37,868 nt of DNA from Desulfovibrio sp. DV (GTDB lineage Bacteria; Desulfobacterota; Desulfovibrionia; Desulfovibrionales; Desulfovibrionaceae), in assembly GCF_001936595.1 (NCBI RefSeq), contig NZ_MLBG01000033.1:1-37868 (forward strand), written 5' to 3'. Below the pieces are notes generated by a model that was not told the DNA's origin, ran no database searches, and saw only the letters and a program-made list of their open reading frames with translations. The position numbers and the translations under genes were made by a program. Positions 1 through 37,868 of this stretch are shown here, one piece after another (the first letter of the stretch is position 1; each line of letters opens with the position of its first letter).

Positions 1-37
1 ACCCAATGCCAACCACCTCCCCCCTGTCGGGGGGGGG

Positions 38-58
38 CCGGGGGGATCATCCCCCCGG
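38..58. repeat. GC-rich palindromic intergenic repeat, copy 1
   Basis: A perfect stem of CCGGGGGG and CCCCCCGG around the loop ATCAT lies just downstream of aroA. The same stem with loop ATGAT recurs at 1619-1639. The flank at about 68-82 adds a second small hairpin (CGGGGC/GCCCCG). The rest of 1-101 holds no gene I can support. Read on the minus strand, the stretch around 15-25 is purine-rich and resembles a Shine-Dalgarno sequence, so the next gene of the aromatic operon may begin just outside the window. It could act as a terminator or an mRNA-stabilising hairpin, but it has no proper T-tract. Confidence 0.6.
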
Positions 59-101
59 CGGGGTTCGGGGCAGCGCCCCGATTCTGCCTTTTCGCCTTCC
101 T

Positions 102-1442
102 CTAATCTTCGACTTCTGCATTCGCTTGGCGAATGGCTTCCCATTTTTCCCAAAAGGTCGGGAACGATTTGGCGACGCAGGCCGGGTTATCCAGGACCAC
201 GTCGATGCCGGCCAGTTCGAACAGGGCGGCGGACATGGCCAGGCGGTGGTCGTCGAAGGCGGAGAATTCCACGCGCTGGTCGGTGCGAAGCGGCCGGGGC
301 CGGATGCGCATCCCGTCGGCCAGGGTGGTGACGACCGCGCCGGCCCGGGTGCAGTTTTCGGCCACGGCCTCGATGCGATCTGATTCCTTGAGGCGCAGGT
401 GGGCCACGTTTCGGATGACGGTTTCGCCTGAGGCGAAGCAGGCGACGGCGGCCACGGTGGGCACGAGGTCCGGGCAGCGGCCCATGTCCAGTTCCTGGCC
501 GGTCAGATCGCTCGGGTGGACGGTGAGGCCGGCCTCGGAAGCTTCGATGCGCGCGCCCATCTGGGCCAGGATGTCGCGGATGGCCCGGTCGCCTTGCAGC
601 GAATCCAGGCGCAGGCCGGCCACGGTGACCGGGGCGGAGCCGATGGCCCCGGCGGCCAGGAAATACGACGCGCTCGACCAGTCGGCTTCCACGGCATAGG
701 TGCGCGGCTGGTAGCGGGCGGGCTGCATGACGAAGCGGATCTGGCCGGGCACGACGTCGGTGAGGGTGCGCCAGTCCGTGGCGGCCCAGCCGTCGGCGGT
801 GCGGGTTTCCACGGCAAAGGGCACGGAAAAATCGTCAAGCGTCGAGAGGGTGATGGCGACGTAGGGCCAGGACACGGTTTTGGTGCCGGAAATTTCAATG
901 GTCAGCGGTGCAGCGGCCAGCGGTGCGGCCAGGAGCAGGCCGGAGAGGTATTGGGAGCTGTCTTCCAGGCTGATGTGGGTGGTGCCGCCGGTGAGGCCCC
1001 GTCCGACGAGCATCATGGGCGGGCAGCCGGATTTGGCCAGGTACAGGGCTTCCAGGCCCTGGGGGAGCAGGGCGTTTATGAGTTCGCCGATGGGCCGGTC
1101 GTGCATCCGGCCGTGGCCGCGCATTTCAAACAGGCCCTTGCCGGCGGCGGCGACGGCCGTCAGCAGGCGGCAGGTGGTGCCGGATTCGCCGACGTCGAGG
1201 ATGACGGCGTCATCGGTTTCGGGATCGCCGCCCTGGGGATGGCCGGCAGTGCCGGAAACGATGATGGAGCCGTCGCTTTGGGGATGGATGTCCGCGCCCA
1301 TGGCGGCCATGCACTCCCGGGTGCGGTGGATGTCCTGGCTGTCGAGCAGGCCGGTGACGCGGCTGGTGCCGGCGGCCAGGGCGGCAGCGATGACGGCCCG
1401 GTGGGACACGGATTTTGAAGGCGGCGCGGTAATGGTCGGCAT
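102..1442 (-). CDS. aroA: 3-phosphoshikimate 1-carboxyvinyltransferase (EPSP synthase)
   Basis: Cytoplasmic enzyme that joins shikimate-3-phosphate and phosphoenolpyruvate to give EPSP, the sixth step of the shikimate pathway. The 446-residue protein has the usual length. Family signatures visible are PPSKSVSHRA at the N-terminus (shikimate-phosphate binding, canonical PGSKSxSNRA), GESGTTCR near residue 95 (canonical GNAGTxxR, here Glu-Ser replacing Asn-Ala), RLKESDRIEA and FDDHRLAM near the C-terminus. The start at 1442 follows an AGGA ribosome site and begins MPTITAPPSK; a longer frame upstream looks like translated intergenic repeat. It is the last gene seen of the aromatic operon and lies about 226 bases beyond pheA, with two repeat elements in the gap. 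The altered GESGTT loop lies by the active site and may mark a divergent EPSP synthase class. The assignment itself is secure. Confidence 0.95.
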   Translation of the reverse strand: MPTITAPPSKSVSHRAVIAAALAAGTSRVTGLLDSQDIHRTRECMAAMGADIHPQSDGSIIVSGTAGHPQGGDPETDDAVILDVGESGTTCRLLTAVAAAGKGLFEMRGHGRMHDRPIGELINALLPQGLEALYLAKSGCPPMMLVGRGLTGGTTHISLEDSSQYLSGLLLAAPLAAAPLTIEISGTKTVSWPYVAITLSTLDDFSVPFAVETRTADGWAATDWRTLTDVVPGQIRFVMQPARYQPRTYAVEADWSSASYFLAAGAIGSAPVTVAGLRLDSLQGDRAIRDILAQMGARIEASEAGLTVHPSDLTGQELDMGRCPDLVPTVAAVACFASGETVIRNVAHLRLKESDRIEAVAENCTRAGAVVTTLADGMRIRPRPLRTDQRVEFSAFDDHRLAMSAALFELAGIDVVLDNPACVAKSFPTFWEKWEAIRQANAEVED

Positions 1443-1481
1443 ATGGTCCTCGTGGGTTAGGCGATACGGGTCAGGGGGAGA

Positions 1482-1521
1482 GCCTCCGGCGGCCAAAGGG
1501 GTCTACCCCTTTGGAAACCCT
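1482..1521. repeat. Intergenic hairpin element between pheA and aroA
   Basis: The element contains a perfect 9-bp stem, CCAAAGGGG and CCCCTTTGG around TCTA, at 1493-1514. It is preceded by GCCTCCGGCGG. The same 11 bases end the window at 37858-37868, where the element is cut off, so it is probably a dispersed repeat. No T-tract follows on either strand. It lies inside the transcribed spacer of the aromatic operon, about 40 bases before the aroA start. Confidence 0.5.
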
Positions 1522-1618
1522 CTATTGGATTTGTCCTCTCTTCAATCTTTCGAAGTTCGCTCTGCGTGATCCGTCCTTTCGCATGAACCCCTTCATAAAT
1601 TTTTCCCATCCAGGGGGT

Positions 1619-1639
1619 CCGGGGGGATGATCCCCCCGG
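1619..1639. repeat. GC-rich palindromic intergenic repeat, copy 2
   Basis: It has the same stem as copy 1 at 38-58 (CCGGGGGG/CCCCCCGG), here with loop ATGAT. It sits about 30 bases downstream of the pheA stop. Both copies follow genes of the aromatic operon, and the flanking sequences differ. The spacer 1443-1668 holds this copy, the element at 1482-1521 and no supported gene. Confidence 0.6.
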
Positions 1640-1668
1640 ATTTCTTCTCTTCTTCTTACGCTTCTCTC

Positions 1669-2823
1669 TTACTCTTCCGTCTTCCCGGTCACGCCGTCGG
1701 CCAGATCCACCTGGGGGCCGGCCGGGTAGCAGCCGAGGATACGCAGACTGTGGGTGTTTTCGGTCAGCGTCGCCAGCAGTTTCTTGTATTCCTCGCGGGT
1801 CAGGTCGCATTGCAGGTCGGCGAAAAAGACGTACTGCCATTTTTCGCCCCGGATGGGCCGCGATTCGAGCTTGGTCAGGTTGATGCCTTCGCCGGCCAGA
1901 TGCGACAGCACCTGAAAGAGCGCGCCGGGCTTGTTGGGCACGGTGAAAAGGATCGAGGTCTTGTCGCGCGTCTGCTGCTTGGTGTCTTCGGGGCCGATGA
2001 TGAAAAAGCGCGTCCAGTTGTCGGGCAGGTCCTCGATGGGGCTGGCCAGGACATTGAGGTTGTGCATGGCGGCCAGGCGCAGGTGGCCGATGGAAGCGGC
2101 GTTGGGTTCGGCGGCCAGCCGGGTTGCGGCCGCGGCCGTGGAGTCGGTCGGGATGATCTTCGCCTTGGGCAGATGGGTCTTGAGCCAGGCGGCGCACTGG
2201 GCCAGGGGCTGGGGGTGCGAGTAGACGGTGTCGATAGTCTCGATGCTCGTGGCCGTGGAGAGCAGGGCGTGGCTCACGCGGCAGGTGATTTCGGCCTGGA
2301 TAAATACGTTGTAGCGCTGGAAGTTGTCCAGGCTCTGGCCGATGGTGCCTTGCAGCGAATTTTCCAGGGGCACGACGCCAAGGTCGGCCTGCTTGCCGGC
2401 CACGGCGGCAAACACGTCGCCGATGGTGGTCTGGGGCAGGAAATCCGGGGAATGGCCCAGGGCGGCCATGGCGGCGAAGTGGGAGAACGTGCCTTCGGGG
2501 CCGAGATAGCCCACCCGTTCGGGGCGCTGGAGCCGGCGGGAGGAGGATAAAATCTCGCGGTAGATGCTCAGCAGATGGCCGGCGGGCAGGGGCCCGGGGT
2601 TGGCTCCGACGAGGCGGGCCAGGACTTCCTGTTCGCGGAAGGGTTTGAAGATGGCGCTGTCGCAGCCGTCCTTGCGCCGCCCCACCTCCAGGCTCAGGGC
2701 GGCGCGTTTGTTGAGCAAGGCCAGGATGTCGTTGTCCAGGGAGTCGATGCCGTGGCGGATTTCCAGCAGGGCTTCTTCCAGGGAACCCGGGGGCGCGATG
2801 GTGTCGGGGCTGTCCGGGTTCAT
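1669..2823 (-). CDS. pheA: Bifunctional chorismate mutase / prephenate dehydratase
   Basis: It converts chorismate to prephenate and then to phenylpyruvate, the committed branch to phenylalanine. The 384-residue protein shows three parts. An AroQ-type chorismate mutase lies at about residues 12-100 (IDSLDNDILALLNKRAALSL). The prephenate dehydratase lies at about 105-285 (starts RVGYLGPEGTFSHFAA). A C-terminal ACT domain lies at about 290-365, with GALF and ESRP, the motif pair that binds phenylalanine in this family. Feedback inhibition by phenylalanine is therefore likely. The start at 2823 follows AAGGA and begins MNPDSP. It is one base from the end of the upstream DHQ synthase gene, which suggests translational coupling. 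Confidence 0.95.
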   Translation of the reverse strand: MNPDSPDTIAPPGSLEEALLEIRHGIDSLDNDILALLNKRAALSLEVGRRKDGCDSAIFKPFREQEVLARLVGANPGPLPAGHLLSIYREILSSSRRLQRPERVGYLGPEGTFSHFAAMAALGHSPDFLPQTTIGDVFAAVAGKQADLGVVPLENSLQGTIGQSLDNFQRYNVFIQAEITCRVSHALLSTATSIETIDTVYSHPQPLAQCAAWLKTHLPKAKIIPTDSTAAAATRLAAEPNAASIGHLRLAAMHNLNVLASPIEDLPDNWTRFFIIGPEDTKQQTRDKTSILFTVPNKPGALFQVLSHLAGEGINLTKLESRPIRGEKWQYVFFADLQCDLTREEYKKLLATLTENTHSLRILGCYPAGPQVDLADGVTGKTEE

Positions 2824-2824
2824 A

Positions 2825-3799
2825 TCATCCTTCCTTGATGTCTTCGGCGATGCGCATGCCGAAGTGGCGGCCGGCCACGTCGGTGGCAACCAGCACCCGG
2901 TCGCCAACGGCCAGGGTCACGACACTGACGGGTTTGCCTTCGGGGGTGACCACGCGGATGGTCTCGGCGTTTTGCAGGAAGACCTTGCCTTCCTTGCCCG
3001 CGACCTCGGCGGTTATAAGCAGCATGGGCCGGATTTCGGTTTTGACCCGGCCGACCACGGCGGTCTTGGTGGCACCGGTGTGCGAGACGATGAGCACTTC
3101 CGAACCCGAGGCCAGTTCTTCCAGATAGCGGGTCTTGTCGCCGGGCATCTGGCAGTAGGCGTGGACCGCGCCGGCATTGATGCGAAAGGGCCGGGCCGCG
3201 ACGTAGGGGTTGGACTCGGTCTCGGCATTGACCAGGAAGGTGAAGGCCGAGGAATTGCCGACGAGCATCCCCTCGCCGGTCTTTAAGATGCTTGTCGTGT
3301 CCACGCAGACCCGGTGGCCAAGGCCTGCGTGTTCAATTTTGGTGATGGTGGCCGTGGCGAGGTCCATGGTGCCCTGGGAGAGTTTCAGTTCGTTGACGAT
3401 GGTTTTGAGGTCGCACACGGCTTCGGGGGTGATGAGCAGCTTGTCCGCCCCGCGCTCCAGGACCCCGGCGGCCAGCCGCGCCCGGTCCAGGCTTTCGCAC
3501 TCAAGCCCCAGGCCCTCGGTGCAGGCCAGGATGTTTTCCACCGGAATGATCTCCCAACCCTTGGCCAGGAAGGTCGGCCGACACGCGTTGAGCGATTCGA
3601 TGGCCGTTCCCTCGTCGTCCTTGCAGCAGATGGGGATCAGCTCGAACTCCTCGGGCGTCATCACCTTGGTGCGCCCCAGGGCCAGAATGCTGTCGGCATC
3701 GGCTGCCTCGGCCACGAAGCCGTCCACGCCGGATTCGAGGCCAAGGGTGACGATATTTTTGTCGAAGGGAACGACCTTGAGCCATATTTCCTTGGTCAT
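2825..3799 (-). CDS. aroB': 3-dehydroquinate synthase II (archaeal type)
   Basis: The family converts 2-amino-3,7-dideoxy-threo-hept-6-ulosonate to 3-dehydroquinate by NAD-dependent oxidative deamination and cyclisation. It replaces the classical AroB. The 324-residue protein starts MTKEIWLKVVPFDK and matches the archaeal-type enzyme in length and pattern, for example SGVDGFVAE near the N-terminus and KTAVVGRVKTEIRPMLLI in the last third. It has no similarity in pattern to the sugar-phosphate cyclase AroB. The GAAGGA ribosome site lies inside the end of the preceding ADH synthase gene, and the two genes are 3 bases apart. The neighbouring ADH synthase supplies its substrate, which strongly supports the function. 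Confidence 0.93.
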   Translation of the reverse strand: MTKEIWLKVVPFDKNIVTLGLESGVDGFVAEAADADSILALGRTKVMTPEEFELIPICCKDDEGTAIESLNACRPTFLAKGWEIIPVENILACTEGLGLECESLDRARLAAGVLERGADKLLITPEAVCDLKTIVNELKLSQGTMDLATATITKIEHAGLGHRVCVDTTSILKTGEGMLVGNSSAFTFLVNAETESNPYVAARPFRINAGAVHAYCQMPGDKTRYLEELASGSEVLIVSHTGATKTAVVGRVKTEIRPMLLITAEVAGKEGKVFLQNAETIRVVTPEGKPVSVVTLAVGDRVLVATDVAGRHFGMRIAEDIKEG

Positions 3800-3802
3800 G
3801 AC

Positions 3803-4600
3803 CTAATCCTTCAGAAGTTCGAGGGCCTGATCCACTTCCCAATCGAGGTGGACGATGCCGTGCAGGGCCTGGACCATGCGGGCCGGCTGGGCGTGCTGGA
3901 AGATGTTGCGGCCAATGGACAGACCCGAACCGCCGGCCTGGATGGAATCGTGGGCCATTTGCAGCAGATCGCGGTCGTTGTCCATTTTGGCGCCGCCGGC
4001 AATGACCACCGGGATGCAGCAGGCATCGGTCACCCGGGAGAAGGATTCGATGTCGCCGGTGTAGGGCACCTTGACCACATCGGCCCCGAGTTCCGTGCCG
4101 ACCCGGGCGCAGTGGGCCACCACTTCGGCGTCGTACTCGTTTTTGACCTTGGGGCCTCGGGCGTAGACCATGGCCAGGACCGGCATACCCCATTCGGCCG
4201 CCCGGGAAGTGGTTTCGCCGAGGTGGGCCAGCATGTCGCGCTCGGTCTCATCGCCGAGGTTGACGTGCAGCGACACGGCATCGGCTCCGAGCTTGATGGC
4301 GTCCTCGACGGTGCCGACCAGGGTCTTGGCGTTGGGGTAGGGCGAGAGGCTGGTGGAGGCGGACAGGTGGATGATGAGGCCCACGTCGCGGCCGCGGCCG
4401 CGATGGGAACAGCGGGGCAGGCCCTTGTGCATGAGCACGGCGTTGGCGCCGCCTTCGGCCACCTGGTTGACGGCGTCGCGCATGTCGATCAACCCGGATA
4501 TGGGGCCGACAGTCACGCCATGGTCCATGGGGACGATGATGGCGCGATGGGTGTTGCGATTGAAAATGCGTTCGAGGCGGACGGCTTTTCCAAGCAGCAT
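3803..4600 (-). CDS. aroA': 2-amino-3,7-dideoxy-D-threo-hept-6-ulosonate (ADH) synthase, class I aldolase family
   Basis: First enzyme of the alternative shikimate entry. It joins an aspartate-derived semialdehyde and a 6-deoxy-5-ketofructose phosphate through a Schiff base. The 265-residue protein belongs to the DhnA/FbaB class I aldolase family. [10 protein letters not shown] near residue 25 and [11 protein letters not shown] near residue 180 are the family signatures, and the lysine of KVPYTGD is the expected Schiff-base residue. The start at 4600 begins [13 protein letters not shown] after an AGGAG site. By itself it could be read as a fructose-bisphosphate aldolase. The adjacent DHQ synthase II and aromatic genes favour ADH synthase. 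It is the first enzyme gene of the operon, downstream of the leader at 4655-4799. Confidence 0.9.
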
Positions 4601-4654
4601 GGCGATCTCCTGTGGTTTGGCCCTCCCGGCTGCGGACGCCGGCGACATGATAAT

Positions 4655-4687
4655 AAAAAAGGGCCGCCGGCTTGATGCCCGCGGCCC
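4655..4687 (-). terminator. Attenuator terminator of the aromatic operon
   Basis: Read on the minus strand, GGGCCGC and GCGGCCC form a perfect 7-bp stem (4681-4687 with 4661-4667). Inside it a further GGC/GCC stem closes over ATCAA. Six T residues follow (4660-4655), then ATTA. It lies between the leader peptide stop and the ADH synthase start, inside the transcribed leader, so it would stop transcription before the structural genes. Its 5' arm is also used by the alternative pairing at 4677-4742. Confidence 0.85.
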
Positions 4688-4742
4688 TGGAGTGGCTCGT
4701 TGCGGTTGACTAGTTCGACCGCACCCCCCCCAGACCACGGGC
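4677..4742 (-). promoter_or_regulatory. Predicted antiterminator pairing
   Basis: On the minus strand, 4742-4730 reads GCCCGTGGTCTGG and 4690-4677 reads CCAGGGCCGCGGGC. They pair over 13 positions, including two G-U wobbles and one bulged base. The downstream arm contains the whole 5' arm of the terminator, so the two structures exclude each other. The upstream arm lies in the leader codons directly after the aromatic run. A ribosome paused early in that run leaves the arm free, and one that moves past covers it. A small hairpin TGCGGT/ACCGCA flanks the leader stop codon. The fold was worked out by eye; no energies were calculated. Confidence 0.7.
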
Positions 4743-4799
4743 GTGGCTAAACCAGAACCAAAAGTAGAACCCGGAGGTCAGATTACGGAGGGTTTGCAT
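4710..4799 (-). CDS. Aromatic leader peptide (29 residues)
   Basis: This short frame, not previously called, starts ATG at 4799 and stops TAG at 4710. It starts [10 protein letters not shown]. Residues 11-17 are Phe-Tyr-Phe-Trp-Phe-Trp-Phe, so seven consecutive codons call for all three aromatic amino acids. Such runs are the hallmark of attenuator leader peptides, for example those of trp and phe operons. It lies directly upstream of a terminator and of the aromatic operon on the same strand. The weak point is translation initiation: no good ribosome site precedes the ATG. A TTG two codons earlier, or leaderless translation, are alternatives. The peptide itself probably has no function beyond ribosome positioning. 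Confidence 0.85.
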
Positions 4800-4807
4800 G
4801 GGCAATA

Positions 4808-4837
4808 CGGGTACTTGTCCGCGTCCTGTCCTGTCAA
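4808..4837 (-). promoter_or_regulatory. Weak candidate promoter for the aromatic operon
   Basis: TTGACA at 4837-4832 is a perfect -35 hexamer overlapping the metE stop codon. At 18 bases spacing the -10 would be TACCCG, which is poor. If used, transcription would start within a few bases of the leader ATG, giving an almost leaderless message. The operon may instead be read through from metE or use a promoter inside the metE end. Confidence 0.3.
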
Positions 4838-7155
4838 GCGGTTTTTTTGCATCCGGTTTGGGCCGGCAATCCGGCCCGCACCTGCCGGGCCGCTTCGACC
4901 AGATTGGCCAGGGCGGCGGTCACCTCGTCCCAGGTGCGGGTTTTGAGCCCGCAGTCCGGGTTGGCCCACAGGCGCGTCGGGTCGATGACGGCAGCGGCCC
5001 GCGTCAGCAGGTCGGCCATCTCGGCCACCGAGGGCACGCGCGGGCTGTGGATGTCATAGAGCCCCGGACCGATTTCGTTGGGATAGCCGTCCCGGGCAAA
5101 GGCGGTAAGCGGCTCCATGCGGCTGCGGCTGGCCTCGATGCTCAAGACGTCGGCGTCCATGGCGGCAATGGCCGGGACGATGTCGCCGAAATCGGCATAG
5201 CACATGTGGGTATGGATTTGGGTTTCGGCCTTGGCCACGGCGGCGCTTAGGCGAAAATCATCCACGGCCAGGGCCAGGGCGGCCTCCCAGTCGCGCCGGC
5301 GAAGCGGCAGCCCCTCGCGCAGGCCCGGTTCGTCGATCTGGATGGCCCGGATGCCGGCGGCTTCGAGGTCGGCCACCTCGTCGCGGATGGCCAGGGCGAT
5401 CTGGCGGCGGGTCACTTCCCGCGGCTGGTCGTCGCGCACAAAGCTCCAGGCCAGGATGGTGGACGGGCCGGTCAGCATCCCCTTGACCGGTTTGGGCGTG
5501 AGTGACTGGGCGTAAACGGCCAGGGCAACGGTCATGGGGCCGGGGCGGGACACGTCGCCGTAAATCACCGGCGGCTTGACGCAGCGCGTGCCGTAGCTTT
5601 GCACCCAGCCGTTTCGGGTGAAGCAGAATCCGTCGAGCATCTCCCCGAAAAACTCCACCATGTCGTTGCGTTCCGGTTCGCCGTGGACCAGCACGTCAAG
5701 CCCGAGCGCCTCCTGCCGGGCGATGGCGTCGGCCACGCCGGCCTTTACAAAAGCGTCGTAGGCTCTGGCGTCGAGTTGCCCCTGGCGAAAGCGGCGTCTG
5801 GTCTGGCGGATTTCCGGGGTCTGGGGGAAGGAGCCGATGGTGGTGGTCGGCAGCAGGGGCAGACCCAAAGCGGCCCGCTGTTGTCCGGCCCGGACGGCAT
5901 AGGGGGCCGGACGGTGGAACATGTCCACGGTGATGTCGGCCACGCGGCTGCGCACGGCCGGGTTGGCCAGCCGGGGGCTTTTGCGGCGCGACTCCCAGGC
6001 GGCCCGGTTGGCGGCCAGGGCCTCGGCCACGTCCGGACGGTCAGCGCCGCCCGGGGCGGCGGCGTCGGCCAACAGGCGCACCTCGCGGCATTTCTGCACG
6101 GCAACGGCCATCCACGACTTGATTTCCGGGTCAAGTTCGGTCTCGGCGTCGAGATTGACCGGACAGTGGAGCAGGGAGCACGACGGGGCGAGCATGAGCC
6201 GGTCGGCCCCGAGATGGCTGGCGGCCAGCCCGATGCGGGCCAGGGCGGCGGCAGCGTCCACCCGCCAGATGTTGCGGCCGTCGACCAGCCCCAGGGACAG
6301 GGCGGTGTCCGGGGCCAGGGACTTGGCCACCAGGGCAAGCTGGGTGGGGTCGCGCACCAGATCGACATGCAGGGCGGCCAGGGGCAGGTCCCGGGTAAAG
6401 GCCAGATTGTGGGCGATGCTGCCAAAGGGCGCGGCCAGCATCAGTCTGGCCGGGCCGGCCGCCTCGGCCAGGGCGGCATAGGTCCGGCGGAAGGGGGCGA
6501 GCAGATCGGCCGGCAGATCCTGGCACAGGACCGGCTCGTCGAGTTCGATCCAGGGACAGGTTTCGGCCAGCCGGGCCAGCAGGTCGCAGTAGGCCGGCAG
6601 GAGCCGGGGCAGCAGGGTCAGCCGGTCAAAGGGTTCGCCGGCGCAGGAGCCAAGCAGCAGGAAGGTGGCGGGACCTGGCAGCACGGCCTTGGCCGCAAAG
6701 CCGGCCGTGCGGGCCTCGGCCGCCTGCCGGAGGATGGCGTCGCCGGCCAGGGCAAAGGTCTGGTCGGGCTCAAATTCCGGGACGAGGTAGTGGTAGTTGG
6801 TGTCAAACCACTTGGTCATCTCAAGGGCCGTGACGTCGCCCCGGGCGTCCTGGCCGCCCCGGGCCATGCGGCAGTAACGATCGAGGTCCACCGGCCCGCC
6901 GGTCTGGCCGTAGCGCCGGGGCACCACGCCAAAGAGCACGGCGGCGTCGAGCATGTGGTCGTAGAGCGAGAAATCGCCCACCGGCACGAGGTCGATGCCT
7001 GCGTCGCGCTGGACGGCCCAGTGGGCAAGGCGCAGGGCTTGGGCGGTGCGGTGGAGCTCGCCTGGGGAGACGCTGCCGGCAAAAAAGCCTTCCAGCGCGG
7101 TCTTGAGTTCGCGGGCCGGCCCCATGCGGGGAAAGCCCAGGGAATGGGTAAGCAT
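4834..7155 (-). CDS. metE: Cobalamin-independent methionine synthase
   Basis: It transfers a methyl group from 5-methyltetrahydropteroyl-polyglutamate to homocysteine. The 773-residue length is normal for MetE. The N-terminal half is the duplicated barrel, starting MLTHSLGFPRMGPARELK. The C-terminal catalytic barrel has TTTIGSFPQT and LVHGEPERNDMVEFFGEML. The zinc ligands are visible in order as HTHMC (about residue 650), the glutamate of SIEAS about 22 residues on, and the cysteine of NPDCGLKTR near residue 734. The start at 7155 is preceded by a strong AGGAGG. A cobalamin riboswitch and terminator lie upstream, so expression should fall when B12 is plentiful and a B12-dependent MetH can take over. 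No separate terminator is seen after the gene; the aromatic attenuator follows it directly. Confidence 0.97.
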   Translation of the reverse strand: MLTHSLGFPRMGPARELKTALEGFFAGSVSPGELHRTAQALRLAHWAVQRDAGIDLVPVGDFSLYDHMLDAAVLFGVVPRRYGQTGGPVDLDRYCRMARGGQDARGDVTALEMTKWFDTNYHYLVPEFEPDQTFALAGDAILRQAAEARTAGFAAKAVLPGPATFLLLGSCAGEPFDRLTLLPRLLPAYCDLLARLAETCPWIELDEPVLCQDLPADLLAPFRRTYAALAEAAGPARLMLAAPFGSIAHNLAFTRDLPLAALHVDLVRDPTQLALVAKSLAPDTALSLGLVDGRNIWRVDAAAALARIGLAASHLGADRLMLAPSCSLLHCPVNLDAETELDPEIKSWMAVAVQKCREVRLLADAAAPGGADRPDVAEALAANRAAWESRRKSPRLANPAVRSRVADITVDMFHRPAPYAVRAGQQRAALGLPLLPTTTIGSFPQTPEIRQTRRRFRQGQLDARAYDAFVKAGVADAIARQEALGLDVLVHGEPERNDMVEFFGEMLDGFCFTRNGWVQSYGTRCVKPPVIYGDVSRPGPMTVALAVYAQSLTPKPVKGMLTGPSTILAWSFVRDDQPREVTRRQIALAIRDEVADLEAAGIRAIQIDEPGLREGLPLRRRDWEAALALAVDDFRLSAAVAKAETQIHTHMCYADFGDIVPAIAAMDADVLSIEASRSRMEPLTAFARDGYPNEIGPGLYDIHSPRVPSVAEMADLLTRAAAVIDPTRLWANPDCGLKTRTWDEVTAALANLVEAARQVRAGLPAQTGCKKTA

Positions 7156-7228
7156 GTACCATCCTCCTAAAATGCCCGAAGGCGTTTGGTGCGGAGGTCG
7201 ACATGCCCCGGGATCGGGGTGGGAGCGC

Positions 7229-7264
7229 GAAAAAAGAAGACCCGTTCCCAAGGTGGGGAACGGG
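7229..7264 (-). terminator. Riboswitch-controlled terminator before metE
   Basis: On the minus strand, CCCGTTCCC and GGGAACGGG form a 9-bp stem around CACCTT, followed by TCTTCTTTTTTC. It lies between the cobalamin aptamer and the metE ribosome site, as expected for transcriptional control by the riboswitch. Confidence 0.85.
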
Positions 7265-7349
7265 CGCGGGTGCAGCACGGAAGGACGCGCCAAAGCGGTT
7301 CCCGTCGCTGGTACTCCGGCCCATGTCGCGAGGCCCGAATGCCGACCGT

Positions 7350-7505
7350 TTTCGAGGCGTCTTCTGGCTTACGGGGCTGGTCGTTAGACCGTGGCCTGTG
7401 GCCGCGTCCTTCCCGGGAAACCCCAGTGGACGATGGCCGGCTGACCCCGAATACAGCAGCGCGACTGCGACGGATTCCCACCGTCTTCCGTTTCTCGAAA
7501 GGTCC
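7350..7505 (-). promoter_or_regulatory. Cobalamin (adenosylcobalamin-type) riboswitch
   Basis: Conserved blocks of the cobalamin aptamer appear in the expected order on the minus strand. They are GGTGGGAATCCGTCGCAGTC (near 7480-7460), CCACTG (7429-7424), GGGAAGG (7414-7408) and the B12 box AGCCAGAAGACGCC (7369-7356). The outer boundaries are approximate. A terminator and metE follow, which is the classic arrangement in which bound cobalamin shuts off B12-independent methionine synthase. Confidence 0.93.
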
Positions 7506-7525
7506 TTGAGTCAAGTAGCCGGAAA

Positions 7526-7554
7526 AATATAGTCGGGGAGGTTGTCTGCGTCAA
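7526..7554 (-). promoter_or_regulatory. Sigma70-type promoter of metE
   Basis: TTGACG (7554-7549) and TATATT (7531-7526) are separated by exactly 17 bases on the minus strand. Transcription would start near 7519, just upstream of the aptamer. Confidence 0.75.
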
Positions 7555-7843
7555 GGCGGCTGCGGGGAGGGCTGGGTGGGCTTCCCCGGGAGGGGGCCGG
7601 TGGGGTCGGGTTGCGGACCTTTTGCCCGGGCCGGGCCGGGCAGCGTCAAAAAAGTCACAAGAAGCAGGGAGGTGGCTTGAGGAAGCGGGGTAAACGGGGA
7701 AAAGGTCTTGCGAGGGGTGTGGCGGTCTGCTAGCTTGGACGGTGAACCCACTACCGACCGCGGGAAACGAGGGAGCCTTTTTGCCGGGCTTTCGGGGGGG
7801 TCTTGCCGGTTTTCGGGCGGACGTGAAAAAAAGAACTTTGATC
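7555..7843. other. Divergent intergenic region without a supported gene
   Basis: This stretch separates the metE and aprB promoters, which point away from each other. It is purine-rich on the plus strand around 7660-7710. I see no convincing gene, repeat or RNA structure in it. Confidence 0.5.
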
Positions 7844-7872
7844 TTGACGGGGCTTGCGGCGCTTGTTAATTT
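7844..7872 (+). promoter_or_regulatory. Sigma70-type promoter of the aprBA genes
   Basis: TTGACG (7844-7849) and TAATTT (7867-7872) are 17 bases apart. Transcription would start near 7879-7880 and give a leader of about 260 bases before aprB. The -10 element lies inside the Rex-like operator. Confidence 0.65.
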
Positions 7873-7880
7873 GCTCACAA
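7863..7880. promoter_or_regulatory. Rex-type operator over the aprBA -10 element
   Basis: TTGTTAATTTGCTCACAA is an 18-base inverted repeat (TTGTTA and TCACAA half-sites, one mismatch). It fits the TTGTKAN6TMACAA pattern of the redox sensor Rex. Rex releases DNA when NADH is high and is known to control sulfate-reduction genes in Desulfovibrio. Overlap with the -10 element implies repression. A CRP/FNR-family protein such as HcpR, which uses a TTGTGA-type palindrome, is an alternative. Confidence 0.65.
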
Positions 7881-8141
7881 GCTATCCGCCGGTCATTCAG
7901 GAACAGCAAGAATATTGGTGGCTTGCCTCGCTGCAAGGCGGGCAGGGCAAACGTCCCGGGCATTCGGAACGTACTCACAATATCGGCACCAAGCGACGCC
8001 AGGGCGCATGGACAGGCCGGAGCAGGGTGCGCAAGCACTGTCACTGCAGCGGCGCGCGGATGTCCTGTCGCACCAAGGCGTTCAGCTCTTTAATGGATTG
8101 GGCGCTGGGTGTACAACAACTAAACGTTTGGAGGACTACTT
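7881..8141 (+). other. Long 5' leader of aprB
   Basis: About 260 bases lie between the predicted start of transcription and aprB. No gene in it is supported: the open frames lack ribosome sites and recognisable products. A GC-rich hairpin, CCTCGC-TGCAA-GGCGGG-like, lies near 7926-7943. The aprB ribosome site GGAGG is at about 8130-8134. The leader may carry stability or regulatory structure, or a second promoter may lie inside it. Confidence 0.4.
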
Positions 8142-8633
8142 ATGCCTACCTTTGTGGATCCGAGCAAGTGTGACGGATGCAAAGGCGGTGAGAAGACCGC
8201 GTGCATGTACATTTGCCCCAATGACCTGATGATTCTGGATCCTCAGGAGATGAAGGCCTTCAATCAGGAGCCTTCGGCTTGTTGGGAATGTTATTCCTGC
8301 GTGAAGATCTGCCCCCAGGGCGCCATCTCGGCCCGCCCCTACGCTGACTTCGCTCCCATGGGCGGCACCTCGATCCCCATGCGTTCTGCCGATTCCATCA
8401 TGTGGACCGTGAAGTTCCGCAACGGCAACATCAAGCGCTTCAAGTTCCCCATCCGCACCACCCCCGAAGGATCGATCAAGCCCTTCGAAGGCAAGCCCGA
8501 GCCGGGCGACCTGGAAAGCGAGTTGCTCTTCACCGAGACCTCGCTGGCTACCCCGAAGGAAGCCCTGGGCAAGAAGTTCGACGTTTCCGGCGCGGACACC
8601 GTTCAGTGCTGGCTCGACGGCTTCTGCAAATAG
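8142..8633 (+). CDS. aprB: Adenylylsulfate (APS) reductase beta subunit
   Basis: Iron-sulfur subunit of dissimilatory APS reductase, which reduces APS to sulfite and AMP in the cytoplasm. The 163-residue protein carries two [4Fe-4S] clusters bound by Cys10, 13, 21, 25 and Cys47, 50, 53, 57. Trp48, next to the second cluster, is the residue thought in characterised enzymes to help electrons pass towards the FAD of AprA. The C-terminal tail (about 100-163) is the segment that wraps around AprA in known structures. A GGAGG site precedes the start. aprA follows after 48 bases. Electrons are expected from the QmoABC complex encoded downstream. Confidence 0.98.
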   Translation: MPTFVDPSKCDGCKGGEKTACMYICPNDLMILDPQEMKAFNQEPSACWECYSCVKICPQGAISARPYADFAPMGGTSIPMRSADSIMWTVKFRNGNIKRFKFPIRTTPEGSIKPFEGKPEPGDLESELLFTETSLATPKEALGKKFDVSGADTVQCWLDGFCK

Positions 8634-8681
8634 TTTTTGTTGCCAACCGCTTAGCCATCCACCTCACGGAGGAACAATATT

Positions 8682-10682
8682 ATGCCGACCATTCCCGTTA
8701 AGGACGAGCCCAAAGGCGTTGCCCTTGCCGAGCCGGAACTGATTGAAAAAGACGTTGACATCCTTTTTGTCGGCGGCGGCATGGGCTGCTGCGGCGCGGC
8801 TTTCGAAGCCGTTCGCTGGGCCGACAAAGTCGGTGGCGACATCAGCATCATGCTGCTTGACAAGGCTTCCCTCGAGCGCTCCGGCGCCGTTGCCCAGGGC
8901 CTGTCTGCCATCAACACCTATCTTGGCGACAACAATGCCGACGACTACGTCCGCATGGTCCGCACCGACCTCATGGGTCTGGTTCGCGAAGATCTGATCT
9001 TCGACCTTGGCCGCCACGTCGATGATTCCGTCCACCTGTTCGAAGAGTGGGGCCTTCCCTGCTGGACCAAGGGTGATGACGGCCACAACCTCGACGGCGC
9101 CCAGTCCAAGGCCGCCGGCGTCTCCCTGCGCACCGGCGCCAAGCCGGTCCGTTCCGGCCGTTGGCAGATCATGATCAACGGTGAGTCCTACAAGTGCATC
9201 GTGGCCGAGGCTGCCAAGAACGCCCTGGGCCAGGATCGCTACCTGGAGCGCGTCTTCATCGTGAAGCTGCTCCTGGATGCCAAGCAGCCCAACCGCATCG
9301 CCGGTGCTGTCGGCTTCTCGACCCGCGAAAACAAAGTCTATGTCTTCAAGTCCAACGCCATCCTGGTGGCTTGCGGCGGCGCGGTCAACGTGTACCGTCC
9401 CCGCTCCACTGGTGAAGGCATGGGCCGCGCCTGGTACCCCGTGTGGAACTCCGGCTCCACCTACACCATGTGCGCTCAGGTCGGCGCTGAGATGACCATG
9501 ATGGAAAACCGCTTCGTCCCGGCCCGTTTCAAAGACGGTTACGGCCCGGTCGGCGCGTGGTTCCTGCTGTTTAAGGCCAAAGCCACCAACGCCAAGGGTG
9601 AAGACTACTGCGTCACCAACCGCGCCATGCTCAAGCCCTACGAGGATCGCGGCTACGCCAAGGGTCACATCATCCCGACCTGCCTGCGTAACCACATGAT
9701 GCTTCGTGAAATGCGCGAAGGCCGCGGCCCCATCTACATGGACACCGCCGGCGCCCTCCAGGCCACCTTCGCCAACTTGAATGCCGAGCAGCAGAAGCAC
9801 CTCGAAGCTGAAGCTTGGGAAGACTTCCTCGACATGTGCGTCGGCCAGGCCAACCTGTGGGCCTGCACCGACACCGAGCCCGAGAAGAAGGGCTCCGAGA
9901 TCATGCCGACCGAGCCGTACCTGCTTGGTTCGCACTCCGGTTGCTGCGGCATCTGGGTCTCCGGCCCGGACGAAGCCTGGGTTCCCGAAGAGTACAAGAT
10001 CAAGGCTGACAACGGCAAGATCTACAACCGTATGACCACGGTCAACGGCCTGTGGACCTGCGCTGACGGCGTCGGCGCTTCCGGCCACAAGTTCTCCTCC
10101 GGCTCCCACGCTGAAGGCCGTATCTGCGGCAAGCAGATGGTCCGCTGGGTTGTCGACCACAAGGACTTCAAGCCCACCCTGTCCGTCACCGCCGCCGAGC
10201 TGGCCAAAGAGATCTACCAGCCCTGGCACACCTTCAAGGACAACGTCGGTCTTTCCACCGACCCGATTGTCAACCCGAACTTCATCAGCCCGCATAACTT
10301 CATGATGCGTCTGGTCAAGTGCACGGACGAGTACGGCGGAGGCTGCGCCACCCTGTACACGACCTCCAAGACCCTGCTCGACACCGGCTTCCAGCTGCTG
10401 CAGTACCTGGAAGAGGACAGCAAGAAGCTGGCCGCCCGTGACCTGCACGAACTGATGCGTTGCTGGGAGCAGTACCACCGCCTGTGGACCGTTCGTCTGC
10501 ACATGACCCACATCATGTTCCGCGAAGAGACCCGTTACCCGGGCTTCTACTACCGCGGCGACTTCCTGGGCCTGGACGACACCAAGTGGAAGTGCTTCTG
10601 CAACTCCAAGTACGATCCGGCCACCAAGGAAACCAAGGTCTTCAAGAAGACCTACTACCAGATCATTCCCGACGCTCAGTAG
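8682..10682 (+). CDS. aprA: Adenylylsulfate (APS) reductase alpha subunit
   Basis: Flavoprotein subunit that binds APS and reduces it through a FAD-sulfite adduct. The 666 residues match the family. The FAD-binding glycine motif VGGGMGCCGAA lies at residues 30-40. Conserved stretches typical of dissimilatory AprA include LDKASLERSGAVAQGLSAIN (about 66-85) and the HSGCCGIW segment near residue 420. The gene has a GGAGG site before its ATG and shows a very uniform, C-ending codon choice, as expected for one of the most abundant proteins in a sulfate reducer. A strong terminator follows at 10693. A long minus-strand frame covering the gene is a shadow of this codon bias, not a gene. Confidence 0.99.
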   Translation: MPTIPVKDEPKGVALAEPELIEKDVDILFVGGGMGCCGAAFEAVRWADKVGGDISIMLLDKASLERSGAVAQGLSAINTYLGDNNADDYVRMVRTDLMGLVREDLIFDLGRHVDDSVHLFEEWGLPCWTKGDDGHNLDGAQSKAAGVSLRTGAKPVRSGRWQIMINGESYKCIVAEAAKNALGQDRYLERVFIVKLLLDAKQPNRIAGAVGFSTRENKVYVFKSNAILVACGGAVNVYRPRSTGEGMGRAWYPVWNSGSTYTMCAQVGAEMTMMENRFVPARFKDGYGPVGAWFLLFKAKATNAKGEDYCVTNRAMLKPYEDRGYAKGHIIPTCLRNHMMLREMREGRGPIYMDTAGALQATFANLNAEQQKHLEAEAWEDFLDMCVGQANLWACTDTEPEKKGSEIMPTEPYLLGSHSGCCGIWVSGPDEAWVPEEYKIKADNGKIYNRMTTVNGLWTCADGVGASGHKFSSGSHAEGRICGKQMVRWVVDHKDFKPTLSVTAAELAKEIYQPWHTFKDNVGLSTDPIVNPNFISPHNFMMRLVKCTDEYGGGCATLYTTSKTLLDTGFQLLQYLEEDSKKLAARDLHELMRCWEQYHRLWTVRLHMTHIMFREETRYPGFYYRGDFLGLDDTKWKCFCNSKYDPATKETKVFKKTYYQIIPDAQ

Positions 10683-10692
10683 GGATGACCAG

Positions 10693-10726
10693 AGCGGCCG
10701 CAGGCAACTGCCTGCGGCCGCTTTTT
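10693..10726 (+). terminator. Terminator after aprA
   Basis: AGCGGCCGCAGGC and GCCTGCGGCCGCT form a perfect 13-bp stem over AACT, followed by five T residues. It separates aprBA from qmoABCD, so the qmo genes probably have their own promoter in 10727-10839 or depend on read-through. A weak candidate there is TTGTAC near 10758 with TATCCT about 19 bases on. Confidence 0.9.
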
Positions 10727-10839
10727 AACGGTCTTACCCGGGCGGATGGACCGTGCCTTGTACGCCTGCGGCGGGAGCGGTCTATCCTCGCGGATCAGGC
10801 CGTTTTCTTGCTGGCCTTAACCATTGCCGGGAGGTTGCG

Positions 10840-12081
10840 ATGTCGAGCAACGCGATACTGGTCGTCGGCGGCGGCTTCAGCGGCATCACCGCCGCGCTGG
10901 AAGCCGCGGAGGTCGGCCACGAAGTCTACATCGTCGAGAAAAACCCCTTTCTCGGCGGCCGGGTGATGCAGCTCAATAAATATTTCCCCAAGCTGTGCCC
11001 CCCGTCCTGCGGTCTGGAAATTCAGTTCCAGCGCATCAAGAACAATAAAAAAGTCAAATTCTTCACCCTGGCCGAAGTGACCAAGGTCACAGGCAAGGCC
11101 GGCGACTACGAAGTCACGGTGAAGATCAAGCCCCGGTACGTCGAACCCGGCAGCGTTGATCTCACCGAGACCTGCAAAAAGCTTTCCAAGGACACCCAAA
11201 GCGACTTCGAACTGGGGCTTGGCACGCGCAAGGCCCTGTACATGGATGTCCCCTTTGCCTTCCCCAACCGCTACGTTCTGGACAAGGAACGTTGCACCAA
11301 GGAAGACCTGGAGCTTTTGTCCGGTTCCGACGTCATCAACCTTGACGACGCTCCCAAAGAGATCGTCCTCAAGGTCGGCAGCATTGTCTATGCTACCGGC
11401 TGGAAGCCCTACGACGTGACCCGGCTGACCAACCTCGGCGCCGGGGACATCGCCAACTGCGTCACCAACATGCAGCTTGAGCGCCTGGCCTCGCCCACCG
11501 GTCCGACCAATGGCCAGATCGTGCGCCCCTCCGACGGCAAAGCCCCGCGCAGCGTGGCCTTTGTCCAGTGCGCCGGGTCGCGCGACGAAAACCATCTGAA
11601 CTACTGCTCCTATATCTGCTGCATGGCATCGCTGAAGCAGGCGGCCTACGTCCGGGAAGCTTTCCCCGACGCCCGGGTTACCATCTACTACATCGATCTG
11701 CGCACACCGGGCCGTTATGACAACTTCGCCAAGCGCATCCTTGACGACGACCGCATCAACACGGTCAAGGGCAAGGTCGCTGCCGTGGCCGAAGACGCCG
11801 GCACCGGCGACGTCATCCTGACCGTGGAAGACGCCGTCTCCGGCATCAAGTCCGACAACCGTTTTGATCTGGTCGTCCTGGCCACGGGGATGCAGCCGAG
11901 CATTGCCGGCGAGCGCCTGCCTGTGGACGTGCCCGTTGACGAAATGGGCTTTATTGTGGGCGGCGAGGAAAAGGGCATTTTTGCCGCCGGTTGCGCCGCC
12001 ACGCCCCTTGACGTGATGAAGTCGGCCCAGTCGGCCACCGGCGCGGCCATGAAAGCAATCGCTTCGGTGAGAGGGAGGTAG
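10840..12081 (+). CDS. qmoA: Quinone-interacting membrane-bound oxidoreductase subunit A
   Basis: Soluble flavoprotein of the QmoABC complex, which carries electrons from menaquinol to APS reductase. It is related to the flavin-binding part of heterodisulfide reductase HdrA but is shorter (413 residues) and lacks ferredoxin clusters. The FAD motif VVGGGFSGITAALEAAEVG lies at about residues 8-26, followed by the second-strand acidic end YIVEKN. A central CSYICCMASLKQA stretch matches HdrA-type proteins. The start at 10840 follows GGGAGG and begins MSSNAILVVGGG; the frame extends upstream without family similarity. qmoB starts 5 bases after its stop. Confidence 0.97.
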   Translation: MSSNAILVVGGGFSGITAALEAAEVGHEVYIVEKNPFLGGRVMQLNKYFPKLCPPSCGLEIQFQRIKNNKKVKFFTLAEVTKVTGKAGDYEVTVKIKPRYVEPGSVDLTETCKKLSKDTQSDFELGLGTRKALYMDVPFAFPNRYVLDKERCTKEDLELLSGSDVINLDDAPKEIVLKVGSIVYATGWKPYDVTRLTNLGAGDIANCVTNMQLERLASPTGPTNGQIVRPSDGKAPRSVAFVQCAGSRDENHLNYCSYICCMASLKQAAYVREAFPDARVTIYYIDLRTPGRYDNFAKRILDDDRINTVKGKVAAVAEDAGTGDVILTVEDAVSGIKSDNRFDLVVLATGMQPSIAGERLPVDVPVDEMGFIVGGEEKGIFAAGCAATPLDVMKSAQSATGAAMKAIASVRGR

Positions 12082-12086
12082 CGGCG

Positions 12087-14378
12087 ATGGCCGAAAAAAT
12101 CGGTGTGTATATCGACGAATCCAGCGTCGCCCCGCTTCTGTCTGCCGAGGAGTTGGTTGCGTACGTCAAGCAAAAATGCGCTGGGGCCTGCCCCATCGTC
12201 AAATCAGCCAAACGGCTGTCCAGCCCCGAAGCCGTGGCCATGATCAAGGCCGACATCGAGTCCGGCGTCCTGGACGCCGTGCTGCTGGCCGGCACCTCGC
12301 CCCGCGTCGACTGGGAAGTCTTTGACTTCGGCGACAAGATCCTCGTCGACCGCGTCAACCTGCGCGAGTTCGTGACCCTGGCCTACAAGAACCCCGACGG
12401 TTCGGCACCGGTCCCGGGACAGCCCATTCCGGACGAACTGAACTCCATGGTGCGCGACTACCTGCGCATGGGCGTGGTCAAGCTCCAGAAGATGGGGACG
12501 CCCAATCCCGAGGTTCCCGAGACCAACAAGACCATCCTGGTGCTTGGCGGCGGCTGGACCGGCATCAATGCCGCCCTGTCTGCTGCCGGGGCCGGCTATG
12601 AAGTGATTCTCGTTGAAAAGGAAGCGGCCCTTGGCGGCAAGGCTGCCGGCCTGTACAAGACCTTCCCGCTGGCCTACCCCTACCTGGAAGCCACCGACAC
12701 CGGCCTTGACCGGCTGGTCGGCCTGATTAACGGCAACAGCAAGATCAAGGTCCGCCTGTCCACGACGCTCAAGCTCCTGGCCGGCGCTCCCGGCCTCTAC
12801 GAAGCCACCCTGGCTTCGAGCGGCAAGGAAGAGACCCTGCCCATCGGTTCCGTGGTGCTGGCCGCCGGCTGGACCCCCATGGACGGCGACGTCCTGGCCC
12901 CCTACGGCTACGGCACGCTCAAAAACGTCGTGACCTCGGCCGAGTTCGAAGCCATGGTCAAGGCCGGCGCCATCAAGCGCCCCAGCGACGGCAAGGCCCC
13001 GGGAACCGTGGCCTTCATCGTCGACGTGACCAAGGCTATGGAAGCCAAGCCGGCCGCTCCGGTTGAGGAAGCCCCGGCCGAGGCAGCCAAGCCGGCCGAC
13101 AAGAAAGAGGACACGCCAGCCGAGCCGGTCTTTAGCCCCATCAAGACCCCCAAGCATCTGGCCTACTCATCGGAATTGACCAGCCTTGTGGCCCTTAAGC
13201 AGGCCAACTACGTGCGCGAAAAGCTCGACGACGCCGTGGCCATGATCATCTATGACAACATGATGGTCCCCGGCATCAACGAGCGCTACTACCGCGCCGC
13301 CCAGGACAACCCGGGCATCATGCTGACCAAGGGCACCGTCACCGGTGTGGCCGAGGAAGGCATCGGCCTGGTGGTTGCGGCCAAGGACACCCTCCTTGGC
13401 GGCGACATCACCCTGGCTGCCGATCTGGTGGTCGTGCCCACCGGCCTGGTGCCGGCCACGGCCCTGGATCCGACCATCAACCTGCTCTATCGCCAGGGCC
13501 CGGCCTTCCCGGATCTGCAGCTCTTTGACGGGTTTGCCGATTCGAACTACATCTGCTTCCCCTACGAGACCCGGCGCACCGGCATCTACGCCGCCGGTTG
13601 CGTCCGCCAGCCCATGACCATGGCCCAGGCCAGGGACGATGCGGCCGGTGCGGCGCTCAAGGCCATCCAGTGCATCGAGTCGGCCAGCCGGGGCGTGGCA
13701 GTGCATCCCCGTTCGGGCGACCTGTCCTACCCGGTGTTCAACTTCGTGCGCTGCACCCAGTGCAAACGCTGCACCGAGGAATGTCCGTTCGGAGCCCTCG
13801 ACGACGACGAAAAGGGAACGCCCAAGCCCAATCCCACGCGTTGCCGCCGTTGCGGTACCTGCATGGGTGCCTGCCCGGAACGCGTCATCTCCTTTGACAA
13901 CTACAACGTCGACATGATCGGTTCCATGATCCGCGAGTGCGAGATTCCGCCGAAAATCGAAGAAGGCGGCCCCCGCGTGCTCATCCTGGCCTGCGAAAAC
14001 GACGCCTATCCGGCCCTGGATATGGCTGCGCTTCGCGGTCGGAAATGGAGCCCCTACGTTCGCATCATCCCGGTTCGCTGCCTGGGTTCGGTCAACGCCA
14101 TCTGGGTTGCCGACGCCATGAGTAAGGGTGTTGACGGCGTCATGATGCTCGGTTGCAAATACGGCGACGACTACCAGTGTCACTTTGTCAAGGGCTCCGA
14201 AATCTGCAACCGCCGCAAGGAAAACATCGCCGAGTCCCTCAAGCGTCTTGGCGTCGAGCCCGAGCGGGTCGAGCAGTATCAGGTGGCCATTGACGAATAC
14301 GACAAGATTCCCGACATGATCGACCAGTTCATGGACATGGTCCTCAAGATCGGGCCGAACCCGTTCAAAGGCTATTAG
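12087..14378 (+). CDS. qmoB: Quinone-interacting membrane-bound oxidoreductase subunit B
   Basis: Second HdrA-like flavoprotein of the Qmo complex, with added domains. Residues 1-120 form an N-terminal domain. The FAD motif LGGGWTGINAALSAAG starts near residue 152. Two [4Fe-4S] sites are at Cys556, 559, 562, 566 and Cys586, 589, 592, 596. The last 130 residues or so resemble the MvhD delta subunit of F420-non-reducing hydrogenase (LILACENDAY, VRCLGSVN, MMLGCKYGDDYQCH). An Ala/Pro/Glu/Lys-rich stretch at about 316-350 interrupts the flavin domain and looks like a flexible insertion. An AGGGAGG site precedes the start. It is expected to contact QmoA, QmoC and probably AprAB on the cytoplasmic side. 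Confidence 0.97.
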   Translation: MAEKIGVYIDESSVAPLLSAEELVAYVKQKCAGACPIVKSAKRLSSPEAVAMIKADIESGVLDAVLLAGTSPRVDWEVFDFGDKILVDRVNLREFVTLAYKNPDGSAPVPGQPIPDELNSMVRDYLRMGVVKLQKMGTPNPEVPETNKTILVLGGGWTGINAALSAAGAGYEVILVEKEAALGGKAAGLYKTFPLAYPYLEATDTGLDRLVGLINGNSKIKVRLSTTLKLLAGAPGLYEATLASSGKEETLPIGSVVLAAGWTPMDGDVLAPYGYGTLKNVVTSAEFEAMVKAGAIKRPSDGKAPGTVAFIVDVTKAMEAKPAAPVEEAPAEAAKPADKKEDTPAEPVFSPIKTPKHLAYSSELTSLVALKQANYVREKLDDAVAMIIYDNMMVPGINERYYRAAQDNPGIMLTKGTVTGVAEEGIGLVVAAKDTLLGGDITLAADLVVVPTGLVPATALDPTINLLYRQGPAFPDLQLFDGFADSNYICFPYETRRTGIYAAGCVRQPMTMAQARDDAAGAALKAIQCIESASRGVAVHPRSGDLSYPVFNFVRCTQCKRCTEECPFGALDDDEKGTPKPNPTRCRRCGTCMGACPERVISFDNYNVDMIGSMIRECEIPPKIEEGGPRVLILACENDAYPALDMAALRGRKWSPYVRIIPVRCLGSVNAIWVADAMSKGVDGVMMLGCKYGDDYQCHFVKGSEICNRRKENIAESLKRLGVEPERVEQYQVAIDEYDKIPDMIDQFMDMVLKIGPNPFKGY

Positions 14379-14391
14379 GAGGGAAGGCTCC

Positions 14392-15591
14392 ATGGCATAC
14401 GAGCAGCGTATCAAACCCGATCTGCAGTTCGTCAAGGACGTGCAGGCGGCCGGTGGCGAGGCAGTCAAGAAGTGCTACCAGTGCGCCACCTGCAGTGTCG
14501 CCTGTCCCTTGGCCCCCCCTGAGACGCCCTTTCCCCGCAAGGAAATGGTCTGGGCGCAGTGGGGCCTCAAGGACCGCTTCGAAGGCGACATCGACATCTG
14601 GTTGTGCCACAACTGCCAGACGTGCTCCGACCTGTGCCCCCGCGGCGCACGGCCGGGCGATCTGATCTCGGCCATTCGCAACATCACCTACCGTGATCTG
14701 GTCGAACCGACCGTCATCGGCAAATGGATGGCTTCGCCCAAGCATCTGCCCAAGCTGATCGCCATTCCGGCGGTTCTCTACCTGCTCATCTGGTTGATGA
14801 CCACCGGCTTTGGCCTGCCCCAGGGCGAGATCATCTACGGCAAGCTGTTCCCGGGCGATTACACCATTGACCCCATCTTCGGTCTGGTTGCCCTGTTCGT
14901 GGCGTACTCCTTTTACAAGGGCGTCATGAAGTTGTGGACAAGCTTTGACAAGTCCATCCCCACCACCCTGCAGATCGGGGCGAAAATCAAGAAGCCGACC
15001 TTGCTCGAATCCCTCAAGGCTGTGCTTTTTGACGAAGTCGCCACCCACGTGAAGTGGAACGACTGCGGTAACAATAACACCGAGCGGTTCAAGGGCCACT
15101 TGTCGCTCTTTTACGGCTTCGTGGCTCTGGCCATTGTCACGTCCATCGTGGCGGTCTCCCACTGGGGCGGCCTGATCGTGCCCTTCATCGCACCGCTTGG
15201 GCACACGCCCATGCCGCTGTGGAGTCCGGTCAAGCTGCTGGCCAACATCGGGGCCATCGCCCTGCTGTACGGCCTGACCATGCTGACCCGCCGCCGCATC
15301 AATGTTGACCCGGCCAAGTCCACGTCGTCGTATTACGACTGGTATCTCCTTGGCGTCATCTGGGTTGTCGCTCTGACGGGCCTTGGGGCGGAGATCTTCC
15401 GTCTGGCCGGTGTGGCCTCTTTGGGCTATCCGACCTATTATCTGCATCTCGTTGCGGTGTTCATGCTGTTCGCCTATCTGCCCTGGTCCAAGCTTGGGCA
15501 CTTGGTCTACAGAACGACGGCGCTGGTTTACGCCCATCAGGTTGGGCGTCTCCCACTCAAACGTGAAGAAGACAAAACTTTCATGATTTAA
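14392..15591 (+). CDS. qmoC: Quinone-interacting membrane-bound oxidoreductase subunit C
   Basis: Membrane subunit that oxidises menaquinol. It is a natural fusion of an HdrC-like iron-sulfur domain and an HdrE-like cytochrome b. The N-terminal part has cluster ligands Cys28, 31, 34, 38 and Cys72, 75, 78, 82. About six hydrophobic segments follow between residue 115 and the C-terminus, for example LIAIPAVLYLLIWLMTTGF and FYGFVALAIVTSIVAVSHWG. Histidines in these segments (such as SHWGG and YYLHL) are candidates for heme b ligands. Its 399 residues match the family. A GGAGGG site precedes the start and the gap to qmoB is 13 bases. Confidence 0.97.
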   Translation: MAYEQRIKPDLQFVKDVQAAGGEAVKKCYQCATCSVACPLAPPETPFPRKEMVWAQWGLKDRFEGDIDIWLCHNCQTCSDLCPRGARPGDLISAIRNITYRDLVEPTVIGKWMASPKHLPKLIAIPAVLYLLIWLMTTGFGLPQGEIIYGKLFPGDYTIDPIFGLVALFVAYSFYKGVMKLWTSFDKSIPTTLQIGAKIKKPTLLESLKAVLFDEVATHVKWNDCGNNNTERFKGHLSLFYGFVALAIVTSIVAVSHWGGLIVPFIAPLGHTPMPLWSPVKLLANIGAIALLYGLTMLTRRRINVDPAKSTSSYYDWYLLGVIWVVALTGLGAEIFRLAGVASLGYPTYYLHLVAVFMLFAYLPWSKLGHLVYRTTALVYAHQVGRLPLKREEDKTFMI

Positions 15592-15603
15592 TAGGAGGGT
15601 ACC

Positions 15604-16290
15604 ATGGCTGAAGCGCGCAAAGTGTTCCCCATGAATACGTTCGTGTCGTACCTCAAGGGGATCGACAAGGAAGGCAACAAGAAAGGCGTGGCCGAGATGG
15701 TCGGTTTTATGTCCGGCATGGAAATCGACGCGGAACTCGCGCCGTTTGCCGCCGCTCTCGCCAAGGCCTGGATCTATGAGCAGCATCCGGAACTGGTCCG
15801 CATGAGCTCCGGCGAACTGGGCGCCACTGCCCAGAACGTCTCCGTGGCTGTGCTGCCCCCGGACGTCGTGGCCGAGGTCAATGCCATTTTCGCCAAGCTG
15901 ACCGACTCCAAGAAGACCATTGACGAGCAGGCCGCCAAGCTCGCCACGGTTGAAAAGGAACTGGTCGAGAAGACCGCCATCTTGAAGGACGTCGAAGTCC
16001 GCATGAAGGCCGCCGAGGACAAAGCCAAGCGTCTGGAGGATTCCTCCAAGGACGCCGGCGAGAAAGTCATCGTCGCTTCCGAGGCCAAGGTTGTCGAGTA
16101 CATTGGCAAGGTCGACGAGCTGCTCAAGCTGATCGAAGATGTCAAAAAGCACGGCGTTGTCACCGTCTCCGGCGGCGGCGCGGCTGCGGCCGGCGATGCG
16201 GCTGGCGGATCCGGCGAACCCGATGTCGGCGGCACGCCGTCCTCGGATTTCGGCTTCGGCTCCGACGCCTTTGCCACCGACAAGTGGTAG
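15604..16290 (+). CDS. qmoD: QmoD-like conserved protein
   Basis: Small protein found as the last gene of qmo clusters in Desulfovibrio, where it is linked to sulfate respiration; its biochemical role is not known to me. The 228 residues show three parts. A probable folded N-terminal region spans 1-95. A charged heptad-like helix, likely coiled coil, spans about 100-180 (for example KKTIDEQAAKLATVEKELVE). The last 40 or so residues are Gly/Ala/Ser-rich and probably disordered. There is no signal peptide, membrane segment or cysteine cluster. The GGAGG site and 12-base spacing after qmoC show co-transcription. It may be a scaffold between AprAB and the membrane complex, but that is inference. 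Confidence 0.9.
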   Translation: MAEARKVFPMNTFVSYLKGIDKEGNKKGVAEMVGFMSGMEIDAELAPFAAALAKAWIYEQHPELVRMSSGELGATAQNVSVAVLPPDVVAEVNAIFAKLTDSKKTIDEQAAKLATVEKELVEKTAILKDVEVRMKAAEDKAKRLEDSSKDAGEKVIVASEAKVVEYIGKVDELLKLIEDVKKHGVVTVSGGGAAAAGDAAGGSGEPDVGGTPSSDFGFGSDAFATDKW

Positions 16291-16313
16291 CAATCGACTC
16301 CGGTCGATTCTCA

Positions 16314-16342
16314 GGGAGGCCCTTCGGGGCCTCCCTTTTTTT
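16314..16342 (+). terminator. Terminator of the qmo operon
   Basis: GGGAGGCCC and GGGCCTCCC pair over TTCG (16314-16335) and are followed by seven T residues. Confidence 0.95.
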
Positions 16343-16596
16343 ATGCCGGCGCTGCCGGGGAATGCGGCGGCAGGTTGTCGCGAACCTGTGTTTCCTGCTG
16401 CAACGGATCGGCCCGGATGCCCAGAAAGGGGCCAGGAGCCTGCGGGTGGGCGGCCAATTCCGGGGCAGGGGAGGTTGCTGGAAAAAGAGTCGGAGAACCA
16501 CCGGCAGGGGCTGGCACAGCGGCAAAAGATACAGTACCCAGGAAATCAGACGGCAAGGAAAGCACCTTGCCTGAATGGGGTTGGCAGGGAGGGCGT
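16343..16596 (+). other. Leader region upstream of the cysteine protease gene
   Basis: About 250 bases without a supported gene. It contains two small perfect hairpins: CAGGTT/AACCTG over GTCGCG (about 16370-16387) and GGCAAGG/CCTTGCC over AAAGCA (16552-16571). Neither is followed by a T-tract. The protease reading frame is open through most of this region but shows no family similarity there, so I treat it as untranslated. I see no clear promoter and no known riboswitch. Confidence 0.4.
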
Positions 16597-17583
16597 ATGC
16601 GTCTTGACAGCTCTTCGCGTCTGGCGGTTGGTGGGCTCGTTTGCCTGTTGGTCCTCGCAACGACCCTGGCCTGGGGAAGCGAACTGGACACGGTGCGTCA
16701 GGCCATCACGGCCGCCGGCGTCTCCTGGACGGCCGGGGAGACGTCTGTCTCCCGTATGAGCCCGGAACAGCAGGACCGCCTCTGCGGCGGTCTGGCTGAA
16801 ACCGTACCGGAAGAGGCCGTCTTGCGCCTGGATACGGTTCCGGCCGATGCGCTGCCGGCCAGTTACAGCTGGCGTGACGTCAATGGGAAGAATTACGTGA
16901 CGCCGGTGCGCAACCAGCAGACCTGCGCCAGTTGTTTTGTGTTCGCCCCGGTGGCCGCACTTGAAGCCCGGCTGTTACGGACGTTTGAGCGCCCTGGCTC
17001 CGATATCGACCTTTCCGAGCAGATTCCGCTCGCCTGCTCCGGGGCTGGGGATTGCATCGCCGGCGGCTACGCCAGTACGGTTTCGACCTATCTGAAAACA
17101 ACCGGGACGGCCAAAGAGACTTGCTATCCCTATACCAACACCGACGGAACCTGTGGTGCGGCCTGCGCCAATTGGCAGAATTCCCCGTTTACAGTGACGG
17201 CCTGGTCCTATGCCAATGCGACGTTTCCGGCCACGGCAACCCTTCTCAAGACGGCCGTGTATACCAAGGGCCCGGTAGTCGCCAGAATGGTGGTTTATTC
17301 GGATCTCCATACCTATACCGGTGGGGTCTATGCCAAGGTCAGCGGCGAAAACAAGGGCGGCCATTTCGTGCTGGTCGTGGGCTGGGACGACAGCACCTCG
17401 GCGTTCCTGGTGAAAAACAGCTGGGGTACGGACTGGGGCGAAAGCGGCTATTTCTGGATCGCCTATTCGCAGCTGGCCTCGACAGAGGTCCGATTCGGCG
17501 AGTGGGTGTATGTTTACGACGGGGCCGCCGGTCCTGTCGCCGGGTCTGTCCCGGCGGCCAATTCGCTGTTGCTTGGCAACTGA
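16597..17583 (+). CDS. Secreted papain-family (C1A) cysteine protease
   Basis: Predicted exported endopeptidase. The 328-residue protein starts MRLDSSSRLAVGGLVCLL, a typical Sec signal peptide ending near WGS (about residue 28). A short region to about residue 85 may be a pro-segment. The C1A domain follows, with the full catalytic set: oxyanion Gln107 or Gln108 and nucleophile Cys113 in VRNQQTCASCFVF, His256 in GGHFVLVVGWDD, and Asn274 in VKNSWGTDWGESGYFWI. The residue after the catalytic Cys is Phe where papain has Trp. Several extra cysteines (for example in ACSGAGDCIAGG and CGAACANW) may form disulfides outside the cytoplasm. A GGGAGG-like site sets the start. Substrates are unknown; no inhibitor gene lies beside it. 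Confidence 0.9.
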   Translation: MRLDSSSRLAVGGLVCLLVLATTLAWGSELDTVRQAITAAGVSWTAGETSVSRMSPEQQDRLCGGLAETVPEEAVLRLDTVPADALPASYSWRDVNGKNYVTPVRNQQTCASCFVFAPVAALEARLLRTFERPGSDIDLSEQIPLACSGAGDCIAGGYASTVSTYLKTTGTAKETCYPYTNTDGTCGAACANWQNSPFTVTAWSYANATFPATATLLKTAVYTKGPVVARMVVYSDLHTYTGGVYAKVSGENKGGHFVLVVGWDDSTSAFLVKNSWGTDWGESGYFWIAYSQLASTEVRFGEWVYVYDGAAGPVAGSVPAANSLLLGN

Positions 17584-17624
17584 CGGCCGGGTGTCGGCCC
17601 GCCTGTCCGGCAGGGGGGCCTTTG

Positions 17625-17942
17625 TCATTTTGGAGCCTGGGCTGCCTCTGCCTCCTGCCGGCGTTTGCCGGCCTCTTCCCGCAATCGGTCGAGAATCTGG
17701 TCATAGCCTTCGGGGCGGTGGGGCCGCAGGCACGGGGTGCAGTCCTTGACACCGTGGCGCGTCAGGCTGTCGCCGCCGCAATTCTCCAGAAAATACAGGG
17801 GGCAAAAACAGAACAGGCAATTGAACGCGGCTGCATCGGCCTCAGGGTGGCAGGGAAAGTAGCGACAGGCGGTGTTACGAAAAAAGCGGTGGCTGTTGTC
17901 CACGACATCTCCGGGAAAGGCGGCACGGGGTTTGCAACCCAT
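17625..17942 (-). CDS. Cysteine-rich small-domain protein
   Basis: A 105-residue protein with nine cysteines in a pattern I recognise as the cysteine-rich small domain (zinc-finger-like) family: FFRNTACRYFPCH, FNCLFCFCPLYFL, CGG, DCTPCLRPHRPEGYD. It probably binds a metal. The function of this family is unknown to me, although it is common in anaerobes and archaea. The last 25 residues are a charged Ala/Glu/Arg/Lys tail. The start at 17942 (MGCKPRAAF) is a choice: no good ribosome site precedes it, and a TTG at 17999 in the same frame is possible. It lies convergent to the protease gene and divergent, by 41 bases, from the muramidase gene. Confidence 0.75.
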   Translation of the reverse strand: MGCKPRAAFPGDVVDNSHRFFRNTACRYFPCHPEADAAAFNCLFCFCPLYFLENCGGDSLTRHGVKDCTPCLRPHRPEGYDQILDRLREEAGKRRQEAEAAQAPK

Positions 17943-17983
17943 GGTTCGCGTCCGTGCCAAGAACGAAACACCGGGATGAAGCA

Positions 17984-19264
17984 ATGGCCATACAGACAAC
18001 CACCTCTACTCCCCAGGATTTCCTGACGAAAGCCGCTGGGGCCACACCGGGATCGGCCAAGGCCAAGCTCGATCCCAAGTTTTTTGAGATCATGCTGCAA
18101 AGCGGCTACGGGATCAACGCGGAAGTCGGCAAGTCGAGCAAGCTGACCATCCCCAAAGAGCAGATGATCAATGGTCTTGAGATGTTGTCTTCCGGCCAGG
18201 GAAGCGGCCAGGATGCCGCCCTGTCCATGCTCGGCTACCAGACCACCGCCAAGGGCTTGACGGGCGGCGAAGGCGCTCTGGACAAGTTCCAGGGCAACGC
18301 CCTGGCCACCCTGTCGCGCATGGCCATGGAGCAGGCAGGCGGCCAAAGCGGGGCGTCCTCGCCCCAGGCCGACGCAGCGGCCGGCGGATCCAGCCTGCGT
18401 CGGGCCGTTGACAAGTCGGCCGTGCGCATGGCGGCCAGCCCCAATGCCCGCCATCCCGACGATCTCGGCCACCTCGGCCGGGTGGGCCAGGCCTCGGGCC
18501 GAGCCGGGTTTACCAAGCGCGAAGAGGAGCTCCTGCTGGCGGCGGCCGGGGCGGAAAACATTTTGGCCGAAACTTCCCGGGTGGAAAAAGCCAAGGAAGT
18601 TGCCGCGACCTCGCACAAGGTCCTGCCCTCCACCCTGGAGCACAAGGCCGGCCAGCTCTCGGCCCAGTACGAATCCAATTCCGAGGTCGACTACATCGGC
18701 TATGACAGCCGGGGCGGCACCTCCTACGGCCAGTACCAGATCGCTTCCAAGACCGGCACCATGGACTATTTCATCCGTTTTCTCGACGACAAGGCCCCGG
18801 ATATCGCCGGGAAACTGCGCGCGGCCGGATCGGCCGACACCGGCGGCCGGACCGGACGGATGCCGGCCGTCTGGAAGGACATCGCTGCCGCCGATTCCAA
18901 GCGCTTTGAGGCCTTGCAGCACGAGTTCATTCGCGGCAACAATTATTCCCCGGCCGCCAAATCCATTGTCCTGACCACCGGGGTGGACGTCACCCGCCGC
19001 TCCTACGCCCTGCGCGAGGTCTTGTGGAGCACGGCCGTGCAGCACGGACCGGGCGGGGCCGAGCGCATTTTCACCCAGGCCATCGAAAAGGCCGACGCCA
19101 TGCCGGCCGGTCAGGATTTTGACAAGGCGGTCATCGAGGAAGTCTACAAGATTCGTGGCCAGAAGTTCTATCGCCACAACAAGCGCATCCGCGATGCTGT
19201 CCAGTCGCGCTTCAAGGACGAAAAGACCACGGCCATTGCCCTGCTCGACAGCCCGGCCGTCTAG
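17984..19264 (+). CDS. VgrG3-like C-terminal-domain muramidase (predicted peptidoglycan hydrolase)
   Basis: The 426-residue protein has a low-complexity, Ala/Gly-rich first half (1-210). Its second half matches the pattern of the lysozyme-like domain at the C-terminus of Vibrio VgrG3 effectors: LSAQYESNSEVDYIGYDSRGGTSYGQYQIASK and, later, LREVLWSTAVQHGPGG. Glu230 in YES and Asp241 in YDSRGG are the likely catalytic pair. The family cleaves peptidoglycan. Here the domain stands alone, with no VgrG spike, no signal peptide and no type VI genes nearby, so cell-wall remodelling, flagellar assembly or export by an unknown route are all possible. The start at 17984 begins MAIQTTTSTPQDF; the ribosome site is weak (CGGGATGAAG). 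A terminator-like hairpin follows. Confidence 0.75.
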   Translation: MAIQTTTSTPQDFLTKAAGATPGSAKAKLDPKFFEIMLQSGYGINAEVGKSSKLTIPKEQMINGLEMLSSGQGSGQDAALSMLGYQTTAKGLTGGEGALDKFQGNALATLSRMAMEQAGGQSGASSPQADAAAGGSSLRRAVDKSAVRMAASPNARHPDDLGHLGRVGQASGRAGFTKREEELLLAAAGAENILAETSRVEKAKEVAATSHKVLPSTLEHKAGQLSAQYESNSEVDYIGYDSRGGTSYGQYQIASKTGTMDYFIRFLDDKAPDIAGKLRAAGSADTGGRTGRMPAVWKDIAAADSKRFEALQHEFIRGNNYSPAAKSIVLTTGVDVTRRSYALREVLWSTAVQHGPGGAERIFTQAIEKADAMPAGQDFDKAVIEEVYKIRGQKFYRHNKRIRDAVQSRFKDEKTTAIALLDSPAV

Positions 19265-19289
19265 CCCGGCCCGGGTTGCCTTTCCGGAT

Positions 19290-19328
19290 AAAACCCGGGG
19301 CCTGCAGGCTTTGCCCTGGCCGGGTTTT
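19290..19328 (+). terminator. Terminator-like hairpin after the muramidase gene
   Basis: AAAACCCGG and CCGGGTTTT bracket an interrupted GC-rich stem (GGGGCC with GGCC and inner pairs). It ends in four T residues before TGATG. It is near symmetrical and could act on both strands. Confidence 0.6.
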
Positions 19329-19344
19329 GATGTAGGGAGGGCTT

Positions 19345-20706
19345 ATGACGCAAGGCACCTCCACGCCCGACGCCGCTGGCGACGCCGCCCATCTGGCCAG
19401 GAAGCTCGACAACCTCAGGCGGTGTTTCGCCTTGTCGCGTCTGGTGGCCGAATCCCTGGATCTGTCCGAAGTGCTCGAGCGCATCATGACCACCTCGCGC
19501 CAGGCCCTGGGGGCCGAGGCGGCAAGCCTGCTGCTGGTCGATGAGACACCCGGGCCGGGCTTTGGCGAACTCATTTTTACCGTGGCCCAGGGACCGGCCT
19601 GCGACCGGCTGCAATCAGGCTTCCGGCTGGCTCCGGGCGAAGGCGTGGCCGGCTGGGTGGCGGCCCGGGGCGAGGCCGTGCTCTTGCCCGACGCCTACGC
19701 CGACTCCCGCTTCAACCGGGCCGTGGACACGGTGACCGGCTATCGCACGCGCTCCATGCTGTGCGTGCCGCTCATTTACCGCGAACGCATCGTCGGCGTG
19801 GTCCAGTGCATCAACAAGGTCGGCGGCGGGGAGTTCACCCCGGACGATTTGGAGACCTGTTCGCTGTTGGGAGCCCAGGCTGCCGTGGCCATTGTCAATG
19901 CCCGGCTGCACGGCGAAGCCCTGGCCAAGCAGCGCATGGATTTCGACATGGAAGTGGCGGCCAGCGTCCAGCAGGGCTTTTGGCCCAAGGACGCGCCGGC
20001 CCTGTCCGGCTTCGATGTGGCCGGGGTGAGCCTGCCCTGCGATGCCACGGGCGGGGATTATTACGATTATCTCATGCGTCCGGGCTGCGTCCGGGAAGGG
20101 CTTTTTCTGGTGGCCGTCGGCGACGTTACCGGGCACGGCATCCAGGCAGCCCTTTTGATGGCCAGCGTCCGGGCGTTTTTGCGTTCACGCCTGCTCTCGC
20201 CCGGCTCTCCGGGCGAAATCGTCAGCGACGTCAACCGGCTGCTCACCGAGGACATGGGCACGAGCGGCCGGTTTATCACACTGTTTTTGCTGGAACTGTG
20301 TCCGGCTGCCGGGGAACTGCGCTACGTGCGGGCCGGCCATGATCCGGCCCTGCTGTACAACCCGGCCAGCGGCGAATTTCAGGAACTCGGCGGGCGGGGT
20401 ATCCCGCTTGGAATCGAGGCCGACTGGCGCTATGAGGAAAACGTGGTACAAGGATTGCCGCCTGGAGCCGTTTTGGCTCTGGGCACGGACGGCATCTGGG
20501 AAGCGCGCGGCCAGGAGGGCGAAATGTACGGCAAGACCCGTCTGCGCCAGGCCCTGCGCCGGGCTGCGGCCGGGGATGCCGGGAGTATCGCCCGGGCGGT
20601 GCTGGCCGATTTGTCGGCCTTCACCCAGGGCGAACCCAACCATGACGACGTGACCCTGGTCGTCATCAAGGCCCTGCCGGGCGCGAAACATACGGAGGCG
20701 GCATGA
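19345..20706 (+). CDS. GAF-domain SpoIIE/RsbU-type serine phosphatase
   Basis: Cytoplasmic PP2C-like phosphatase, expected to dephosphorylate an anti-sigma-factor antagonist or similar partner. The 453-residue protein has a GAF sensor domain at about 20-185 (LDLSEVLERIMTTSRQALGA to VAIVNARLHG). A short linker leads to a SpoIIE domain at about 205-445. The metal-binding aspartates appear in GGDYYDYL, GDVTGHGIQAAL and GTDGIWEARGQEGEMYG, and the last motif is HDDVTLVVIK. All canonical acidic residues are present, so it should be active. There is no membrane segment. GGGAGG precedes the start. The stop overlaps the start of the lipoprotein gene by four bases (ATGA), so the two are translationally coupled. 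No STAS or anti-sigma partner is seen in the window. Confidence 0.93.
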   Translation: MTQGTSTPDAAGDAAHLARKLDNLRRCFALSRLVAESLDLSEVLERIMTTSRQALGAEAASLLLVDETPGPGFGELIFTVAQGPACDRLQSGFRLAPGEGVAGWVAARGEAVLLPDAYADSRFNRAVDTVTGYRTRSMLCVPLIYRERIVGVVQCINKVGGGEFTPDDLETCSLLGAQAAVAIVNARLHGEALAKQRMDFDMEVAASVQQGFWPKDAPALSGFDVAGVSLPCDATGGDYYDYLMRPGCVREGLFLVAVGDVTGHGIQAALLMASVRAFLRSRLLSPGSPGEIVSDVNRLLTEDMGTSGRFITLFLLELCPAAGELRYVRAGHDPALLYNPASGEFQELGGRGIPLGIEADWRYEENVVQGLPPGAVLALGTDGIWEARGQEGEMYGKTRLRQALRRAAAGDAGSIARAVLADLSAFTQGEPNHDDVTLVVIKALPGAKHTEAA

Positions 20707-21770
20707 AGTTGACGTACGCCATGATAGCGGCCCTAGCGGTCGGTTTGTTGCTGACTGGTTGTGAGAAAGAGGACGCCAAGGGCTTCCCCAAGGTGGATTA
20801 CAACAAAGACGGAAAGATCATTTTCGAGGAATTGATCGTGGTCTTTCCGGATCTGACCGTGGATGAATTCCTGGCTGCCGATGCCGACACCAACGGCAGC
20901 CTGGATGACAAGGAATACACCCGTCTGCGCCAGGCCCGGGATGCGGGCAAGAAGCTCGACGCCGCTTCGCCGCCGCCGGCTCCGGCTGTGGCTCCCAAGG
21001 CTCCCCCGGCTGAACCGGACAAGGCGGCCCCGGCCAAGGCGGCCGAACCGGCCCCGGCGCAGGCCCCGGCGGCTGGCCCCGCCCCGACGCCGGCTCCGGC
21101 AACGACCCTGCCGCCGGCCGGCCCGAGTGCGGCCGCGCCCCAGGCTGCGGCCCCGGTGGCCGAAGTGGTGGAGACCGTGGTGGCCGAGTCCGGCCCGGCC
21201 GAACCGGCCCAGCCGGCGGCTCCCCAGACCTACACCGTGGCCCGGGGCGACACGCTCTCGCGCATTGCCAAGAAATTCGGCATCACCTCCAAGGAGCTCA
21301 TGGCGGCCAACGGCATGAAGGATGCCGACCGCATCGATGCCGGCCGGGTGCTGACGATTCCCGCCCCGGCCACGGCTCCGTCCGGCCCGGGCAGCAGTGT
21401 CCAGCCGGCGGTGACGGTCTTTGTGGCCGACTATTTCGCCAAAAGCAGTTCCGGCGATATAACCGCCCTGGTTGACCTCTACGACACGTCCGTGGAGTAT
21501 TACAAGAAAGGCCGGATCGGGACGGATGTGGTGCGCCAGGACAAGACCGCCTATTTTGATCGCTGGCCCGAGCGGACCTACAAGGCCGCCGCCGCCACGG
21601 TGACGCCGCTGCCCGGCGGCAACCTCAAGGTGACGGTCCCGGTGGATTATACGGTCAAACGGGCGGACAAGTCTGCCCGGGGCCAGGCGACGTTTACGTT
21701 GATGCTGCGGCCTGCTGGCGGATCGTTCCGCATTGTCGGCGAACAAAGCGCGGTGACCGAGCGCAAGTAG
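20703..21770 (+). CDS. Lipoprotein with EF-hand pair and LysM domain
   Basis: A 355-residue envelope protein of unknown role. The signal peptide ends in the lipobox LLTGC, with the lipidated Cys at residue 20. Two textbook calcium loops follow: DYNKDGKIIFEE (32-43) and DADTNGSLDDKE (60-71). A long Ala/Pro linker spans about 78-175. A LysM peptidoglycan-binding domain lies at about 177-222 (YTVARGDTLSRIAKKFG). The C-terminal 120 residues (VTVFVADYFAKSSSGD to the end) resemble the NTF2/SnoaL-like fold common in secreted proteins. Together these suggest a lipid-anchored, peptidoglycan-attached protein that senses or is stabilised by calcium. It is coupled by ATGA to the phosphatase gene upstream, so the pair may share a signalling role. 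Confidence 0.88.
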   Translation: MKLTYAMIAALAVGLLLTGCEKEDAKGFPKVDYNKDGKIIFEELIVVFPDLTVDEFLAADADTNGSLDDKEYTRLRQARDAGKKLDAASPPPAPAVAPKAPPAEPDKAAPAKAAEPAPAQAPAAGPAPTPAPATTLPPAGPSAAAPQAAAPVAEVVETVVAESGPAEPAQPAAPQTYTVARGDTLSRIAKKFGITSKELMAANGMKDADRIDAGRVLTIPAPATAPSGPGSSVQPAVTVFVADYFAKSSSGDITALVDLYDTSVEYYKKGRIGTDVVRQDKTAYFDRWPERTYKAAAATVTPLPGGNLKVTVPVDYTVKRADKSARGQATFTLMLRPAGGSFRIVGEQSAVTERK

Positions 21771-21796
21771 CGGCCATCCGGAACGGTTGCAGTACG

Positions 21797-21826
21797 AAAG
21801 CCGGAAGGGGGACCTTTCGGCTTTTT
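21797..21826 (+). terminator. Terminator after the lipoprotein gene
   Basis: AAAGCCGgAAGG pairs with CCTTtCGGCTTT over GGGGA-type loop bases, and five T residues end the structure. Confidence 0.85.
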
Positions 21827-21856
21827 CCGTGTCGGCGTGTCCTGGAGCCAGCAGAT

Positions 21857-23062
21857 ATGCTGCAAAAAATTGACATCAAGACCCTGGTGCCCGGCATGTA
21901 CGTGGTGGACTCCGGCCTGTCCTGGCTGGAGCATCCCTACCTGTACAGCCAGGAAGGCGAGGTGCGAAGCCTGGGGGCAGTGCGCGAGATCCAGGCCGGG
22001 GGCTATACCGAAGTTTTTATCGACACCGAGCGGGGCGATTTTGCCCGGACCCGGATCGGGACAGGGCCGCAGCAACCCTCCCTGGTCGAACTGCTGGCCC
22101 GGGGGCCGGCCGGGCGCGAGGCTCCGTCCGTGCCCCTGGCCAAGGAGTTGGAGACGGCCCGGGTGGTGTACCGGGACTGCCTGTGCATTGCCCGTGAGTT
22201 CCTTGGCGATGCCAAGGCCTGCCGCGAAATGGATCTCGCCGTGCCGGTGAGCCTGGTCGATGCGGTGATTTCCAGCGCCGTGCGCAATCCCGACGCGCTT
22301 TTGGCCCTGTGCAAACTGCGCAGCCATGACGTCTACACCTTCACCCACGGGGTCAACGTGTCGGTGCTGTCCGTGGCCTTTGGCACCTCTCTTGGGATCG
22401 GGGCGCAGGGGCTCAAGGAGTTGGGGCTGGCCGGATTGTTCCACGACCTGGGCAAGACCGGGGTGGCGGACGTGATCCTCAACAAGCCCGGCCGCCTGAC
22501 CCCCGGGGAATTTCATCAGGTGAAAGCCCATCCCGGCCTTGGCCGGGAGCTGCTCGAAGGTCGGGGACTGCCTGAGGCGGTGCTGCGCGGCGTGGCCGAG
22601 CACCATGAGAAATGGGGCGGCACCGGCTATCCTGCCGGTCTTGCCGGCGAGGACGTCCATGCCTGGGCGCGCATCATCGGCGTGGCCGACGTGTTCGACG
22701 CCCTGACCAGCCGGCGGGCGTACAAAAACGCCATGCTGCCCACCCGGGCCCTGGGGGTGCTCTACGGGATGCGGGATCGCGATTATCCACCAGGGCTGGT
22801 GGAGTGTTTCATCAAGTTCATGGGCCCCTATCCGGTGGGCAGTTTCGTGCGCCTGGGCAGCGGGGAATACGCCTTTGTCCGGACATCCAATCCGGGCCGG
22901 CCGCTTTTCCCCGAACTGCTCCTGGCCTTTGATGCGGCCATGCGCCCGGTGCCGCCCCGGGTCCTGCCCGCTGCTTCCGCAGCAGCCGGGCCTTGGGCCA
23001 TTGCCGAGGCCCTGGACCCGGCCGCCTTTGGCATCGATCCCATGGACTACCTCGTCCACTAA
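21857..23062 (+). CDS. HD-GYP domain cyclic-di-GMP phosphodiesterase
   Basis: Predicted to hydrolyse cyclic di-GMP, which governs motility and biofilm formation. The 401-residue protein opens with a DUF3391-type N-terminal domain (LVPGMYVVDSGLSWLEHPY, about 1-70). The HD-GYP domain is at about 155-335. Catalytic residues are intact: His196-Asp197 in LFHDLGKTGVAD, then HHEKWGGTGYP (249-259), which contains the HHE and GYP signatures, and later RIIGVADVFDALTSRR. No membrane segment is seen. The start follows a GGAG at about 21843. The gene is monocistronic or followed by the unknown gene at 23140. No diguanylate cyclase is nearby. Confidence 0.95.
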   Translation: MLQKIDIKTLVPGMYVVDSGLSWLEHPYLYSQEGEVRSLGAVREIQAGGYTEVFIDTERGDFARTRIGTGPQQPSLVELLARGPAGREAPSVPLAKELETARVVYRDCLCIAREFLGDAKACREMDLAVPVSLVDAVISSAVRNPDALLALCKLRSHDVYTFTHGVNVSVLSVAFGTSLGIGAQGLKELGLAGLFHDLGKTGVADVILNKPGRLTPGEFHQVKAHPGLGRELLEGRGLPEAVLRGVAEHHEKWGGTGYPAGLAGEDVHAWARIIGVADVFDALTSRRAYKNAMLPTRALGVLYGMRDRDYPPGLVECFIKFMGPYPVGSFVRLGSGEYAFVRTSNPGRPLFPELLLAFDAAMRPVPPRVLPAASAAAGPWAIAEALDPAAFGIDPMDYLVH

Positions 23063-23139
23063 GGCCAGCCGGCGGAAGGTTTTTCCCGGCACGCTCGTTG
23101 CATCAGATGCCCGGGGCGAGACCGCCCCGGGAGCGTGCC

Positions 23140-23682
23140 ATGGACATCACCACCACCTACGACAAGACCAGCCAGCAGATGACCGTGCGCTCGGGGACCG
23201 ACACGTCCTCGAAGTCGTCAAATACCCGCACCAGCGTGGCAAGCACGGCTTCGGGCACGGCCTCGGGCCTGAGCCTGGACAGCGCCTATATCAGCCCGGC
23301 CCTGCAGGCCAAGGCCCAGACCGAGGCCCTGCAGACCCAGTTCACCAAGACCCTGGCCGCCAAGTTCGAGGAACAGGGCATCGACGTCAGCCAGCCCATT
23401 ACCCTGACCCGCACGGCCGACGGAATCGTGACAGTGGCCGGCGAGCACCCGGACAAGGAGGCCATCGAGCAACTCTTTGCCGATGTGCCGGCCCTGACCG
23501 AGGCCTTTAACGCCCTGGCCGACAGCAGCTCCAGGCTGGCTTCCATGACCGCCAGCCAGTCGGCCTCCCTGGTTCGGGCCAACGGCTATGCCGCCTACCT
23601 CACCCAGATGAGCAGCACCGCCTCCACCAGCGATTTCTACTACAGCTACATGGAAGGGGCCTCCACCAGCTATTTCGGTTGA
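23140..23682 (+). CDS. Conserved-looking hypothetical protein, Ser/Thr-rich
   Basis: I do not recognise this 180-residue protein. It starts MDITTTYDKTSQQM after a GGGAG site. The first 45 residues are rich in Ser and Thr, and the middle is mixed alpha/beta (for example FTKTLAAKFEEQGIDVSQP and TLTRTADGIVTVAGEHPDK). The C-terminus is aromatic and Ser-rich (FYYSYMEG, ending TSYFG). There are no cysteines, no signal peptide and no membrane helix. The composition resembles secreted, flagellar or phage-tail type proteins more than enzymes. Codon use is like its neighbours. A terminator follows directly. Confidence 0.75.
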   Translation: MDITTTYDKTSQQMTVRSGTDTSSKSSNTRTSVASTASGTASGLSLDSAYISPALQAKAQTEALQTQFTKTLAAKFEEQGIDVSQPITLTRTADGIVTVAGEHPDKEAIEQLFADVPALTEAFNALADSSSRLASMTASQSASLVRANGYAAYLTQMSSTASTSDFYYSYMEGASTSYFG

Positions 23683-23709
23683 TCCGGGCGGCAGACGGGA
23701 CATGATACG

Positions 23710-23738
23710 GGCCTGGAGCGGTTGCTCCAGGCCCTTTC
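23710..23738 (+). terminator. Terminator after the hypothetical gene
   Basis: GGCCTGGAGC and GCTCCAGGCC form a perfect 10-bp stem over GGTT, followed by CTTTC. The T-tract is short. Confidence 0.75.
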
Positions 23739-23810
23739 GCCGTTGCTCCCCCGTGGTGGCGGATGCCGGCAAGACAAGCGCCAGCGTGCGTTGCCGGACG
23801 CGCTCACAAT

Positions 23811-23860
23811 AAAACATGCCGTGGCCTCCTGTCGCCTGGGACGGGAGGCCACGGCATGTT
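23811..23860 (-). terminator. Terminator of the pentose phosphate operon
   Basis: On the minus strand, ACATGCCGTGGCCTCC and GGAGGCCACGGCATGT form a long perfect stem, followed by TTTTATTG. It lies about 25 bases after pgl and closes the long minus-strand run. Confidence 0.92.
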
Positions 23861-23885
23861 GGGGGGGCGAGGGTTTTGGGGCCGA

Positions 23886-24605
23886 TCAGCCCGTGGCCAC
23901 CAGCCAGGTCAGGTCCCCGGCCGGGCGCACCAGAGAGGCCGGCACGGCCGGATCGGGCACATCGGCCAGGGCCTTCTCCAGGGCCGCCTCCTTGCCCCTG
24001 GCCGAGGCCAGAAAGAGCACCTGGCGGGCGGCGTTTAGAAGCGGCAGGGTGAAGGTCAGGCGCGGCACGGCCGGCTTGGCCGTTACCGGCGGCGGCACGG
24101 CCGCCACCAGCCGGGTCGTTTCGCCAAGGGCCGGGCTGCCCGGAAAAAGCGAGGCCGTGTGCCCGTCCGGGCCCATGCCAAGCAGGATCAGGTCAAAGCG
24201 CGGCACAGCCCCGAGCGGCTCGGCAAAAGTGGCTCGCATCTCGGCCTCGTAGGCGGCGGCAGCCAGATCGGGCGGCACGATGTCCACGGGCATGGGGTGG
24301 ATGTTGCCGGCCGGCACGGCCGCCTTGGCAAAAAGCGCTGCCGTGACCACGCCGAAGGTGTTTTCCGGGTCCGTCACCGGGACCAGCCGTTCGTCGCCGA
24401 AAAAAAACAGGACGTGCTCAAACGGGATGCCAAGGCCCTGCCCGGCCATGGCGGCATAGAGCGGCAGGGGGGTGGACCCGCCGCAAAGGGCCATGGTGAA
24501 CCGGCCCCGGGCGGCATGGGCCGCCCGGGCCAGGGCCGTTATCTGACCCAGGGCGGCCCCGGCCAGACTGGCGGCGTCGGGAAAACGACGCACCAGGGCG
24601 GTCAT
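23886..24605 (-). CDS. pgl: 6-phosphogluconolactonase
   Basis: It hydrolyses 6-phosphogluconolactone, the second step of the oxidative pentose phosphate pathway. The 239-residue protein is of the DevB/NagB-like type. Signatures are ALCGGSTPLPLYAAM (about 37-52), FFFGDERLVPVTDPENTFG (about 65-85) and LLGMGPDGHTASLFPG (about 140-155). The start at 24605 (MTALVRRFPDA) overlaps the zwf stop by four bases (ATGA on the minus strand), so it is translationally coupled to zwf. It is the last gene of the run before the terminator. Confidence 0.95.
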   Translation of the reverse strand: MTALVRRFPDAASLAGAALGQITALARAAHAARGRFTMALCGGSTPLPLYAAMAGQGLGIPFEHVLFFFGDERLVPVTDPENTFGVVTAALFAKAAVPAGNIHPMPVDIVPPDLAAAAYEAEMRATFAEPLGAVPRFDLILLGMGPDGHTASLFPGSPALGETTRLVAAVPPPVTAKPAVPRLTFTLPLLNAARQVLFLASARGKEAALEKALADVPDPAVPASLVRPAGDLTWLVATG

Positions 24606-26143
24606 GACGTCAGACCATGGGCGGTGAGAAACTTCCCGGCCTCCTGCGGTCCCCAGGTGCCGGACTTGTAGAGAAACAGGCGATCGGTGGCCGGGTTGTC
24701 CAGCAGCGGGGTGAGGAAGCGCCAGCACAGTTCCACCCCGTCCTGCCGCCAGAAGAGCGTCTGGTCGCCGAGCATGCAATCGAGGAGCACCTTGGCGTAG
24801 GCGGTCAGCGCCGCGCCCTGGTAGCCCTGGTAATAGTTGAAGTTCATGGTCACCGAGCGCAGGCACATCGGCCCCGGGGCCTTGGCCTGGAAGGTCAGGC
24901 TGACCTGTTCGTCGGGCTGGATGCGAAGGATGAGCCGGTTGGCCTGGATGTGGTCGCCAAAAAGCTCCCGGAACATGGAATAGGGCACGGGCTTGAACTG
25001 CACGGTGATTTCCGTGCGTTTTTCGGCTAGCCGTTTGCCCGAGATCAGGTAAAACGGCACGCCCTGCCAGCGCCAGTTGTCCAGGTGGACCCGCATGGCG
25101 GCAAAGGTCGGGGTGGTGGAGTCGCCGGGCACGCCGGCCTCGTCGAGATAGGCCGGGGCCCGGGTGCCGCCGCACAGGCCCGAGGCATACTGGCCAAGAA
25201 CGCAGTTTTCCGCCACATCCTTGGGGCTAAAGGGCCGCAGCGCCCGGAAGACCTTGGTTTTTTCGTCGCGCACCAGATCGGCCTCGAAAAGCGACGGCGG
25301 CTCGATGGCGCAAAGGGACAGGAGCTGCATCATGTGGTTTTGGAACATGTCGCGCAACACGCCAAAATGGTCGTAGTAGGAGGCCCGGTGTTCGACGCCG
25401 ATGGATTCGGCGGCCAGTATGCTCACGTAATTGACGTAGCGCCGGTTCCACAGCGGCTCGAAGATGGCGTTGGCAAAACGCAGCATGAGGATGTTTTGCA
25501 CCGTCTCCTTGGCCAGATAATGGTCGATGCGAAAAATCTGGTGTTCGGAGAAGCGGGTGTGCAGGGCCGATTCCAGCACTTGGGCCGTTTGCAGGTCGCG
25601 GCCGAAGGGCTTTTCGATGACCAGCCGGGCGTAGCCGTTCGTTTCCTCGGCCAGTCCGGCGTTGGCCAGATTGATGGCGATGGTCTCATAGGCCGTGGGC
25701 GGCACGGCCAGGTAGAACATGCGGTTGCCGCCAAGGGATTTGGCGGCGGCCAGCTGATCGAGATAGGTGGACAGGGCCGTAAACGAGGCCGGGTCGTCGT
25801 AGTGGACCTGAAGGTAGCTCAGGCGCGGGGCCAGGGTCTCCCACAATCCGGGGGCCAGGGAGCCGAATTCGACGGCGGCCTGGCGCATCCGTTCCCGGAA
25901 GGAATCGTCGTTTAGGTCCGTGCGGCTGGCCCCGACCACGGCAAAGTTGTCGGGCAGGTGGCCGCCGGCGCACAGGGCAACCAGGGCCGGGACGAGCATC
26001 CTGGCGGTCAGGTCGCCGGTGGCCCCGAAGATGACCAGGATAAACGGGTCGCCCACCTGCTCGAAGCGGCAGGCCGCTTCGGCCGTGGCCGTGGTGCGCC
26101 CCAGGACCACTTCGGCCTGGGCCGGGTCCATGGCATCAATCAT
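24602..26143 (-). CDS. zwf: Glucose-6-phosphate 1-dehydrogenase
   Basis: It oxidises glucose-6-phosphate to 6-phosphogluconolactone with reduction of NAD(P). The 513 residues are normal for the family. The N-terminal Rossmann motif reads VIFGATGDLTARML (about 35-48). The active-site signature RIDHYLAKETVQN lies near residue 205, with Ala where Gly is usual. The C-terminal half has GVPFYLISGKRLAEKRTEI and QPDEQVSLTFQAK. The first 20 residues or so precede the conserved start of the domain. The chosen start at 26143 follows GGAAGGA and overlaps the end of gnd by eight bases. Coupled with gnd and pgl, it gives the complete oxidative branch. Confidence 0.97.
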   Translation of the reverse strand: MIDAMDPAQAEVVLGRTTATAEAACRFEQVGDPFILVIFGATGDLTARMLVPALVALCAGGHLPDNFAVVGASRTDLNDDSFRERMRQAAVEFGSLAPGLWETLAPRLSYLQVHYDDPASFTALSTYLDQLAAAKSLGGNRMFYLAVPPTAYETIAINLANAGLAEETNGYARLVIEKPFGRDLQTAQVLESALHTRFSEHQIFRIDHYLAKETVQNILMLRFANAIFEPLWNRRYVNYVSILAAESIGVEHRASYYDHFGVLRDMFQNHMMQLLSLCAIEPPSLFEADLVRDEKTKVFRALRPFSPKDVAENCVLGQYASGLCGGTRAPAYLDEAGVPGDSTTPTFAAMRVHLDNWRWQGVPFYLISGKRLAEKRTEITVQFKPVPYSMFRELFGDHIQANRLILRIQPDEQVSLTFQAKAPGPMCLRSVTMNFNYYQGYQGAALTAYAKVLLDCMLGDQTLFWRQDGVELCWRFLTPLLDNPATDRLFLYKSGTWGPQEAGKFLTAHGLTS

Positions 26144-27059
26144 GGCCGTCCTTCCTTTTGACGGCATGGCCGCCGAACTGGTTGCGCAGGGCCGCCAGCA
26201 CCCGGTCCTGGAAGGCGTTGGGCTGGCGGGAGCGGAAGCGTTCAAAGAGCGAGGCCGTGATCACCGGAGCGGACACGGCGTTTTCAATCGCCTGGACCAC
26301 GGTCCAGCGGCCCTCGCCGGAATCGTCCACATAGGCTTCAAGCGACTCCAGCCTGGGGTCTTCGGTAAAGGCCCGCTGGGCCAGTTCCAGAAGCCAGGAG
26401 CGCACCACCGACCCATGGTTCCACAGGTCGCAGATGGCCGTGAAATCGAGGCCCGCGCCGAACTGGGAGGCGGCCATGATCTCAAAGCCCTCGGCATAGG
26501 CCTGCATCATGCCGTATTCGATGCCGTTGTGGACCATCTTCACGTAGTGGCCCGAACCCACCGGGCCGGTGTGCAGGTTGCCGCCGGGACCGGTCAGGAC
26601 CTCCATGGCCGGTTTAAGCGCGGCAGCCACGTCGGGTTCGGCCCCGTACATGATGCAGTAGCCCTCGGCCAGGCCCCAGATGCCGCCGCTGACCCCGGCG
26701 TCGCAGTAGCGAAGGCCGAGCTTGCCGGCGGCCTCGTGGCGACGCAGGTCGTCGCGGAAAAAGGTGTTGCCGCCGTCCACGATGATGTCACCGGCAGACA
26801 GAAGCGGCATGAGCTCGTCGATGTGCTCGTCCGTGGCCGCGCCGGCCGGCAGCATCAGCCAGACAATGCGCGGCGCGGGCAGCGCGGCCACCAGCTCGGC
26901 CATGGATGCGGCGGCACTGGCTTTGGCCCCTTCCTCGGCGGCAAAGTCCGTGGCTTTTTTAACGGTGCGGTTATACGCCGTCACCTCGATGCCGCCCCGG
27001 ACCAGACGTTTGGCCATGTTAAGGCCCATGCGGCCAAGGCCGACCATACCGATTTTCAT
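26136..27059 (-). CDS. gnd: 6-phosphogluconate dehydrogenase, short (NAD-type) form
   Basis: It oxidatively decarboxylates 6-phosphogluconate to ribulose-5-phosphate. The N-terminal Rossmann motif is GMVGLGRMGLNMAKRL. The substrate and catalytic segment is GSGHYVKMVHNGIEYGMMQ (about residues 170-190), where the Lys and the His-Asn are the expected active-site residues. At 307 residues it is the short GntZ/YqeC-type enzyme rather than the 470-residue dimer; short forms usually prefer NAD. The Rossmann acidic/basic determinant reads VTAYNRTVKKA, where Asn-Arg follows the second strand and may allow NADP, so cofactor choice is uncertain. It overlaps its upstream neighbour by four bases. Confidence 0.95.
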   Translation of the reverse strand: MKIGMVGLGRMGLNMAKRLVRGGIEVTAYNRTVKKATDFAAEEGAKASAAASMAELVAALPAPRIVWLMLPAGAATDEHIDELMPLLSAGDIIVDGGNTFFRDDLRRHEAAGKLGLRYCDAGVSGGIWGLAEGYCIMYGAEPDVAAALKPAMEVLTGPGGNLHTGPVGSGHYVKMVHNGIEYGMMQAYAEGFEIMAASQFGAGLDFTAICDLWNHGSVVRSWLLELAQRAFTEDPRLESLEAYVDDSGEGRWTVVQAIENAVSAPVITASLFERFRSRQPNAFQDRVLAALRNQFGGHAVKRKDGHD

Positions 27060-27787
27060 GGGGTGTCTCCTTTCGAGTTTGGCCCGGACAGGTTTTTTGG
27101 GGCCTGTCGGGCGCGGTAGAAGGCGACGGCGTGCCTGGCCGCCAGGGGAAACAGGCCAAGCAGGGCAAAGGAAACGAGCAGGCCGGGGGAGAGGATGCCG
27201 GCCAGGGAATCGATGCGCCCGAGCTGGGTGCCGGCGTTGACGTAAACCGCCGTGCCCGGGAGCATTCCGATCTGGGAGACGAGGTAAAAGGTGGACAGGG
27301 GCACGGCGGTCAGGCCCATGGCGGCGTTGACCACGAAGAAGGGGAAAAGCGGTATGAGGCGCAGGGTGAAGAGGTAAAAGGCCCCTTCCCGGCGGATGCC
27401 CTCGTCGATGGCGGTCAGCTTCGGTCCCATGCGCCGGGCCATGGCCTGGCGAAAGAGCGTGCGCGACAGGGCACACGCCAGGGTCGCGCCGATGGTGCTG
27501 GCAAAGGAGACGATGACGAGGGTGGTCCAGAAGCCGAAGATGGCCCCGCCACCAAGGGTCAGCACGGTTGCGCCGGGCAGGCTCAGGGCGGCCACCAGCA
27601 CGTAGAGCAGGAAATACCCGGCCGCAAACCGCAGCGGCGAGGCGGCCTGGGCCGTGGCCAGGGCCTCCCGGGACTCTTTGAGAAAGGACAAGGTCAGGGA
27701 ATTGTGCAGTCCCAGACCGAAGAATCCGGCGATCAAGGCGGCCACCAGGGCCAGAAGCAGCATCTTGCGCACAAAGCCGGAGGTCAT
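27056..27787 (-). CDS. TVP38/TMEM64 family (DedA/VTT-domain) membrane protein
   Basis: A 243-residue integral membrane protein with about six hydrophobic segments, starting MTSGFVRKMLLLALVAALIA. The VTT (SNARE-associated) core is recognisable in LSLPGATVLTLGGGAIFGFW (about 66-86), RLIPLFPFFVVNAAMGL and FYLVSQIGMLPGTAVYV. Relatives of this fold act as lipid scramblases or transporters in some systems; the role here is unknown. An AAGGAG site precedes the start. Its stop overlaps the gnd start by four bases and it begins 9 bases after the photolyase stop, so it is firmly in the operon. The final 20 residues are polar. Confidence 0.92.
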   Translation of the reverse strand: MTSGFVRKMLLLALVAALIAGFFGLGLHNSLTLSFLKESREALATAQAASPLRFAAGYFLLYVLVAALSLPGATVLTLGGGAIFGFWTTLVIVSFASTIGATLACALSRTLFRQAMARRMGPKLTAIDEGIRREGAFYLFTLRLIPLFPFFVVNAAMGLTAVPLSTFYLVSQIGMLPGTAVYVNAGTQLGRIDSLAGILSPGLLVSFALLGLFPLAARHAVAFYRARQAPKNLSGPNSKGDTP

Positions 27788-27796
27788 GGCGGCTCC

Positions 27797-29155
27797 TTAG
27801 CGGTACCGGGCGACATAGGCGTCCACGTCGAATTTGCGCCGACAGCCTCGTTCGTTCATGTAGCGCACCTGTCCGTAGACGGCCCGGTTGGCCCAGGGCC
27901 GGTCGTGCAGGCCGCCGACGGACCACAGGACGCCGACCACGCCGTTGGGGTCCCGGCCGTCCAGGGCGTAGCGGTCATTAAGCGTCAGGGCGATGGCGAT
28001 GGCTGCCTGGGGCGAGGCCGACCATTCCAGGATCTTTTTGGCCCAGTACATGCGCATGTAGCCGTGGATGCGCCCGGTGCGGACAAGCTGGCCCTGGGCC
28101 GCGTTCCACAGGGCGCTGTGGGTGGCCCCGGCCTCGAAGGCGGCCGGCTCGTAGACATACGGCCGGGCGTCGCCGGCGTGGGCGGCCAGGGTCTTTTGCG
28201 CCCAGTCGGGCAGGGCGGAAAACTGGTCGTAGTCCGGGGTGTAGTGGCAGTAATTGTCGGACAGTTCCCGACGGATGATCAGTTCTTCCAGATAGGCGTC
28301 GGCATCGGCCGGGGCGCGGTCCTTGGCGGCCAGGATGTCCAGGGCGGCGCGCTGGGGGGAGAGCTGGCCGAAGTGGAAATAGGGCGACAGGCCCGAGACG
28401 GCCCCGGCATTGGGATCGTTTCGCCGGGTGGCATAGCCGGGCAGGCGGTTGGCTATGAAATCGGCCAGGGCCGCCCGGGCTGCAGCCGGACCGGGGCAAA
28501 GGCCCGCGACCGGGGGCACCGGGGGCACAGCCGGGTCGGCCGTCACGCTGCCGGCCACGGCAGCCCAGTCCACCGGATCGCAGCCGTCCAGGTTGGCGGC
28601 GGCAAAATGGGGCAGCTCGGGGAAGGGTTCGAGAAATTCAGCCAGCCGGTGGTGGATTTTCGGGCGAAGCGTGGCCGCGGCATAGTCCCGGCGCGACGAG
28701 GCGAGGAGGCAGGGCACGACGTTGTGGCCGTCCACCTCGACAAGCGCCCCGGCAAAGGCGGCGGCAACCGCCCCCTGCCAGTGCCGTTTGATCCGCATGG
28801 GATCGAAATCGGTGACGCATGTCCCGGCCCCGGTCTGGTGCAGAAAGGCCGGCACCGTGGCCGCCGGATCGCCCGGGAGCAGAAAAAACGGGATGTTTCG
28901 CGCCCGCAGCGCCGCCTCGGTTTCGGCCAGGCCGCGCAGCATGAAATCGTAGTGGCGCGCGGTGGCTCCGGGATAGGTCGGGGCCAGGGCGAACAGGACC
29001 CCCAGGGGGGCCTTGTCCTGCCCGGCCAGGGCGGCGGCGTGGAGCAGGCCCCAGTTGTCCGCGGCCCGCTGTTCCCGGGTCATCCAATAGACGACCGGCC
29101 CCTGGCGCGGGGCATTTTGAGACAGGGACCGGACGCGGGCGGGATGGACCAGCAT
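27797..29155 (-). CDS. phrB: Class II CPD photolyase (deoxyribodipyrimidine photo-lyase)
   Basis: Light-driven repair enzyme that splits cyclobutane pyrimidine dimers using FADH-. The 452-residue protein fits class II. The N-terminal DNA photolyase domain begins VVYWMTREQRAADNWGLLHA (about 22-41). The C-terminal FAD domain has SGLSPYFHFGQLSPQRA (about 250-266), the class II signature LIIRRELSDNYCHY and, near the end, GVLWSVGGLHDRPW and RYMNERGCRRKFDVDAY. Conserved aromatic residues for electron transfer seem present. It is encoded between mazG and the TVP38 gene on the same strand. A photolyase in an anaerobe suggests surface or light exposure. Confidence 0.94.
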   Translation of the reverse strand: MLVHPARVRSLSQNAPRQGPVVYWMTREQRAADNWGLLHAAALAGQDKAPLGVLFALAPTYPGATARHYDFMLRGLAETEAALRARNIPFFLLPGDPAATVPAFLHQTGAGTCVTDFDPMRIKRHWQGAVAAAFAGALVEVDGHNVVPCLLASSRRDYAAATLRPKIHHRLAEFLEPFPELPHFAAANLDGCDPVDWAAVAGSVTADPAVPPVPPVAGLCPGPAAARAALADFIANRLPGYATRRNDPNAGAVSGLSPYFHFGQLSPQRAALDILAAKDRAPADADAYLEELIIRRELSDNYCHYTPDYDQFSALPDWAQKTLAAHAGDARPYVYEPAAFEAGATHSALWNAAQGQLVRTGRIHGYMRMYWAKKILEWSASPQAAIAIALTLNDRYALDGRDPNGVVGVLWSVGGLHDRPWANRAVYGQVRYMNERGCRRKFDVDAYVARYR

Positions 29156-29191
29156 CCTCTTCTTGTAGGCGGTCAGGCTGGCGGATGCAAG

Positions 29192-29989
29192 CTACGAAGC
29201 GGCCTTGATTTCGTCCCACAAGGCGTTTTTGGCGGCCATGTCCAGGTCGTCGAGCTTCACGCCCCGGGCCTCGGCCAGCTTTTCCATGGCCTTGTAGCGG
29301 CGGAGGAACTTGTTGACCGCGCCATCCAGGCAGGCATTGGCCTTGAGCCCCAGGCGGCGGCCGTATTCGGTCAGGGAGAAGAGATAATCGCCGAATTCCT
29401 CGGCCATGGTCGCTTCGTCGCCGGCGGCCACCGCCGCCTCGAACTCGGCCCGCTCCACAGCCAGATGCCCGGCCATGTCCGCGTCGGTCTCCCAGGTGAA
29501 CCCGGCCCGGGCCGCCTTGGAATGGACGCGGTAGGCCTTCAAAAGCGGCGGCAGGCCCTTGGGCAGGCTGGCGAACAGGCCGGTCTTGGCCGGTTTTTCC
29601 GTGCGCTTGATGCGCTCCCAGTTGCGCAGCAGCTCCTCGCGGTCCTTTATCGTGCAGTCGGAAAAGACATGGGGATGGCGGCGGACCATCTTGGCCGCAG
29701 CCGTGTCAAAGGCCTCGGCCAGGGTGAAATCGCCCCGGGCCTGGGAAAGGGTGGCCACAAAAAGGAGCAAAAACAGCACGTCGCCGAGTTCCTCGGCCGT
29801 GCCCGGGATGTCGCCCGAGCGGATGCTGTCCACCAGCTCGAAGGATTCCTCGATGATGTAGTCGCAAAGGGTCTCCGGGGTCTGCACCTTGTCCCAGGGG
29901 CAGCCCTCGGGGCCGAGCAGGGCGTCCAGAACGTCTTGCAGGCTGGCCAGGGCGGCGGCAGTTGACGGGGCTGTGTCGGTATCGCTCAT
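29192..29989 (-). CDS. mazG: Nucleoside triphosphate pyrophosphohydrolase MazG
   Basis: It hydrolyses nucleoside triphosphates to monophosphates and pyrophosphate, cleaning the nucleotide pool and modulating stress signals. The 265-residue protein has the duplicated MazG architecture. In the first repeat, GCPWDKVQTPETLCDYIIEE, ESFELVD and AEELGDVLFLLLF give the EExxE and ExxD metal-binding set (about residues 33-85). The second repeat carries AGDEATMAEEFGDYLFSLTEY (about 190-215), which retains the ExxD-like acidic residues. The start MSDTDTAPS overlaps the end of the cvpA-like gene by four bases, so translation is coupled. Confidence 0.95.
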   Translation of the reverse strand: MSDTDTAPSTAAALASLQDVLDALLGPEGCPWDKVQTPETLCDYIIEESFELVDSIRSGDIPGTAEELGDVLFLLLFVATLSQARGDFTLAEAFDTAAAKMVRRHPHVFSDCTIKDREELLRNWERIKRTEKPAKTGLFASLPKGLPPLLKAYRVHSKAARAGFTWETDADMAGHLAVERAEFEAAVAAGDEATMAEEFGDYLFSLTEYGRRLGLKANACLDGAVNKFLRRYKAMEKLAEARGVKLDDLDMAAKNALWDEIKAAS

Positions 29990-30975
29990 GATGGTTTGTC
30001 CGTATCGGCAGGGCGGGCCGGCTTGGCAGCCGGCGCGGTCGGGTGTTTGTCGGCCGCAGCCTTGGGGTCGGGCGCGGCTTTCGGGGCCTCGGATTTGGCG
30101 GGGTCGGCCTTTTTCTCCGGGGCGGCTTTGGCGTCCGACCCGGCCGGTTTGGCCGGTTCGGCTGCTTTTTTGGCCGGGTGTTCGGCCGTTTTGGCCTCGG
30201 CCGGCTTGGCCTCTGGCTTTTTGGCCGGTTCTGCGGCCTTGGCTTCGGGTTTGGCGGCCGGTTTCTTGTCCGGCTCTTTGGCCGGTTCGGCCGGCTTTTT
30301 GTCAGCGGGCTTGGCCGGCTCCGGGGCCGGATGCTTGTCCTCGGCCTTGGGAGCCTCGGCCGGCTTCTTGTCGGGATCGGCCGGTTTTTTGTCCAGGACG
30401 GCGGCGGCAGTGGCGGCTGCGGCGGCTGCGGCCTTTTTCTCCAGGGCCGCCTTGATGGGATCGGGCAGTTCCTTTTTCCCGAACCGGCGCAGTTTTTCGT
30501 TGATGTCCGGGGGGATGTAATTGACGAGCTTGCCGCTCACCTTGTCGAGCACCGGCACGAGCATGGACCCTTTGAGAAAATCCGGGTCCGGCATGGCCAG
30601 ACGCAGCAGGAAAAGCAGCACCGCCGTCAGGATCACGCCCTTGACCAGCCCGAAGCCGCCGCCGAAAAACCGGTCGGCCCACTGGGTCATGGTCACCTTG
30701 ACGATGCCGGAAATGGCCAGGGCCACGAACCACACGCCCATCAGCGCCACGGTGAAAATGAGCAGGTAGGCGGCGGTGCCGGCGTAGTTGCCGGAAATAT
30801 ATTCGGACAGGTTGGGGGCCAGCACTTTGTGGTAGGAGCCGGCCAGATAAAAGGCCGTGATGATGGCCGCCAGCGACCCGGCTTCCTTGACCAGCCCGCG
30901 CATATAGCCGCGCACGGCAAAGAAAAGCCAGATAATGGCCAGGGAGAGGTCGGCTATATTCAGTGTTGGCATCAT
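29986..30975 (-). CDS. cvpA: CvpA family membrane protein with long Lys/Pro/Ala/Glu tail
   Basis: The first 165 residues or so form a CvpA (colicin V production-type) domain with four hydrophobic segments, starting LNIADLSLAIIWLFFAVRGYMRGLVKE and including WADRFFGGGFGLVKGVILTA, the family hallmark. The role of CvpA proteins is only partly understood; envelope homeostasis is the usual link. The remaining 160 residues are low-complexity repeats of Lys, Pro, Ala, Glu and Asp (units like KKPAEPAK), an extension not typical of the family, whose members are usually near 160-190 residues. The tail may reach across the periplasm or be disordered in the cytoplasm. Two ATG codons in tandem (30975, 30972) make the exact start uncertain. 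It heads the long minus-strand run. Confidence 0.88.
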   Translation of the reverse strand: MMPTLNIADLSLAIIWLFFAVRGYMRGLVKEAGSLAAIITAFYLAGSYHKVLAPNLSEYISGNYAGTAAYLLIFTVALMGVWFVALAISGIVKVTMTQWADRFFGGGFGLVKGVILTAVLLFLLRLAMPDPDFLKGSMLVPVLDKVSGKLVNYIPPDINEKLRRFGKKELPDPIKAALEKKAAAAAAATAAAVLDKKPADPDKKPAEAPKAEDKHPAPEPAKPADKKPAEPAKEPDKKPAAKPEAKAAEPAKKPEAKPAEAKTAEHPAKKAAEPAKPAGSDAKAAPEKKADPAKSEAPKAAPDPKAAADKHPTAPAAKPARPADTDKPS

Positions 30976-31123
30976 GTGGTGGCTGCGCCCTGGTTACTGG
31001 GTGCGGTGCCAGGGGTAGCAGATGCCGCCGCAAAAACCAACCCGCCCGCAAGGGGCCGGCCCGCCCTTGTCCGGGGCCGGTGTTGCGGGTAGTGAGAAAA
31101 AAAATTCCGAAGGACGCAGCCGT
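30976..31123. promoter_or_regulatory. Divergent intergenic region
   Basis: About 148 bases separate the divergent cvpA-like and ClpX-like genes, so promoters for both should lie here. I see no convincing -35/-10 pair. The ClpX-like gene has an AAGGA ribosome site near 31109. Confidence 0.35.
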
Positions 31124-32245
31124 ATGGAACCAAAGATTCTCCCCACCGATATCCACAAGTTCCTGGCTGCCCGGGTCCTTGGCCAGGAAGAACTGCTGCG
31201 CCGCATCAGCGTGTCGCTTTACAAGCACATCCACGGGCTGCCGGCCCCGAACGTCCTGCTCATCGGCAACTCCGGCACCGGCAAGACCACGCTCATGCAG
31301 GCGGTGGCGGCCTTTTACGACGCCCACCCCGAGCTCGACCGCTTCCGGGTCATGCTCATCATAAACGCCAACACGCTGTCGCCCGAGGTCGAGGGCGAGG
31401 ACCGCACCACCCGCCTTTTCCGCAAGCTCGAAGCCCGGGCCAAGGTGGCTTTCGGCGCGGAACTGTCGGCTGCGGCCCTGCGGGAATACCTGGAAAATGC
31501 CACGGTGTGCGTGGACGAGGTGGACAAGATTTCCGGGCGCATCTCGGGCAAGCCCAATGTCGAGGGCATCACCACCCAGTATGCGCTGTTGACCATGCTC
31601 GAAGGCGAACAGTTCCTCTACCGGGCCACGGTCATGGAAGACGGCCGGCCGGTGGAGACGGACATCCCGCTCGATACCGGCAAGCTCCTTTTCATCTGCG
31701 GCGGGGCCTTTGAGGAACTCTACGACCAGGTCTACAACTGCATCGTCAACCGCCGCGACGACCGGCGGCTCAAGGAAGTCTCGGAAGTGGAGCGCCGCGC
31801 CGACGGCACGGTGTCGGTGCGGACCGTGGTGCGCTTTCGGCTGCGGGAATACCTGCGTCTGGCCGACATGTTCGCCTTTGGCATGATGCCGCAGTTTATT
31901 TCCCGCTTCGGAGCCATCACCATGCTCGAGGAACTGGGCAAGGACGAGCTGCGCCAGATCCTCATCGGTTCGGGGAACTCACCCCTTCGCCTGTGCCTGG
32001 AATACTTCCGCCACATGGGCATCCGCCTCCAGGTGACCGACGCAGCCCTGACCGCCATTGCCTGCGCCGCCGCCAAAAACAGCCGCATTGGCGCGCGCGC
32101 CCTGCGCGAGATATTTAACGGCCTGATCGCTCCCTACGAATTTGATCCCAATGCCTCGCCCAAGTTCGAGACCACGGACAAAGGGCCCACTTTGACCATC
32201 GACCAGGAAACCGTGGCCGAATACCTGGGACAGACGAACGTGTAG
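31124..32245 (+). CDS. ClpX-like AAA+ ATPase without zinc-binding domain
   Basis: A 373-residue AAA+ protein closest in pattern to ClpX. Walker A is GNSGTGKT (48-55). Walker B is VCVDEVDKISGR (about 128-138). LLTMLEGEQF, the arginine-finger region PQFISRFGAITMLEEL and sensor 2 GARALREIF follow ClpX order. It differs from ClpX in three ways. The N-terminal zinc-binding domain is absent. The pore loop GYVGED of ClpX reads EVEGED here. I find no IGF-type loop for binding ClpP. It probably still hydrolyses ATP but may not feed ClpP; a dedicated remodelling role is possible. No clpP or protease gene is adjacent. Confidence 0.85.
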   Translation: MEPKILPTDIHKFLAARVLGQEELLRRISVSLYKHIHGLPAPNVLLIGNSGTGKTTLMQAVAAFYDAHPELDRFRVMLIINANTLSPEVEGEDRTTRLFRKLEARAKVAFGAELSAAALREYLENATVCVDEVDKISGRISGKPNVEGITTQYALLTMLEGEQFLYRATVMEDGRPVETDIPLDTGKLLFICGGAFEELYDQVYNCIVNRRDDRRLKEVSEVERRADGTVSVRTVVRFRLREYLRLADMFAFGMMPQFISRFGAITMLEELGKDELRQILIGSGNSPLRLCLEYFRHMGIRLQVTDAALTAIACAAAKNSRIGARALREIFNGLIAPYEFDPNASPKFETTDKGPTLTIDQETVAEYLGQTNV

Positions 32246-32412
32246 CCCGGTCGGCCGGGGCGCGACTTCGGTAATGGGCCCGGGCATCCGGGCAACGGGC
32301 GTTTCGGGTCGGGGTGGGTCCCCGGGATGCTTATCCGGCGGGCGGGGTGGGTGGAGCGGTTGCGCTGGGGCCCGGAATTGTCCGGCCGCGGGCAGCGTGC
32401 CCGGAGCGGCGC

Positions 32413-33171
32413 TTACCGGGTGAGCGTCCAGGAATCGAAACTGTACCGGTATAAAAAATCATAGTCGCGTATCTTGGCGTTCATGGCTTCCAGTTCGGCG
32501 GGAGTCCAGGCAATGGTGTGCCGTGTCAATTTCGGTTTATTAAACAGCATCGCTTTGCATTCCGCCAAAAAAGCCGGATTCGGCTCCAGTCCGAGAAAGG
32601 CCAGAATTTTGAGAAGCTCCTGTTCGGGCGAGGTGATGACGTCCTCGTGGTGGATGTCCAGGCATCGGGCTTTTTCCCGGATGACGCTGGCGGCCGCGCA
32701 ATGCATGAAATACCAGGAGATCCTGTCCATGACCGGGGCACCGCTTCTGTTGTGCATCGTGGCGACGGTGTCAAAAGGATTCCTGACGGCATGTATTATG
32801 GACACATTTGTTTCAAGGGTTGTTTCGAGGTGATGGAGTAAACTGTAGTCTCCGTGCAGGAGAAGCATGGCCGGATTCCATATTTTGTCTCCGGTCACCT
32901 GGATGTCGTTCAGATTTTTAGGGCCCTGGGCTATCTTGTACGAGTAACCACCGCAGTATCTGCCATTTTCCCTGTTTGTTTCAGCATTTGCATAAATTTC
33001 TTCAAATATTTCTGTTGCTGAAAGGGATGACCAGAAGTGTTTTGACGCGTTTGTTTCGTTGGCAACCATGGCGTTGGGATGCGCGTCGATGATGGAACCG
33101 AGCAGTGATGTGCCTGATCTTGCGTTGCCAATGATCAAAACGAATTGTCTGAGATTGGGGAATTTGTTCAC
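32413..33171 (-). CDS. Sulfotransferase family protein
   Basis: The 252-residue protein has the two PAPS-binding signatures of sulfotransferases: the 5'-phosphosulfate loop IIGNARSGTSLLGSIID (about 13-29) and the 3'-phosphate motif HAVRNPFDTVATMHN (about 130-145). It would move a sulfuryl group onto an unknown acceptor, such as a surface glycan or lipid. The start is GTG at 33171, with GGAGAA about 10 bases upstream. The gene and its 5' flank are visibly richer in A and T than all neighbours and use A/T-ending codons more freely, which suggests horizontal transfer. It lies directly after ribD, where ribE and other riboflavin genes are often found in related genomes. The spacer 32246-32412 on its other side has no recognised gene. 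Confidence 0.85.
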   Translation of the reverse strand: MNKFPNLRQFVLIIGNARSGTSLLGSIIDAHPNAMVANETNASKHFWSSLSATEIFEEIYANAETNRENGRYCGGYSYKIAQGPKNLNDIQVTGDKIWNPAMLLLHGDYSLLHHLETTLETNVSIIHAVRNPFDTVATMHNRSGAPVMDRISWYFMHCAAASVIREKARCLDIHHEDVITSPEQELLKILAFLGLEPNPAFLAECKAMLFNKPKLTRHTIAWTPAELEAMNAKIRDYDFLYRYSFDSWTLTR

Positions 33172-33264
33172 TCTCAGGTTCTCCGGTCAAATATCTCAAG
33201 TATTGATCAGGCCATTAAATAAATTACGCGAAACTGGCGCCCAAAAGGCCGTGCCCCTTGTTTC

Positions 33265-34395
33265 TCAGGCCGGCAACGGCCTTGCCGTGACAAAAATATC
33301 CTCGTCCACCCGCCGCACGTCGCAGAAGCGGTAGCCGGCGGCGTCGGCCATGCGCGGCACGGCCAGACCCGAAAAGCCGGCCACGGCCCGGTCGTCGGCC
33401 AGCACCTTGGGGGCGTAAAAAAGCGCCAGCTCATCAGCCAGCCCCTGGGCCGCCAGAGAGCCGGCCAGCCCGCCCCCGCCCTCGCACAAAAGCGTATAGA
33501 TCCGGGCCTCGCTGCGCAGCCGGCCAAGCCCCGGGGCCAGGTCAAGGCTGCCGTCGGGCCGGTCGGGCAGGCCGTAAAGCCGCACACCGCGTTTGGCGAG
33601 CGCCCGGCCGGCGGCCGAGTCGGCCTGCTCAAGGCCCGTGAGGATGGCCAGTTCCGGCGAACGCTCGCGCACGAGCGTCAGGGTGGCATCAGCCGGGGGC
33701 AGCCGGCGGGTGACGATGACGGCCAGCGGCTGGGGGTTGCCCGACAGCGGATCGCTGGCGTCCAGGCGGTGGGTCAGGCGCGGATCATCGGCCCGAAGGG
33801 TCCCGCCGCCGACCATCACCGCCTGCATCCCGGCCCGCATCCGATGCACGCACCGCCGCGAGGCCTGCCCGCTCACCCAGCTCGCGTCGCCGGTGCGGGT
33901 GGCAATGCGCCCGTCCAGGGTCATGGCCAGCTTGAGGGTCACATAGGGCCGGCCCATGGTCTTGTAGACCACGAAATCGGCAATGGTGTCGCGGCACTGC
34001 TGCTCCAGGACGCCGACATCGACGGCCACGCCGCCCTGGCGCAACAGTTCGGCCCCGCCCTCGGCCACCGGATTGGGGTCCAGGCAGCCCACCACCACCC
34101 GGGCCACCCCGGATTCCAGCAGGGTGCGCGAACACGGCGGCGTCTTGCCGAAATGGTTGCACGGCTCAAGGGTCACGTACATGGTGCCCCCGGCCACGGG
34201 AACCCGGCGCAGCTCGGCCTCGCGCAGGCATTCCACCTCGGCGTGGGGGCCGCCAAAAACCTTGTGCCAGCCCTCGGCCACGATGGCGCCGTTTTGCACC
34301 AGCACCGCCCCGACCCGGGGATTGGGCGTGACAAAGCCCCGGCCGCGCTCGGCCAGTTCCAAAGCCCGGGCCATGAAATCGGCATCAGACGCCAT
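33265..34395 (-). CDS. ribD: Bifunctional riboflavin deaminase/reductase
   Basis: It carries out the second and third steps of riboflavin synthesis from the GTP-derived pyrimidine. The 376-residue protein has an N-terminal cytidine-deaminase-like domain with zinc ligands His51 (in [10 protein letters not shown]), Cys79 and Cys88 (in [14 protein letters not shown]), and catalytic Glu53. A DHFR-like reductase domain follows from about residue 145, starting [19 protein letters not shown]. The start at 34395 after GGAGGG begins [12 protein letters not shown] and overlaps the end of the dCMP deaminase gene by 11 bases. Other rib genes are not in the window; they would normally follow on this strand. 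Confidence 0.96.
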
Positions 34396-34846
34396 GGTTG
34401 CCCTCCAGCACGTCAAAGCCGATGCCGGCTTCGGCGATCATCTCGGCCGACAGCGGATCAGGATAGCCCTGGCTGAAATAGATGTGGTTCACCTGGCAGT
34501 TGATCAGCATCTTGGTGCAGATCAGGCACGGCTGGGTGGTGCAGTAGATGTCTGCCCCGGCAATGGGCACGCCGTGCAGGGCGCATTGGATGATGACGTT
34601 TTGTTCGGCGTGCAGGCCCCGGCACAGTTCGTGGCGTTCCCCGGACGGGATGCCGAGTTTTTCACGCAGGCAGCCGATGTCCAGGCAATGGGCCGTGCCG
34701 GCCGGGGAGCCGTTGTAGCCCGTGGCCAGGATGCGGCGGTCGCGCACGGCCACGGCCCCGACCTTGCGCCGCAGGCAGGTGCTGCGCTCGGCCACCAGAT
34801 AGGCGATGCGCATGAAATAATCAGGCCAGGGAAGACGCTTGTCCAT
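34385..34846 (-). CDS. Deoxycytidylate (dCMP) deaminase
   Basis: It converts dCMP to dUMP for thymidylate synthesis. The 153-residue protein has the zinc-dependent deaminase set: His79 and Glu81 in LHAEQNVI, and Cys107 and Cys110 in QPCLICTKM. The extra conserved block [13 protein letters not shown] (about 47-59) is typical of ComEB/dCMP deaminases. The start at 34846 begins [12 protein letters not shown] with a GGAG site about 10 bases upstream. It overlaps ribD and heads this short operon; the same pair is seen in Desulfovibrio riboflavin clusters. Confidence 0.94.
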
Positions 34847-35184
34847 GGGGGCAGACTCCGTAAGAAAATGGGTGGCCGTCAGGCTGTCCGCAGAGTGGAC
34901 CAGGGCGGGGCAGGCGTCAAGGTGCGGCAGCCCTGCCAGCCTGCCGCCCGGCCCGGAGTGGCGTGGCAGGAGCCTGGTTGCCCGTGGCCGCCCATCCCCG
35001 GCCCGGAGCTCGCCTTCCGGCGGCCCCGATGATCCGGCCTGTCCGGTGCAGGCTGGCAAGCCCTTGTGCCTGGGCGCTTTTTTGGTGTATTCGCGGGAGA
35101 AGCCTCCCGCCCGCCGTTGGTCCACGTCCCGGGCGCAGGCAGACACTGCCGGCGATGCCGTTTGCGCCGCACAGGGGCAAAGCA
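34847..35184. other. Divergent intergenic region
   Basis: About 338 bases between the dCMP deaminase and sensor kinase genes. Promoters for both should be here, but no clear pair is visible. A hairpin GGGAG/CTCCC lies at about 35095-35111. There is a T-run at about 35080-35085 without a convincing stem. I looked for an FMN riboswitch and did not find its conserved blocks. Confidence 0.4.
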
Positions 35185-37785
35185 ATGCTGCGAAGCAAAG
35201 ACCGGACAACTACGGGCGCAAGGGGTGGCCGGTGCCGTTTTCCCCGGGCAGTGGGCTTCGGCCTCCCGGCCGCCGTCCTGACCGTTTGGGCCTGCCCGGC
35301 CGTGCCCGTCCTCTGGGCGCAGCCCGTGCCGCCCGGTGCAGGCTCGCACCCCGTCCCCTGGGGGCTGGCCATCATGCTTGCCCTGGCCCTGCTTGGCGCT
35401 TTGGCCCTGTTTTTTTGCGCCGTGTTGCGTCGGCGGCTGGCCGAAGCCCGGCGCGAGTTGCAGGCCGCCGCCGCCGGGTTGCGGGCGTCCGAAGTCGCCC
35501 TGGCCGAGAGCGAGGCGCGTTTCCATACCCTGCTTGACAACATCCCCACGGTCTCGGTCCAGGGCTATGGCCCGGATCGCCGCATCCGCTACTGGAACGC
35601 CGCTTCGCAAGCCATTTACGGGTTTTCCCGGGAAGAGGTGCTCGGCCGCGATCTGCTCGACTGCATCATTCCGCCGGCCATGCGCGATCAGGCGCGCGGC
35701 GCCATCGCGGGTATGGCCGCCTCGGGCCAGCCGCTGCCGGCCGGCGAGTTGACGCTCCTGCGTAAGGACGGCTCCCCGGTCGCGGTCTTCTCCAGCCATG
35801 CCGTGGTGCAAACCGCCCGGGGCGAAACCCTGCTCTACTGCCTGGACATCGACATGCGGCCACTGCGGCTGGCCGAGGAAAAGCTGCGTCTGCTGGTGGA
35901 AAACGCCGGCGACGCCATCTACCTTACCGACTGGAGCGGCCGGTTTCTCGATGTCAACCCCGAGGCCGAGCGCCAGACCGGCATGAGTCGCCAGGAACTG
36001 CTGGAGCTTGGCGTCATCGACCTGGACGTGGAGCAGACAGCCCACTCGCTGGCGGAATTTTCCGCGGCCATTGGCACGGCGGGCCGGGCATCGTTTGAGA
36101 CACGGCATCGACGCCGGGACGGCACGACCTTCCCGGTGGAACTGCGGGTGGTGGCCTTCCACACCGATGGCCAAGCCTACATGATCGGTATTGCCCGCGA
36201 CATCACCGAGCGCCGGCGCAGCGACGAAGCCCTGCGGGAAAGCGAGACGCGCCTTCGCCGCATCATCGAGGCGGCCCGCGACGCCATCATCATGACCGAT
36301 GCCGACGGGCTGGTGACGTTCTGGAATCCGGCGGCCGAGGCCCTGCTCGGCTATACGGCCGCCGAGGCCCTGGGCCACGATGTGCACGGGCTGCTTGCCT
36401 CCAAACGCTATGCCAAGGCCGGGCTGGACGTTTTCGCGGAATTTACAGCCACCGGCCAGGGCGAGATCCCGGCCAACTCCCGGGATCTGCTGGCCCGGCG
36501 CAAGGACGGCAGCGAAATCGCGGTGTCGCTGTCCCTGGCCGCCCTGGACATGCAGGGGCGCTGGCATGGCGTGGGCATCCTGCGCGATGTCACGGCCCGC
36601 AAACGGGTGGAAACCCAGCTCGTCGAGGCCAAACAGCTGGCCGAGGCCGCCAGCCGGGCCAAATCCGAATTCCTGGCCAACATGAGCCATGAAATCCGCA
36701 CGCCCTTAAACGGCATCCTCGGCATGCTCGAACTGCTCAAAACCACCGGGCCGTCAAGCGAGCAGTCGGAATACATCCTGGCCGCCATCAAGTCCTGCGG
36801 CCGGCTGACCCGGCTGTTGGCCGACATCCTGGACATCTCCCGCATCGAGACCGGCCGCATGTCCTTTGTGTCTGCGCCCCTGCGCACGGCCGATGTGGTC
36901 CCGGCCATCCTGGACCTCTTCCGCCCGGCCTGCCGGGAAAAGAACCTGGACCTGTCCTGCACGCTCGCCCCGGACATGCCGCCGGTGGTCCTGGGCGATG
37001 AGGCCCGGCTGTTGCAGATCCTTTTCAATCTGGTGGGCAATGCCGTCAAATTTACCGAGGCCGGGAGCGTGCGGGTCACCGCCGGACCGCTGCCGATCTG
37101 CCCTGGCGATCGGGTGCGGCTGCTTTTTTGCATCGCCGATACGGGCATCGGCATCACCGACGCCCAACTGGCCACGATCTTTGATCCCTTTGTCCAGGCC
37201 GAATCCAGCTACACCCGCCGTTTCCAGGGGGCGGGGCTCGGGTTGGCCATCGTCAGCAAGCTCGTGCGGCTTCTCGGCGGTGAACTGGCCATCGACAACA
37301 CCCCGGGAGCCGGGACCGTGGCCTACCTGTCCCTGCCCTTCGGCCGTGCCGCCGATGCCGTCCTGCCGGCCCCGGAGGCGGTCGTGGCGGCCGCACCGGC
37401 CGGGCTTTCGATCCTGGTGGCCGAGGACGACGAGGTTACCATCCTGGCCGTTGAACGCATGTTGCAAAAGGCCGGACACCGGCCACGCGTGGCCCGAAAC
37501 GGCAGGGAGGCCGTGGCCATGGTCGGGGAGTCCGTTTTCGACCTGATTTTCATGGATGTGGAAATGCCCGTGGCCGACGGCCTGGAGGCCACCCGGGCCA
37601 TCCGGGAGTACGAGGCGGCCGCCGGCCGGGCCAGGACGCCCATCGTAGCGCTTACGGCCTATACCATGCAGGGCGACCGGGAGCGCTTTCTGGCCGCCGG
37701 CATGGACGATCATCTGGCCAAGCCGGTCACCGGCAGCGAGCTGGCCGCGGCCATCGTCCGGGCCATCGGCTTCGTGGCAGCGTAG
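35185..37785 (+). CDS. Hybrid sensor histidine kinase (PAS-PAS-PAS-HisKA-HATPase-REC)
   Basis: An 866-residue membrane-bound two-component hybrid kinase. The N-terminus has a signal-anchor-like segment (about 15-45) and a strong membrane helix [22 protein letters not shown] (about 60-82), with a very short segment between them. Three PAS domains follow at roughly 105-225, 235-350 and 355-475. HisKA carries the phosphorylated His502 in [12 protein letters not shown]. The ATPase has N-box [18 protein letters not shown] and GAGLGLAIV. The receiver domain has phosphoacceptor Asp791 in FMDVEMP and the conserved Lys in HLAKPV. The start at 35185 is preceded by AGGGGC. No cognate regulator is next to it, so its output is unknown. 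The input is probably cytoplasmic via PAS. Confidence 0.93.
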
Positions 37786-37868
37786 GGCCAGGAGCGGAGG
37801 GGACAAGGGAAGAGCGCCTCCAGCGGCCGGAGAGCGAGAGCAGGAAAGGCAGAAGATGCCTCCGGCGG
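37786..37868. other. Window end after the kinase gene
   Basis: A purine-rich stretch without a supported gene. The last 11 bases, GCCTCCGGCGG, match the beginning of the hairpin element at 1482-1521, so another copy is probably cut by the window edge. Confidence 0.4.

Follow-up and report, generated by a model that had tools for sequence, protein, structure and literature searches.

The question raised by this locus is whether a short minus-strand frame with seven consecutive aromatic codons, lying ahead of the archaeal-type genes for aromatic amino acid synthesis in Desulfovibrio sp. DV, is the leader peptide of an attenuator that would read the supply of Phe, Tyr and Trp. The stretch of DNA analysed, here called the window (37,868 nucleotides), is an entire contig and ends just beyond aroA. 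An earlier note, made from the letters of the window, had taken the frame for a leader peptide; this interpretation, the terminator included, is supported here by the conservation of the frame in relatives and by the match between leader codons and gene content. The features on which the argument rests, in the window and at related loci, are collected in Table 1.

Table 1. Features of the window and of related loci (positions refer to the window unless a locus is named)
Feature	Position	Strand	Basis or remark
-35 element TTGACA	4832..4837	(-)	read from sequence
Probable -10 element TACCCG	4808..4813	(-)	weak match, 18-nt spacer; position inferred from T-A peak in aligned leaders
Predicted aromatic-rich leader peptide ORF	4710..4799	(-)	translation of window; 29 residues
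Control codons TTC TAC TTT TGG TTC TGG TTT (F Y F W F W F)	4749..4769	(-)	read from sequence
Region 1, possible protector	4769..4797	(-)	pairs with region 2 and the following G-run; duplex -29.5 kcal/mol
Region 2, GCCCGTGGTC, antiterminator 5' arm	4733..4742	(-)	codes ARG of SHARG; 2:3 duplex -26.5 kcal/mol
Region 3, GGCCGCGGGC, arm common to antiterminator (with region 2) and terminator (with region 4)	4677..4686	(-)	pairing, covariation
Intrinsic terminator, stem 4688-4660 (AGGGCCGC-G-GGC / GCC-G-GCGGCCCT), U-tract 4660-4655	4655..4688	(-)	MFE -24.7 kcal/mol
Shine-Dalgarno AGGAGA of ADH synthase	4611-4606	(-)	read from sequence
ADH synthase (2-amino-3,7-dideoxy-D-threo-hept-6-ulosonate synthase, aroA'), first controlled gene	3803..4600	(-)	NCBIfam TIGR01949, 401.9 bits (cut-off 299.45)
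3-Dehydroquinate synthase II (DHQ synthase II, aroB')	2825..3799	(-)	NCBIfam NF002628, 565.3 bits (cut-off 508)
Chorismate mutase/prephenate dehydratase, pheA	1669..2823	(-)	NF008865, 252.5 bits (cut-off 219); start set at ATG of MNPDSP
5-Enolpyruvylshikimate-3-phosphate synthase, aroA	102..1442	(-)	TIGR01356, 371.9 bits (cut-off 287.25); start set at ATG of MPTITAPP
Stand-alone Trp leaders before trpE	L218, L220, L222, L223		GWWWR, or SWWRR in L223; with terminators
Two leader-terminator units in tandem	L318:1421-1830
WWW leader MNTRLWWWRASCGRVYGMA and terminator of the same type	L310, before gene at 454-1488	(-)	G003; TRAP-type solute-binding protein DctP, 154 bits
WSW leader-like ORF and terminator	L313:1443-1536		before TrpB-like gene (Pfam PALP), G002; model search

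The leader frame and its transcription unit

Translation of 4799-4710 confirmed the 29-residue frame that had been claimed, with F-Y-F-W-F-W-F at residues 11-17. That such a run was very unlikely to arise by chance also held: when the 450 nt that precede the ADH-synthase gene were shuffled 4000 times with dinucleotides preserved, six aromatics within eight codons never occurred and five occurred three times, against seven in the real frame. The same was seen in a named set of related loci (80 upstream regions retrieved and 79 used, L061 being too short), where at least five aromatics in eight codons were present on the sense strand in 66 of the 79, as compared with 53 of 1580 shuffled upstream regions and 6 of 79 opposite strands.

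The aromatic codons also carry the mark of coding selection. Over 128 equal-length within-genus leader pairs, which are non-independent, and with multiply changed codons (58 and 205) excluded, pS was 0.240 and pN 0.019 in aromatic codons, as opposed to 0.095 and 0.051 in the non-aromatic ones. The single changes in aromatic codons comprised 78 synonymous and 55 non-synonymous, and 20 of the latter were swaps among F, Y and W. On this comparison, the aromatic codons are under purifying selection and change mainly synonymously.

In Solidesulfovibrio aerotolerans (L001), the operon goes on with tyrA (prephenate dehydrogenase) and trpE (anthranilate synthase I). The window's genome has its trpE on another contig, about 1 kb short of the contig end, as expected of an operon split by the assembly. 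On the upstream side, the leader sits between metE (stop codon 4836-4834) and ADH synthase. The earlier note had used metE as a landmark for this spacer, a choice that did not hold: inspection of 1.5 kb upstream found metE in only three of eight genomes of the genus, and metE is therefore no part of the system. This B12-independent methionine synthase gene is itself preceded by a cobalamin riboswitch (7339-7530, minus strand, 72.2 bits), which is ordinary.

An exact TTGACA was found 35-40 nt 5' of the leader ATG in 95 of the 128 leaders with enough sequence; in the window this box overlaps the metE stop codon TGA. When the 104 leaders that could be aligned on TTGACA were superimposed, a T-A peak appeared 24-25 nt from its start. 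The corresponding -10 element of the window is poor, which counts against the attenuator reading. As it is placed only 8 nt from the leader AUG, the transcript would start at or beside that codon. Shine-Dalgarno-like motifs were seen at 18 of 128 leader AUGs versus 117 of 128 ADH-synthase AUGs. From this rarity and from the spacing of TTGACA and the T-A peak, we infer that leader mRNAs probably start at or beside the leader AUG, usually without a Shine-Dalgarno sequence. A consensus scan of 4400-5100 returned no promoters and no terminators; it missed the terminator probably because a mismatch interrupts the stem.

Alternative helices and a proposed attenuation mechanism

The terminator, a stem with a U-tract behind it, stands just past the leader frame, as had been claimed; 21 nt separate it from the stop codon. 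In the named set, the distance from the last aromatic codon to region 2 is 0-16 nt, mostly 4-11 nt. The pairing of region 2 with region 3 over 131 leaders had a mean energy of -23.6 kcal/mol against -15.4 in shuffled sequences, with 93 of the 131 better than all 30 shuffles. In an alignment of 88 leaders built without reference to structure, 97.3% of cells in the 2:3 helix and 98.7% in the terminator helix were paired, percentages inflated by the pre-selection of leaders on pairing energy, which cannot create the two-sided changes seen at 5 of 10 and 7 of 10 pairs, respectively. Slid controls gave 34-44% paired cells for the 2:3 helix and 25-66% over both helices. A region 3 base opposite a terminator mismatch in 65 of the 88 rows nevertheless covaries with region 2, so that the 2:3 helix must be selected in its own right. 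At alignment columns 10-91 of this helix the pairs were UA (42), CG (31), UG (10), AU (3), GC (1) and other (1). Comparative analysis thus indicates that the predicted antiterminator and terminator are mutually exclusive and both covarying, with the 5' terminator arm common to both.

Regions 1 and 2 could form a further helix. Its energy over the 131 leaders was -21.4 versus -17.1 in shuffled sequences, and 79 of the 131 fell in the best tenth. In the window, the modelled probability of this pairing was near 0 at equilibrium once region 3 was present, and any protector role of the 1:2 helix is putative.

We believe that these elements are best explained by a ribosome-mediated transcription attenuator that would sense Phe, Tyr and Trp together through a predicted start, translation, stalling and kinetic switch, and we put the probability of this reading at about 0.9. 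The leader mRNA would start at or beside the leader AUG, with a ribosome trailing the RNA polymerase. On scarcity of Phe, Tyr or Trp, the ribosome would slow on the FYFWFWF codons and leave region 2 free to pair with region 3 before region 4 emerges, and the polymerase would read through into the genes for ADH synthase, DHQ synthase II, pheA, aroA, tyrA and trpE. With all three amino acids plentiful, the ribosome would advance over region 2, regions 3 and 4 would pair and transcription would stop. The same scheme would use F, Y and W codons before the full operon and F only, Y only or F plus Y before lone ADH-synthase paralogs, and would dispense with W in the operon leaders of genomes without a clear trpE.

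The RNA as it would stand before the synthesis of region 4 was modelled with a masking ribosome (assumed footprint 14 nt back and 17 forward). In the window, the probability of the 2:3 helix was 0.91 with A-site codons 11-15, 0.38 and 0.36 with codons 16 and 17, and 0.00 with codons 19-26; it was likewise 0.91 without a ribosome, at codons 1-10 or at the stop codon. Among the 131 leaders, this probability exceeded 0.5 in 127, 112 and 38 for a ribosome at the first, middle and last control codon, respectively, in 54 for one at the stop codon and in 107 without a ribosome. A stalled ribosome was ahead by more than 0.2 in 79 of the 131 when compared with the stop-codon state and in 25 when compared with the no-ribosome state. 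Since the no-ribosome and stop-codon states also permit the 2:3 helix, the high-amino-acid state would hinge on a brief ribosome position or on the 1:2 pairing. Full-length equilibrium folding with the masked ribosome showed no switch: the terminator formed in nearly every state, the stalled one included. This contradicts a purely thermodynamic switch and, because equilibrium favours the terminator once region 4 is present, the proposed switch would have to be kinetic. An antiterminator that appeared on folding a 196-nt stretch extending past the terminator was discounted as evidence, because the sequence past the U-tract pairs with region 4.

Conservation and codon content of the leaders

A search of relatives had been suggested as a check of the frame. 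Every one of the 101 genomes surveyed in the order has a short F/Y/W-rich frame at the same place, and such frames were found in 13 further families of the phylum. ADH synthase is present in 119 of 120 genomes of the order, and the survey took 101 of these 119, the other 18 (14 of genus g3) being left out. Using as criteria an aromatic ORF, a terminator and 2:3 pairing, the script called 132 leaders; one of them (L212) was dropped before counting as a chance ORF. Leaders were thus counted for 131 of the 149 ADH-synthase copies read, with none of the 101 genomes, from 30 genera, left without one.

The 18 copies with no counted leader (17 uncalled plus L212) lie outside an operon in 16 cases. 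Two are second genes within an operon, 14 (L212 among them) have no leader of any kind, and L145 and L146 show clear F-run ORFs for which a terminator was not called. No leader was called for the lone ADH synthases L159, L171, L174, L177, L179 and L182 of genus g23 and L148, L158 and L165 of genus g2; the uncalled lone copies of these genera are possibly under a different control.

In a phylum-wide draw, 43 of 148 genomes (six of them from this order) had ADH synthase. Scored on ORF and terminator only, 23 of 38 loci from other families, 13 families in all, had an ORF with an aromatic run and a terminator behind it (e.g. MRKTLTATKNYYFYFWYYWFGRGLPTVS and MHRQLRGFYFSYYYFWGYRCASTFKSP). In named Desulfobacterales, where ADH synthase is followed by pheA, the leaders contain mainly F and Y, some with one W near or after region 2.

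The codon content of the leaders was compared with the genes behind them, counting W only in codons 5' of region 2. Operon leaders carried F, Y and W in 96 of 100 cases and were without W in the other four, while W was found in none of 30 leaders of lone ADH synthases from nine genera, 21 of which had F plus Y, six F only and three Y only. L240, a truncated contig, was not counted among these lone copies. If W is counted anywhere in the peptide, three lone-copy leaders are positive, all three with the W located past region 2. In each of the 30 genomes (nine genera) with both kinds of leader, the operon leader had W and the lone leader did not. The Fisher values (2e-25 and 4e-6) take no account of ancestry; the counts by genus are more reliable. 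The window's own genome is one of those with both kinds: it holds a second ADH synthase (C22), preceded by MQTRQTATRIAFFGPYYYYGLRARGLAGGGAR. Phenylalanine-dominated leaders occur at the lone ADH synthases L128, L136, L138, L139, L141 (RFFFFFGFFFF), L145, L146 and L164.

The four operon leaders without W (G035, G044, G086 and G101) come from four of the seven genomes that had no trpE match at E<=1e-70. The remaining three are G084, with no ADH-synthase match, and G019 and G041, with W in their leaders and operon contigs that stop short of where trpE would be. G044 has a weak partial trpE-family match (134.7 bits). Since trpB is retained above the cut-off in G035, G044 and G101, what is missing from them is the step from chorismate and not the whole of Trp synthesis; these three may, to judge by gene content, make Trp from indole. 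That codons for all three amino acids make sense in a leader before genes that serve all three end products, as had been suggested, is supported by the match between leader codons and gene content. As far as such comparisons go, evolution has fitted the codons of each leader to the role of the gene copy behind it.

Other explanations of the frame have to be weighed against these results. It could encode a small protein acting in trans, with the codon run as a structural trait of the peptide. A trans-acting attenuator leader peptide, peTrpL, is on record in the part of the Sinorhizobium literature considered here (PMC7298713), and the C-terminal residues of the present peptide (SHARG, RACGLEG) are conserved too. 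However, those residues overlie RNA region 2, and F, Y and W interchange between leaders with aromaticity kept and composition tracking gene content; we consider a role in trans improbable. Somewhat less probable still is a terminator/antiterminator switch made of RNA alone (a riboswitch, a protein-binding or a T-box-like element) with the ORF as a passenger. It would account for the conservation of both alternative helices, but it leaves the match between W and trpE unexplained, as well as the strong synonymous bias of the aromatic codons. Furthermore, the leader matched no Rfam family at gathering score, including the Trp, Phe and other amino-acid leader families; a permissive Rfam scan of it gave only ncS01, SNORA76 and PK-BYV (E 1.5-5.1), and the T-box and riboswitch models matched the window only at the cobalamin riboswitch.

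We give hardly any credit to a chance aromatic run in a leader with another use, for instance to re-initiate translation at the first gene. Short leader ORFs can indeed boost downstream translation, but 109 nt and the terminator separate the leader stop from the ADH-synthase AUG, and chance is contradicted both by the shuffles described above and by conservation. An attenuator reading all three amino acids thus remains our preferred explanation.

Relation to known attenuators and further Trp leaders

The enteric trp, phe and his operons are controlled by attenuators, as exemplified by trpL, pheL and pheM. The present element resembles these in its run of end-product codons in a leader ORF, its alternative antiterminator and terminator and its intrinsic terminator before the first gene. 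It differs in reading three amino acids in one run, in controlling the archaeal-type entry through ADH synthase and DHQ synthase II together with a fused Phe, Tyr and Trp operon, in the usual lack of a Shine-Dalgarno sequence and in having no Rfam match.

Comparable cases outside the enterics read Trp. In Sinorhizobium meliloti, the trpL mRNA is described as beginning with the leader AUG (a leaderless leader), which the promoter spacing suggests for the present leaders too; trpL is a Trp-only leader before trpE(G), as opposed to the F, Y and W found here (PMC7298713). The actinobacterial trp attenuators likewise rest on comparative evidence for a leader peptide and alternative hairpins, but the account available to us gives Trp codons only, in contrast to the F/Y/W run, and reports that no such elements were found before phenylalanine or tyrosine operons (PMC1262725). 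According to the portion consulted of a survey of proteobacterial regulons, TrpR and TyrR are highly conserved in gammaproteobacteria and absent from other classes (PMC5343134).

The earlier note had held that, to its knowledge, a leader of this kind was not described, a statement that calls for some qualification. In Table 7 of Song et al. 2005 (PMC1173090), a putative attenuator taken from a prediction database is placed before the D. vulgaris supraoperon aroA'>aroB'>aroQ-pheA>aroF>tyrA>trp, that is, before the same supraoperon in a relative, and it is probably the same terminator element as here. The term 'leader peptide' occurs nowhere in the text of that paper and none is named there; unlike the present analysis, the tabulated entry comes with no peptide, codons or paralog comparison. 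A literature search, mostly without subscription papers, gave no description of a leader in which codons for Phe, Tyr and Trp occur together. The three-amino-acid form of classical ribosome-mediated attenuation is best read as new, and the element is unusual also in its breadth and in the match between codons and gene role.

A wider picture, towards which we lean with some reserve, is that of a leader-peptide attenuator family standing on the first archaeal-type enzyme in much of the Desulfobacterota. Its codon alphabet would be rewritten as gene copies change role, giving isoenzymes sensitive to Phe, to Tyr or to Phe, Tyr and Trp, with a leaderless leader; in many lineages, a Trp-run C-terminus of TyrA would serve as Trp leader before trpE, and stand-alone Trp leaders would occur where trpE has moved, even before a transporter gene. 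This would supply a rule by which aromatic synthesis is regulated over a large part of a phylum of sulfate reducers. It would also be a natural experiment in attenuator evolution, with the same RNA switch behind different sensing codons before paralogs of one genome, and without Trp codons where trpE was not found. As the codons differ by paralog and with the presence of trpE, the metabolic role of a gene copy could be predicted from its leader codons.

In the TyrA case, if true, an enzyme would have a sensor in its own final codons. Of 71 TyrA tails, six of them from named loci, 62 have WWW or WWWW shortly before the stop codon. Such tails were noted at L115-L239 and others, in many Desulfovibrionales. 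In most of those with trpE downstream, a terminator follows about 40-80 nt past the tyrA stop. In a set of 51 TyrA tails with WW and a strong terminator, the region after the last W (13-18 nt past it in 15 examples) pairs with the terminator arm at -17.5 versus -12.4 in shuffled sequences, and 19 of the 51 beat all 30 shuffles. Two of the tail Trp residues seem to belong to an ordinary TyrA tail (EAWW, KGWW). The run is no proof by itself, since WWW occurs also in genus g3, where no trpE follows, and in g10 and g18, where no terminator was detected. Solidesulfovibrio does not have this second stage. Taken together, the sequences suggest that the enzyme tail may serve as a Trp leader before trpE. 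In D. hydrothermalis (PMC4162548), the ten genes of the cluster that runs from the aldolase to trp are reported to change jointly, and three of the trp genes change in a separate comparison as well, a pattern that fits an operon under further control ahead of trpE.

Where trpE lies apart from the operon, it had its own Trp leader and terminator in four of the six genus-g3 genomes read, and in G003 two Trp leaders precede a separate trpE in tandem. A covariance-model search for the element in 13 genomes extended the range of genes concerned. The matches read at about 41 bits or more stood before ADH synthase, trpE, a TrpB-like gene or a solute-binding protein gene (L310). Of the eight matches at about 35 bits or less to which loci were assigned, the seven listed (L314, L315, L316, L317, L319, L320 and L321) were rejected because an aromatic leader is missing from the expected position. 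The predicted WWW leader at L310 perhaps belongs to a Trp-regulated uptake system.
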